A stretch of 64,000 bases of DNA from Arthonia radiata (lineage: Eukaryota > Ascomycota > Arthoniomycetes > Arthoniales > Arthoniaceae). The notes below the pieces were generated by a model. The model was not told the DNA's origin and did not search any database. It worked only from the letters and a program-made list of their open reading frames with translations. Shown in pieces: positions 1-64,000 of the stretch (positions are counted from its first letter, which is position 1; every line of letters starts with the position of its first letter). A program made the position numbers and the translations under genes. The stretch lies in assembly GCA_002989075.1 (NCBI GenBank), contig PSQN01000015.1:1798001-1862000 (forward strand). The letters run 5' to 3'.

Positions 1-228
1 CATGTTTGCGGACGTGCCGGCGATTGAGCTTCTACAAAGTGCATTCAGCATTGAATGCAGGCAGGAGGCAATGCTCGGTGCGGGTAATGAAGGAAGCATT
101 GTTGGCAGTGAGGAAGAGCAGGCACGATGTGGATCTCTTCGGGTCGAAATTCATTATATTCAGGCCATGCCGCCGAGATGCTCCACTTTTAGGAGTTCTA
201 GATCCCTAATCCACCTCCTGCTTCTGCT

Positions 229-804
229 CTACATGATGTTGCAGCAGCCCATTTTCTTGCTCTTGCCCTTGCCCTGAGATTTCGAGCTGATGTCCAATGG
301 TTTGATGGTCTCCCGGGCTTGTGAAAGGCTATTGCCGTCGGACATAGGGGGAGCGGCAGGAGCGGCGGCGACAAGGGGTGGAGGTTCGCCGGTGAGAGCA
401 AACCAGGCTGTTGAATCACGTTGACGGCTCGGGCGAAATGGAGGCTCTTCGCCGGCGTCGCGCTCTCGAGCAGTTTCATTGTCGTTTTCAAGCCGGCGCA
501 GCAGCTCTAGACAGTCCTCAAAGGCTTTGTCAAAACCACAGTCTGGAGCCTCGCCGAGCCATTCGCTCAAGGTCGGCTTTCTGGAGCGCGTAGTCATATT
601 TGCAGCTTCCGAGGAGGTAAGTGAGGCATCTTGCGTGCTGTGCGTGCTGGCAATGTCGTGGGCCAAAGCATCAGCAGATCGGCGATAAGGGTGGAGGTGA
701 GAATTGCCGCTAGTAACGTTCGAGGGGCCGGCGTGGTTGTCTTCGTAAGCGTCGAGGTATGTAGAGCGGGTGTGCTTGTGCTGCTCTCTCATAGAGGCAG
801 CCAT
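229..804 (-). CDS. Small CaaX-ending protein of unknown function
   Basis: One open frame of 191 codons with an ATG start. The product is hydrophilic and low in complexity, with no membrane segment. A Lys/Gly-rich stretch leads to a C-terminal Cys-Cys-Asn-Ile-Met, a CaaX-type prenylation signal. This suggests a farnesylated protein held on a membrane face (inference from the tail only). Fungal G-gamma subunits also end in CCxxM, but they are about 90 residues and mostly helical, so this longer, Pro/Ser-rich protein is probably not one. The middle part (TLSEWLGEAPDCGFDKAFE) looks like a short helical segment. A later Met, before TRSRKPTLSEW, is a possible alternative start. Function unknown. 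Confidence 0.5.
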   Translation of the reverse strand: MAASMREQHKHTRSTYLDAYEDNHAGPSNVTSGNSHLHPYRRSADALAHDIASTHSTQDASLTSSEAANMTTRSRKPTLSEWLGEAPDCGFDKAFEDCLELLRRLENDNETARERDAGEEPPFRPSRQRDSTAWFALTGEPPPLVAAAPAAPPMSDGNSLSQARETIKPLDISSKSQGKGKSKKMGCCNIM

Positions 805-1152
805 CTGGAATGTTGGAGGTGCGCGTGGAGTAATCGTGATGTTGGCTGGACAAGGGGACCATGGACTGAAGTTGAAATTAGCTTGGAAGTGGTCGCTTGT
901 GAAAGTGGTAGGATTGGAGCATCAGGACATTGAGTTACTTACCGATTTCCCCCCATTTCTTCCTCTCATAGCCTCGATTGCCACCATCTTGATCAGTACC
1001 AGCTCAACTTCTTACCTTGAGCCGTCCCCACTCCTGGATGCCTTCAACTTTGCTGCCCTCAGCTGGCTCGGTCGCTTCAACAAGATCAGCTGAGGGCAGC
1101 GATCCTTCGTCGCGTGAATGCGGGTCTCAAGCCTCATTCGGCCACAGACCCA

Positions 1153-2394
1153 TCAACACCACCCAAACTTTTCATTTTCGACCCATTCGACCTGACCACC
1201 CTCTCCAGACTCTTTGCGACCATCATACCATTTGAGACAGCAGATGCTGTCGCGGTCGCGGTCGATCATCACTCCCCATCTCTCTCCAACGCCACCACCT
1301 TGCACCGCCCAATCCTCAGCAAGGAGCTTGACAGCCTGTCGCGTCGCAGGCGTCGGACTCCACATCTCGACCTCGGCCATCCCCCACTCAGCTGCTTGCC
1401 GTTGCGCCTGGTGGAGGATGGCCATCGTCGCCTGTGTGTCTTCCACGAAGACTTCGTCAGGAGGCCTTGCAGATGTCGGCGGCTCGATGCAGATTCTCAG
1501 CAAATGAAGAGTGTTGCCTTTTGTGTTAGACATCTCCGAGTTGTTGAAGACTCTCGTCCAGATACCCCAGGCGCGACGCTTACCCATTGGCGACGACGGG
1601 GTCGGGATGAGCACCTGAGCACCCTTTACTGACGGAGTCTTGCCAAACAGTTCCTGAGCTACGAAGTCCTCTCGCGCAAGATGCCACGCCATGGTTGCGG
1701 CATCAGGGATCAACGCAACCACGGGCCTGCTACGCGACCCCTGAGCAGCAATTGCAGAAAGGCGACTCCTCAAGAGCTCCTCATCCAGCGAACAAAGAGG
1801 TGGAAGAGCACTGGCAGTGAGAGGAGTGGAAGGAGGAAGACGAACAGTCACAGAGGCAGAAGCAGGAAGGGGAGGGAGATGAATGTGCGATGAAGGGTAG
1901 GTGCGCCAATCCTGCTTCGCATAAAAGGTCTTGCCGATATCCGAGTACAAGACCGAGAGCTGGGGTTTACCTTCCTCATGCTGCCACTCTCTCAGGTGCT
2001 TTCCGAGCTCGGCTATCATCCGCATTCCATACCCACGGCCTCGGTACCTCTCTGGAGAAAAGACAGAAGCGACCCCATGGCATGTGGCTTCCTTCAAAGT
2101 TCCGTGTTCAACAACCAAGGCACGCTTCTTGAGAGACTCGCAGCCGGCTAGGAGTGTTCGACTGGAGCCGGTGGGAACACTTTGGGCCGAGTCCACGAGC
2201 ACCCAGAACGTGATGCCGCCGTCCTTGGTGAGGGCAGTGTTTGCCAGATGCTGTTCTCGGCGCATGTACGGGTCTAGAGGCAGGGGTCCCCGCCACATGA
2301 CACTGTTATTCAAGGTCTGTTCATGCTGCTCTTGGGCTGTGGGATGGACGAGCTCCAACGTGGACGAGTCCGCGGAGGGGAGATCCGAGACCAT
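1153..2394 (-). CDS. LYC1: LYC1-type lysine N6-acetyltransferase (GNAT fold)
   Basis: Single-exon gene of 413 residues. The frame is open further upstream only from a non-ATG codon, so the ATG at 2394 is taken as the start. The N-terminal half carries a GNAT core with the acetyl-CoA loop RYRGRGYGMRM. After it comes the sequence expected of the fungal LYC1 family (LSVLYSDIGKTFYAKQDWRTYP). In Yarrowia, Lyc1 acetylates free lysine in the first step of lysine breakdown. That role is known for the family and inferred here. The C-terminal half (IWTRVFNNS, WGMAEVEMWSPTP) matches the family's second, substrate-side domain. The neighbouring gene is a dehydrogenase on the other strand and says nothing about function. 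Confidence 0.85.
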   Translation of the reverse strand: MVSDLPSADSSTLELVHPTAQEQHEQTLNNSVMWRGPLPLDPYMRREQHLANTALTKDGGITFWVLVDSAQSVPTGSSRTLLAGCESLKKRALVVEHGTLKEATCHGVASVFSPERYRGRGYGMRMIAELGKHLREWQHEEGKPQLSVLYSDIGKTFYAKQDWRTYPSSHIHLPPLPASASVTVRLPPSTPLTASALPPLCSLDEELLRSRLSAIAAQGSRSRPVVALIPDAATMAWHLAREDFVAQELFGKTPSVKGAQVLIPTPSSPMGKRRAWGIWTRVFNNSEMSNTKGNTLHLLRICIEPPTSARPPDEVFVEDTQATMAILHQAQRQAAEWGMAEVEMWSPTPATRQAVKLLAEDWAVQGGGVGERWGVMIDRDRDSICCLKWYDGRKESGEGGQVEWVENEKFGWC

Positions 2395-2955
2395 GATATA
2401 TTGGGCGCAGCACACAAGACCGCAAAAACGACAAGAATGTGGGGATGCAGGCAAGCAGGGAGCAGGCGAGGGGAAGGAATGCAATACAGGAGAGAGTGTG
2501 GTCCAGCCGATGAAAGGCTAAATCTATACAAGGTAAGCGTCCGTGGCGTTCGAATGCAGGTGAAATTTCCCGATTTGGTATCACGTGATTACAATCTCAG
2601 AGGGTCGAAATCCATCTCGACGCCGTTCATCACCGTCGGTACAAACATCCAGCACACGTAATGCTGCTTGAGAATACTGGAAAAGACGGCAGAGATGCTG
2701 TGCATCGGTATGTCGGCGCGAATTACATTTAGCGAGTCACTATGCTCGAACAGGTGCATGTACGCTGGCTCTGCTTATTCGGAGCGTCCTTTGCGACGCT
2801 TTCGCCATGGAGAACGGCGACGGTGGAGCCTTTCATCCCGTGGTCGTTTCCACACGCCAAAAGCCTTAAGAGCCGTTGCGAACGTCGTGTGCTAAGGTTC
2901 GCTATACCGTATTTCTCGTACCATTGATACCACTCATCTGCAGGCGGCCTCAATC
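2395..2955. promoter_or_regulatory. Shared promoter region of LYC1 and the dehydrogenase gene
   Basis: About 560 bp between two divergent starts. I see one clear palindrome, TCACGTGA at 2581-2588. It contains the CACGTG core bound by fungal bHLH factors and lies about 190 bp upstream of the LYC1 start. No ORF here looks like a gene. A role for the palindrome is inference. Confidence 0.35.
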
Positions 2956-4105
2956 ATGTCTTCCTTTTGGCCTGCGTTTCTTTGGTCTCAATTTCTTGTA
3001 ACGCCACCAGTTCCCCAAGAATCACTAGCAGGCAAAATTATCATTGTTACAGGAGCGAATGCAGGATTGGGATTCGAGGTAGGTTTTTTACTTGATGCAC
3101 TGCAGATGTGTCTGCCGTCACACCAGGGCGTACGAGTCTATGGGCTTAAACACAGCTCAGGTCGTCCGCAGCCTCGTGAAGCTACAAGCAAAGACCGTCA
3201 TCCTCGCTGTTCGGAATGCTCAGAAAGGTGCGGCAGCAAAGGCAGACATTCAGGCCAGCTTGCACTGCTCGCCTGAGACGCTCCGGGTTTGGGACCTAGA
3301 CATGGCCTCTTTTGACTCGGTGAAGCGGTTTGCAACGAAAGTGAATGACGAGCTGGACCGTTTAGACGCCGTGGTTCTGAATGCGGGCATCCAGCCCACA
3401 GACTACGAGCTCGTTGAAGGTGAAGAGTCTACTGTGAGTCGTGAGACCTAGTGTTAGCGAAGATGTTCGGGGTCTTTTGACGAGGTGGACGATCTGTATG
3501 CTCACGTTCTAACCTGAGTACAGTTCACAGTCAATGTCACATCGACTTTCCTGTTGGCCTTGCTAGTGCTTCCTGCGCTGCGTAAGACTCACCGCAACTT
3601 CGCCACACAGACCCATCTCACCATCGTGGGTTCCGACACGCACATGTGGGAATCCTTCCCAGAGCGCAATGCTGGACCTGGCAATATGCTAGACACGCTG
3701 AACCGGAAAGAGTCGAGAAGCATGGGGATGCGCTATTCTGCTTCAAAGCTAGTTCAGTTGTTGTGCGTACGCGCAGTCGCAGACCGTATAAGTGAAGACG
3801 TTCCTGTGGTTCTTACTAACACCAATCCTGGCTTGTGCCACTCCAACATGGTGAAAAAGGAGACATGGGCCGCGTGGTTGCTAATGAACATCTTTGCGCG
3901 AAGGGCCGAGCTTGGTGCACGCGCAATTGTGGCTGGGGTCACAGCAGGCAAGGAGGCACATGGTCATTATATGCAAGACGGTCACGTCATGACGCCGGCG
4001 AAGGTGGTGGTTGATGAAAAGGGCCCCGCCCTACAGGAGGCGGTTTGGAAAGAGCTCGCTGTCACGCTGGAATCGATTTCACCTGGTGTGACTGGTGTGA
4101 TATAG
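2956..4105 (+). CDS. Short-chain dehydrogenase/reductase
   Basis: Three exons (2956-3078, 3161-3433, 3524-4105) joined in frame give 325 residues. The introns are 82 and 90 nt; the second has a clear CTAAC branch point. The classical SDR features are present. These are the cofactor loop TGANAGLG at about residue 33, the NAG motif (VVLNAGI), and the catalytic pair in YSASK, with a Ser in the preceding strand (TIVGSDTH). The short N-terminal hydrophobic stretch SSFWPAFLWSQF may anchor the enzyme to a membrane. The sequence resembles the retinol-dehydrogenase/WW-oxidoreductase-like group of fungal SDRs. The substrate cannot be told from sequence. Confidence 0.85.
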
Positions 4106-4818
4106 AGCCGCAGACGTTTCGCTGCTGCGCTCGGACTGGCTGACAGGCGATCGCTCGACAAGCGAATAGAGGATGCAAACAGGAATGAGACACATGAAGT
4201 GCGTAGCTTGGAGGAGCACTTGCTTGAATATCTGGCCACAGTTCTTGCACAGTTCAAACCCCTGCTCTGCTGGTTTCCGTTCTCCATAAGAATTCAAGAC
4301 GCTACTAAGTGAAATCCAGTGCTGACTGACTTGGAATGAGGAGAACGTATCGTTGGATGCTCTGTTACCTCCACATGAAGGTTCAAGCTACCTCTGCGGA
4401 TCTATTTCAAAAATTTACGTGCAGATCAGCGAGCACGCTGGGTATCGCTTCCTCGACATCGATGGAAACTAGAGGTATTTCGAATGCCATTCACGCCACT
4501 CCATCTCCGTCAATCCAATATAGGCTAGCTTCTTGGCACAGATGTCGGAGTACTATTTGCATTCACCGACATGCCTCCACGCGTTCAACCCTGCGGCTCC
4601 CCACGACACTGCTCAGCGTCAATCGTACGCGCAATGTTCACCGACGAAAACAATCTGAAACCGACTATACTGCCTCCATGTGACGACATGGAAGAGGCAG
4701 CGTCAGCCTGGGGCTCGAGTACTTCAGAGCCGGGCCTTCACACTCGAGGCCAGATGCACCAATTCCCTTCACATTGACCCAAAGACACACTCACAGAATC
4801 AGTCGTCTAACTCTCACA
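4106..4818. other. Intergenic stretch without a supported gene
   Basis: About 700 bp between two same-strand genes. ORFs here are short, overlapping and without recognisable domains. Just before the next start is a CT/CA-rich leader (ctaactctcacaatg) typical of fungal 5' UTRs. Confidence 0.4.
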
Positions 4819-5697
4819 ATGAAATCCATCCTCAGCACCCTGGCTCTCGCCACCGCCGTCCTCGCCATCCCTCAATTCCCAGGCGAAGACTCAGGACCAG
4901 GCAACTCCAACGCAGACGGCCTGAACGCAATTCTCAACGCCGCTTCAGCTGACGCGTCAGACGCACTATCAAATGTGCCCTTCCAATCAGCCACAGACTC
5001 GGCAGCTTTCTCGTCCTTCACGGCGTCCAACTCGGGCGCCTTTTCGGCCTTCGCGGCCTCCAATCCCAGCGCCTGGTCGTCGCTCACATCTGCCAGCCCC
5101 TCTGCGTTCGCTTCGTGGACATGGCCGTATACTACTGGCGCACCATCCATTACCGGCTCAGTATTCGCCAGCATCACCAGCGCGGCCGGCAACGCGACAA
5201 GTGCAAGCGGCAAAGGCCCATGGGCTGGCGGCGCGCCCTTCGGACCAGGAGGCTGGGGCCCATTCGCGAGTGGCGTGAGCGGTAGTGCGCCATCAGGGCC
5301 GTGGTCGAGCTGGTGGGGAAGTACCGTGAGTAATGGGTGCCCCGCGAGCATGTGGAGTGGGTGGACGTCTGGGCCGTGGGGTGAATTGCCTTCCTTCCTC
5401 TCCAAAGCCTCTGCTGGGGTACGATGGGTAGCTGACAGGACAGGCACGAACCCGCCATGGACGTCATGGTCCGGCTGCAGCGCTCGCACGACTGCTACCA
5501 GCTCTGTGACGACTACGAATAGCGCTGGCAGTACTGTGACGAGCCCGAGCTATGGGATTGTTGTGAATGCTGCGACGGCTGCGAGCGCTGGAGCGAGTGC
5601 GAGTGCTACGCGTGCCAGCTCGGGTGCTTGTGGAAGGGATGTTGGGATTGGCGGTGTGGTTGTTGCTGGGTTGGTTGGAGTGGTTGCTGCGCTTTGA
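4819..5697 (+). CDS. Secreted Ser/Ala/Gly-rich protein, probable GPI-anchored wall protein
   Basis: The frame opens 15 codons earlier, but the second Met (4819) begins a clean signal peptide (MKSILSTLALATAVLA) and gives 292 residues. The mature part is very rich in Ser, Ala, Gly and Trp, with repeated patterns such as SAFSSFTAS, GAFSAFAAS and SAWSSLTSAS, then a Ser/Thr-rich stretch. The last about 20 residues are hydrophobic (GIGGVVVAGLVGVVAAL) after small residues (SSGAC), the layout of a GPI-attachment signal. A cell-wall or surface protein is inferred. Homologs of such proteins diverge fast, so no named family is assigned. Confidence 0.7.
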   Translation: MKSILSTLALATAVLAIPQFPGEDSGPGNSNADGLNAILNAASADASDALSNVPFQSATDSAAFSSFTASNSGAFSAFAASNPSAWSSLTSASPSAFASWTWPYTTGAPSITGSVFASITSAAGNATSASGKGPWAGGAPFGPGGWGPFASGVSGSAPSGPWSSWWGSTVSNGCPASMWSGWTSGPWGELPSFLSKASAGVRWVADRTGTNPPWTSWSGCSARTTATSSVTTTNSAGSTVTSPSYGIVVNAATAASAGASASATRASSGACGRDVGIGGVVVAGLVGVVAAL

Positions 5698-6028
5698 GTG
5701 TGGATGGTGGCGCGGCAAGCTAGTTCGGTGGCGTGGTTGATAGATTGTATAGTGACCGGCCCGTATGTGGCTGGCTCCCCAGCAATGGATTATGAAATGT
5801 TTGATGAAGACTGGGCTGTTCCACGATTGCATTGATCTCGAGGATGTGCTCAGTGATATTTGTTTCGTTCTGCCTGATCTCATCTAGTTCGTTCTCACAC
5901 ATCGCTTCATACGCATATCGCATCAATCGCCAATCTATCGACAGTCACAACAAGTCGCTGGAAATCCTGGCATAGCAGTCGCTTTTGAACAAACATCGCC
6001 GCTCACCACCTGAAGCTCATCCACCGCC

Positions 6029-7822
6029 TCAATAACTCCTCCCAAACATCACCCACTTCTTCGCCTTCTCCCCACACTCCGGCCTCAAACACGTCTCAGG
6101 GAGATTCTCCGGCTGCTCGAATGGAATGCACAGACTCTTCGCACCCATGCTCGGCGCCCTCGCGTCCTCTGCGGCATCATCACCCACACTCGTCCGCTTG
6201 CTCAGCTCCTTGACCTCATCCTCGCATTTCCCACCCAAACAATGCGGGATGATGTTGACATTCTTGTCATTCAAGCTCGGCACGAATTCATCCCACTTCG
6301 TAATGACCTTTCTGTGTTTCCGGAATTGCTCATCTGCCTTCTTGTAAAGACTCGCTTGAATGTCTTCCAGCAATGCTGGAACGTCTTTGTCAAGACCTGA
6401 AATGGGTATCTCGCTCTTGCCTTCTTGGTCTCGTCGGGAGCAGGTTACCGCGTGTTTTTGGCTGTCCTTTGGCCCGAATTCAAGGCGTAGCGGCACGCCT
6501 TTGAGTTCCCAGTCGTTGAACTTCCAACCAGGTGAATAGTCCCTGTGATCCACATGCGACCGCACGCCCACCGCATCGAGCACCGCATGCAGCGCATCCG
6601 CCTCGTCTGTTAATCGCTTGCGGTCCTCCGGGGTCGTCTTCGCCGTCAGACCCACGGGAACGATTACGACTTGCAGCTCTGCTGCGCGCGGCGGAAGAAC
6701 GAGTCCCTTGTTGTCTGAGTGCACCAGCACCATCACGCCAATCGTCCTCGTCGTGAAGCCCCAGCTGTTTTGCCAGACATGTATTGGTGGCTTCTTCTCG
6801 CCCTCCTTCACATCTGGGTCTTCTACTGTGATCCCGAACATCTTGCTGAAGTGCTGACCGAGACAGTGACTTGTACCTGCCTGTATCCCACGGCCAGTGG
6901 CGGGAATGAAACCCTCAATCGTGGTGGTATAGTATGCGCCCGCGAACTTCTCATTGTCCGTCTTCGTCCCCTTGACCACCGGTACCGCCAGCAAATCCTC
7001 GTACACGCTCGCGTAATGATCCAGTATCTCCATCACCTCTTTGCCCGCGCCCTCCTCTGTCAAATGCGCCGTGTGCCCCTCCTGCCACAAGAACTCCCTA
7101 CTCCTCAAGAACGGCATCGCGTGCTTGAATTCCCAGCGCACGACGTTGTTCCACTGATTCAGCCGCAGCGGCAGGTCACGGTGCGACCGGATCTTCTTGG
7201 CGTAGTGCGGGTACATGGCTGTTTCGGAGGTCGGACGGACAGCAAGACGCGTGGCTAGCTTCTCCTTGCCGCCATGGGTGACCCAGGCGACTTCGGCTTC
7301 GAAGCCCTCGAGGTGGTCTTTTTCGCGCTGGAGGTTGGCTTCGGAGATGAAGAGAGGAAAGTAACAGTTGCGGACGCCCATTTTCTTGAAGCGTGCGTTG
7401 AGGTAGGCTTGGATGGATTCCCAGATGGCGTAGGAGGGGGGCTGGGCGCTCCTAGTCAGCATTGACTACAACGAGGCATGTGCGAGAGGAGGGAAGGGTA
7501 AGACAGTGAAGAAAGAAGCGGGTAGACATACGTTAAGGATATAGCAGCCTGGGATATCAGAGTACTCTAGAAAGTCGCCCTTCAGAAGCACCTCCTGATA
7601 CCATGCTGCGAGGTCGTCTTCCTTCTTCGTCGTGATGCCTTTCGTGTCCATGTCTTGACCGGCAGCGTCCTTTTTCTTTCCTTGATTCTGGGGCTTCTTC
7701 TCCTTCGGGGTCTTCTTAGTCTTCTCCTTCTTACCCGCCTGCTCGTTAGCAGCGACCTGGGTCATATCGGCGTCCATGCCGGCGGCCTTTTGGCGGTCCG
7801 CCAGCTCAGAGTTCGAGGCCAT
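6029..7822 (-). CDS. Prolyl-tRNA synthetase, cytosolic type
   Basis: Two exons (7532-7822 and 6029-7441) with a 90-nt intron give 567 residues. The join restores the conserved run GCYILNPPSYAIWE. The N-terminal about 80 residues are Lys-rich (KKEKTKKTPKEKK) and replace the editing-like domain found in some fungal enzymes. The class II aminoacyl-tRNA synthetase core follows. Visible signatures are RPTSETAMYP, FLRSREFLWQEGHTAH (motif 2), QAGTSHCLGQHF, and the C-terminal anticodon-binding and zinc-type region with CLGGKCEDE. It charges tRNA-Pro in the cytoplasm. The gene shares a 397-bp promoter with CCT1 on the other strand. Confidence 0.93.
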
Positions 7823-8219
7823 TGTGGGCGGCGTTCGTGAGCTGGCAGCAGAAATTTCAGGGGATTTGGAGCTTCGCTACGACAACACTATACATATACC
7901 ATACGTCTCAAAGCTTAGGAGCAACGCGCAAGCTTTCAATGGGTTGTGAGTCAGGATGGTGTGGAGGTGGAAAGGTGGGCTGGTCGCAAGGTCGGAGTTT
8001 GCGAAAACGATCGACACGCGCTCGTCGCGTCTGAAATTTAATCTTAACTTTTGATAATCTTCACCTTGTAAAACAAAAGCTTAAAGAAACAATAAAACAC
8101 TCGCAATAAGCTTCGCAAGCTCTCAAATACATTCATCAAGTTTTCTATCGCGGGTGACCCGGTGGAGCTGCAGCCCGAGTCTACAGAAGGCTTGTAGCCT
8201 TCGACCTTGAACCACGAGC
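7823..8219. promoter_or_regulatory. Bidirectional promoter between ProRS and CCT1
   Basis: 397 bp separate two housekeeping starts that point away from each other. The stretch holds no gene. I see no clear TATA box. Confidence 0.5.
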
Positions 8220-10096
8220 ATGGCAGGCATCTTCGAACAGCCGCGCAATGCGGGCACACTCTGTAAGCTTCTCGGATCCAATAAACGAGCCAATCAAGGT
8301 CGGGCTGACTTTCGTATCCAGTCCTCGGCGGCCAGAAGACTACGGGTCCTGACGTGCGAGATGCCAATGTACTCGCAACGCAAGCAATATCAAATGTGGT
8401 CAAGACATCTTTTGGGCCTTGCGGGCTTGACAAGATGATGGTGGATGACATTGGGGATGTGACGGTGACAAACGACGGAGCGACGATTCTGTCGCTGCTC
8501 GACGTAACCGATCCAGCTGGGAAGATTCTCGTAGAACTTGCAAAGCAGCAAGACCGTGAAGTTGGCGATGGCACCACATCAGTCGTACTGATCGCTGCCG
8601 AGCTATTGCGACGTGGCAACGAACTCATAAAGACTCGCATTCACCCCACTACAATCATCTCAGGATACAGACTGGCGTTGCGAGAAGCAGTCCGCTACAT
8701 GAACGATAACATCAGCACGCACACCACACAACTCCCCCGAGACGCCCTCATCGCAGTTGCCAAAACCTCTATGTCGTCCAAAATCATTGGTTCTGATTCC
8801 GACTTCTTCGCCAACATGGCTGTCGATGCCATGATGGCTGTCAAAACGACCACGCCCCGCGGTGAGACGAAATACCCGGTCAAAGCCGTCAACCGCTTGA
8901 AAGCCCACGGCAAATCAGCCCTTGAGTCCCAGCTCATCAAAGGCTACGCCCTCAACTGCACTGTCGCATCCCAGGCCATGCCCACTCGGATTCGCGACGC
9001 GAAAATTGCAGTCCTCGATATAAATCTGCAGAAAGAGCGTATGAAGATGGGCGTCCAGATCACCGTCGATGACCCTTCCCAACTCGAGAAGATCCGCGAG
9101 CGAGAATCCGGCATGATTCTCGAGCGCATCGACATGATTCTCAAATCCGGCGCTAATGTCGTGATGACCACAAAAGGTATCGACGACATGGTACTAAAGC
9201 CGTTCGTCGAGAAAGGCGCCATGGCCATTCGCCGTTGCAACAAGGAAGACCTCAGACGCATCGCAAAATCCACCGGCGCCACCCTCGTGTCTTCTCTAAG
9301 CGACCTCAACGGCGACGAGTCCTTCCCCGCTAGCAATCTCGGCCACGCCGAAGAAGTCTCCCAAGAGCGCATCTCGGACGACGAGTGCATCATCGTGCGA
9401 AACCCACGCGCCCATTCCGCCGCCTCCATTATTCTCCGCGGTCCCAACGACTACTCCCTCGACGAAATGGAGCGCTCAATCCACGACTCTCTCTCAGCGG
9501 TGAAGCGCGTCCTCGAGTCCAACCGCCTCGTACCGGGTGCCGGCGCAGTCGAGACAGCGCTGCATATCTACCTTGAGGAGCTCGCGACTACCGTGGTCTC
9601 CCGAGAACAACTCGCCGTGGGCGCCTTCGCCCAAGCCCTCCTCGTCGTTCCCCGTACGCTCGCCACGAACGCCGCCTTGGACTGCACCGAGCTCGTCGCT
9701 CAACTCCGCTCGCGCCACGCAGTCGCCCAGCGTCATGCCGGCGGCGGCCCGCAAGCCCATGCACAGCACAATCAGAACCTCTCAAACGGCACAGCGGACG
9801 GGTCACGCTCGCCCGGGAAAGCCGCCTCGCCGGCTACTGCGCGCCCCAGCAGCCGTGGAGGCGCGCAAACTGAAGACGCGAAGACGCTGGCTCACAAGAG
9901 GGGCTACAAGAACTACGGCCTGGATCTGACTAACGGCAAGGTGGCGGACGCGCTGAAGATGGGATGCCTTGAGCCGAGCATGAGCAAGGTGCGGCAGCTG
10001 AAGAGCGCGGTGGAGGCGTGCGTGGCGATCATGCGGATTGATACGATGATCAAGTTGGACCCCGAGCAGCGCGGCGGAGAGGAGGACTATCACTGA
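8220..10096 (+). CDS. TCP1: T-complex protein 1 subunit alpha (CCT1), chaperonin
   Basis: Exon 1 (8220-8262, 43 nt) and exon 2 (8322-10096) flank a 59-nt intron. The join gives the family N-terminus MAGIFEQPRNAGTLFLGGQK. The product is 605 residues of group II chaperonin. The ATP site is visible as GPCGLDKMMVD, TNDGATIL and the catalytic DREVGDGTTSVV. CCT1 is one of eight subunits of the cytosolic ring that folds actin and tubulin. An unusual Gln/Gly/Ser/Pro-rich insert of about 50 residues (9735-9885) lies between the conserved ELVAQLRSRHA and YKNYGLDLTNG. This makes the protein about 45 residues longer than the usual 555-560. Confidence 0.97.
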
Positions 10097-11097
10097 TCGC
10101 TTCGTGCTGCGCGAGTGGTCGGCTGGAGTGGTAAGACGTGTGACTGTATAATACCCTCAGATTGTAATCATATCGAAGCAAAAGCGATCATAATGATGTC
10201 TGAGATTCCTCTGTTTTGTACATGTCTGCTGGACAACTGTTTTGTCAGCTGATGTTTGTAGCAAGCTCTACTTGATTCATCATCAGCGCCGGTGCCCACC
10301 CCCCCCCGGACCCCATCCTTGGCCGCATCACGTCACATGACCGAAACCCACGAAAGCGTACATGTTTCGCACTGGTAAGTAACCAGTAGACTACATGTCG
10401 CATACGGAGTGCCTCAAAGAGGCACTATAAATCTTCCCGAGACGCTATGCCCAGAGTATTCCAGCACTGGCGGGCATGTCGCTCTTGCCGGGTAGTTAGA
10501 GGCTTTTCGTGGGAGGGAGGTAAGGAGGTAGGCTTCAAGACATAACTTACTTGAACGAGACGCAATATTCTAAACAGCTCTACCAGCGTATACAGAGCGC
10601 AAGTCAACAGTTACCTCTCCCTCCGCCAAATGCCGGGTTTACTATGAGTCTCTTCGACAACCCCAACTTACGAGACATTGAAGTTTCCCTGTAGCGCGGC
10701 CGTCCACAATCTGTACTCTGGCGGCAAGTTGAAATATTGGCAGCCATGCGCGCTTTAAGCGGCGACGGTAATCGAGGCTGTACCGCGGCGCCATGTTAGT
10801 CGATACCGCGAGTTCGCTTGTGTCAACTCAAGTGAGGGAAAAACTGCTCGACGATCACGAATGTTGTCCAGGCACGACATACGGCTGTGTGAAAATACCC
10901 ACAAATCGTCTGAAAGCGACTGCCAAGTTGTGTAAGAGGTTTCTGCTTTCTACATTTCTGCTGGACAGGTATATCCCTGGCTAATGTAAAAGCAAGCTCT
11001 GTCTGATCATCATCGCTCATTCACGCGTCCATCGTCATAAGTATACAAATGTAGTACTGCTGTCCAATATCGTACACTCCCTCACTCCCCTCTGCTA
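10097..11097. other. 1-kb intergenic region with a short direct repeat
   Basis: No gene is supported. A C-run (ccaccccccccc) lies near 10,296. Two copies of a roughly 65-70 bp segment sit at about 10,219-10,287 and 10,951-11,020. Both share TCTGCTGGACA, then about 23 nt of different sequence, then AGCAAGCTCT and a GATCATCATC-like end. The CCT1 3' UTR probably occupies the first part. Confidence 0.45.
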
Positions 11098-14000
11098 TCA
11101 TCTGATCCCAAGCGCAATCTCCAACTCCTCAATCCTACCATCTCGCTTCGCAAGCTCACCTTTCACCTCCTCTTCCAACGCCTTCGTCCGCTCCGAGAGC
11201 CCTCTGAAGAGATGCGGCACCTTCTGCTCGAGTGCTCTTAGCTTGCCTTCCACATTCTCCTTCCGCGGTGTCGGGCCCGCTCCACCGACTCTGAGGCTAT
11301 CTTGTCGTAGGCCGTCCTCACGCCTTGAGGCCATGCGGCCAGGCGTCGTTGGTACAGCTGCCATCTCTTGTCCGATCTTTGCGAGCTCGGCCATCAGCCC
11401 TGCTTCAGCGCTTGCAATGGCGTTTTGGTTGTCTGCGAGGCGATCTGCCAGAGGTGCATCAGGTTGCGGTGGCTGTAACGCGTGCGTTGTCTGTGCGCGC
11501 GGTCGAGATTGAAGGGCTTTGTTGGGTGATGGAGAGGGTGTGCGCAGCTTGGTCGGCGAAGCATCCTTGTCCGATATGTTTCTGCCGTTCGGGAAATTGA
11601 GAGGTGGTGGCGGTGTATTCCCTGAGCCCAGACGCTCTGAGAGTGGCGCGCGAGAAGGTGGAAGGTTCGATGGCGCTCGTTGATGCCGTGATGGTGAGGA
11701 TTGCGCACGGTTGAGTGTGCTGGATGTTGGTGGAGAGAGCTCGGTTGTGGGAACGTTGGGCGGCTGGTTCTCTTTCTTGATCTGTAAGCGATGCCGCACC
11801 GCGTTTGAGCGTGTTGGGCTGGCGGCAGGTGTGACGGTTGCGTATCCTGACTGGGCGGCGTGGCCGAGGAAGGGTGATTGTGAGGGCTGCTGCAAGTTGG
11901 GTAATGGGGACTCAGCGGTGTCTAGCCGTGGTCGAGGGCGTGATAAAATGGAAGGCGTTTCTTGTCGCAACGGGCTACCACCAGCCCGATTCACGAGTGG
12001 GCTATTCTCCGGTCGTCGTGGGCTTGGAGAGTTCCAAAACGGCGACGTATTAACTGATGGCAAGCCTTCAATATCGGACAGTGAACTCCGACGCTTCTTG
12101 CGCGGCGTGAAGCTTTTAGAGAATAGACCAGGAGCTTTGAGAGTCTCAAATGGCTCAAGCTGATCCTGGGATTTGCCTGTCCCGGGTCTGGAATCGTCGG
12201 CAGTGGGCGGACGGTCTTTGGATCCAGGCCTGCTCAATGGAGACGACATCTTGCCCCAATCGATTGACCGTGTTCGCTGCAGCAACGCACGCGGGTTGTT
12301 CTGTGCAGATTGAGACGCTCCTTTGGCTTCAGACTTGCTGTTCTTGCGACCAAGAGATCCGAAGCCTAGTCTCTTGCTCAAAGACGATGCTTTTGAGCTG
12401 AATGAGCCAGTGTTGGTTGAACGCGTTGCCATTGAGCCGTAATGGGGCGTGCTCGAGTGGAACGCTTCACTAAGGATCACGTCATGCTCCTCGACTAGGC
12501 GATCAAATAACGACATGTAGTCATGCGGGTTGCCTTCGCATACCATGATCTCGGTGATGGTGGCCATGAGTGCTCCTCGGTCGCCATCATTACCTGTACC
12601 ATCAAGAAGATCGATCAGCAAGCCTACGACGCCTCGAAGAGCTCGTCGATTTCGCGGAGTCATGTCATCAATCGTCTTCGTCAGAAATTCTTCGTAATCG
12701 ATGGGGGTCAATATGCTCGCTTTGGTCTGCAACTCGTCCAGAGTTTTGCTGTCCAAGACAGGGCCGAGCTTCTCCCGCCAAGCCACTTTCAAGAACTTCT
12801 CGAAGGCGGCAAAGAGTACATCGATAGGTGCTTGCGAAGCGGGCTCGTGATCCTCAGGACGCTCCAAGAGAGCATTATAGATCTGATTTACAGCAGCCGC
12901 GTCTGCAGCGTATCGATTTGAGATTACGCGTCCAACAATGTTACCTTTCCGTGCTCGCAGTCCCAGTACGAACGTCTCAAGCGCAGCATCCAGCGAGGCC
13001 AGCGGGTCAGCACCGCTGACATTGGAATCGTTGGCAACAATGGTAGCTGTTGATGTGGACTTGGAGAGGTCAGACTTAATGTCAAGCCTCGACTCTGATC
13101 GTGCCTTTGGACCAAGTTGGGGCCGCGATGTTCCTGTGAAGTCATTTGTCGTGGGTGCTGGGGGCGCCTGCTGTTCTTGAGAGTGTTTGCTCGAACCGCC
13201 GAAGAGACTCGCGATGGCCTTCACTGGGGAGTGCTGGCGTAGCGTCTTCGTCCTGCTCGGGCTGCGTGACAATCTTTCCCCTGGTAACCGAATCGCGCGA
13301 AGGATGGCATCATAGTGCTGCAGCAGGTAAGTGGTTAAAAGGGGGTTGCGAAGGGAACCTCGCATTTGAGCGAGAGTTGTCACTGCTTTACATTAGCACT
13401 GGAGCACAAACACCACAAAGAATTACTCACATCGCTTAGTCAGGACGGATATGAACTCGCTACCAGTCACAAAGTCTTTCGTCTTGTCGGAGAATACCGA
13501 GTCGATTTCTAGGCGAAAGAAGCCGTTGCCAGCGACGGTTAGGGAAGCGACTGTATCTGTGCCCTCTTTGCTTGGAGAATACCGCGTGCGGTGCTTGTCT
13601 GGGTCGAGCACGAGTTTCGTCACAGCCGATATCGCCCCAGCTCCACTTTGGGCAGTCTGACGGTCTTCGAATACTGCTGAGAACAGGCCAAGCTTTGATT
13701 CGCCGCAGTCCAGGTCTCGCGCCTGCCATTTGGGGTTATCGCGCTCTTGCTCAGTGAATCGTCCTTCTACACGTGCCTTGACGAACTCCTTCGTGAATCT
13801 TGACGCTCTTCCTTCGTATTGACCAGCAAGATAGAAGGCTCGTGCGCTTTTGCTGAGCGAAGATGCTTGACGCTGGCTTGACGGCCACCGTGACGCTAAT
13901 TGCACGGCTTGACCTTGCTGCATTTCCGTAACTCGAACCTCGTGGAGGGCGGCACGATCACTAAATAGCAACGACATGTCTTCTTCAGATATCGGATTGC

Positions 14001-15633
14001 TCGTGGATCGTGAGGAGGGATTATCGAGCTCTGCCATCAGGCTTCTTGCTGTGGGACTAGACACTGAAGTCCTTTGTAAGAGGAGTAGCATGTCCGCAAA
14101 AAGTAGCAATATAAAGTTGGCTGACTCTCTTGGCTGGTCGTGTATGTTGTAAGGTGGCTGTAGTTCCACAAGATCCACAGCTGCGATCAGCCTTGCGTTC
14201 GGACTCAAGTTGCTGGGCCACCCTCTTGAACACGTTTTCAGGTACGAGACAGCTTGGGATGCGCTGCCAATAGAAGCTTCACTGGCGCATATTTCTGCGA
14301 TTATGTCCTTGGCTTTGAGCAGTTGCTTCAGAGCTGGATGTTGAGTGGGCAGCTCCTTGGCCATGTTGTCAACATACAGGCTATAGCGCGGAAGCCTCTG
14401 CACAGGCTCGATCAAAAATGAGGTCAGCTTCTTCTCACCGATACGGCGCAGGCACGAAGAGACTTCAGACTCCTGTTGCTCTATCATGTACTTCATCGTC
14501 TGTCCCATGCCTTGATGCGCTTTGATGTACGAAGAGTAGGCTTCTCTAAAGCGTGGCAGATGCTCCAAAAGACATTTCGCAAATACGACAACGCCGATTG
14601 AGTCTCTGACGGTGTCATCCGATCTTTCTCCATCAACGCGCTGTTTTCGTTCGATGTCATTGATGGCCTCAGCCTCAGTTTCCTCAAACAGCTTGCGGAC
14701 AGCGTGCATGAACGCTGTGTTTACCTCCAGCACAGCATCTAGGCTTGTCGGAAACAATATTGCAGCGTTGTGAGCATCACCTGCAGCGACCGCATGTGGT
14801 CTGCGGCGCACGAGTCCACGCACGTCTTTGACCAGACCGTTGACCAGACCGTCAAGCTTCTCCACGTAGCTCTCCTCAGTATCGACAAGCTCACACATCT
14901 CCCGTCTCAGAGTCTCTTTCTGCGCGGTCGTGTATTTCAAGCTATGGTTCCGCGCTGTTGGTCGAGATGGTGCTCGGCGTAACTTGGATGTTGGTAGGAA
15001 GGCTGGTTCCCCCAGCAAGCTTATGAGCTCAGAATATTTTCCGTAGGGAGATGCATTGCTGTCCTGTGACCAGTCCGACATGCGAGAGTTGTCGTCGCCA
15101 ATGGAGCCAGCAGGAAGTATTACATCGGCGTCTTGGTATGAGATGCTTTTGGAGGCAAGGGCCGACTTGACGTCTTCAATGACAGATCGAACATCTTCCA
15201 CTGGTTGCATACGGCTCGCAACGTTCGCCGCATGCTGCTCCGTAAACAGATCTAAGGCCGCAATCGGCTTCTTAGCACTGAGGTGTCTTCGTATCCATTC
15301 ATCTCTTGCTTCCTGCGGCAGTTCGGAAAAGTATTTGAACACTCCATAAGCCAGCTCGCGGCAGACCTCATCACCTTGGTCTTCGCGCGACAGGCGGTTG
15401 ACAGCGCCATAAAGTGGTGAATTTGGCGAGATTGCAAGTCGTGAGAAAGACTGGAAGCCGGCTGCGGTGAAGACATGTATCTGGATGCGAGAAGAGCTGA
15501 ATGTGGACGCAGCTGCCGCGGATGCAGGTCCTCGAAATACCAGTATTGGCGCGTCGGAGAGCAGTGGCTCTGTGGTGTGAAACAGGGTGAGTGCTTCAAC
15601 TGATAGATCGGGGGATGCGCTGAGGAAGACCAT
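11098..15633 (-). CDS. Bud3-like RhoGEF with DH domain (septation/polarity)
   Basis: Two exons (13431-15633 and 11098-13382) with a 48-nt intron give 1495 residues. The first ATG in frame (15633) is used. The N-terminal region (LTLFHTTEPLLSD, DEVCRELAYG) resembles Bud3 of filamentous fungi. A DH domain at about residues 240-480 is marked by LVDTEESYVEKLDGLVNGL and the core helix LIEPVQRLPRYSLYVDNM. A beta-rich, PH-like part follows. Exon 2 adds a helical domain (about residues 780-1000) and a long Ser/Pro-rich disordered tail. The tail ends in a short coiled coil (LSERTKALEEEVKGELAKRD). In Aspergillus and Neurospora, Bud3 activates Rho4 at septa; the same role is inferred here. DCC1 starts 395 bp away on the other strand. 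Confidence 0.78.
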
Positions 15634-16028
15634 TGCGATCGCGAGATTAGTGGGTGGGCCGGAATGCGACTGGTTTGTGCGTGCTGTCACTGCGTCATTG
15701 CGATTACGGTCAGCATCAGCAGTGCAATACGTCCAACATGGTAGCTGTTCTGTAGAGCAGAAGTCAAAGCGCTCAGCGCATGAAATGGGTAACGTTCAAT
15801 AGCGAGCGACGAGTTGCAGAGGCGGTCGACGTACCCGATCCGTCCATGAACAAATGCTTGCGTTGAAGGTGGTGATGCTGGTCCGTGCGCCTGTATTTAC
15901 TGTTTCCCCGTTGCGGATTAGCGTGTGGAGATTCGACGCGTCTTTTGCACGCGACTCACAGCCAAACCGCGCTCCTGCGAGATAGTATTGCAAGCTCAAT
16001 TCTGACACCGCCAAAGAACTGGCGAAGT

Positions 16029-17003
16029 ATGGACGTGCTTCAGACAAATGAACAGCAAGCTTTGAGGCTGATTGACCTTCCTCCCGAAGTTCTGGCGTCG
16101 TTAAGTTCAGACGGAGACAGACTCGTACTGAAATCCCCTGAACAGGACGCGAGCGGAGACACTGTGCTCTGCAACTCCACGAAGACTTGGGCAATACGTC
16201 AAGTACAGTCTTCGAATGCGTTGCTGCTGTTGAGGCGAAATCCAGTCTCGCAGGCGTGTACGGCCCCAGCCTTGATAGTGACAGCGTCATGCAACGGGAC
16301 CGTGGAAGTCCTCGAGCTGAAAGATGCCTCCGGGAAGCAAAAGCCTGTCATCAGTTGGGTTGCCGCAAGCCTGCCAGCGTACGGAGGCGGTATTGCGGAT
16401 ATTTCAAATGGAGGTCCTTCGCTGCAAGAGCTCCTCAACCAGATTCCATTCTCTGACGGTGAGATACTCGCGGCATGGACTGACTTGCTGGCGTTTGAAA
16501 TAGGCTTGCGCAGCTTCCGCCCGTCTCCGAAGTGTGTATTAGGTCTCTGGCAAGCCATGGTCAAGGAAGCCAAGGACCTATCGATCGACTTAGCCGAGCC
16601 GTTTCTGTTTGAGGACCTCTTCGCTGGTTCTCTCAGGGACAGGCATCCGCTTTGCGCTTACGAAGCATTCATTCGCAAACTCACAGGGCAGCAAAGCCTC
16701 GATGCGCGGCGTCTCATGCTTGATAGAGCTGTCGTCGTCGAGCAGATCGGCGAAGCCATCGTTGCGACCTCAGACTCAACCTTGACCGGCGACGTGCTTA
16801 AGAAGCAGCTCCTGCCACTGTTGCCTTGGACATGGTCAGACTCTCTGCATCAAGACAGGCTATCCCGTATGTGCTTGTCCAAAACCGCCCTGGACCAAGA
16901 GCAAGACCAAGCTGCTGGAGTTGAAGCCGATGTGAAGCAGGACTCAAAGCGTAAGCCCAACGCGCGAAACTGGCATGAGAAGTTCAAGAAGACGAAACGG
17001 TGA
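16029..17003 (+). CDS. DCC1: Sister chromatid cohesion protein DCC1
   Basis: Single exon of 324 residues. The frame continues upstream only from a non-ATG codon, so the ATG at 16029 is chosen. Family traits include LRLIDLPPEVLASL, VLCNSTKTWAIRQVQSSN near the N-terminus, and the helical middle with IPFSDGEILAAW. The C-terminal winged-helix repeats contain LTGDVLKKQLLPLLPWTW. The tail is basic (NWHEKFKKTKR). Dcc1 with Ctf8 and Ctf18 forms the alternative RFC clamp loader that loads or unloads PCNA and supports cohesion. The SCC2 cohesin loader lies about 7.5 kb downstream; I take this proximity as chance. Confidence 0.85.
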   Translation: MDVLQTNEQQALRLIDLPPEVLASLSSDGDRLVLKSPEQDASGDTVLCNSTKTWAIRQVQSSNALLLLRRNPVSQACTAPALIVTASCNGTVEVLELKDASGKQKPVISWVAASLPAYGGGIADISNGGPSLQELLNQIPFSDGEILAAWTDLLAFEIGLRSFRPSPKCVLGLWQAMVKEAKDLSIDLAEPFLFEDLFAGSLRDRHPLCAYEAFIRKLTGQQSLDARRLMLDRAVVVEQIGEAIVATSDSTLTGDVLKKQLLPLLPWTWSDSLHQDRLSRMCLSKTALDQEQDQAAGVEADVKQDSKRKPNARNWHEKFKKTKR

Positions 17004-17404
17004 GATCCTGGCTACTTCTGCATATGAGTTTCGCCCACGCGCGCACCTGCGTTTCGCTGGATGATCATAGCCTCCAAGCAAGGATGCGTCTGCGCAGCTC
17101 CTGAAAGAGGATTGCCCACCTCGTGTGTCAAGGAAGACTCGGCTAGTAAGGGTAGAAACATTCAAAATGTTCAGCGGCGTTTCTCAGCGATAGCTCACGT
17201 TCCTTGACAGCCGAGGAATTATTCCGCACTTTCCTGCAATGTTTACAAATAACGCCAATGGAGCTGCATGCTCATAAATATCCACAGGTTGCCTAAGATC
17301 TTTGCTGCATAGGATTCTGTACACAGCCGCCGCAGATCTTGCGGACCGCACTTCAAAGCCTTGCTCCTCCTCCGAAACGGATATCTTGCCAGATACGCGC
17401 AGCC
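17004..17404. other. Intergenic stretch without a supported gene
   Basis: About 400 bp between DCC1 and the hemerythrin-like gene on the same strand. Nothing beyond ordinary UTR and promoter sequence is evident. Confidence 0.35.
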
Positions 17405-18003
17405 ATGGCCACCGACGCGTCTCCGACGCCTGCTCCCGATCTTCCAAACTCATCTCTCAGCGACTTTCAAATCTACAATCGCATGTCGGTACACATGGAC
17501 AGTTACGTAAGTTCTGGTTGCCACTCACGATACGAAATGACGGCCGAGCTCACTCACGCCTTACTTTTATCTAGCACAATCACTTTCGACAAGAATGGCG
17601 CATCCTGTGGGAGGGCTGCTCGCCGGCGCCAGATTCGAAGCAGCCAAGCGCACGAGCACTCATCAACGTTGGCCTAACGTTTGTCTCCCACCTTACGCTG
17701 CACCACGATATCGAAGAAACCCACATCTTTCCCCTCCTTGCAACACGTATGACGGAGTTTCAGACAGACGGTTCACATCGTGAGCAGCATAGACAGATTC
17801 ATAAAGGCTTAGATGAATTGCAGGAGTATCTCATGCAGTGCCGCGAAGGTAGTCGTGACTTTAGGCGAGAGGAGGTGAGAAAGTGCATGCAGACGTGGGG
17901 GGAGGTGTTATGGACGCACCTCGACGAAGAAGTCAAGACTCTATCGGCGCCCAACATGAGGAAGTACTGGACATTGGAGGAGATGGGCGAGATGCCGATG
18001 TAA
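17405..18003 (+). CDS. Hemerythrin-like HHE domain protein
   Basis: Two exons (17405-17506, 17575-18003) with a 68-nt intron give 176 residues. The four-helix hemerythrin ligands are visible: HNHFRQEW, HLTLHHDIEETHIFPLL, HREQHRQIHKGLDEL and WTHLDEEVKTL. Such proteins bind a di-iron (oxo) centre and in fungi are linked to oxygen, nitric oxide or iron handling. Which of these applies here cannot be seen. The last residues (MRKYWTLEEMGEMPM) match the usual end of fungal members. It ends 75 bp from the convergent Pth11-like gene. Confidence 0.85.
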
Positions 18004-18078
18004 TCAAAGTACCGAAGAGCCACCCACCAGTCCTCTGCCAAGCTTAATAGACTTTAGGTCCCTATTGGAGCAATGCGC

Positions 18079-19314
18079 CTACTTTAGGAAGCCCTTTGCC
18101 ATCCTACTGAGATCAGCACCAGAACCCCTGAAGCTGTAACGATCATTCCGGTACGTCTGCAGCGGGATTGACAGATGCGGAGTCTCTGTCCTATCTTCTA
18201 GCAGCTGTACCCTAGACGTTCCGAGAAGGCTCTGCTCGGTATCATCTTTGTAGCTGCCTCGTTCTGCTGACCGCGGCCTTGGAGGCTCGGTATTGACGCG
18301 CGAGTATAGTTCGTGTTCGTGAAAAAGCGCTACGAACCCTCCTTGGTACCCACGCCGCACAAGATGAAGGATGCTTGGCAAGTTGATACTGATCATCCCA
18401 AATGATGCCTCACTATTGTCGGGATTAGCAAGGGCTTAGCTGAGTGTGTCAAGCAGGTTGCAGTATTCAAGCTCTGTGACAGACTGTCCACTTACAAAAT
18501 ATTCCACTTCAGCACCGGCGCGTACGCCAAAATGGCGTCCGTATTGAGACCTTCACCAGCCTTTGAGAAAGCAGCGAGCCTTCCAGCCGAGAGCACCAAA
18601 GAAGCGTATACTACCATGAGTACCAGGATCACAGATGTCTTTTTGGCCAAGCTCAGCCGAAGCTTCCACAACATTGGCATGGGCAGTATCAGGATATACA
18701 AATCCAACGCAACCGTACTGACGCTGTTCGCTACGGTCACGTCCTCAGTCGAGAAACAAGTGCCGGGTACCCGCTGATCCCACAACTTCCGCACCGGTCT
18801 GCAGAAAAGCGCCATGACTGTAATCCAGATGACGACCCATATGAGGTTCAGAATCAGTCCAGCCCAAACAGTCAGTCGAAACGTGGACGACGCCTTGTCG
18901 AACACCCGGCGATAGAACAACAGGGCTGAAGATCGAATGAAGAAGAGCCCAGCGTTGTATGCCTGGATGCCGAAAACGAAGGGCTTCAGTATCTTCTCAA
19001 GTTCTGCTGGCCCGAACTGCCAGACGTGGGTGTGGTGTGAGCCGCTGTGAGCGAAGATGAAAGTGCAGAACCATGCCAGGAGGCATATCTGTGCGATGAA
19101 ACGTCAGTCAACAACGTCCCAGATGCTCAGGCTACAGCCCCTGTATACTCACCCGGGCACAGAGAGAAGCCCAGTCGTCCAAGCCGAACTTGTTACGCGG
19201 AAGCAGGCCATGCGACCAGAAGCGAAGAGCTTGAGATATCGTCAAGAGCACGCCCATTGCCACGCTCAGAGGGAATAAGCAGGATCGGTAGGCTTCGTTA
19301 GTGTGCTGGTCCAT
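18079..19314 (-). CDS. Pth11-like seven-helix membrane protein (fungal rhodopsin-domain family)
   Basis: Three exons (19153-19314, 18496-19088, 18079-18412) with 64- and 83-nt introns join in frame to 362 residues. Hydrophobic segments are spaced as in the fungal rhodopsin-like domain: LFPLSVAMGVLLTI, ICLLAWFCTFIFA, AYNAGLFFIRSSALLFY, VWAGLILNLIWVVIW, VALDLYILILPMPMLW and VILVLMVVYASLVLSAG. The family Cys in the loop before the fifth helix (PGTCFS) is present. The cytoplasmic tail is polar and Ser/Arg-rich. Family members act as surface sensors, for example of host or surface cues. The CFEM domain found in some members is absent. Confidence 0.82.
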
Positions 19315-20540
19315 GACGCTCGTCGATGCAGGAGCTTGTTGATCTAGCAACGTAGGTTTCTGAAGGCGAATTCCCAGCAGTAACAGATGCAACAGCACAG
19401 CACAGTTCATCAAGCTCACGCTGCGGGTAATGAATACCTAGGGAGAGCTCGGCGTTCACAGATGATCTCCACACTTTCGGCCATCCACACCGTCTCCTGG
19501 CTTTTGAACAGAGCTGGGGAGCACTTGTCGGCGATGTGCTAGGCTTGCTAGGGCTGGAGGAGGTTTGCATCAGCTCAGAAGCGTTACGGGCCGTAGCGCG
19601 GGCCGCGCTTGTGACCAGTGAAGTCCACGAAGTTATTACAAAGAGAGGCTGTGGATCGGTTCCCTACCCGAGGAACTCTACAAGCAGATCGGTGTAAAGA
19701 CGAGAGAGCTACCACTGGGCTTGGTTCTCCTCTTGATGACGTGAGAAGAATGACATGCTGCCAGTAAGCCGCTGTTTCTGGTAGCTACGACACTGTGATT
19801 TGTGGCAAGGCAGCCAGGCAAAATAACCAGAACTGCTTCAGCGTCAGGCGAAGATCAGTCTCAGCCTCTAAGTAGGCTTCATATAGTTGAGCGACCGAAT
19901 GACACTTCAAAGTCTGTACTCTTTATTGTTACGTGCTACCTTACGTGCTATCAAGGCACCAGTAGAGCATTGCGTCCTCAAGGATCCACATGAGATTCTG
20001 ACGTGCATACAATAGCGGGTCCTACCTCTCATCAGCCGCGGACACTGACGAAGATCGAAGTGCGTCAATGCTTCGCTTAAGCGTGCTGTGAGTCTGACAG
20101 CTGATGCTCGTCACACTATTGCATGTCCAAGCCAATTTGATTCGTCTTCCCGAGAGCGGCTGGGAAGGAGGATACAACAACGGTCCGGGTAGGCATCTCC
20201 GGCAGGCGTGACATTCTGACATCGTCTCTACATGACGAGTACAGTGTTACCGTCTCTGTATTATGTGATACGCTTCAACAGACTACACAGCTTCAATTCC
20301 TCAACTTATTGAAGTCTATGAATGGAAACGCGAAATCAGCAACTGAACACTAATGAATCCAAAATAGTTTAGCTTCCTGTTCAGCCGCGAGCAATGGCAG
20401 GGTTCTGATTTTGTGGCACATCTAGAACAAATTGATACAAACTCCAAATTGGTCGCAAAGAGCATTGCTTGTCAATAGGTTCTCAAACGTAGACCGCACA
20501 ACCATCTCGCAGCTCCTTTAATCTCCTCCACATCGGCGCA
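19315..20540. other. 1.2-kb intergenic region
   Basis: Region between the divergent Pth11-like and RPB8 genes. ORFs are short and overlap in several frames without recognisable domains. I see no RNA gene or repeat. Confidence 0.35.
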
Positions 20541-20981
20541 ATGTCATCAAGCGACTCCCAGCTCTACGACGAGTCCTTCACCGTCGAAGGACTCATCGAC
20601 AACAAATACGAGCGCGTCTCGCGCTTGGAATGCAAGTCACTCTCTGGCGACACCGTCATGACGCTCGACATTAATAAAGAGCTGTATCCCGTCTCCAAGG
20701 GCGAAGATTTGCAAGTCGTGCTGGCTTCGACGCTGAACCTCGACGGCACAAAAGACGATAGCAAAGGGTGGAAAGAGTTCACGCGCAGTGGCGAGCAGAG
20801 CTTGGCGGACATGTACGACTATGTGTGTCGCGGAAAGATCTACAGATTCGAGACAGTGGATGGGAGCGATATGTTGAAGATCTACATCTCGTTTGGAGGG
20901 CTGTTGATGTATATCCATGGGCCGTTCAAGAAGTTGACGAGCTTGAGGATTGACCATGTGTATCTGTTGGTCAAGAAATGA
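20541..20981 (+). CDS. RPB8: RNA polymerases I, II and III subunit RPABC3 (RPB8)
   Basis: Intronless, 146 residues, the usual RPB8 length. The OB-fold sequence is clear: LYDESFTVEGLIDNKYERVSR, then LDINKELYPVSKGEDLQVVL, and a C-terminal ISFGGLLMYIHGPFKKL. RPB8 is a small subunit shared by all three nuclear RNA polymerases and binds the largest subunit. The gene converges on the Nudix gene with 358 bp between stops. Confidence 0.95.
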   Translation: MSSSDSQLYDESFTVEGLIDNKYERVSRLECKSLSGDTVMTLDINKELYPVSKGEDLQVVLASTLNLDGTKDDSKGWKEFTRSGEQSLADMYDYVCRGKIYRFETVDGSDMLKIYISFGGLLMYIHGPFKKLTSLRIDHVYLLVKK

Positions 20982-21339
20982 GCGTACCTCGTGTTTCCTT
21001 GACACGAAGAGTTAAACATACTGTGCGCAAAGGACTACTTGTCAACAGCAACAGGAAGCTGGAACCCACACTTGCCGGACTACAGGCAGTCGGTCTTCTG
21101 TCCAACGCGCGCAGAAGAGCACAAAAGACATTGAGAACAGAAACCAAGATAGTGAGCAAGAGCCACGACTCTTATTGAAGGAAAGCGTACCGCGAAATGT
21201 ACTCGTCGCTGCTACGCGAAAACAACCATTCCGATTTGGACCACCGATCAGAGGGACGAGGCGCAACTCATAGCAAGAAAAACGTCGGTCCATGAGAAAA
21301 GTGCTTGGGTTTACGTCGAGTGTGTGGCGACCCGTGACT

Positions 21340-22404
21340 CTATGAAGCAGCCCAAGTCCTTGGAGTCGGGAACTCGAGCAGTCTATGTAACCTGCTGACG
21401 ACCTCGGCGTAGTGAGGATCCTCCTCCGCATTCAGGTAGCCATGTCGAACGAAGAAGTCGAGCAGCACCAGTGCGCAATTCGGCTTGAAATCTCCACGCG
21501 CCATGGCCTCTTTTACTTCCTCCACCGGCATCAATGTGAAACCCTCCACCTCACCGTCATCTGGCGTTGGCACGACGTCTTCGCTGACCTCCATGTCGTA
21601 TACATACTGACATTCGGGCTGCATCAGACCCTTCTCTCCGCCTGCCCTGGCGTCGCGGAGATGGAAATATGACACTGTTCCTACCGGCTTGACGCTCCTT
21701 TGAAGGAGGTCCGCAGGGAGACTCGCCTCTTCCTCTGCCTCGCGTACAAGCCCCGAGAATGGTGTTTCTCCGGATGCCAAACCTCCAGCGACGGTGTTGT
21801 CAAGCATACCGCCATAAGTCTGCTTATGCCTCGCTCGCCTTGGGACCCAGATCCGGATCGCTTCCTGGCCTGCCACCTCTTGTTTCACATAGGCCGTCAG
21901 ATGGCAACCATACGTGACAATGCCCAACAACGGACTCGCCGCGCGCTCGACGTCGAACAATACTGATCCATTTTCACCAAAGACGGGATACAGTTCATCT
22001 CTCCATCCACTTAGCACCTGGAAGTGGCCTGTGGCCCGCATTGCGGCGGCTGTCCCTGCCACTAGCGCAGATCTTGATTGGCGGTCATTGCCCCCGACGA
22101 GGGTGAGGGTGTGTAGCTTGTCGTCGAGCTCCCATCCTGGGATATTGCGGAAGACTTCAGCTACTGAGGGCAGTACAAGGCCGAGCGTGGGAATGTGGTC
22201 GGCGACGAGCAGGTGGTAATGCGTTTCTGTGTAGTGCGTGTAGGATGCAGGGTCCGTCGTGTAGTACGGAAAGCTGTCGCATTCTTTGACGAGATCGAGG
22301 TTGGACTTGAGAGGACCGACATGCTTGTCTGCGATTTCGCGGGCTTCTTCGTTGGTTGCGGATTCGCTTTCGAAGGAGACCGAGTGGCTACCCTCTTCAC
22401 TCAT
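21340..22404 (-). CDS. Nudix hydrolase with DUF4743 domain (TNR3/YJR142W-like)
   Basis: Single exon of 354 residues. The N-terminal about 170 residues match the DUF4743 region (ECDSFPYYTT, GWRDELYPVFG, AASPLLGIVTYGCHLTAYV). A Nudix domain follows: WVPRRARHKQTYGGMLDNTVAGG leads into the Nudix box GETPFSGLVREAEEEASL, with the metal-binding REAEEE intact. The late Gly of the consensus box is Ser here. Relatives in yeast and the Nudix part of fission-yeast Tnr3 hydrolyse oxidised thiamine diphosphates, a clean-up reaction; the same is inferred. It is divergent from deoxyhypusine hydroxylase across 295 bp. Confidence 0.85.
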   Translation of the reverse strand: MSEEGSHSVSFESESATNEEAREIADKHVGPLKSNLDLVKECDSFPYYTTDPASYTHYTETHYHLLVADHIPTLGLVLPSVAEVFRNIPGWELDDKLHTLTLVGGNDRQSRSALVAGTAAAMRATGHFQVLSGWRDELYPVFGENGSVLFDVERAASPLLGIVTYGCHLTAYVKQEVAGQEAIRIWVPRRARHKQTYGGMLDNTVAGGLASGETPFSGLVREAEEEASLPADLLQRSVKPVGTVSYFHLRDARAGGEKGLMQPECQYVYDMEVSEDVVPTPDDGEVEGFTLMPVEEVKEAMARGDFKPNCALVLLDFFVRHGYLNAEEDPHYAEVVSRLHRLLEFPTPRTWAAS

Positions 22405-22699
22405 CGTGAATTTTGTTACTTGAGAGCAATTACAGTCCTCGATGAAGCTTCCGAAGATCAGAAGATTATTATATGTCTTCTGTGATTCGATAACAAGGCG
22501 CAGAGCTCAAGTCACTTGGTCGCACTTCATTTGCTTCAACCCGCGGTCTATCGATAGCACGAGCCTCACGGCAAATTCCGCTGCATGCAAGATGGACCCC
22601 GCGGTCTGCTTCAATTTCTCAATCGACGGGAATCGACAGACACGTAGAAGAGATTCACATCTTGGTCTACTAGTTTCTAAACCTTTCACAGGTCTCGCA

Positions 22700-23752
22700 A
22701 TGACACCTTCGGCAGTGGATCTTTCCGCTGATAACACTAGCCATTCAAATTCCGAGCCCCACGAAGACGACATCCCCGCCCTCCGCGAAGTCCTCGTGGA
22801 CGAGTCTGCACCACTCGCCAAACGTTTTCGAGCTCTCTTCTCGCTCAAGCATCAGGCCGCTTTAAGTCCACCAACACCCAAATCATTGCCCGCGATCGAT
22901 GCGATTGCTGCCGCTTTTCCGTCGCCTTCCGCACTCCTCAAACACGAGCTTGCATACTGCCTAGGCCAGAGCCGTAATCCCGCTGCGACCAAATATCTAC
23001 GCAAAGTCCTGGAAGATAGAGGCGAAGATGCCATGTGTCGGCACGAAGCAGCAGAGGCACTGGGCGCGCTCGGTGACCAAGGCAGCTTGGTGATACTGAA
23101 AGAGCGAAGAGACGACGCGCAAGAGGTGACGGTAGTAAAGGAGACATGCGAGATCGCGGTAGAGAGAATAGAGTGGGAGCACAGCACGCAACGGCATAGT
23201 GAGAAGTGCAAAGACAGCGACTTCAGCTCCATTGATCCCGCGCCGCCAATGCCACTCCAAAAGCAGCAGGTAGAGCCGGATATACCTGGGCTGAAGAGCA
23301 ACCTCATGAATGCAAAGCTACCGCTGTTCGAGCGGTATCGAGCCATGTTCGCGCTACGAGATCTTGCATCGCCGCCAGACTTGCCGACGGCGGTCCCTGC
23401 TGTCCTCGCGCTCGCGGAAGGCTTCAGAGACAGCTCAGCGCTTTTCAGACACGAGGTCGCATTCGTTTTCGGGCAGCTGAGCCATCCGGCGAGCATACCC
23501 AGCTTGTTAGAGGTACTAGGTGACCTTAAGGAAGAGAGTATGGTGCGGCATGAGGCGGCGGAAGCGCTGGGCAGTCTTGGTGACGAGGAGGGTGTGATAG
23601 AGACACTTGAGAGGTATCGAGACGACCAAGAGCAGGTCGTAAGAGAAAGTATAATCGTCGCTTTGGACATGGCCGAATTTGAGAGGAGCGGCGCAGCAGA
23701 ATATGCGACCATTGAGAGCAATGGCGTGGACAGGAGCGCGACCGCCGCTTGA
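22700..23752 (+). CDS. LIA1: Deoxyhypusine hydroxylase (HEAT-repeat di-iron enzyme)
   Basis: 350 residues from the ATG at 22700. The frame is open upstream to other Mets (22592, 22442), but family similarity starts only with IPALREVLVDESAPLAKRF. The eight-HEAT-repeat protein has the four diagnostic His-Glu pairs in two symmetric halves: KHELAYCLGQ and RHEAAEALGALGD, then RHEVAFVFGQ and RHEAAEALGSLGD. These bind the di-iron centre that hydroxylates deoxyhypusine on eIF5A, finishing hypusine formation. A pyrimidine-AG sequence (tttctaaacctttcacag) just before the chosen ATG could be the end of a 5' UTR intron. The stop is 27 bp from that of convergent RPA12. Confidence 0.93.
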   Translation: MTPSAVDLSADNTSHSNSEPHEDDIPALREVLVDESAPLAKRFRALFSLKHQAALSPPTPKSLPAIDAIAAAFPSPSALLKHELAYCLGQSRNPAATKYLRKVLEDRGEDAMCRHEAAEALGALGDQGSLVILKERRDDAQEVTVVKETCEIAVERIEWEHSTQRHSEKCKDSDFSSIDPAPPMPLQKQQVEPDIPGLKSNLMNAKLPLFERYRAMFALRDLASPPDLPTAVPAVLALAEGFRDSSALFRHEVAFVFGQLSHPASIPSLLEVLGDLKEESMVRHEAAEALGSLGDEEGVIETLERYRDDQEQVVRESIIVALDMAEFERSGAAEYATIESNGVDRSATAA

Positions 23753-23779
23753 GCTAATGCATTGAATCTTGGGCACCAT

Positions 23780-24204
23780 TCAATTGTTCGTGTTCCACTT
23801 CTTGCCGCAGTGCGAACATGTATAGAAGATCGTCGAGCCTTCGTCGGCACTTCGCAGCTGCTGTTCAAAGAAGCTGACCTCCCTATCCTCATCGCAATCG
23901 TCACAGCGCGTCGTCGCGGTCCCTTGAGCTCTTACATCTTCCGGGTTGACCTCTTTCACCTTCGACCGCTTTGCGCGTAATGTGGAGGGAAAATCCGCTG
24001 GCTTTGATTTGGTGAGGGTTTCTTTCGCTGACGTGTCTATGCTTTCTGTCAATCCGAGTGTGACCAAGATGGAGGGGAGCATTCCTCACCTTTCCACCTG
24101 GCTCCGCAAACAGTGCATGTGAGGATGGCGTCATTGGGTCCAGTGTTCTCGTCGAGCAGCTCGCCGCAATCGTCACAGAACATCAACGACCCAATAGCAG
24201 TCAT
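23780..24204 (-). CDS. RPA12: RNA polymerase I subunit RPA12
   Basis: Two exons (24090-24204, 23780-24045) with a very short 44-nt intron give 126 residues. The N-terminal zinc ribbon is IGSLMFCDDCGELLDE then LTCTVCGARW. The C-terminal TFIIS-type ribbon is RCDDCDEDREVSFFEQQLRS, with the acidic catalytic loop RSADEG, ending in CSHCGKKWNTNN. RPA12 supports transcript cleavage and termination by RNA polymerase I. Upstream Mets exist, but homologs start at this one. It is divergent from SCC2 with 258 bp between starts. Confidence 0.93.
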
Positions 24205-24462
24205 CGCGTTCAGTTTTGGGTGGTCACACTCGGATGTCGGGGATTTGTTTTTCATGAATTGGAAACGAAAACGGAGCGGCGCGCCAAGACATGAATTGCG
24301 GAGGCAGGCGCAACGCAAATCATCACGAAACGTCCATAGCAATGCTCTTCGCTCGCCTTTGACGTGACGGGTCGACATGTAGCAGTAGTAATGATTCTGT
24401 CGTTATTACTGCTTGTTAAGTCCCTCATGTGTCCATTCTAAGCCTGTAGCTCACTGTTTGCG

Positions 24463-27400
24463 ATGAATGCTCACGCCTCTGCCCACGGCGGGGAGGTCAA
24501 TGGCCGCCCAATGCACCCACAGCCTCTGCCAGAGCAGCCACGAAGACAATTCAGTGTAGACGAGGCCCTTCAAAGAACGCCCCTGGCATCCATCAATCCT
24601 TTTGATCCAGGCAAGCTTGCCTCCACGCCGCATCGCAGCTTCACCTAACATTGTAGCAGCTGTCATTCCCCTCCCGCAAGCATTACCGCCGTCGCTAGCT
24701 GTCAATGTCCTGAGCAATCACGAGCGGGCCTCCGGGAAAGCTCATCTTCAGCATCTAGATCGTAACATTCAGCATCAAGCTTCTAGTAGCGAGTCTCACG
24801 CAACCGGGCAGAAGCTTGAGGATATAAACTTCCTGCTCACGGAAGAGCCGTTCACGCAGTAGTAAGGCTGCCATATGCACCTCGCATCCTCACCTACTGA
24901 CCGAATACGGCAGCGAGTTCCAGCCGCTCTCATTTCCTCGAGCCAACGCAAACAAGCCTGTGCAAAACACCCCATCCAATGCGCCTTCGAGCAGCAGAAG
25001 CCCGGCTCCCAAGCTCGGGGCTTTTGCTGAACGTCTCCTGGAGGGTGGAGCATTCAAATCATCCTTTAGGTGTATGTTTTATCTGAGCAAGCATGGCGCA
25101 AGTCTCATCTCTCTAATATCAACTGGCAGATCCGACACCTCAGTCGCGGAAAACCTCGCCAGCTCATCGCGACCCTCCACCACAGAAGATCTCCCGTCAT
25201 ACTTCCATTCACCTTACACCTCAGCATGCCAATGCCCAAGCCACCTCCTACAATGCTCGGCTACCTGTCAACCAAGCTCCTTTCACACCTTCACGCAGCT
25301 CAAGCGTGAAGTCACCTTCTGGCACGCCTATCATGGTCAAGGTACCTCCGCCTTCGAGAGAGACTGTCCACTATCCCCCGCGAGATCCCAAGATCGATGA
25401 AGAGCTGCTGCGTCGAATTCACGACACGAAGGCGAAGAAGCGAGAAGAATCTGAGAGAGCGTCTGAAAAAGCGGAGAAGGTCCTACGCGACGTCGACATC
25501 GATCAACGCGAGCGCTCACGAGCTGCGCTAGATTCGTTTCAACAGACGTTAGGTGTCGTATTAGAAGCAGAGGATAGCTTGGACATGGAAGCCGCCGCTT
25601 CGAAACATGCTCAACAACACTTCGAAACGACACATGATGGCAATGGATTTATTCTGAACAATGGAGCCCTGTCGCGCATCGACAGCGCTTTAGCCAAAGC
25701 GATAAGCAGCAAGCAGATATCACAGGTGCCTTTGGATCTTCTTGTACGCTTACAGAGGCTCTGTGCGAAGGTCATCGCTGTGGCCGTGGACGAGTCCTAC
25801 GCATTCCCAGATGACGCATCGGAAGATGCATTGCAACGGTGGACGGTCTTGGTCGGCGAAGCCGAAAGGACGATGGCAGCTTCGCGGACATTATTACGGA
25901 CCATGACGGCTGGACGGACAGACAAAGAGCTATTCTCGGAAGAGAATCTCACTCAACTACTAGCTAATTTACAACACGTTGTTGAGGGATGCGTAGCTCC
26001 CGTTGCTGAGACAAAGTCCTCTTCTGATGTTGGAAAGCTCATTTCGAAAGACCAGACGCCCACGGATCCGCTCTTGACAGTCTCTCAGCGTACAGGGCGA
26101 ATCTTAAAACTCCTTGGAGATCTTTTGGTTTCTTCTGAACTGTCCGAGATGGCAGTCACGCGGATCAATTCGATCTGTATCAGATTAGTGTTTGTTGCTA
26201 ACGCTCCAAGTGACAAAGAATCTATCCTAGGCGTCCAAAGGTTCGAGACTCTACGGAGATCTGCTATGGACTGTCTGGCTCGAGTCTTTCTGCGTGCGCC
26301 CGGCCAGAGAAGCTCGATTCTGAGCGAGATTCTTGGTTCCCTGGAGAAGCTACCGGTGGCTCGACAGAGCGCCAGACATTTCAAAGTCATCGATGGCAAG
26401 CCTATACAGCTGGTGTCTGCCTTGATCATGCAGCTGATCCAAACAACTGCAACGTACATACCAGCAAAGCAAACGAGGTCTAGATTTGAGAGCGCCCAGG
26501 ATGCATCGGACGAGGAGAATGATAGGGGTTCTTCATCTGAAGCCAGTCCAACGAAACGCAAAGCGCCACGACGCCCCCAAATGAATGGCGCCACCTCGAC
26601 GCATGGAATTGAAGATGCCACCGATAGCCTCGCAAAGGTCGGGAAGCCGATTTGGGCCAATGTTCATCACAATGCCGGATATGTCGTCAACTTTCTCGTC
26701 AAACGAGCTTTAACGTCGAGCAAATCGGGCGACGAGCCGTACCGGAACCTGCTAGACATCTTCACAGAGGACTTCATAAGCGTGCTAGGGCACACCGATT
26801 GGCCCGCGGCCGAATTGGTACTCCAAAGCCTCCTAAGAAGCCTCATTGGCATCTCTGAGGACGCCAAAAGCAGCGCGCCTGCGAAGAACATGGCTCTCGA
26901 CCTCATGGGCATCATGGGATCCGGTATTGCTGATCTCAAGTCACATCTCATCCATCTTACTTCGAGCATCAGTAGTAGCGACGAGCTACATGCGCAAGAG
27001 GTGGCAAGTCTCTGCCGAGATCACTTTGACAGTCAAGGCAATGAAGCAGCGGCTTTGTCACTCCACGGGCCATATCGACTCGTTACTGACTATCTAGGTC
27101 ACCGTGGGAGCGAAGATGTTCAATTACAGAATGCACGAAATTATCATCTCCTGCAATGGTCTCAAAACCTGTGGCTCCGAGGGCAAAGCCTAGTAGCTCC
27201 AATGATAGACGAAAGGGACCCCTTTGTAAAAGACCAGCCATCGAATGAGCTGGCGCGCTGGCTCTCGACAACTATTCAAGAGCCAGGGCGGGGACGTAAC
27301 AGGTATGTCCCTTCGCGCGTACCAGGGGTTACAGCTAACAATGAACAGTGACTTCGAGCAAGTCTCAACGTCTGTCGCGCGCACCGCTTATGTCTTACTC

Positions 27401-30118
27401 ACCCAACAGATGACATTCTGCAAAGCCATCTTTCGCTTGTCCAATATTTTGCTCAGATCGATGTCAAGTCAACATGCAACGCTACGCAGCCGAGGGCTGA
27501 AGAGTGTCATTCAACTTTTGGAGAAGGACCCATCAATGCTCGACAGTAATGCAAACTTTGTCAAGCATATTGCCAATGCTGCAACAGACCAATCAACGAT
27601 GGTACGTGATTCAGCCTTACAACTGATTGGAAGGTGTATCGCTCTTCGGCCGCATGTCGAGCTTGATTTTCTGGATACGATGCTTGCATTAACGTCCGAC
27701 GTTACGACTGGCATACGCAAGCGTGCTATTCGCCAACTCAAGGATGCTTACCTGAGAAACAAGGATGATCAGACTAGGATGCAAATCGCGTCCGCATTTC
27801 TCAAACGCATGAACGATGAAGAAGAATCAGTGACGGATTCAGCGAGACAGACACTCGAGGAAATGTGGATTGAACCATATCCTGCGATATCGAGTAACAA
27901 CATCCCGTTGGCCGTTCAGCAGGATCTCAACAGACATGCTGCTCAGCTGGTTGCGATCGCTGAGCAGAGTGAGAACGTCCTTCAAGCGTTCGAGCCGTTT
28001 TTCCGAGCCCTTCTCAAATCCACACACAAGAACGCAGCGACCAATCGAGGCGTATGCCGGGCAATTGCATGTGCTGCCTTTGACAACTTCATCGAGAATG
28101 ATCAGCAGAGGAGCGTAGACGCTCGGGCTAACATTCTGGCGTTGCTCTCCGTTCTGACCCGCGCCCAGCCAGACCTTCTTTCAATAGATCAGTTGAAGAT
28201 GCTGGAGACCTACACCTCAACTTTAAAGACGGGTGCCGATTTAAGGTTGTATAAACCTGTTGCTCAGATCTATCACGCGGCCATGCCTTGCTTCATGGCA
28301 ACGCAACGAGACTTTGTCAACCAACTACAAGCAAACATGGTTAACAGTCTGCTGAAGATTCCCACATCAGATCTGATGGACGAGGTTACGAGCTGTCTTT
28401 GGGCCATGCAGCCCGTGCTACGAAACAAATCCAAGTTGTTCAATACAGCACAGCAGGTGCTCAAAATGCTCGAACAGAGCCGGGAAGCCGATCACGTGAG
28501 AGCCGCAAAAGCGATCAAGATGCTTGGACATTTCGGAAAATCTTGGAACCTCGATGACTTTGCAGAGAGACTGAGAAGCGCATACGACTGGTGGAAAGGC
28601 GAGCATGTCTCAGAACTGATTGTACGAGTTCTGCTACCATCAACGCAATCGAAGTACTCATCCTCCATTCGCAAGGGCGCTCTGGAGAGCATCGGTATTA
28701 CGTGCCTTTCATGGCCTGAGAACTACCTGCGAAAAGATGTTCTCAAGACGTTGGAGGCTGCACTGCGCAGCGGCGACGAGAGTCTTGAGTACACCGTTGT
28801 CTGTGGTCTACGTGACTTCTTCAGGCTGTGTGAAGGTCAAATCAAGCCAACCCCTCAAACGAACGGAATTGTCGAGAACGGTGACTCTAGCGAGAAGCTC
28901 GGTACGTCCATGGTGTCCAGCGACATGGACAAAGCTGGCACACAGCTCGCTCAAAAATTCTTCAACGACATCGAGGAGATCGCTTTACGCTCCCTCAGCG
29001 ATGTAGGCCTTGCAGCGACGGACCTCATTTGCAGCACCAACAGGCAAGGTGTCGTCCATCCTAGGCAGTGTGGCTATATTCTAGTGGTCCTGGGAACGTC
29101 ACCGAATGCCGCCATTGCCAAGGCAGCCTACAATGAGCACATGAGTCTAAACTCCAAACACGAGAGCATCCTCGAGAAAGAGTATGTCAGAGCTGTCGAG
29201 CGAGCTTTCGAGTATCAGCGCGACACGGTAAAGGACAGTGCGGGTCTCATTTTCGCCCCTGCCATGTCACCGAAGCTGGGCCCATTCTTCGAGGTATTGA
29301 AATCGGCAAGCGTTGGTACGCGCAAAAAGCTGTTTCCAAACCTGTGCAAGAGATTGGACGTCAACGTCAACAAGCTCGAGTCTGCCCCGAAGCTGGAGTC
29401 ACACCTGCTGTTCGCTAAGTTCGTATCTCAGAACCTAGCATTCGGCAGCTATGGTCGCGTGGAGGAGATCATGTCAATTTGTAAGACGATAGAAGACATC
29501 TTCAGCGCAACAGGCAACGCGCTGTCGCAGCGCCTCGAGCCACTGCTCATACAGGAGTCTAGCATGATGTCCAACCTCGAAGAGCTCGGCCAGCTTGCGA
29601 TGTGCGCGATGCTGCTCACCCTGCTTTGGCGCACGCGCTGCCATCTGCGCTCCCTGTATACTAACATCCCCTCCACTTCTGGCAAGCAAGAAAAACACGT
29701 GACGAAGGATACCACAAAACCTCCTCTAAGGTCACCAAACGGTCTCAGGCTTGAAGAAGCTTACATCAAGACTACAGAAGCTGTTGGCGGGCTTGTCGAT
29801 GAAGCCACGATGCGCGATCGATGCAAAGTGTTTCTGGACGTGTTGAACATTGACCACGAAGCGAAAGTAGGCAACTCAAGTGATGAAATGGAGAATGGTC
29901 GGGAAGGAACACCGAATGGCGATGACGAGAGCGCGCGTACACCCAGCCTCCCACCAAGTGGCGCGTCTGGGAAGGCGGGTAGGAAGAGGCGGCGCAGCGA
30001 ATCTGTGAGTACGGCTGCAACACCGACGGGACGGAAGAGGGGACGCCCAAAGCTGGATAAGAGAAGGAGCAGTGGCGTGAAGAAGAGTGCTAACCCTGAT
30101 GAGGATGGATGGGACTAA
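24463..30118 (+). CDS. SCC2: Cohesin loading factor SCC2 (Mis4/NIPBL family)
   Basis: Five exons (24463-24610, 24657-24861, 24914-25071, 25130-27302, 27349-30118) keep one frame and give 1817 residues. The N-terminus (FSVDEALQRTPLASINPF, then RYPTPQSRKTSP across a junction) follows the pattern of fungal Scc2. It is disordered and in the family binds Scc4. The rest is a HEAT-repeat hook (KIDEELLRR, KIMGSG-like helices, STSVARTAYVLLTQQ). The basic C-tail contains an AT-hook-like KRGRPKLDK. Scc2 with Scc4 loads cohesin on DNA and drives loop extrusion. Intron 1 (46 nt) starts with GC rather than GT (CCAG/GCAAGC) and ends TTGTAG after a CTAAC branch point; using it restores the conserved reading. 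Confidence 0.9.
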
Positions 30119-30509
30119 TGAAATAAAAGGAATGGCTAAGGATTTTCGGGAGGTATGCATAGCGAGGCGTTGGAAGGCTGGGAAGCAGTGGCATGATAGA
30201 TGTGCTTTCGGAAGGGCGATCTCGTATCAGGGTGCAAATGGCGGAATCACTCCAGCCACGCATAATGGCTGACGACCGAGGTCGGAACGTCGAAAACGGA
30301 TCTAATACGCAGACGTGCAGCTCTGCTGAACTTTCAGGTATTTAGTATATACTAACTTTGACCTAACCAAGGAACCAAGGTATTCAACGACACCGCAGCA
30401 TGCAGCGGTTGTGACCGTTACACCTGCGATATCTCTTTTACCATGATCTTTTGTGTTCGCAGCCTTCCATCAGATGGTGCTGGCGTGGCTTCACATGCAA
30501 CCAAACAAC
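30119..30509. other. Convergent 3' ends of SCC2 and an F-box-like gene
   Basis: About 390 bp between two stops facing each other. Nothing beyond UTR sequence is evident. Confidence 0.35.
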
Positions 30510-31503
30510 TCACTTCAGCTCGATGGAGCCCTTCAGTCTCTCCAACCAGATGGTCCTCCTCGGGCTCTGCCACCGACCCCACCTCTCTGCCATCATCTCG
30601 TCAACGCTGGTTTCCCACCCAGTCACACACAGGTCACTCACCACGTAGTCCAAACTCGTACTCACAAAGCTGAATCTTTGCAGACTTCGAGGTCCTTGTA
30701 CGTCTCGCACAGCCCTCACAAACTCATCAGGCACAACTACACGCCAGCCCGAAGACGCACCATCAGGCGCAATCCGCAAATCTTTGATTGCCACGTCTTC
30801 AAGTCTTGGCAAACTCTGCAATGCCGGCAATACAATCTCGAATGGCAGACTCAGCTGCGCCACCTCCACACAGCCGACGTCAATATACAGCCCCGCAGTT
30901 GGCGCGGTATGCACGCGCTGGAGTACGAGGTGGCGCACATGGCTACCTATGTTGGGTGAGAGTGGCAGTTCAGCCAGGCCCACGGCACGTAATGACGCGT
31001 ACGGCATCATTCTCTCGAATCCTGATTTTTCAAAAGTCAGCGCCGTAATAAGTGGATAGGTTAGGGCGCGAAGGAGGAATGGCGAGGCTTCGTTGCGGAT
31101 TTGGCTGCACGTACAGAGAAGCGCGAGACGCTGTTGCGGCGCGGTGTCTGATGGGTGGGTTATGCTGAGGGTGGCGTGGTCGTAGACGGGCGCGAGGTAG
31201 GTGTATATATCCTCCCGGATCTCGAGCGGCAGTCGTAAGATAGGGGGGTATTGTACCTCATGATGGCTCGGTCGCGTTCTTGCACGTTGCGGTGGACGGG
31301 GGATCTGATTGCATCGCGTAGATTTCGAAGCGGGGATGGTGGAGGTGGTGGCGATGTTTTGGCATCGTTGGTGCTGCACGGAGCATAGGAACGGGGGTCA
31401 GTACACCAGAGAATGCTTGAGTGGAGGCAATAGCGCCAACAGGATACAGCGTTCTGCCAGAAGGTTGTCTGAGCAAAGGTCCATCATCTACCTTCGAAGG
31501 CAT
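30510..31503 (-). CDS. F-box-like protein, member of a divergent paralog pair
   Basis: The main exon (30510-31373) opens without an ATG. A 12-nt first exon (31492-31503, Met-Pro-Ser-Lys) joined by a 118-nt intron with a good branch point (tactgac) gives 291 residues. This start is a guess. An F-box-like helix is seen in LRLPLEIREDIYTYL, followed by LLCTCSQIRNEASPFLL. The C-terminal half (HVRHLVLQRVH, LPALQSLPRLEDVAIKDLRI) matches the neighbour on the other strand position by position. Such proteins are common in Dothideomycetes, and most have no assigned role. Substrate recognition for a ubiquitin ligase is possible but unproven. Confidence 0.6.
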
Positions 31504-31717
31504 CAGCGCCACAAGGCCCGGTCACGCTCTGACACTTCCAGTGGCTGCCATCTTTCCGCAAGCCGCGCAGAAGCACGCACCCAATTTTTCTACATACCCT
31601 CGCCGTCGCACACGTCGGATGCCTAGCTGTTGCGCCCTCCCAAACCGAAACCTGACCAACCAGAACTGAATAACCTCTTCCCAAGTACTTGTGCCATCCC
31701 CAGACGCACACCCCAGT

Positions 31718-32659
31718 ATGTCCAAATTCGATCAGGAACAAGCACCCGACACAGACAAGAGCAATGAATCTCCCCATCCCTTCAGTATGGCAATACCCAG
31801 CGAAGACCAACCAACCAGCAAACATTCCCCTGTCTTCTGCATCGCACCACTCAGCGAAACGCGAACCCCCAAACACCCTACCACAAAGGCCCCTGCCTCC
31901 CTGTTCGATCTCCCTAGGGAAGTTCGCCATATGATCTACTCGCTTCTCAAGCCCTCCTTTCCCTCCACAACCCACTCACACGCCCATCCCCCAAACACCC
32001 TCGCCCTAATCCACACCACCCACCTCCTCCGGCTCGAAGCCACCCCCCTTTTCCTGCACACGCTCCCCTTCCCCAAAAGACCCATGCTCCAACTGCAGAC
32101 CCCAAAATATAAACACCGCCTCTCCCACTCGCGCGGAGCAACAGACCTCCCACTGCCGTCTGTCTCCGACGCAATGTCCCGGCATCTCCGGGTCCTCGTG
32201 GTGCGGGACGTGCACGCCGCCGAGACCAGCGGACTGTGCATCGGTCCGTGGGGACGGTACGCCTCGAGCGTTCCGAGCAGTGTGTCGGTGTCGATTTTGC
32301 TGAGGTTCCTGGCGCAGGTGCCGCAGACGGAAGAGCTGAAGATCGGCGAAATCAGGCCAGCGCCGCGATTCACGGATATGAGTAGAAGCAGTGGTGTGCC
32401 TGTGGGTGTTGAGGGTGCCCTGAGGAGGCTGCAGAGTGTTGGTGGGCTGAGGATTATCAGGTTTGGCGCTGAGGGAGGTGATGGGCTTGATAGGGTTCGG
32501 GAGAGGGGCTGGCGAATGCAAAGGGCGGGTATTGGTGGGGAGGTGGGCGGTTGGGAGGAGGGTGATGTTACTGAGCAGGGAAGTGCGAGTGGGACGGTGT
32601 CGTGGGTTAGGTGGAGGGTGATTGTGTTGGTGAGGGTGGAGGGTGAGGAGGGGAAGTAG
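31718..32659 (+). CDS. F-box-like protein, divergent paralog of its neighbour
   Basis: 313 residues from the ATG at 31718; an earlier in-frame start is GTG only. A disordered N-terminal part precedes the F-box-like FDLPREVRHMIYSLL and then LALIHTTHLLRLEATPLFL. The block HLRVLVVRDVHAAETSGLCI mirrors HVRHLVLQRVHTAPTAGLYI of the opposite-strand gene. The LxFLAQVPQTEELKIGEIR block does the same. The last 60 residues are Gly/Glu-rich. The two starts are about 210 bp apart. Confidence 0.6.
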   Translation: MSKFDQEQAPDTDKSNESPHPFSMAIPSEDQPTSKHSPVFCIAPLSETRTPKHPTTKAPASLFDLPREVRHMIYSLLKPSFPSTTHSHAHPPNTLALIHTTHLLRLEATPLFLHTLPFPKRPMLQLQTPKYKHRLSHSRGATDLPLPSVSDAMSRHLRVLVVRDVHAAETSGLCIGPWGRYASSVPSSVSVSILLRFLAQVPQTEELKIGEIRPAPRFTDMSRSSGVPVGVEGALRRLQSVGGLRIIRFGAEGGDGLDRVRERGWRMQRAGIGGEVGGWEEGDVTEQGSASGTVSWVRWRVIVLVRVEGEEGK

Positions 32660-33739
32660 TGCGGTGCTCCTCTCCTCCTGGGCATTTTAGTGCATATCCG
32701 CCCAAGATGCGGTGTCACGCAACGGCGCAGTCTCACTGACGGACAACTTGATCGACAGCGCCGAAGCGTGATACTCTGCGCCCAGTCACATCATTTTCAG
32801 ATTGGAGAGAAGGCAGCAGCAAGCCTGAGAGCAGCCCGCACATCGCTAGGAGGAGGCTGCATTGTATTGTGGTGGTTAAGCGGCTGGCGGCAATCTATCG
32901 AACGAGCCGCCCAAGCTTTGCAGGAAACGGTGTCCGCCGTCCAGAGGAACATGGAAGCAGAACATTGAAAGGAAGCTAGGGAGTGGGCTCAAGCCGTTTG
33001 GCAGCTCGATATCAAGAACGTGATTGTGCTGCCATCTTGCAGTACGATTGTGCCTTCTTTGCTTGAGATACCTGAGTACATCATGAGGTCAGAGCACCAC
33101 GAGCCGAAATGAGCGTCGTAGCTGAATCGAAGGTACGTCAAGAATCAACACGCTGGTCTGAAATGAATGACCGAGAGTCATTCGAAATACAGTCCTTCCG
33201 GAAGGCTGTCTCTGCACGCCATGTCAGCAAATGGTCCAAGAGAACGATGAAGACAAGGTAGGCGGTCTCGCAATGGGTCAGAGTCTAATTTATATTCATG
33301 ACAGCGTGGCTGTTCAAATAAGAGGTACCAGAAAATAGTATGAAAGGTCATCATTGTGGGAGTGGAAAGTTTGATAGTTTAGAATGAGATGTTCCACTCA
33401 CGTCTATTCGTTTGAGAACTGGCTTTGAGGACTGGAGGCGTGAGGTCAGTGATATGACTGCTGCCGCCATTGATCCGTCGCAGCACCGGTCGAGCCGACA
33501 TAATACTGCTTCGACAGTGCCATCTTCGGCCAGAGAATCACAGTGACGTAGTCAACACATTGATCCATTGAGCATACTCGCAAGTGTTTGGCTCGCTTGA
33601 GCGAATCATGTCGAAAGGAAATGGCCAGGAGGGTGACAGACGTTGGAGAAATATCTCACGTCTTGGCACTACGCTAGTCCTTTTTCAACTCCACGCTCGC
33701 GCTCGATGTCAACATAATTATATAATCGTTGCTTTTACG
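32660..33739. other. Intergenic stretch before the tRNA-like locus
   Basis: About 1.1 kb with only short unsupported ORFs. A TATA-like run (aattatataatc, 33716-33727) lies about 30 bp upstream of the first tRNA-like block. That is the position of TATA elements at many fungal tRNA genes. Confidence 0.4.
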
Positions 33740-33752
33740 ATGCCGAAGCTCA

Positions 33753-33939
33753 GCCTTCTTGGCGCAGTGTAAGTCACTGGACATTTTACGTGTCTCCGAG
33801 CCCTCACTGACGTTGCATAAAGGGTAACGCGTGAGTAATACCAAAATCTTCTGGGGTCATACACCTCATACTGACTGTCCCCGAGGTCGCACTCGTAACG
33901 GACATGCGAAGATCACTGGTTCGATTCCAGTAGAAGGTG
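33753..33939 (+). tRNA. tRNA-Thr(CGU)-like gene split by two GT-AG intron-like inserts
   Basis: Three blocks (33753-33768, 33823-33830, 33886-33939) join into one cloverleaf when two GT-AG segments are removed: 33769-33822 (54 nt, GTAAGT...CACTGAC...AAAG) and 33831-33885 (55 nt, GTGAGT...TACTGAC...CGAG). The acceptor GCCTTCT pairs with AGAAGGT (one G-U). The D arm has A14, G15, G18G19 and A21. The anticodon stem TCGCA/TGCGA is perfect, with loop CTCGTA..A and anticodon CGT. The variable arm is AGATC. The T arm is ACTGG TTCGATT CCAGT, with an exact B box at 33918-33928. Six extra bases (ACGGAC) lie at the usual 37/38 intron site. A 37-codon ORF from 33740 also reads through the same three blocks, so a tiny spliced protein gene is the rival reading. 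Confidence 0.5.
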
Positions 33940-34226
33940 CGCGCAAGAATGCTGTCCAGTAGAGATATTCTGTGATGCTGACAGACAAACTAAAGGCATT
34001 AGCATCTCTGGTCCATCATTTCTTTTGCCCTTTCACTCGATTTTTTTTACTTGGACAGGGCAATTGCAAAGCATCGAGCAGCAACACGATTCCAGGATTG
34101 CTACTGACAATGCAACGGCGATGCGTTCAAGATGACAATCAACTTCTTGCTTTTGATCCTTATAGGGACAGACCCACGCAACAGCAGGGACAAGGACGAC
34201 GTATGGATGAGTGAGTATAAACGTCC

Positions 34227-36893
34227 TTATTTCTTGTTTGAGCCTCTACCAATCTGTGCGTACGGAGTCCGGGCTTTGGGTATATTCTTCTTTTTCGCAA
34301 TCATACCGGTCTGCCCCTTTTTACGGCCTCTTTTCACCTTTGCCTCGTCGCCTTTGGCTTGGGCAGGTTCTTCAACCTGGAGTTCACTCTGCAACTCGAC
34401 CTGCTTCTTCATCTCAACGTCCTCTTGCGTTGCCTGTCTTCGCGGCAACATCGGTATGCTCCATATATCTGCCCACAACACAGGGTCATGCCTCAGAGGC
34501 CTCTGCAGGCGGCCTGTAGCAAAGACTGGACCCTCCTTGTGCTCACCGGGCCCTTGCCCGCCACCCTCAGGCAAGTACAGCCACCTACTTACGCAGCTTG
34601 GGACCTCTTCGCGCACATGACTTACAACGATCAATGCCTGGTGATCAGCCATCAACCCCTTGGTCAGCGTGATGCCAGTACGATCCATCGACTTGGGCCC
34701 TCGCTCTTCGGCGCCTAGGCCCAGACTGGATATCTGGCCAACGTACTGACGTCGGAATGGTGTCAAACGTGCTGTCTCCCCTCTGTCGAGGAATAGTAGA
34801 CACTTGTCTCGCACGACGTCGTCCATACCACTGAAGGCTTCGTCGAGTATAACGATATCGGGCTGCGCGATGATCGCTCGCAAAAATAGCGCGACACGTT
34901 GACCTGATAGAGTCATCTCCGAGAAACGCATGTCGTCGGCCCAAGCGATGCCTTCTTCATTCTGTGCTTCCATATCAAAGAAGTGTTGAGCTTGATTGCG
35001 TGCAAAGCGCTCGGGTTCGCCGGCGGAGATATAGTCGAGGCGCGGGAATTCTTCAGCTCGGAGCATCTCCGCGTGCAGCTGCGGGTTTGGTCCTACGCCT
35101 GGATTGAGGTCGCCTTGAAACCAACGAAGGCATGCCGAGACGCGAGCGTCCGCATTGGCATCAAGCTTCGGCGGCGATAGCGGCGTCTCTGCGTATGCGG
35201 ACTCAAGTGTTGCACGCACGCTGAGGTGCTTCGGAAAGAAATGGTGGACTTCAGGACTGGCATGACCCATACGTTTCTGAATGTCGAAAAGAGCAATTCC
35301 TGGCTGTCCTGCTCGTGGCAGGCGGGAGCGACCAAAGAGCTCCATCGGCAAGGCGTAAGCTTGGGGGTGATCGGATGTAATGAGCGAGAGAAGAGTCGTC
35401 TTGCCAGAGCCATTAGGACCGATGATCGCCCATCGTTGCCCTCGCCGAATACCCCAGTGGAGGCCGTGAGACTGTGCTGCACTCCGTTCCTGCTGAGGAA
35501 ATGAGACGAGTTCTGCCAAGGATGCAGTCATAGATAACCCTTTACGTTCGGGCGTCTCAACTTTGTCCAAATCAGTGGACATTTTATATTGTCGGTCCCA
35601 GTTGCCCAAGACAGCCTTATCACCATATCGCACAGTCACTCCACTCATCTCGATCAAAGGCTCGCCCAGTGGCGGCTCGCGAACAGTCGTATTCTTCACA
35701 TACGTTTCTCGAGTCCTTTTCTCGTACACGTCGCCGTACCCCAAAATTCTCTTCACCTCCTCAGTTCTGATGCCCTTGTTCCACAGCTTCTGGTAATGTT
35801 TCTGCATCACCTTGACGTCTTTTGGATAACTATCAGGATCGCTTCGAACGCCGTAGTCTGTCAACATCCGCCCAAATTCATTGTTGTACCGCGGGATTTC
35901 CTCCAAATTGCGTCCGTCATACGTCGCCATCTGTGCCTTGATCTCATTTTGAAGCGCTTGTGCGACTTCTTGACGAGAGCCACGGTGTGTGACTTGTGTA
36001 GTCTTCTCGAGATATAATACGTGAGTTATCCAGTCAGGTATGGGGTCTTGCGGTCGCAAAGCAAGCAACAGGCGCGGTGAACTTGAGTACGCGAGATTGC
36101 GAAGAAGCGGATTCAGTTGAGTAGTCGTAGGAGGATCAAGACCCACTGGAGACTGTTAGTCTGTCTGTCAAGAACGAATGTATGCAATACACGAACTAAA
36201 TGGTTCATCTAGAAGCAAAAGCTCAGGCTTTCCTAGCAGAGCCTTGGCAATCCTCGCGCGCCTTGTCTGACCGTTACTCAGATTGCCGAGCGGCATGTCG
36301 ACAAGATCTTGAAGTCGAAGGTCGTGCAGCACAGATTCAATGAGCGCTTGATCGCTATATTTCTCCTGCTCCTCCGTGGCATTCAGTTGCGTCTTCCCCA
36401 AGAGAAAATCGAGCAACGAAAAGTCGTCAGATTCTCTACGGCTTTCATACCGCGCACTAAGGTACGATCCCGATCCAGGCGCGCTATGCTGGCCACTGAA
36501 ACCAACATATTGAATCGCTCTTGCTGGCCAACTTAAATGATTGTCCTTCTCCAACAGCTCCTCACTGCTCAGATACGGGAATGTACGTGCTGAGGCCGGA
36601 AAGCACAAGTGCTGGCCCCTCAGGATCTCGAGGAAGGTAGTCTTGCCGGCATTTGAGGGACCAACGATAGCATGATGCTGTTGGGAGGCATTGTCCGCGG
36701 ACAATTCGAAATCCAAGCGTGCATAGAGAGGTGGATTCGTCGCTTTCTCCTCCTCTGTTGGCTCTGGTGAGGGTTGACGGCGATAGAACGTTCCATCTTT
36801 GATGCGGACGAGTGGTGGCCTCTTCACTGCGTGGTCGGACGCTGTTTGTCTCCAAGGTGATGCCCAGAAGCGACGTACTGCAGTCAAGCGCAT
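34227..36893 (-). CDS. Soluble ABC ATPase with two nucleotide-binding domains (ModF/YDR061W-like)
   Basis: Two exons (36197-36893, 34227-36145) with a 51-nt intron give 871 residues. There are no membrane segments. NBD1 has Walker A GPSNAGKTT, signature LSNGQTRRARI and Walker B LLLLDEPF; the intron falls right after that motif, where MGLDPPTT continues the D-loop. NBD2 has Walker A GPNGSGKTT, signature LSGQR, Walker B IVILDEAFSGMDD and the switch His in VVSHVREEV. The arrangement matches yeast YDR061W and bacterial ModF/PhrA, whose roles are poorly known. The first residues (RLTAVRRFWASPWRQ) look like a mitochondrial targeting sequence. The tail is Lys-rich (KVKRGRKKGQTG). It is divergent from the SNARE gene across 201 bp. 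Confidence 0.85.
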
Positions 36894-37094
36894 CGCATGT
36901 CGACGTCCAACCTCGAAATGAGGCAAGAGCTCGAGCTCGAGACGGAAGGAGCTAGCGTTAGGGTTATCGAGTGACACCTCGCGTCAGACGACGCTCGTGG
37001 CTCTCAGGTAGCAATCATACTCATCGCACAGCTGCAAATCGGTTGAAGCACGATCTATATTCTTCTTGAACCTCTATACGCACTGCCAAAAGCT

Positions 37095-38137
37095 ATGGCG
37101 TCCTCTTCATCCGCGGCGAACCCACTGCTATACTCCTGCATAGCTCACAACACCACGATCCTCGCGGAACATACAGCGTCGCCCGCATCGAACACATCCT
37201 CACTCGCCTCCGTCATCCTCCCGAAGATCTCGCACGACCAGCCACAAAAGCTCACATACACACATCAACAAAATCTGATCCACTACGTCGCGGACGCTGC
37301 CTCCGACCATCCGCAAAGCTCCAGTGCAGGCGGGTTAACCTTCTTCGTAATTGGCACCCAAGCTCTCGGCAGGCGCGTGCCCTTCGGCTACCTCGTTGAG
37401 ATTAGGAAGCGCTTCTTTGCTCAGTATGATGCTACGCGCACAGACTTCGCGGGCTTGCCAGCGTATGGCTGCGCAGCGTTCAATGGGCGGCTGAAGGAGC
37501 TGATGACGGAGTTCGGGTCGACGACAGCTGGCCAGAACGACGCCATAGGCAAGGCTCAAAAGGAGATCGAGGATGTGCGTGGCATTATGACTGAGAACAT
37601 CGAGCGGGTGCTGGAGCGTGGCGAGCGGCTTGACCTCCTCATCGACAAGACGGATCGACTAGGTGGCAGTGCCCGCGACTTCAGGTTCAGAAGCAAGGGT
37701 CTGAGGAGGCGGATGTGGTGGAAGAACGTGAAGCTTATGGTGCTGCTGATCGTTGTTGTCGTGTTCCTGATATACCTTTTCGTCGGATTTGGCTGTGGCC
37801 TGCCTGGTAAGTCTGGCACGCTCCGTTTTTCATCACTTTTCCACACCGCTCCCCACATTCTCCCGAACTTGTTTCTGCTACATCCTTTGATCAAGACAAA
37901 AAACTCGAAGTGGCAGAGAAGAGTGCCATGCAGAAGGGAAACTCCCCATCTGGGAATTGAACCCAGGTTACCGCCGTCGTCCAGTCATGTCTTGCGACAT
38001 TGTCGGGTGACAAGGCGATGTGATACCACTACACTAATGAGGACTTGTGCAAGCAACGTTTTGAACTTTTTGTATAAGCTTTACAAGAGACTTGCTAACG
38101 GTCAATGATAGGCTGGTCGAAGTGCATGCATCACTAG
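37095..38137 (+). CDS. VAMP7/Nyv1-like longin R-SNARE (synaptobrevin)
   Basis: Exon 1 (37095-37806) and exon 2 (38112-38137) flank a 305-nt intron and give 245 residues. The longin domain covers about residues 1-125 (LLYSCIAHNTTILAEH, GLTFFVIGTQALGRRVPFGY). The R-SNARE helix contains DVRGIMTENIERVLERGERL with its central Arg. It is followed by LDLLIDKTDRL and a C-terminal anchor (LMVLLIVVVVFLIYLFVGFG). The short last exon gives the ending CGLPGWSKCMHH. It likely acts in fusion with vacuoles or late endosomes. The unusually long last intron contains a tRNA-Asp on the other strand. An alternative acceptor near 37,895 would give a different tail. Confidence 0.88.
37942..38043 (-). tRNA. tRNA-Asp(GUC) with a 31-nt intron, nested in a SNARE intron
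   Basis: The reverse strand folds as tRNA-Asp. The acceptor TCCTCAT pairs with ATGGGGA. The D arm is GTGT AGTGGTA TCAC. The anticodon stem TCGCC/GGCGG encloses TTGTCA..C with anticodon GTC, and the T arm is CTGGG TTCAATT CCCAG. A 31-nt intron sits at the canonical site after position 37. The discriminator is G, as expected for Asp. A T-run about 40 nt downstream on this strand could end Pol III transcription. The gene lies wholly inside the last intron of the opposite-strand SNARE gene. Confidence 0.9.
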
Positions 38138-39670
38138 CCGTGTCAACTTCAATGACTCACTTTGAGTTATTTGCAAGGCGTTGGTGGAAAGTCCTTCATG
38201 ATTCAGTGCAAACACTCTACAATATCGCGGGCCTTTTCCGTGAGCCCATGGCTTCACCTTTGAGAAGTAAATGTATAAGCGTTGCATCGCTGAAACCCTC
38301 AGCCTTGGACGGCGTTCCTACCACAGTTGAGTCAATGCGAGTCACCATTTTAAGATTTCGCCACGATTCTCAGCATGTCAAACAACTAGCAAAGACCCAA
38401 TGCAAGCAACATGCCGACATGAAGATGGCCACCTTAACGATGTTCTTGCAGCATCTTAGTCTGACTCTTGACGCCTCACGGATCTGGACGCAACATCCGG
38501 AAGGTCTCCAAATTGTCCTCTCTACTTCCAAAACATACTCCTCGTTTGCTGCTACCGTTACTAAACATTTGTTACTCACAACACATGATAGCCTGAGGTG
38601 GCCCTTCGATCGCGGTCTGCGTCGCCCGTGGCCTTAGCTTAAAAGCAGCGACCCTGATGCCGCTAGTACTTGGACGCATACTCTCGTTCACTCTGGCAAC
38701 CATGTCTGCCCAACTACACTGGGATAACAAGGCTCGTCGCTAACGAAGATGGAGAGCCGGAAGCACATTCAGCGACTGATGCTGGGGGAAAAGACTTTGC
38801 GACCTCCATCTAAAGATTTCAATCTTCCGTCTTCCGGTCTTCACTTCGGCTCACACCAGGCAGGACTTGCAACTTAGAGATCTCATCTTGCGAACTGTTT
38901 CATTTGCTATGGTGTCTTTGCTCAGCTGCTTTTGGCAAGTCTGCCCATGCAAGGCCCATTCTTTCATCGTTGAAAAGCTATGTCAGTCTGATAGATGTCT
39001 GCGTTCTCTTGGTAGGCTCAAACACACGCGCTGGCCCTAGGAACGTCATTTAGACTCGCTTTGCTCCATGTCCAGGCGACTGTACCAACACACCAGTCGT
39101 TTGCGTGGTTATCTGGTGGGAAGTTAATCCACGACCGTGCGAGCCTCACCCGTTTGTGTGCTAACTAGCAATTGTCATGCCGAACCTGGGATTAGGCGAC
39201 GCCATTGACTTCAGCGACTTTAGATTTTCCTGTGCAGACTGTTTCGTTGCCTGCAAAGGTTTTACAAGCGTAAAGTTATTCATGTTCGGCTGCCGTGCTC
39301 CTAGAAGCACGATGTGCGGGATGAGTGTCCACTGTTGAGGTCGAGGGTGGAAGAATGTGTCCCATGCCAGCTGCCACGGTTACGAGCGCGATGATTACGC
39401 CGTCCTAACTGTACTGACGTGGAAGACGGAGACGGTCATCGTGATGAAGTAGGCCCGACGGTGCGTGAACATTGGGGAGGATTAATCGTGCAATTGATAT
39501 GAACATCTAGTGGCTTTTGTCAGCCCGGGGTTTAAGGCGATGAGAAAAACTGATGACATTCAGTGTGGTTGGTGCTGAATCTGGACTTTCGTACCAGTCT
39601 CTCCATAATACACAAAGGCAACGCCGGGTGGTCACGCACCTCGTTCATCTTGACTCCACCGAGTTCGATA
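38138..39670. other. 1.5-kb intergenic region entering an accessory segment
   Basis: No supported gene. The longest ORF lacks a recognisable domain. Base composition is ordinary and no repeat was recognised. Confidence 0.35.
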
Positions 39671-40603
39671 CTAAAGGCTCCCGTCACAAGCAGCCTTTTT
39701 GGCTTCAGGATTCTGAGCCTCCTCGAGCCAGTAGTGTTTCATAGCACGCTGTGCCTTCTGCTCTGGCGACAGTCGCTTACAAGGATCCTTGGGTGTGATA
39801 TCTTAAGAGCAGCACGTCAGCAATTGTGAGAAGGAGGTAATACCTAGATACGTACAGGAACCCCATGTTTCGAAATCGATGAAATAGCTGCCTGATCGTT
39901 AGTAAACGCGAGACAAGTGTTTGTCAGACTGAGTACCATTTGTCACGCTTGCGATCGTAGATCAGATTGCGCGGCCCATGATCAAGCTGGAGCCTCCCCG
40001 TCTGCTGCATCTCACTGCAAAAATTAGTCAACAACGCGTGGGCGTGACACACGGCGAGACTTACATATGGGCTTTGATGAATGCGGCTCGTATTTTCTCT
40101 CTCTCCTCATAGGAGTATATTTGGAAAAATTCCATTAGGTTGTCTCCTGGCACTTTCTGTTGGATGACATAGTTCAATTGACCACCTGGAAATGGCAGAT
40201 CTTTCGCTTGTATGCAGAACACCCCATCGACAAAATTTGGAACACAGCTAATGTCTGCTTCGATAAAGTCTTGAAGGTTTGCCAACTCCCAAGCAGCATC
40301 TGATGACTTAGGTTCCAGCGCTTCATTCACCTGAAAATCTTCTCCTGCGACGTCGCGGGGATCGTGCTGGCACCAGACCTTGATGATGGCTTCTGCTCCA
40401 ATGCGTGTGAATTTATTGTCCCGTAGTGCAATGGCGATGAAGACGCCACAGGATTCGGCATAGGCTCTCAATTCATCGACATTGTGACATGATGCAACGA
40501 TCATGTCGGCCAGACGCCATGGTCCTGCGTCTTTGAAGTGCACAACTTTGTCAATGAAGCGATTGTCAATGCAATGTGGAAGTTGAGGAGGTTGTCGGCC
40601 CAT
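39671..40603 (-). CDS. Protein-kinase-like (phosphotransferase-fold) protein with altered catalytic loop
   Basis: Four exons (40065-40603, 39937-40014, 39856-39887, 39671-39801) with introns of 50, 49 and 54 nt stay in one frame and give 259 residues. The N-part (HFKDAGPWRLADMIVASC) lacks a clear glycine loop. LNYVIQQKVPGDNL resembles the hinge of aminoglycoside-phosphotransferase-like kinases. RAAFIKAHIEMQQTGRLQLD leads to HGPRNLIYD in place of the usual HGDxxxxNxL, and then FIDFETWGS stands for the metal-binding DF(G/E). The Asp of the catalytic loop is thus missing, so activity is doubtful. The end (DPCKRLSPEQKAQRAMKHYW) is typical of small fungal kinase-like proteins. It is head to head with the next gene. 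Confidence 0.6.
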
Positions 40604-41376
40604 ACAGCTCGGCTTACGATTGTAATCTTGGATACACGTTCCGAAACATAAAGAGGGAGAATTGAAAAAGAATTCTCGAGGCGGTGCTGAGCTGTGAGGT
40701 ACGAGCGCGCTAAACCGTATACGGCAATCTTTATGTCAATGGCGGCTAGCGCTAGTCAAAGAAGGCTGTCTAACAGTCTTACTCTCACTTTAGGTCAGTT
40801 CTTCCAGGTCAGCTCTTTCACCTTGCACTTCCATCCTTGGTATCGCCGGCACCTGATCGCGAGCAGATGCACTTATCACTGCTTAAGCGTATACATGCCC
40901 TTTGAAACCTTACTAGTAGATATTGGGAAAGCTTAAGCCGCAGACTAATTTGTCTGCCCTTTGCCTCAACTGCAGAAATGTTGTCATTACACAAACCACC
41001 CTCTGCCGCCTTTTTGCATACTCGACCGCATCTTTCCCGTGACTGATCTCCAATATAATCCCGTATTGCGAGTCTTCGGGAACATGGCAAGCACGATACT
41101 CTTCACGCCCTTGCAGTTTATGGCGTTGCCCTTGCCAACCCCTTGCATTCCTGGAGGTAAGATTAGCTGCGTCCGGTGATGACGGGAGACGCAAACTGCC
41201 AGAATTTGAAACTCCCTTCTTGTAATCTCCCTACGCAGAATCTAGCGCCTTTGTCCACCCATTCGAACATGGCCCAATGAATCAATTTCTACAACCCGCC
41301 ATCAGCCAATGTCAATGACAGCAGGACTGTCGCCAGTCTTACGTTCATGACGTCCCGAAACTCCTGACGGCACGCT
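40604..41376. promoter_or_regulatory. Region between two divergent accessory genes
   Basis: About 770 bp. It must hold the start of the downstream gene, whose first exon I could not place. Short ORFs overlap on both strands. No motif was recognised. Confidence 0.3.
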
Positions 41377-42793
41377 TTGGCCGGCGTCATCAAGACGATA
41401 ATTGCTGCCAATAACACCACCCAGACGCTCAAGAGTCAAAACTATAGATTTCTGATATATATTTTTTTAGAACCCGAAAATCGTCAACCTAGTGCAAGCA
41501 CAAAATCTGTCTCACTAAAAGACTTGTATTTCGATGCCGAGTTGATCGAATGGGAGGACTTTGGTATGCTTTCTAATATCTTGATGAGTATACCGTGTAC
41601 TACCACTGCTGACATCACGTTCTTTAGAGTCAGAGATTGTGAAGGAGCTCCTGCAGCAGGTCGGACTGCCCGGCAACTCCTCAAAAGATCTGTCGTGGGC
41701 CAGCAAAGCGTTGAGTACCGGCTTCAAAGCGACATGTAATCTGAAGGAAGAGCTCATGCCGTGTGCAAACGAGGCCGCACTACAGGGACGTTATGAGGCC
41801 AACGCTATGCACGTTGCTGCCGAAGCCATCCAGCACCTTGAGGGACGGGGTAGGAAGCTATCAAAAGTTCAGGTCGGCCCCGGAAGGAATATAGCAAAGA
41901 GACCTCAAGGAAAATATGTGCTTGTGAGTATTCTTTGATATAGCTCAACCTCTCTATCGACCACTTGCCGCTGACTTGACTATAGCCGAGAGATTCCAAA
42001 GCTGGCACCACTTCCAAGTCGCAGCCACCATCGGCCATGGGCTCGGAACCTGATCTTTCCTTCTGCAACGCAGTCGGCACTCCAGTCTGTGTAGGCGAAA
42101 TGAAGACTTGTTGGACGATCGATCTGGAGCAGGTTAGTTTGCGACGCGAACTGGCGGCCGATGTCACGCTGACTGCAATTTCAAGGCGCAGAGCGAGTTC
42201 GACGCAGAGTCCAGGCAAGAGGCATATGGGCGCGCGTTGGGTAAGGTCCAGAATCCGAGGTGATCCAATATCTCTGACAGCAGTTGCAGGTCAGCTCTTC
42301 GTCTATATGCATGCTTTCGGGTGCCAATATGGGCTCTTGACCACATATATGGATACCATCGTATTCAAAATGAGTACCGACCAGGATGGTAAGTCGCAGA
42401 GCCTCGACGTTTTTCGTTCTATGATGATTTGCGACATGACTCGAGATTCATCCGCTGGCGCTGCTTTAATGCATTATGGTCTTGATTGAGCGTTGCCGAC
42501 GGAGTTGCTGGACATAGAGTTATACTGACAACTTGTCTGCAGGCGATCATTGTCTGCTCCGGTCCCCAATTCTCAAGCATGACGGATCACCTTTTGGCTT
42601 GCCCAAGAACATGCGCGACGAGTTTACCGTACGAGATCAGGCAGTGACTGTAAAGCACGTTACGCTGTGGCTTGCCATCTTCGCGAGCAAGCACCAGGGT
42701 ACCGGCTACTCGCATCGATGTGAGATAGACTTTGTGGAGGAGTGGGTGAGGGACACAAAGAATGACAAGCATCTGAAGAAAAAGAAGAAGTAG
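41377..42793 (+). CDS. Multi-exon gene with PD-(D/E)XK-like core (5' end unresolved)
   Basis: Six exons read in one frame: to 41563, 41628-41923, 41986-42132, 42186-42240, 42281-42388 and 42543-42793. All five introns have fitting phases, which argues for a working gene. The core VCVGEMKTCWTIDLEQ has the E-x-K of PD-(D/E)XK-like or fungal-kinase-associated domains. ALAVAGQLFVYMHAFGCQYGLLTTY and VKHVTLWLAIFASKH follow, as in that family. The product ends in a run of six lysines. No ATG is found in the first frame: it begins after a stop near 41365, and an acceptor-like tttttttag at about 41463-41471 suggests an upstream exon. Function unknown. Confidence 0.5.
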
Positions 42794-43309
42794 CGGATGG
42801 AACATCTTCCAGCCTTCACAAACGCCTCTGTTCCAGCTGAAGTGCGCTGGTCGAGGGCATAAGCGCTGGCGTATCCCAATAGCGCTTCATCAACAGTCGC
42901 AAAGTCAGACCTAGTTTGCGGCGATGACGAGGACACCGGGTCCATATCATGATATCCAGTCTAGAATAGGAGCACGTCGATAGTGTTCGCAGAGGATGGG
43001 AATGGCCTGTCGTCCCAAGTCTGACCTGAATTTCTGAGCCCCTGGATTTTGCGCCACATGTCTACACCCGGATAGTCAGTCTATGCGCCGCTGCTGCTGT
43101 GATGCCTCTGAAAAGGTGAAAACGACTTCTACCACCACAAACTTAGGTCCTTATCGTACCTGTGAAGACGTATTATTCGCCGGTCTGAAAGACATTCTCA
43201 TCTATTGACACCTAAACAAGCTAGCGCCAACCGCGAACCTGGCACTAGTCTCAGCCCGCTCAGACCCCTTGGGGCGGCTATTGTTACGTCTTAATCGGGT
43301 AATGGACGC
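42794..43309. other. Intergenic stretch before the AT-rich tract
   Basis: About 500 bp without a supported gene. The last 100 bp (Ala/Gly-like GC-rich pieces around 43,250-43,320) differ sharply in composition from the AT-rich tract that follows. Confidence 0.3.
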
Positions 43310-43810
43310 CTAAAGGGTCTGAGGCGCGAAAGCAGCATATTTAGCGCATCTTTTTTAACTCGCTTAATTATTAAAAAATAGATACTAAAATTAATGTATA
43401 TATAGAACTAGTTAGGCAGAATTAGTTGCTTAAGTTTAAGAACAATTGAGTATATTGTTCTGTCGTTATTCCTGTCGACGTAAGACAACTTTAAAAAAGT
43501 CGAAAGTCGTATATTTTAACCTTCCTATATACCTTTCCTATTGCTCTAAAATAGAAATAAAAGATATAAGGCTATAGAGCTTCTCTTAAAGTATATATCT
43601 GTATAAATTTATTAACAAAAAAAGTATTACAAGCGTATACAATATCTACTTAAAAAGAGAGAACTTTACCTTACAGAGGTCTTGAAAAGCTGCTATCGGG
43701 CCTTAAACTCGTTAGACATTATATACTAAAAAGAGTAATTACTGCCCAATATAGTATATACAGGTACCGCGCTACGTACTGTACTTACAGCAGAAACGTA
43801 TGCTAGTAGT
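43310..43810. repeat. AT-rich, RIP-like fossil of a repeated element
   Basis: About 500 bp are strikingly AT-rich, with many TA and TTA/TAA steps, between GC-rich flanks. No frame is open for any length. This is the look of a transposon copy eroded by repeat-induced point mutation, which in Pezizomycotina turns C:G to T:A in duplicated DNA. It is heavily broken, and the family cannot be told. Age seems considerable because nothing coding remains. A small inverted repeat (GAACAAT...ATTGTTC) sits near 43,440-43,461. Confidence 0.5.
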
Positions 43811-44192
43811 AAGACCGCCCCACGAGCCTGAGTTGACTGAGGCTAACCTGGCACCACCACGCAAACATCCGGGGAGGCTCCACCGCCCCGCTCCCCGCGA
43901 TCAGCGGAGGCCTCCCACGCTGTAACGGCCTAGGTCTTCTCGATCACGCCAATGTACTGAACGCTGCGGTCTGCAGCAGCTCATGCTCTGCTCAATCCTG
44001 CATCTTGACACCTTGATATTTATGCCAGTTCACGAAGTACCCGAAAACCGGTGAAGCAACGATAGGACGGTGCAAGAGGTCGAACAGTCGAAGCACGCGA
44101 CACACTTCCCCACACAGCAGGTCATTGGGTGACTTTCCGGATACACCAACGACCATTGACGCATTACATACTCTACTCTTGAACGAGGCAGC
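43811..44192. other. GC-rich flank of the AT-rich fossil
   Basis: About 380 bp. The first 120 bp are GC-rich (ggggaggctccaccgcc) in abrupt contrast to the neighbouring tract. The rest is the promoter side of the small membrane-protein gene. Confidence 0.3.
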
Positions 44193-44481
44193 ATGCCTCT
44201 CTTCACGTATGCACTCCTCTGTCCTCCCTCCCATTCCATCTTAACCAATTCGCACTACCCAGCCCACCCACACACATACCGCCCCACCTCTAACACCAGA
44301 CTAACAACACCGCAGCCGCCGCACGATCCTCACACTCTCAGTCCTTACAGCGGGCACATCCTACTACCTCTACCGCGCCAACATCGCGGCGCGGATACGC
44401 AGCGAACGCATTGCGAATAAGGATTGGGGAGACGGACCGGGGTACGCTGTTAGTACAGGGAGGAGCGGTGGTGGGGTGTGA
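44193..44481 (+). CDS. 59-residue single-pass membrane protein with a 14-nt first exon
   Basis: Exon 1 (44193-44206) codes for four residues and two bases. A 109-nt intron (GTATGC...ctaacaacaccgcag) follows, and exon 2 (44316-44481) completes 59 residues. The product starts MPLFTRRTILTLSVLTAG, continues through a hydrophobic helix ending near SYYLYRAN, and finishes with a polar Gly-rich tail (WGDGPGYAVSTGRSGGG). Size and layout resemble small mitochondrial or ER membrane proteins; I do not recognise the family. The branch point CTAAC and in-frame join support the model. Confidence 0.55.
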
Positions 44482-44796
44482 TGAGACGATGAGGTAATGG
44501 AGGTGACGGTGATGATGGGAAAGGGAGGGCGATGCGGGAGAACGGTTTACGGAGAATGCAGGACACGTGTGGAGAAAAATGTTGGAGGACACAGCGGGGA
44601 AGTGCGGACGGCATAAGGGAACGTCTTGGGGAGTTGCAAAGAATGGGCGGCGTTTTGATTCACGAGACGGACATGAGGAGACGAGTGACGATCACGATTA
44701 ATGGAAGAGTGCATGAAGACGTTGACGGACACGGTCTCTAGGCTTTCCATTCAACGACGGGTAGACATGTCGTGCAAATGTGAAATGCGACAGCAG
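44482..44796. other. Intergenic stretch without a supported gene
   Basis: About 315 bp between the stops of two convergent genes; nothing recognisable. Confidence 0.3.
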
Positions 44797-47678
44797 CTAA
44801 TCAAACAACTTTGGCATCTCTGGCATCACAGCCCCGGCCGCCCTCCCCATCACAGTCCCATTCGTCGCATTTCCCACCGTAAAGCTCGGCGGCAAGTCCT
44901 CAGCTCTCGTCCCCCAACTGCTCTCTGCACTCCCCATCTCCAGCTCCAGCACACCTCCGTACAGGAAGAACTCATGCCCAATCCAATTCCTTGTATAATC
45001 CGTTCCGTTCAATCTCGCATTCTGTATATAGATGTTATTGTACGTAGGCGGATCGACCCCGTTCGCCAAGATCGTTGCTACGGCGCCTGTCTGCGGGCTC
45101 GTGAAAGTGATACGCTTGAAGAACGGACTGCCGATGAGATAGACGTTCTGCCCGGGATTGGGGAAGAGGCCGGCCATGCTCCAGGCCAGGAAGGAGCCCA
45201 TGGCGCCGGAGTCGTCGTTCCCAGGTAAGCCGACTGTGGTGGCATTAAAGCGGGAAGGTATGTAGAAGTGCGCACGACGGGCGCTGGCGCCAGGCCGGCC
45301 GGCGTAGTTGTATTGGTACACAGTCAAAAAGGATGGCTCGTTGCCGATGTCTATCAGGCCGCTTTCGTGGAGGTAATCAAGGCGGCGCACGAATGTGTCT
45401 GGACCTCCGAGGAGCGTAATCAGATCTGCGTTCTGGTGTGGTACGTAGAATTGATATTCCCAGATGCTGCTTTCGAACACCTCGGATGGGTTGGACGTCA
45501 AACTGCAGAAAACGGTGTCGAGGCTTCCACAGGCAGTGGGATCAAAGAAGCCGAATGTGCCGTTGAGGTAGCGGGGCTGAAAGTACCCGACGAAGCCTGT
45601 ATCGGTGCCGTTGGGGAGAGAGGAGGTTTGGGTGGGCAGAAAGAGGTTGCGCCAATCTGTGGAGCGTTGAGCGTATTTTGCAGCGTCGGCGGGGTGGGAG
45701 AGGGCGGTGGCAAGGGCGGAAACGCAGTAGTCGTTGTAGGCGTATTCGACGGTGCGGGAGATGGAGCGGGAGTTGGTGCCTGCAAGAACACGTCAGTAGG
45801 CATGGCTCTGTGGAGGGTCGCCCTTACACGCCAGGGGTTCGGATAAGCCTCTTTGGAGCAACGCTGGCAAGCCGGTGGCGATGCGGGCTACGGAGGGTTC
45901 CATGATCAGATGACGCCGTGGACTTACCGAAGCCGAGATAGTCGTAGTCAAGGCTGTGGGGACCAGATCGTCAGCAGGAGTACAAGTAGGTGAGCTGCGG
46001 CGATGCAACAGCTTACTATGGAATATAGTTCAATGTCTTCCTGCTGATGCTGCCGCCACGACCTTCGACAGACCAGTCGATAGGCTCATTCTCAGCATCA
46101 TTGACAATGGCGGTGTATGCTGCTTCATAGTCGACATTCGGGATAGATTTGACATAGGCATCGACAAGAACGACATCCGCATTTGACCCGCCTTGCGTGA
46201 AGCCCTTGCTGAGAGACATTCGGCAGTCTGGTAGCCAGCCAACGTGCTGATAAGTATCGATCAGACTGCGGACCATATCGGATACGCTCAGTGGATCGAT
46301 GACACTCAACAGAGGGAGTTGCGCTCGAAATTGGTCCCAGATGCTTTCTGACGTTAGCCTCGCTCGCCTTGAGAGCTCTCATCACTCACCAATAGAATGA
46401 GTCAAAGTATGGCTCGCTGCTGGTCCATAGCGGGTTCTCACCGGTACAGTTCTGCGGCGAGATCATGGTCCGGTATATTCCACTCCAGAACGACCGAAGC
46501 AGGTCATCACCGACACCGGTAGAGTCAACAGACACGACGTTCAGCTTCTCTCTCCAGACATCCTCCGCTGCAGAGCGAATGCCGTTGAAATCCCAGTCAG
46601 GTATCTCGGTCTCCGCGTTTTGGCATGCTTGATCCGTACTGACCAGGCTGACACCCACACGAGCTGCGATGGCGCCATTATCAGGAGCGTTGAATCTGAC
46701 AATACCACCAGCTTGGATGTAGAACAGATTGATGCCTCGCTCAACGAACAGACTCTTCGGAAACGTGCCCGCGCGGCTGTTCACGTACACGCCTGTGTCG
46801 CGTAGAGTGGCACCTTGGAAGTCAGCACATACATACGACATGAACGATCCACTGCCAAAGCTAGGTAGGAACGTTCCATTCGCGGTGATACGTCCAGTAG
46901 CTGCGTCCACGTTCACCGTGGCATTCTGTCGGCTGTCGTTCAGATCAGTCAGGTCTAAGATCATGAGCGGGTCGGCTGGACTGCCATCGGGCGTGGACTG
47001 AGGTACAGTGAATTGGTACAAGGCAGCATGCTGGGTGACTGTCATCTCAGAAGACACGCCATTCTCAAGGCTGACACTGAAGTAGCCAGGACTAGCTCGG
47101 ACGGAGTCATTGATATAGGGCACTGCTCGCTCGGGTTTCGAGAAGTGACAATTGTTGAGGTCGTCGCCGGGACAATATGGGAGCAGAAACAGTGGGAACT
47201 GGCCGAGCGAAGGGTTCCCGCCGGTTCCTGAGTCGTCTGTGGTTGTATTAGCACTCGCGCTGTGCTGTCATTGCCAACTTGCACAGGGGGGATCACGCTG
47301 GTGACTTACGCATGTGTGAGAAGCCGGTGACGTTGCTGCCATCGGTTGAGAAGCCTAGACATGCGACGTCAATTATCTCGTCCTGGAGATTTTTGACGCC
47401 TCTAGTACGTACCACACGTATTCTGTCCGTCTACATCGGCCACCGCTTTGGCCATGCCATATGCTGAGCGTGTCAGTGAATCACTTAGTCCCGACGACTA
47501 CATTGGCGTACGCAACGTAGCTCCAGCAAAGACGTTGCCGCCATTGTCAGTGCCGATGAGCTGATCAACGTAGCTGAGCACGTCTGTGGTATTGTCTTGT
47601 GCGTCGATTATCCAAACTAGAAGCCCAAGGATAACTGCACGCCACAAAGCGATCTTCTTGCTCCTAATGGTCATCATA
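44797..47678 (-). CDS. Secreted GH92-family alpha-mannosidase
   Basis: Seven exons (about 47512-47678, 47413-47463, 47310-47354, 46390-47236, 46017-46343, 45928-45953, 44797-45779) join in frame. Each junction restores family sequence: GGNVFAGATLPYGMAKAVADV, GFSTDGSNVTGFSHMH, PYFDSFYCIWDQFR and YIPYLDYDYLGFG. GH92 enzymes are calcium-dependent exo-acting alpha-1,2/1,3-mannosidases that trim mannose from glycans. The catalytic-region motif GNDDSGAMGSFLAW is intact. The N-terminus is hydrophobic (AVILGLLVWIIDAQD), fitting a signal peptide. No ATG lies in the frame that reads VILGLLVW; the nearby ATG pair at 47675-47678 is in another frame. The start is therefore uncertain (missed mini-exon or a one-base shift near 47640). 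Confidence 0.85.
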
Positions 47679-48258
47679 TTTACGTGGGCTTAACGGACCG
47701 ACTACAGAGCTATCGTCCCCGAGAAGTGAGGTATAGCACGGCTTGACATGAATGTTTCAGTCCTAGTATCTTAGTCTTGATCGAGGACGTGTCGCAAGGT
47801 CAAAGATTACTTTCTCGTTCGAAATCACGCGTCCCTGGCGTCGTACCAACAGTTACATCACGCGGGCATACACGCCTTCCATATCTCACTAGCCCCGCCC
47901 AAAGCAGGGGTGATGATTGACATGGTATTAGCCTGGTAAAGAGATAGCGCCATGCAGAGCGCTGTTGGCGCGAACTGTGCAGCATGGGTGATCTACGACC
48001 CACTCTGCGAGCGTGTCTCGGAGAAGATGGGAAGCAAAGGAAGGAGAAGGGGGAAGAGTAAAGGTAGAGGCTGAAAAGACATCCATGATTCAGACGCAGA
48101 TGCCAAGGCCGCTCAAGGCCTCGACGACTATGCAAGATCTTCGTTCGACTATGCGTTCCCTATGTTCAACGACATGGTCCTTTTTCTCTGTGGTATCCAT
48201 CGCTATGCAATCATGTTCACCATCGTCATATCATCATGCATCAGATGACTGATGTGGC
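47679..48258. other. Intergenic region between GH92 and ULA1
   Basis: About 580 bp upstream of GH92 and downstream of ULA1, both on the minus strand. It should hold the GH92 promoter and perhaps its true first exon. No other feature was recognised. Confidence 0.35.
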
Positions 48259-50008
48259 TCAGATCTTCAAAACGCTTGTCTTGCTCGTAATGCCGTCGAA
48301 GAGGCACACATTGTCCACAGGCACGTACTGCTCCGTGATGACTTTGATGGCCTCTTGTGCAGCAATACCGCCCATGATCGCACTGATATTGTGCAATTCA
48401 GCACCATTCGCCCGAGCAAGCTCCCGAACGCAGTTTGCAGCCGCCGTCTTTACCTCGGTGTACTCGGGATCCTCAAGACGCTCGCCGGCATCCTTCAACA
48501 GCTGATCCACGTACTTCTCTGCAATCCCAACCGTCTTTTGAGTCTCGACTTCGAGGCTATCATCGGTCTCACCACGCTGTATGCCGACTGTATCTTGTAC
48601 GCCATGAGTCGCGGAATACGTGTCGTATGCCAGAAATGCAATGTACAACGGTAGCAGACTGTCCGGCATACTGAGTTGTGACACCATGCTTCCTGCTCGA
48701 TCGCCCCACGCAGTCGGCTTCACGAGTTGAGGTGGCCGACCTCTGACCAGCTTCAGTGAACCCGCGCTCTTGCAAAACGCCGCAATCTCGGCGTCCGGTA
48801 TTTGCTGCTTCCTCCCAATCTGCTGCTCCATATTTCGCACACGCGAAGTCACCGTCGCAACGTCCGCCTGTGCCTTCGCGCGATATGCGTTCTGCAGAGT
48901 GACGTAATCATGCGACTTGGCCTTCATGTCCGGCAACGATCCTGAGAGAGGCAGTACCCCATTCTTAGCCCAGAAATCATTGACAGCATTTGCAATGATC
49001 CAGAAGCTTGCGGAGTCGGGTGACACGTTCTTGGTTTCTGAAGCAGTAAGGACTTCCTTAATAGCGCTGGAAGGCGTATGTGGATTGATCGTTTTCAGCA
49101 CGGCATTAATTGCCTCTTCATAGTTCTCCTCGTCGCCTGCGGCAGAGTTGGTGCGCATGCCAGAGCGTATCATGTCGCGAAATGATGTCTTTTCCTTGTA
49201 CGACGAAGGAGGGGCGCCGTTGCGTTCTGTTCGCCATTTGTCGAGGTAGTACAACAGTAGCAGGACGTATGGTACATGGCCGTGCTCGTCGTCCGGCATT
49301 TGTTCCAAGTTCTGCGTTGCACCACGCGCCAAGTGAAGCAGCTCTGGCCATGGTTCTAACAAGCGCAAATCGCTCGTGCTGGCAGGATCTGGATGTGTAT
49401 CGACGATCGGAAATGCAATTGGCAGCTGGGCGGTGAAATGGGCGTAAAAGCCTATGCTATGTATGTAGAAGACCGGTACTCGTGCCTGCTGTGCATGCTG
49501 GGCCAGCAGTGATATTGCGTCTGAAGGTAGCGGTAGGACTGCGAGGATGAAAGAGTACTGGTTAAGGACTTTGGGCTGGGAGATGAACGTTTCTAAAGGC
49601 TTGTGAAATGTCAGCCACGGCACGCCGGAGTTCTGTATGGATTAAGCGACTGACCTCTGAGATGGCATTGCCCTGCACGTCCGGATTTAGCTCTAGCAGC
49701 CGCTCCTTCGTTTGCTCCGCGCGGAATTTGCCCACGTCATCTGGTTCCAAAAAGAAGTTGACACCAAGATCGGGCTCCGTGACCTGAGCTGAGTCCTGGA
49801 TCGTGAACTGGCCTGTGCCGGGTAGGACGAGGTTTTTGAGTGTTTCAACACCCACTACGCCGGTGCCAGAATTGATGAGAAGTACATGAGCATTCTCCAA
49901 CGCAGCTTGGCCGCTCGCTGCCCAGAGACGCAGTTGCCGATCGTACTTCTTCTCTTTGGCTGTGGGCTGGGAACGTATGGGTGGAGGGACAGACACTGCG
50001 GTCGCCAT
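48259..50008 (-). CDS. ULA1: NEDD8-activating enzyme E1 regulatory subunit (ULA1/APP-BP1)
   Basis: Two exons (49655-50008, 48259-49599) with a 55-nt intron give 564 residues, close to the usual length. The N-terminus is the classic E1-like start: KEKKYDRQLRLWAASGQAALENAHV, then INSGTGVVGVETLKNLVLPG in the Rossmann fold. Later come FYIHSIGFYAHF and the C-terminal ISAIMGGIAAQEAIKVITEQYVP. With Uba3 it forms the enzyme that activates NEDD8/Rub1 for cullin modification. The catalytic Cys lies in the Uba3 partner, so none is expected. The frame is open to a Met further upstream; homologs begin near MATAVSVPPP. Confidence 0.93.
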
Positions 50009-50388
50009 GCTAGAGTCGCGGAAGTGAGCGTATCCAAGTCGCGGGAGTTGTTGTATCCTTTCGCAGCCGCTCAACGTTTATTCAGGTACGTCAACCCAGG
50101 GGTCAGATGCGGCTCAGAGGTTTCGACCTTGCCGGTTCACCTGAGTTCAAGACCGCCCCGCTGACGTCACGGATGAATATTCCCCAATAGCACATATGGA
50201 TGAGACACATACATGGCATGAAGCTGTCAAAGATATATCAAGGTCTAGTGCAAGAGAGCTCAGCTGCATATAAGTCAGGTACAGAGCTTGCTTACGATAG
50301 AGCTTGTGAGCTATCATGCTAGTCTAACCGGTGCACCTTCCTCGATAATGTTGGTCTAATAAACCACTGCACCTACTGCAACATCCAC
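50009..50388. promoter_or_regulatory. Promoter region between ULA1 and ribose-5-phosphate isomerase
   Basis: 380 bp between divergent starts; no gene and no clear motif. Confidence 0.35.
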
Positions 50389-51519
50389 ATGCGCGCATAC
50401 CTTTCCTGTTGTCTCCGATCCACAAAGAAATCCCCGGCACCCTTGCAAAACAAGGTCAACGTACTACCACAGCCCATAGCACACATCCCACACCTCAGGC
50501 GACACCATCATACACCTCGCCAACCATCCAATCGTCTCCGCAACATCCGCGCAGCGTCCTATCAGAGCATGTCCGCCGACCTGATCGAGGCCGCCAAAAA
50601 GGCCGCCTGCGAGCGCGCTGTTCATGACCATTTCGATGTGAGCACACACAAGCGTATTGGAATCGGCTCAGGCAGCACCATCAAGTATGTAGTAGAGTGC
50701 ATTAAGGCGACTTGCGAGAAGCAAGATTCACCTCCCCAAATCCTCTTTGTACCCACTGGTTATGGATCACGGGAGATGATCACTAAGGCCGGGCTCATCG
50801 CGATTGATTACCAGACCCTGCTGCCAGACCAGGATTTGGACGTAGCCTTCGATGGGGCAGACGAAGTCGATGAAGACTTCAACTTGGTCAAAGGTGGCGG
50901 CGCGTGCTTATTCCAGGAAAAGCTAGTGGCTGCAAGAGCAAAGAAGTTCGTTGTGGTAGCGGGTATGCGATAGACTGTCGTGCGTGTACAATAGACGGGC
51001 CGAGACTGACTTGACGCAGACTATCGCAAAGACCAGGCCCAACTACTCACCAATTGGAGCTATGTTCCTGTAGAAGTGGCTCCTATCGCAGTCAACAATG
51101 TCATCGGCTCGCTGCAGGCACTTGGCTGCCCAAATCCAGAGTTGCGGATGATCGAGACAATGAAGAAGGAAGAGGCACTTCGAACAGACCAAAACTTCAT
51201 GCTGTTGATGGCTCCATTTCCACCGTTACGGACAAGCAAGGGACCTGACCCAAAGGAGGATGAGACTGCCAACACAAAAGATGGCCATTCCGGACGAGTG
51301 TGGAAAGCCGAGAAACTTGCTACCGCCATCAAGATGATTCCAGGCGTCCTTGAAGTCGGGCTTTTCGTAGGTCCAACTGGTCCACAAGCGCTGAAGTCGT
51401 CCCGTGGAAAGAGGGTCCAACATCCAGTCCTCGGTCAGGCTGGCCAGAAGCCGGTCGCTGTCTATTTCGGTATGCAAGACGGAAATGTAAAGGAGAGGAA
51501 GACACCCGAGTCATCCTAG
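50389..51519 (+). CDS. RKI1: Ribose-5-phosphate isomerase A
   Basis: Exons 50389-50962 and 51020-51519 with a 57-nt intron give 357 residues. Conserved sequence starts at the internal Met (50569), giving 297 residues if that one is used. Hallmarks are GIGSGSTIKYVVE, FVPTGYGSRE, the active-site DVAFDGADEVDEDFNLVKGGG, AARAKKFVVVADYRK across the junction, and IPGVLEVGLF near the end. It interconverts ribose-5-phosphate and ribulose-5-phosphate in the pentose phosphate pathway. The 60-residue N-terminal extension is rich in Arg and His and poor in acids, like a mitochondrial presequence. It may be real, or it may be 5' leader. Confidence 0.93.
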
Positions 51520-51751
51520 GTGGCCGGTTGCCGATTGGACTGTAATTGCAACCCACTTCGTGCATACTCAGTGGCGGCTTAACCTTAGCATACACGGGAT
51601 TGCATCCTCAGCGGATACTGATTTCTTGCGTTCGAACTGGCCGTGCAATAATACTTGGACCTACCCATTCTTGAACCTGTGCCGAACAGGTGAGATTGCT
51701 TACGCAGCTTTGGTAATGCTTACTGCAAGCCTACCAAGGCCGAAGTCATTC

Positions 51752-52534
51752 TTACTGAAACTCGCCAAATTCTCCGTCATCGAATCCAAGATCTTTAGCA
51801 CTTGGTGCAGACTTTTGAGCAGCACTCGCCGGAGAGCTGCTCATATGCATCTCAGACTTAACTTCTGCAGCGCTCGGGGGTGGCGGCAAGAAAGTAATCG
51901 CATTCTCTGCCTCTGCCTGGCCAGCAGCAGCTTGACTCGACCTGCTGGTACCACTCTTTCCACCTCGTCCGCCAATGTTGACTGTGATAGTCTGGCCTTC
52001 CTTCAAGCTGTAGTCTGCAGGTTTCTCAGAGCCGGTGCCCTTTTTCACTGTACCTGGCAAGCTTTTGCTCTGTCCTGCGGCCGCATTATCAATCCCAAGC
52101 GATTTGTTACTGTCTTGTAGCGTAACTCCAAAATCGAAAGCTTCACTACGCTCTTCAAAGCCGATGCCCAATGTAGCCTTGCGACCGCCGTCACCAACGA
52201 CCCGTAGAGCAAAGAAGCGACTGCTGTCGACAGCTTGAGTGACTACTGTAGGGTGGTTGTAAGGTGCAGATGCAAACAATTCTCCGGAGGAACTATCTTC
52301 GAGGAGAATGGCGGCGGAGACTTTCTCTGAGCTGCCAGTCGGGATTGAAGTCTCGATTATGCGGAGGCGCGCAGTGAATATGGGAGGGCTTTCAGTCCAT
52401 GTAGCGGCTTTGTAGCCCTGGTTACTGGCCAGAGGCGGAATCTGATACACGTGAACGCGCGGCGTTATGTACAACACTCGCTGGATCGCATCTGACGGGA
52501 GTGGCTGGCCTGTGGCATGATCAACAGAAGCCAT
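51752..52534 (-). CDS. NECAP-like adaptin-ear-binding endocytosis protein
   Basis: Single exon of 260 residues from the ATG at 52534; the upstream frame has only a TTG. The PH-like NECAP domain fills about residues 10-180: IQRVLYITPRVHVYQIPP, KAATWTESPPIFTARLRI, DSSRFFALRV, TLGIGFEERSEAFDFGV and QTITVNIGG. The tail is disordered and ends in DDGEFGEFQ, an acidic-phenylalanine motif able to bind AP-2/AP-1 ears. NECAPs assist clathrin-coated vesicle formation. The gene is divergent from eIF2B-alpha, with 216 bp between starts, and converges on RKI1. Confidence 0.93.
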   Translation of the reverse strand: MASVDHATGQPLPSDAIQRVLYITPRVHVYQIPPLASNQGYKAATWTESPPIFTARLRIIETSIPTGSSEKVSAAILLEDSSSGELFASAPYNHPTVVTQAVDSSRFFALRVVGDGGRKATLGIGFEERSEAFDFGVTLQDSNKSLGIDNAAAGQSKSLPGTVKKGTGSEKPADYSLKEGQTITVNIGGRGGKSGTSRSSQAAAGQAEAENAITFLPPPPSAAEVKSEMHMSSSPASAAQKSAPSAKDLGFDDGEFGEFQ

Positions 52535-52750
52535 AACGGTGTGTATAGCAGAGGAAGGTTGACGGAATCGCAGCGACTTCCAAGTCCCAGGGGGCGCACA
52601 TAAACTTATCAAATTTCTCAAGGAGCGCAAGATACGGACAACCGAGTGCTACGAGCATCTAAGCTGGCCCGCCTTGGCGTTTTGTTGCTCACTAATTACG
52701 GTACAACTGGCTCTCACTTTCCATTGGCAAATCGAACCTTTTACGACGCC

Positions 52751-53846
52751 ATGGCCCGGTCAACATCAAATGGTACGTTCATTGTTCAAATTCACATCGA
52801 TTGTCTGATTAGCCTGGTAATATATACTGACCTCCAAAGCCCATGCGGCCACCATTCACAAGGCTTATTTAGGATATACTCGAGCTAGCGCACCTCTGCC
52901 TCCATCACTTGCTGCAGTATTAGCAGTTGCTGATGCGGTCTCCGAGTCGCAGCAGCAATTGGAGACTCTTTCTGAATCTATTTCGCTTGTAGCCTCATTA
53001 AGCATTGAGTTAAAGTCATGTCTGCCTCCGGCTGAAACGCTTGCCATTTCTGCTGGCACAGACACTTTCCAAAAATTCCTTATGGTATCCCTCGCGAGGC
53101 CAAATTCGACCGGCCAGCCAACGAGCGAAATTCCTAGCTCGCTAGCCGATACGAAGAGGGCAATATTAGATGGCGCCCAATCCTTGATTGAGCAGACGCT
53201 GGCAGCTAGAAAGCAAGTCTCTGCCTTTGGTCGCCAGCTGGTCATGTCTGGAACCACTTTAATCGTTCCTTCCTATTCCAGCGTAATAGACAAACTTCTG
53301 AGAGATGCTGCCACTTCCGACATAGAATTCCAAGTCTTCTTTGTTTCCGACTCCACGTCAACTCCACGTGCTAAGGAGCAGCGTGTGGAGCTCATCAATC
53401 ACCTGCATAATTTCGAAATCGGAGTCAGCGAGATATCACTTCACGCTATCCCACAGCTCTTCCAAGCACCACCTCCCAAGCTGACGCACACAACCCAAAG
53501 CTTTGATCTCTCTCGAACATCAGTACTTACTGGTGCAGCCGCATTGTTTGCTTCTGGAGGAGTGTTGACGTCTCACAATACTCAAGTCGTTTCGGCCGTT
53601 GCAAGAGCGCACCATATCCAAGTCATTGTAGCTGCAGAGTCCGCCAAGTGTTTGAAACAGCTTGGCCTCACTGATCGAACTTCGCCTTCGTTCGCGAACC
53701 CCGCCTCTCGCGAAACAACACAAACCATCAACAACGAGACACTGCTGGGTGCAGTGCCCGCTCACTTCGTGACAACATTTATCACCGAAACCGGACCTCA
53801 AAATTCCACTGGCATTGCCGAAGCAGCACTGAGGAAATGGGCTTGA
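52751..53846 (+). CDS. GCN3: Translation initiation factor eIF2B subunit alpha
   Basis: A 22-nt first exon (52751-52772), a 67-nt intron and exon 2 (52840-53846) give 342 residues. The N-terminal helical domain is ATIHKAYLGYTRAS through SAGTDTFQKFLMVS. The Rossmann-like C-domain shows GTTLIVPSYSSVIDKLL, EFQVFFVSDS, TGAAALFASGGVLTSHNTQ and HHIQVIVAAES, as in Gcn3. The subunit belongs to the eIF2B regulatory core that senses phosphorylated eIF2-alpha and slows nucleotide exchange. Insertions around the Ser/Thr-rich loops make it longer than yeast Gcn3 (305 residues). Confidence 0.85.
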
Positions 53847-54052
53847 ACAGTGTCTAGCAGTACCTGCTGAGCGGATCTCATTTTCCAACTTCAACACGTC
53901 GACCCGAACCTGGAGTTCGCATACCGTACCTAGCTTCCATGCATCGAGGATCGTAAGAAGGCTCCAACCGCTCAAGTCCTTCTTTCCAGGACATTCCAAG
54001 CTCGTGTTACAGGAACTCGGTGGTGCTCAAACCACAGGCACATCCGCGAACA

Positions 54053-55280
54053 ATGGCATCTCCGCGAAAGACTCACTTTATCTCGAAGATGATGAGTGTA
54101 TTCCAGTCTTCATCACGTAGCGACGACCCGGATGACGCGAAAGGCAAGCGTGTCTCGCCCAAATCTCTCTTCAACTCTGTTAAAAGCAAGTTGGCATCCA
54201 AGCGCAAAGCTAAGAATACTGCGAATGCACCAGATGCTACCGTGGACGCTTCAAACGCATCAGACGGTACCACACATACTTCGAATGCACTGGCTGCTGT
54301 CATGGACGTTCCAACCGCATCAGACGGTACCACATATACTTCGAATACACCAGCTCCTTTCATAGACATTCCAACCGCATCAGACGGTACCACACATACT
54401 TCGAATACACCAGCTACTGTCATAGACACTCCAATCGCATCAGACGGTACCATACATACTTCGACTATAATAGATGCTGTCATGCGCGTTTCGAACGCAC
54501 CAGACAGTACCATACATACTTCGAGAGTGTTCAGAGGCATCAACCACATCTGAAACGCATCAGGCGGCATCATACGTGCTTCAAAAGTATCGAAAGGCAC
54601 AGACTACCTCTCAAAGCTTCCGACTGAGTTGTTCGAAAGAATCCTCGCCTTGTACTTTGGCGATGAATGGAACCTTTCCGGGAAACGACGACACTGCGCA
54701 CTCTCCAGTGTGTCGCGCCACGTCCAGCAGCACGCATTCGTTGCGTTATGGCGCGTTATGCGCACGCGCGGCATGACAGCACTTCCAGGGCCGAATGATG
54801 CAGCGCCACAACAGTTCGATATGTTGGCAACGTTGTGCCGTACGCTTGGAACAATGTCGCTGGAGCCATTGCCAAAGGGCTATCCCCACGCACTAAACCA
54901 TAGCACGACCTTGTAAGACATCATTTCCTAATACAGCAAACGGGTAACACAGTGCACGTCTCTATCTGGCAAACGGGGTCATTCAGACACTGTACCAGAG
55001 CGTTTGAATTTACTCATGCTGATACCATTGTAGATTTGGTTTGCAAGAAATGAACACGCCCTCACCCTCGACGGGCGGCTCAGTGCCGTCGAATGGGCGC
55101 GAAACCCTGTTCTCGGTCTTGAACAGAGGCGTGCAGGTGCCGCGGCCGTTGGGCTCAGAGCAGGTCTCTATAAGCAGATTCGTCTACGTCTGCACAAAAG
55201 TGTACTCGGTACTAAGGGAGTTGACAGATCCTAGAAGGCCGATACCGCTAAAGCGCGTGATGTGCCCTGACACCACCTAG
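54053..55280 (+). pseudogene. F-box-like gene with 20-residue repeats and an internal stop
   Basis: The frame opens at 54053 with a basic N-terminus (MASPRKTHFISKMMSVFQSS, then KLASKRKAKN). It then runs through six 20-residue repeats. It meets a TGA (54551-54553) in the last repeat and stays open in the same frame into an F-box-like stretch, LSKLPTELFERILALYFGDE, and CALSSVSRHVQQHAFVALW. A GT-AG intron (54915-55034) could add a last exon to 55280. The stop lies exactly where the repeat normally reads TCGAAC, so a recent point change or local slip is likely. I cannot exclude an intron that removes it. Function unknown. Confidence 0.45.
54221..54580 (+). repeat. Coding minisatellite, six 60-bp units
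   Basis: Six units of exactly 60 bp start at 54221, 54281, 54341, 54401, 54461 and 54521. Units 2-4 are nearly identical (shared GCATCAGACGGTACCA and CATACTTCGAA). The first and last two are more diverged. The unit keeps the reading frame and codes for about SNTPATVIDIPTASDGTTHT. Length variation between strains is expected. Confidence 0.9.
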
Positions 55281-55526
55281 CCTCTTGGCACGTTGGCGCT
55301 TGGGGCCAACAGCCATTGGGACGCAAAGGGACACAGGTAACAAGAGTCAACGGCCAATACGTCGGGTGTAAAGGTCCATTGCCGTTGCAGTAAAATACTT
55401 TGCAAATTATTCTGTGGAATACACGATTCATCCCTAAGCGAGACTCGAACTCTATTAGGACCTGAGCGCACGCTCCACTTAGATCTGAAGGGGCTGTAGG
55501 GACGACTATCGGCTTCTCGCTACACG

Positions 55527-56809
55527 CTAAGAGCTTGCTTCCAAGCAGCCGTCAATCCATCTTCCAAAGTCCGTAGCAATCCATTCATACAACACAGCGA
55601 GCACAGAGAGTACTCCACATGTCCCTGAGGATGATGTTGTACTTCCAAAGCTGTCGGGCTGCCGGTATATCTTCGACGTAATCTGACGCTCGCCTTCTTC
55701 ATTGACCTTGACTTCCTGACTCATGAGTGACAACGACCAGCGGTCGTCGACGACAGTGATAAGGGGTAGGAAATTAGGAGTGTTGTTGAAGGCTCGACGC
55801 CACGCCGCCATCTGAGCAAAGCCAAACACGCTCAATTGCGCGAGAGAATCTTCGCCTGCACTGGTTTTGGTTTCGATACCGACAGCGACAGGTGTGCCGT
55901 CCAGTGAAGCATGCTCAAGTGCATTCAGGTTCTTGAAGCCTCTGTGCTTCATCTGTTCGAAACGACTTTCTGTGTCTCTTAAGCAGAGCCCAAAGTCCAC
56001 CTTGCGAGACTGATGAGTAAAGTCTTTGCTCTTCAAGGGCAACAAGTTCTTGTCGGTGATTGTTGCGGCGGCACTGCAGAAGTAGTCAGCCTAAGGACCA
56101 GGAGTTACCGCGACCGTGTGCTACGCACATAGCATCCCACAAGGTCTTTTGAGGCTGAGCGCTCAGCTCTTGTGCTAAATCCAAAACCACCGAGTGAACT
56201 TTGTTGTTCCAGGAACTCTCGGATCGACGGTATCGTTGACAATCAGCAGATGCTTGGGTAATCTTATCAATGTCCGACATGTTTGGAGCTCGATGAAGTG
56301 GCGACTCCTCGCTGTAGAAGCCACTGTGATTTAGCACAGAATCGTCGATATCGGGCGATCTGTGCGACTCCTGTGCGTCCGACAAAGGAAGGACGCCCTC
56401 AGCGCGTGCTAGTCGTCGCACTCTGGCAAAGAGCTGTTCACAGCCTGCCGGATGACTCCCCTTGTCGAGTTTCTCTGTGAGAAATCGATCATCCGCCCAC
56501 TGCATCTGCCCCATGGTAGACTTCTTGGGGCTGCTGCTGCGTTGAGTCGAAAGGCTATCCGACGGTGACGGCTGAAGACTCGGTACAGACCACGCTGAAT
56601 TACGAATGGTCTCGGCGTAAGCTCCCCTGGGTACGGTGTATGGTGGCTGCACTTGTTCTGCTCGACGAGTTATAGCTGCTTGCGCTACTCCGAGTGCTTC
56701 CGCCTGACGCCTGCTGTGCAGACGCTTCATCCTTTGCTTTTTGTTTTTTTTTGCTGGCGACCGGAGTCTGGCGCACGGCTTTCGCGTCTGGTTGATTTGG
56801 TGGCTCCAT
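55527..56809 (-). CDS. Fungal PD-(D/E)XK nuclease-like domain protein
   Basis: The conserved part has exon 1 from at least 56730 to 56129 and exon 2 56073-55527, with a 55-nt intron; from the Met at 56730 this gives 382 residues. The nuclease-like core is in exon 2: RKVDFGLCLRD (Asp), then VAVGIETKTSAGED (E-x-K), AQLSVFGFAQMAAWRR, PLITVVDDRWSLSLM and FGSTTSSSGTCGVLSVL. This is the layout of the large fungal PD-(D/E)XK_12-type family of unknown function. A better-looking N-terminus starts at 56809 (MEPPNQPDAKAVRQTP) but lies in another frame. The two frames meet at an A-run (minus strand, about 56742-56755), so slippage, a sequence error or a frameshift is likely there. Confidence 0.7.
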
Positions 56810-57884
56810 CTCGCTATGAGTATTGACGTGGCGAAGTCAGGTATACCAGCTGGAGCCGCAAGGTAGAATTGATGACGGACAATGATGAGATTAGACTCGG
56901 GCCAGCTGGCGAAAAAGGTTTCGAGAATCATAAGGACGGGATGCAAAAGATGCAGTCCAGCTCGGAAAACAACATCCTGGTGTAGATTAGTACAAGAATC
57001 CAAGAGAGGGAGGAAGTGGACAATATGGGCAATACCTCCTCCGTAAACAAGGCCGCGGAGTAGAGTTGTGCAGCTGCAGAAGGGTACGCTTCGCTCCGTA
57101 TAGCTCGTTTGAGACACACTGCTAAGCATTCCGCAGGCAACGTGTAGTGTTGGATATCGACGCGATCCCAGTGTTGAGGCGGTGTCTGTCTACGCGCGCC
57201 GTTGGAGGAAGTATGGATATGAGATGGAGAAGTGTCCGTATCAGCCAGACGTCCGACTTTGCGCTGTTCGTATCCAGCGCGGGATATCTCTCGAGAGCGT
57301 CGAAAACATGCATAGTGGATTCCCTGCCGTCGATCGTGTGGCCACAAGTATCAGAAAACGCACTTTATCTGCGTTGTGGCCTCCACCCATACTTTGCGGT
57401 TTGTTGTTTGATGCTGACATACACTGGATGTGCTCGATGTAGGTGCTCCGCAAAACCCAGACCTCTGGCATGCGCGGATTGTGATCCTTTTTAAGAAAAA
57501 TACCACCCCACCAACAACAAGCATGCCATGTTCCAGAACCTCGCGCCATAGCAAATATGTGAGATCTGATGACAACGGTCGTTTGCGTAAGCTGCAGATG
57601 AACTTCCGAGAAACGCGCCAGCGCCTCGCTTTGCATGGAGCAACGTCACGAAAAGCACTGACGAGCAAGCAAGATTGTGGGAGGTTTGACGGCGGATTGT
57701 CAAACGCGACAGTCACGTGCTACCTTGCACTTTGAATGTCCCCAAGTCTGCGTTCTCCGCCTTCCTTCCCTTGCTTCTTTCTGTCCTTCAACTTCTTCCC
57801 ACTATGATGCATCCACTCTCAATCCTTTGCAGCCACGTGCGCAGCATTGACAACCTTGCTTGATTCTGTTCAAAGCCTACAAGG
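56810..57884. promoter_or_regulatory. Region between divergent nuclease-like and kinase-like genes
   Basis: About 1.1 kb. Several ORFs of 60-140 codons overlap in all frames without recognisable domains, so none is called. I saw no RNA gene. Confidence 0.35.
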
Positions 57885-58951
57885 ATGTCTGAGCATTATC
57901 GACTCTCCCAGGCGATCGAACTTCACCCTTGGACCCCGCCGGAGTCGGTCCTGTCAGTTGATCATCGCCCCCTCGGGCGCTCGAGCCGTTGAAACCGCCC
58001 AAAAGGCAGGTTTGATCCCACGAAGCAGTACAAAATCACCGACTATGCTTCTCCGCGACGCGACACGCAAGCGGTACTACTCCTTCTAGTATCGACGGAT
58101 GATCCTCCAACTAGTGTAGTGGCGAAGATATTTGACTGCGTGTCACCCCGAGTCTGCCTCTTCACCAGCGGTTCCAACGTTGAAGATGAAATCCAACAAG
58201 GTAGCTAACGCACACGCGCTTGAGGTAAGCTGCCAACTTAAGAAACTGGATAGGTAGTGACCGCGACTCCATTCCTTCCTTCCCATCGTTCGTTGCTCGC
58301 TTCGCAGACTCGGACATACCGTTCGCCAAAGAGTGGATGGTTTATGACACACTCTCAGAAGACCTTGATCCTCACTATCCGAGCCGGTTGCTAATGGCGT
58401 ACGCAAGCCATCCATGCAGCCGTGTTGTCCTGGATTGCGTGGAGCTGCCATCTACGAGCTCCAGAGAGATGGTCAGATATACTACATTCCAGTATTGCTG
58501 ATGGAGCTTATTGAACATGCTCAAACACTCAGCGACAGCAGCACCATTCCAGAAGGAGTTCGAGAGAGATTGCTGCAGCAACTCAAGGTCACATATTGCT
58601 GGCAACGTACTCTACAATCAGGAAGGACTGACTCTCATTGACTTTACCGAGGCACAACGAACCCAACACAGCGGAACTACCAATCATACGGAGGCAATCA
58701 GCCTTGACCACGCCACACTTTGTTTCCTGCGTGAACGAATCCCATGCCTCTGCGCAGGCGTTGAAAAGTATGAGGCTGCGGTACGAAGAGATAGCGAGCA
58801 GCGTCCATCAATCGTGAGGAAAGGCCCACCCCAGCCCACCCCGGTAATTGAAAGCAGTGGGCTCTTGATATTGAAAAAGAGGCTTCAGCAGAAAGACTGG
58901 CAACCGCGTAGGGCTTGTATGCTACCCGTTGGTCTGCAAGTACCTTGCTGA
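57885..58951 (+). pseudogene. Decayed protein-kinase-like gene
   Basis: Family blocks appear in order but in changing frames. MSEHYRLSQAIELHPWTPPE continues after an in-frame TGA (57990-57992) to YKITDYASPRRDTQAVLLLL and VAKIFDCVSP. PFAKEWMVYDTLSEDLD comes next. GLRGAAIYELQRDGQIYYIP and LLMELIEHAQTL form the hinge, and SHIAGNVLYNQEGLTLIDFT and EAQ form the catalytic and metal-binding segment. The expected HGD before the Asn segment is missing, as if a short piece were lost between RERLLQQLK and SHIAGN. Introns may explain some frame changes, but not all. The gene stands head to head with the nuclease-like gene. Confidence 0.5.
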
Positions 58952-60820
58952 CATGCTAATAGCTAGTAAAGCCGCATACACATACGCTCAGCCATCGGCA
59001 GCTCGGACAAATGAGAGCAGCGAGTTTTCCCGGTTCAAGATGAGGTTGTTCAAGCAAGAGTTGCAACGATCGAGTAAGGCTCTTTTGCTGCGCATCCATC
59101 TGCAATTTTCGTGCTAACTTGACGACAGACAGCAAAGCTGTAGATGCCCACAGCAAATCACATCCAAGCTCGAGCTTGACAGCGAATACTACGCGACTAC
59201 TCCGGCCATCTACAAGCAGCAACGCTACGGTCACTTCGCCTCCCCCAGACCATGAGAACGGCGGTATGACGAACGTTGACCCGCAACAAGAAGAATGAGA
59301 CTTCTGAGTCCCGAGAAGCTTTCATGGTTGTCGTACTCGTCGCGAGGTTGATAGTCCGAGAGGAGGGACGAAGGAGGCCGTACTACAGAGTAGTTCAAGT
59401 CATCATCGCGAACTCATACGATCAGTGTGCATTGTGGACGGACATGCTGTGGAGGTCCTCTTTGTCGCCCATGCCCGAGAAGTAGCGGGCCAGCTCCAGG
59501 AAATGTTTTAGACGCTATTCCAAGCCTCGGAGGCTCGCTTTTCCTGCCGGACCTTGGCTCTTTCTAGGATGTCACTCATCTGGCTTGCCGAAGGGACAGA
59601 GTGTACAGATGTCTCGTGTGTGAAGAAATCTTCTTCTGCGATCATCGGATCATCGAATCATCCGGGTTATAGTCGAGGGTCCCTCGCCTGGTTCAAACGT
59701 CAGAATTGATTCTGGCTAGCGGATCGCACGTTGGCAGCATACCTTATAAGTGTGATACTACAAGCTCCTGCCTTCAGCAATATGGCGCGCTTCCGCGCGC
59801 TTGCAAGTTCGTCAGAAGACTTGTCTTGGAATGCATCGATCAAAAAGCGCGAGTCTAGAGTTCGCGCTCTTCTTACTGGGCGACCTCTGATCTTTGACTT
59901 GGGGAATGAGCCGTCGCTGCGCTTGCACCACTTAAGCATGTAGGATTGAGTTGCGGCCTGTGATTGTAGTTATGGCGGTAATCGCTGTTGTTGTCCTTGT
60001 TGCTCCTGCTTCTCCTGACTAAGGTTGTAAGGGACTGAGTCACGCCGAGCACAGCATCCATTTCATTGCTGTAGATCTTCCAGGATTAAGATGGACGTTG
60101 AGCTCATTCGCCAAACCGACGATCAAGTCACTTGCGTTGATGCCGGGCAGCTGGAGCGGCCTATCAAGCCTGCATCGATGCCGGTCGAAGGTTTCCGTGG
60201 CACACCCGGGGTCTTAGGTCTCTGTGTCGCTATCTGAGCTGGTGAGGCTCGATCGTCGCTCCCTCGGTGGGGACGCCCTGGCTTGGTCGAGCGAGTGCTG
60301 CACCACTTGGTCTTTCGCGACTGTCGGCTGTGTCGGTCTTTACTGTGCATCTCAGGATAGGTTGACCCCAGGAAGATTGGGGGGCTTTGGCCCCGCGCCC
60401 TTGTCGTGTGAGTATACAGCTTGGAGTCTGAAGCCCCGAGCCAAAACGCCCCGAACTGCGCGGCAGCCTAGGTATCCTGAGATGCACAACAATCGGCGCT
60501 TGAGCCGACTTCTTTCTGTCTGAGAAAATCCGACGGAATCCTTTTTACAACTAAGTCCAGCAGATTTACGTATATATGAGGCCTAGGAACCATACATGAC
60601 AGATCGGCCGTCTTGGTCTACACGGCTGCACCCGGAAGCTGTCTCGAGAGGTAACTCGAGGTGTAGAGAGTTTTGTGGGCGCACACTGTACGGAACTCTT
60701 CTTTCGCCCTCGGCCTTGCATTGCGAGAAGAATTTCATATCGTACGATGAGGGACATGGGGCACGTATATGTGGAATTAAATGTCAAGAACTTGTATCAT
60801 TACGGCCAACACCTTAACGA
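58952..60820. other. 1.9-kb region without a supported gene
   Basis: Only short ORFs. A splice-acceptor-like site near 59,126 (ctaacttgacgacag) precedes an open stretch ending at 59298. It may be the tail of a decayed gene next to the kinase-like pseudogene. No repeat or RNA gene was recognised. Confidence 0.3.
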
Positions 60821-61170
60821 GGACCTCGACCTCCTGACTTATTAACGACAACGAACAATGTTCGTTGACGGCAGTGATCAGGGGTGACAGGCTAGGGATC
60901 CTATTAAAAGCTCCGCGCTATATGGCCATCTAAGCAAAGTCAAAGACGCTCTGTTGAGCTAAAGAATTTTTTGCTTCTCCTCCTGGTTTCATTAGCGATA
61001 GCGCTAGATGTGCCGTTTAGTGAAGCATGATCAATTGCCTTTAGGCTGTTGCAGCCTTTGCGCTGCATCTTAGCTTTTTGTTCCACGAACATCGGGCCCA
61101 TTGGTATGGGAGAAAGTCTTGACTGTTTCAAGTAGTGTCCGCTGTCTAAAATATTTGTGACTCGAGGAAA
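60821..61170 (-). pseudogene. Degenerate cop[y of the PD-(D/E)XK-like gene
   Basis: Translated pieces line up with the core of the gene at 55,527-56,809. TLLETVKTFSHTN matches NLLPLKSKDFTHQ. MQRKGCNSLKAIDHASLNGT matches MKHRGFKNLNALEHASLDGT. The DNA matching VVDDRWSLSLMSQEVKV follows downstream but is out of frame and interrupted. The E-x-K of the core has become ETRRR. The sequence is clearly more AT-rich than its relative, as expected after RIP or simple decay of a duplicate. It lies just downstream of the kinase fragment on the same strand. Confidence 0.65.
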
Positions 61171-61365
61171 GTGGCAGCGGCTCGCTGTGAGGGACCGTAT
61201 CATGTGGCACAGTATCCTCAAGATCAGGCGACGGGGCGACCACGTGCTGAAAACGTTGTTGCTCTAGAAGACTGACGACTCGAGTATGGAGAGGAAGGGA
61301 AATGATCCTGTGACCCGTAGCGTCCGAGTCACAGGTCTTCATTTCGCTTTCTGAGCATACATTCA

Positions 61366-61965
61366 TTACAAGGACTCGATATAATGAAGCACTTCGTCAA
61401 CGCTTGGTCGCTGCCTTGGATCCAACTTGAGCATAAACTGCAAAACTTTGATAAAGGGTCGAAATTCGTCGGGTTGACAGATCTCCGTAGGCGAGAGATC
61501 ACGCGCTCCAGTATTGTGTGCGAAAGTGATGTTTCGAAGACATCGATCCCAGAACCTCGTATGAGCGCTACGTAAGTCGGAGGGTTGACCGTCTTTTATC
61601 GATAGTGCTGGAGGCCAGTCATCAGGGAGAGCATCGTCAATCTGTAGAAGACTGCGCTCGTGCTCTACACGGGTATCGATACAACTGACGCAGGTTCTGT
61701 CGACAACTAATTGGTAGAGCAGACAACCTAGCGACCACACGTCTACCTTCTCAAGGCTAGACCCGAGTACGGCGCTTGCGTCGCCGTGCCGACGTTTTCT
61801 CGCACGCGTTCGCGAGGTTAAGTCTTGGGTTGTTGTTGCTTGTAAGAGGGTATGAAGAGGGAAGACGTACTCTGGAGCCACGTAGCTTCTTGGCGTTGTA
61901 ACAGTAGGGAGGTGCTCAGGCGGGGAGTGGATACTGAATGCGCAGCCAAAATCGAGGAGACACAC
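61366..61965 (-). pseudogene. Protein kinase C-lobe fragment
   Basis: About 199 codons begin inside the kinase fold. CLLDFGCAFSI holds the DFG, PRSYVAPEYVFP the APE, and KVDVWSLGCLLYQLVVD helix F; VLQFMLKLDPRQRPSVDEVL is the usual last helix before the stop. No N-lobe, glycine loop or HRD catalytic loop was found upstream. The frame starts just after an acceptor-like atcag, so an upstream exon once existed. A 343-bp inverted-repeat element sits about 340 bp upstream, where the missing part would be expected. The C-lobe itself is well kept, which suggests recent loss or a distant first exon. Confidence 0.55.
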
Positions 61966-62300
61966 TGATAAGGTATATGGCTTTTATCACATTCCGACTA
62001 ACATGGTAGGAAGGTAGGTACAGGAGGATGAGACGGAAGATATGAGTGCGTCCATCACGTGATCCCAATATATGCCTATTCAGGCAATTCTCCACCAGGC
62101 ATCCCGTGTCTTGGCATGGCCATCTGGACTGGGCGATCCTGCACACAACACACACCTCAGGTAGCGACCTACTTTTCGCAAAAAGTTCGGCCATCGTTCC
62201 CCATTCGAAAGTTGATACCGTGTATGTAGGTATGTTAGATGTCAAGCATCGGGGTCGCCGGTCGTCTGAAATTGTAGTAGAACTGGAGATGCTCTTCGAG

Positions 62301-62643
62301 CGGAGTTGATAACGCCACACCCCCCTCTTACTAGTCCCACACCCCCCTTGGCACCGCAAAATCTCCCCCACCCCCCGGCCCTCTGGTCACCCAGGTCCTC
62401 CCACAGGCACCCCCTTCCTTCACTACGCTACGGAGGGACCCTCTCGCGGGCCCCTCCCAGGTTCGCGTCGACCTACGTTTCAGAAGAAGACTATCCCTCT
62501 GGGGGAAGGGCCGACTGTCTCTTGTTTGCGGGCAAAGGTCACGTATTCTGAAGCTGCACCTCGTACACGGACTATTTTTGTATGTATTATGTCACGTGGG
62601 GGGGTGGGACTAGTAAGAGGGGGGTGTGGCGTTATCAACTCCG
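62301..62643. mobile_element. Non-autonomous DNA-transposon-like element with 40-bp perfect TIRs
   Basis: The first 40 bases (62301-62340) are the exact reverse complement of the last 40 (62604-62643). The ends read CGGAGTTGATAACGCCACAC... and ...GTGTGGCGTTATCAACTCCG. The inner part is GC-rich and has no transposase frame, so this is a MITE-like element. Weaker complementarity extends a few bases past both ends (GAGC), and I see no convincing target-site duplication. That makes the exact borders and superfamily uncertain. Perfect repeats suggest a young insertion, or selection on the hairpin. Confidence 0.7.
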
Positions 62644-64000
62644 GCTCCTGGAATAGACGGGGAATTTTCAGTTTTGTGAATCAAGCGAACTTGTCAAGCA
62701 CCACTCGAGGTGAAGCGGCAAACAAGTGCTAATTGGAAATATCCAGGAAAGCTATGGTAGTAAACGTACCTTCGTGGCGCACGAGTTTTCAGAATGATGC
62801 CAGCAGTGTGGGATCTGTCAGCTATCCAGCCTGCGTCGTATTGAGAGAGTGAAAGTTGCACGAGCGATCGGAACCGAGGGATGTTTGGTCGCACCCACAC
62901 TTCATGTTACCTAACCCTGAGGCTCGAGATTCCAAGCAGATCGTGTAATATGGTCCAAGCGTCAAGTCTCAGTGTTTGACTTCACTCAAACGGGGATCCC
63001 GCGTTTGTGGCCCAACGTTCTATCTTATGCGGCTCTGTAAGCTTGAGGCGGCCGTCACACAGTATTGAAAATTAAAATTGATGCCTCCCAGCTTTTCTTT
63101 TCGCATGCGTGATGGAATATCTGGCACACAGTCTCTCGAGTCTTTGGATTTGCTGGCTTTCCCACGCACATCCTACTCGGCGTCCTATGCGCGCGGCTGT
63201 GATTTTGTTTGCTAAGAGCAGTCAGCTACGTATTGTAAGAAGAACACGACTTTGCTAGCCTCGAAGTATGTGCAAAACCACGCGCGCAGTCGCGTTAGAA
63301 TTCAAAAACCCAGAGATTCCTGACCATCGCGAGTCAAAGGATGTGAGGGCACATGTGTTTGTTCGCTTGCCTTGATGCGTCACTGCGCAGCCCTGGCGAC
63401 GCCCCTCATCAGCAATCTGAAGGCAAGCACGGCCTCTGATCTTAGCAATCCCATCGGAGACGGCGTATAAGTATTGACCTTTCCAGCGGCTCTTGTCAAG
63501 ATTGTGCGGGCACCAAACGAGCATTGTCAAAGTTCTTGTGAGGATGATCAAGTTCTCTGTCAGCGTGGACCGATCTCAGCCGTTCGCAGAGGTGCGGCAT
63601 CGTTGAGGGAGACTGGAAGCCCCTGTGCTGCTCAATTTGCCTTGAGGGTGGCAGAGCTTGCAGAGAGCAGAGTTGAGATGGCCCGCGGCGGTATGTATTG
63701 ATTCAAATGCTAGTAGACATGAGAGACATACTGACGGTCGTATCTAGCGCACGCACCACGCGAAACGACTGATCCAGCGTACGAAGTAATCGACGAATAC
63801 CTTGGGACACAGGCTGAGCTTGTGGGCACATTCTGTCCTTTCTAGTTGATGGCGCAGGCCACCGAAAGACCAGCACATTGCCAGTGATCTGTATGATATA
63901 GGGATGCATACACAAAGAAGCATATTGAAAGCGTGTCGATACTAAATCATGCCGTGACTGAGTTCTTTATAGCAGACTGGCAGCTCAGGAGAGAAAGATT
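62644..64000. other. Last 1.36 kb without a supported gene
   Basis: Several short ORFs on both strands. Two intron-like segments are visible: GTACGTTTAC...CAATTAG on the minus strand near 62,730-62,770, and GTATGTATTG...TACTGAC...TATCTAG on the plus strand at 63,691-63,748. They hint at fragments of split genes, but I could not join convincing exons or recognise a product. Confidence 0.3.

Follow-up and report, generated by a model that had tools for sequence, protein, structure and literature searches.

Positions 33753-33939 of the DNA stretch analysed here (64,000 nt of the Arthonia radiata assembly, called the window below) very probably represent a working nuclear tRNA-Thr(CGU) gene with two U2-type spliceosomal introns, one of at least 17 such genes. 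From the intron signals, their recurrence from gene to gene and our failure to find intact copies, we infer with high confidence that the interrupted tRNAs are spliced by the spliceosome.

Structure of the tRNA-Thr(CGU) gene

The gene consists of three exons separated by introns of the mRNA type. Its features are as follows.

33719..33726, + strand: TATA-like element TATATAAT, 34 nt upstream of tRNA-Thr(CGU)
33753..33768, + strand: exon 1, with the acceptor 5' strand, the D stem 5' strand and the D loop up to position 16
33769..33822, + strand: spliceosome-type intron 1, 54 nt, in the D loop after position 16; GTAAGT donor, CTGAC at 33807-33811, AAG acceptor
33823..33830, + strand: exon 2, 8 nt, with the remaining D loop and the D stem 3' strand; agrees with the Thr(UGU) paralogue
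33831..33885, + strand: spliceosome-type intron 2, 55 nt, between positions 25 and 26; GTGAGT donor, CTGAC at 33871-33875, GAG acceptor
33886..33939, + strand: exon 3, with the anticodon arm, variable loop, T arm, acceptor 3' strand and base 73
33894..33896, + strand: anticodon CGT (ARAGORN, joined exons)
33898..33903, + strand: ACGGAC, 6-nt insert at 37/38, interpreted as an ordinary tRNA intron of very small size (ARAGORN i(37,6))
33918..33928, + strand: B box GGTTCGATTCC, intact
34023..34026 and 34041..34048, + strand: first downstream oligo-T runs, T4 and T8, 84 and 102 nt past tRNA-Thr(CGU)

The joined exons amount to 78 nt (GCCTTCTTGGCGCAGT + GGTAACGC + GTCGCACTCGTA[ACGGAC]ATGCGAAGATCACTGGTTCGATTCCAGTAGAAGGTG). 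ARAGORN reads them as tRNA-Thr(cgt), its anticodon loop enlarged by a 6-nt insert, and reports no tRNA gene in the unspliced DNA of the locus. The earlier note had described a tRNA that is complete only once two mRNA-type introns are removed, and this is the best-supported reading of the locus. The letters and coordinates of both GT-AG segments are correct, and so are the sites proposed for them, in the D loop and just before position 26. A 7-bp acceptor stem (G1-U72 counted), perfect anticodon and T stems, an exact B box and the anticodon CGT had also been listed, and all of them are seen in the joined sequence; the T stem has 5 bp, and the ARAGORN drawing gives 5 bp for the anticodon stem and 3 bp for the D stem. 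The six-base piece noticed at 37/38 is the ACGGAC insert, which is missing from the Thr(UGU) paralogue. The two donors and the CTGAC branch points hold as well, but the distance of about 15 nt does not: from the branch adenine to the last intron base it is 12 nt in intron 1 and 11 nt in intron 2.

Base 73 of the gene is G, and G73 combined with G1-U72 counts against its function; the combination is common to Thr(AGU) and not found in Thr(UGU). A U72-G73 end is present in Thr(CGU) (33939) and Thr(AGU) (locus L080), and C72-A73 in Thr(UGU). The structure of lowest folding energy for the joined RNA is not the cloverleaf, which likewise counts against the reading. Judged from the anticodon alone, the mature tRNA would be charged with threonine and decode ACG.

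In the raw window the Thr(CGU) gene is absent from both ARAGORN and Rfam output. The sole tRNA that Rfam finds there (37942-38043, minus strand) is an ordinary tRNA-Asp(GTC) with a 37/38 intron only, situated about 4 kb from the Thr gene. Two proteins encoded in the window have their best named relatives in Coniocarpon cinnabarinum, at 75% and 65% identity, and these relatives point most probably to the class Arthoniomycetes.

tRNA genes of the assembly

The searched assembly comprises 33.5 Mb in 16 contigs. We located and read 31 tRNA genes; 17 of them contain 26 spliceosome-type introns outside position 37/38 and 14 have no such intron. The Rfam tRNA model gave at least 16 matches at E <= 0.001 and at least 20 at E <= 10 (63 of 1,065 candidates scored). 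Seven of the 20 are interrupted: Arg(CCG), Gln(CTG), Leu(CAG), Ala(TGC), Arg(TCT), Leu(TAA) and one that is perhaps Gly(TCC). The B-box pattern GGTTCRANYCC occurs at 114 sites of the assembly versus 186 for a mirrored control pattern, so it is not enriched. From the 100 sites first taken, 11 fell in known genes; among the other 89, every site with a complete T stem was read. The B-box sites added the interrupted His, Asn, Thr(TGT), Thr(AGT), Lys(TTT) and Tyr genes together with an ordinary Ala(AGC). Eight of the remaining 14 sites were read, one is a known gene and five (GGTTCAANYCC) lie outside the catalogue. Two Leu(CAA) genes were added by a D-arm pattern, and the initiator tRNA-Met, with three introns, was found by the removal scan described below.

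Every Thr gene located (three) is interrupted, and the same applies to the His, Asn and Tyr genes (one each) and to the sole initiator Met gene found. The ordinary genes, with isotypes assigned by reading, are Cys, three with anticodon CAT, Arg(TCG), Arg(CCT), Trp, Gln(TTG), Phe, Pro(TGG), Lys(CTT), Leu(AAG), Ala(AGC) and Asp. The Phe and Pro genes stand in tandem at one locus (L016, C7:416.1-416.6k), and the 37/38 insert of both is unusually long. The Rfam, B-box and D-arm searches revealed no gene for Gly(GCC), Val, Ser, Ile or Glu, nor for some isoacceptors, and the catalogue is to this extent incomplete; these genes may be too heavily interrupted for the search patterns. At two tRNA-like loci, L092 (C10:1653.4k) and L146 (C15:1542.3k), the anticodon arm is unreadable even after single GT-AG segments are removed. 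Inspection revealed no tRNA at L137 and L139, which match the D-arm pattern, nor at L140-L145 and L147 (B box) and L148-L150 (D-arm match); L148 and L149 have no Rfam match at threshold.

After joining of exons, ARAGORN recognized a tRNA in all 17 cases and gave the isotype as read in 12. Of the other five, Thr(AGT) and Leu(TAA) received no isotype, Leu(CAG) was called SeC, Asn was called Ala and the possible Gly was called Trp. When the same genes were submitted unspliced, with introns up to 250 nt allowed, ten yielded nothing and seven an isotype different from the reading; Leu(CAG) is called SeC in both states. The T stem is complete (5/5) in all 17 joined tRNAs and the acceptor stem (7/7) in 16. 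The 6-nt insert of Thr(CGU) has counterparts of 9-36 nt at position 37/38 in other interrupted genes, according to ARAGORN. Inserts of 6-15 nt, which is near the lower limit for substrates of tRNA endonuclease, occur in L022, L080, L096, L123 and the Thr gene of the window.

Search for intact copies

Sixteen of the 17 joined sequences were compared with the assembly at E <= 10. Each of the 21 matches returned was an exon of an interrupted locus, the second Leu(CAA) gene being among these loci, and no intact copy of an interrupted tRNA appeared, at a sensitivity that was not complete: Asn and initiator Met failed to match even the short exons of their own genes, and the search also missed the Arg(TCG) paralogue, an ordinary gene that shares a T arm. 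A whole intact copy should nevertheless appear in such a search. The T loop of the initiator, GGATCGAAACC, occurs at 8 sites of the assembly, and only one of them combines a T stem (by inspection) with the Met exons; this site carries the three introns. An intact tRNA-Thr(CGU) elsewhere, which the earlier note had named as evidence against its reading, did not turn up in our searches of the assembly. The note had also considered a short protein conserved across the same exons. This is excluded, since the three Thr genes, CGU, UGU and AGU, have exons that align as tRNAs, and their introns occupy five different sites.

Removal scan and shuffled controls

GT-AG segments with a donor and a branch motif were enumerated and removed singly or in pairs, and ARAGORN was run on each variant. 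Among 2,225 variants of the window, tRNA calls arose at the Thr(CGU) locus only. Seven variants of this locus gave calls; one is Thr(cgt) and the others result from different removals and have different isotypes. Twenty-five dinucleotide-preserving shuffles of the window, with 61,477 variants, produced 0 tRNA calls. The scan of assembly loci gave 21 locus entries, of which three overlapping ones are a trivial match at the uninterrupted Arg(CCU) gene; its branch filter excluded TTGAC and TTAAC, so that Thr(UGU) and Ala(UGC) were missed.

Signals and relationships of the 26 introns

All 26 introns are GT-AG and 49-59 nt long, with G at +5 in 25 and T at +6 in 24. The motif YTNAY with its A 8-18 nt from the intron end is present in 26/26, as against 26% of internally shuffled introns, and CTRAY in 20/26, as against 6%; the boundaries were picked by eye with GT-AG in mind, and these signal counts are inflated by it. 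The branch A, counted as the first base, lies 10-16 nt from the end. Group I and group II introns, which run to hundreds of nt and contain a catalytic core, were rejected, given the length of 49-59 nt and the lack of any Rfam intron family over threshold in the window.

Comparison with paralogues provides a check that is free of the bias in boundary choice. It covers ten introns, with 18 bases for each. At six of them the joined sequence agrees with a contiguous paralogue, which lacks the intron, at 14-17 of 18 bases, and exon-intron readings reach 12 at best: Arg(CCG) intron 2, Leu(CAA)a intron 1, Gln(CTG), Arg(TCT), Lys(TTT) and Thr(CGT) intron 1. Four junctions are not supported, namely Arg(CCG) intron 1 and Thr(CGT) intron 2 (11/18 each), Thr(TGT) intron 1 (10/18, with the exon-intron reading higher at 12) and Thr(TGT) intron 2 (13/18). 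For the three Thr junctions the comparison is with a paralogue that has an interruption of its own close by; for Arg(CCG) intron 1 the anticodon loop differs.

The two Leu(CAA) paralogues, L136 (C11:479k) and L132 (C2:1852k), have a common intron site in the T loop and only one of them has a second intron, so gain or loss of introns must have continued after the duplication. Similarity among the 26 introns is not detectable above chance: the best local score is 13, compared with maxima of 11-16 in 20 shuffled sets. As no pair exceeds the shuffled maxima, an origin from one family of introners was rejected.

Introns of mRNA, U6 and 5S genes

Seven mRNA introns of the assembly, obtained by spliced alignment of homologous proteins, measure 50, 51, 52, 55, 58, 86 and 86 nt; the longest two exceed every tRNA intron in length. 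Their donors include GTCAGT, GTTCGT, GTATGT and GTACGT, and six of the seven donor hexamers also occur among the 26 tRNA introns. The branch A lies 11-13 nt from the end in all seven. A 42-nt insert proposed in an actin-related gene has no branch motif and was excluded from this set, and spliced alignment with one further protein (P0241) gave no intron.

All three U6 genes over the Rfam threshold (L153, C12:477.5k; L154, C14:1994.2k; L155, C2:1988.2k) are interrupted by an mRNA-type intron of 51-56 nt at a common site, with the branch A at 12. Oligo-T follows the second exon in 3/3, and a TATA word lies upstream in two of the three stretches read. Since all three U6 genes have the intron, a gene class made elsewhere by RNA polymerase III is evidently spliced here. 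At least seven 5S rRNA genes (47 of 1,547 candidates scored) match the full model and are uninterrupted, which contrasts with tRNA and U6.

Transcription signals

A TATA-like word is present within 140 nt upstream of 13/17 interrupted and 8/12 ordinary genes versus 8.6% of random stretches; T4 follows within 70 nt in 15/17 and 9/12, respectively, versus 15% of random stretches (the counts cover 12 of the 14 ordinary genes). Thr(CGU) has its TATA at -34 and no oligo-T within 70 nt downstream, the first T4 being at 84 nt. The ordinary Arg(CCU), Trp and Phe genes likewise have no oligo-T within 70 nt. Introns split the A box in Thr(CGT) (intron 1; the B box is intact), Thr(AGT) and Tyr, and the B box in both Leu(CAA) genes and in Arg(TCT). 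Initiation by RNA polymerase III is guided by TATA in fission yeast, and we suggest the same for the interrupted tRNA genes.

Alternative explanations

Short motifs are common and our boundaries were selected with GT-AG in mind, so intron-like words could by chance lie beside tRNA-like debris. The probability of this is practically negligible: the shuffled variants gave no tRNA at all, the same pattern is repeated in 17 genes, the exons of isoacceptors agree and the paralogues agree at six introns. We rejected chance on the shuffle control. It might further be argued that intron-like insertions have killed these tRNA genes, leaving dead relics, and that the real tRNAs are encoded elsewhere. 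This appears very unlikely to us, even though the catalogue lacks Gly(GCC), Val, Ser, Ile and Glu and intact copies were possibly missed. The exons have the T and acceptor stems of intact tRNAs, the 16 joined sequences searched match nothing outside interrupted loci within the sensitivity of the search, the single initiator site with a T stem and Met exons carries three introns, and all His, Asn, Tyr and Thr genes located are interrupted. We rejected relics on the intact exons and the failure to find intact copies.

The introns might also be cut by the tRNA-splicing endonuclease as ectopic introns of the bulge-helix-bulge (BHB) type, their GT-AG ends being incidental. Such tRNA introns at odd positions are known (PMC3978253), the catalytic domain of the endonuclease has two matches in the assembly, many genes have short 37/38 inserts and a relaxed central helix can be formed by 11/26 introns versus 26% in the control. 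A strict helix of 4 bp is nevertheless at control level (1/26 versus 3%), and this led us to reject BHB introns; such introns would not be expected to start with GT, end with AG and contain a branch motif in 26/26 cases. We consider the endonuclease a highly improbable agent of their removal. A less radical modification, which keeps spliceosomal introns, supposes that RNA polymerase II makes capped precursors from which the tRNAs are cut out. The TATA words are indeed spread more widely than expected for a fixed polymerase III start (30-86 nt upstream, one at 137), A or B boxes are split in several genes, as the B box is in Leu(CAA) and Arg(TCT), and Thr(CGU) has no nearby oligo-T. Polymerase II remains an unlikely choice all the same, considering the T4 downstream of 15 of the 17 interrupted genes versus 15% of random stretches, and the oligo-T (3/3) and TATA words (2/3) of U6.

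Model of maturation and its meaning

Our preferred reading, spliceosomal introns in a polymerase III transcript, leads to the following model. RNA polymerase III would transcribe Thr(CGU) by means of the upstream TATA and the internal B box. The spliceosome would then read the GUAAGU and GUGAGU donors, the CUGAC branch and the AG, and take both introns out; these signals resemble those of the mRNA and U6 introns. The cloverleaf would form only after intron removal, whereupon RNase P, RNase Z and tRNA-splicing endonuclease could act. The endonuclease would finally remove the 6-nt piece at 37/38, and the same is expected for the other short 37/38 inserts.

It is likely that the spliceosome has become an obligatory machine of tRNA maturation in this lineage. 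Judging by gene structure, 17 of the 31 genes, including the only initiator found, would need it, the promoter boxes would tolerate introns and U6 would be in the same position. We know of no tRNA that needs the spliceosome. A spliceosomal intron, a tRNA gene and an intron in a polymerase III RNA are each familiar, and to our knowledge their combination and its scale were not known before. A literature search gave no precedent for spliceosomal introns in nuclear tRNA genes within its scope, which was titles and abstract openings and comprised few subscription journals and not bioRxiv. The nearest precedent is U6.

If our assumptions are true, the spliceosome is directly needed for translation and is routinely reached by small non-coding transcripts other than U6. 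Spliceosomal introns could then enter essential non-coding genes at almost any position, and standard tRNA finders would overlook much of a genome's tRNA set. The Leu(CAA) paralogues that differ in one intron make intron gain and loss in tRNA genes directly testable. According to a review, eukaryal pre-tRNA splicing is accomplished by endonuclease and ligase and not by transesterification as in the spliceosome (PMC3400036); the 17 tRNA genes with mRNA-type introns would represent an additional route.

Comparison with known systems

Introner elements are mobile spliceosomal introns and could account for many young introns in one lineage; the 26 introns described here differ in being no more similar to one another than shuffled sets. 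Ordinary eukaryotic introns at 37/38 are also present in this genome, but the 26 spliceosome-type introns lie elsewhere in the tRNA and have branch motifs.

Ectopic tRNA introns in the D arm, anticodon arm, variable region, T arm and acceptor stem, sometimes several per gene, are described for Cyanidioschyzon merolae, the Guillardia nucleomorph and some archaea, and they are mostly of the BHB type, cleaved by the tRNA endonuclease, although many of those in Guillardia have no defined motif (PMC3978253, PMC3400036). The likeness lies in the many arms affected and in the multiple introns per gene. The difference is that here BHB is at control level and spliceosomal signals are present.

Introns of the mRNA type occur in the U6 genes of some fungi, as the earlier note had stated. 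In fission yeast, RNA polymerase III makes the small RNA U6 from a gene with a spliced mRNA-type intron, and the position of this intron next to catalytic nucleotides of a spliceosome component is explained by reverse splicing (PMC10484740). The U6 genes thus resemble the interrupted tRNA genes in having an mRNA-type intron in a small-RNA gene of polymerase III. U6, however, is itself part of the spliceosome, whereas the hosts here are tRNAs, with up to three introns per gene at many sites and in every arm.
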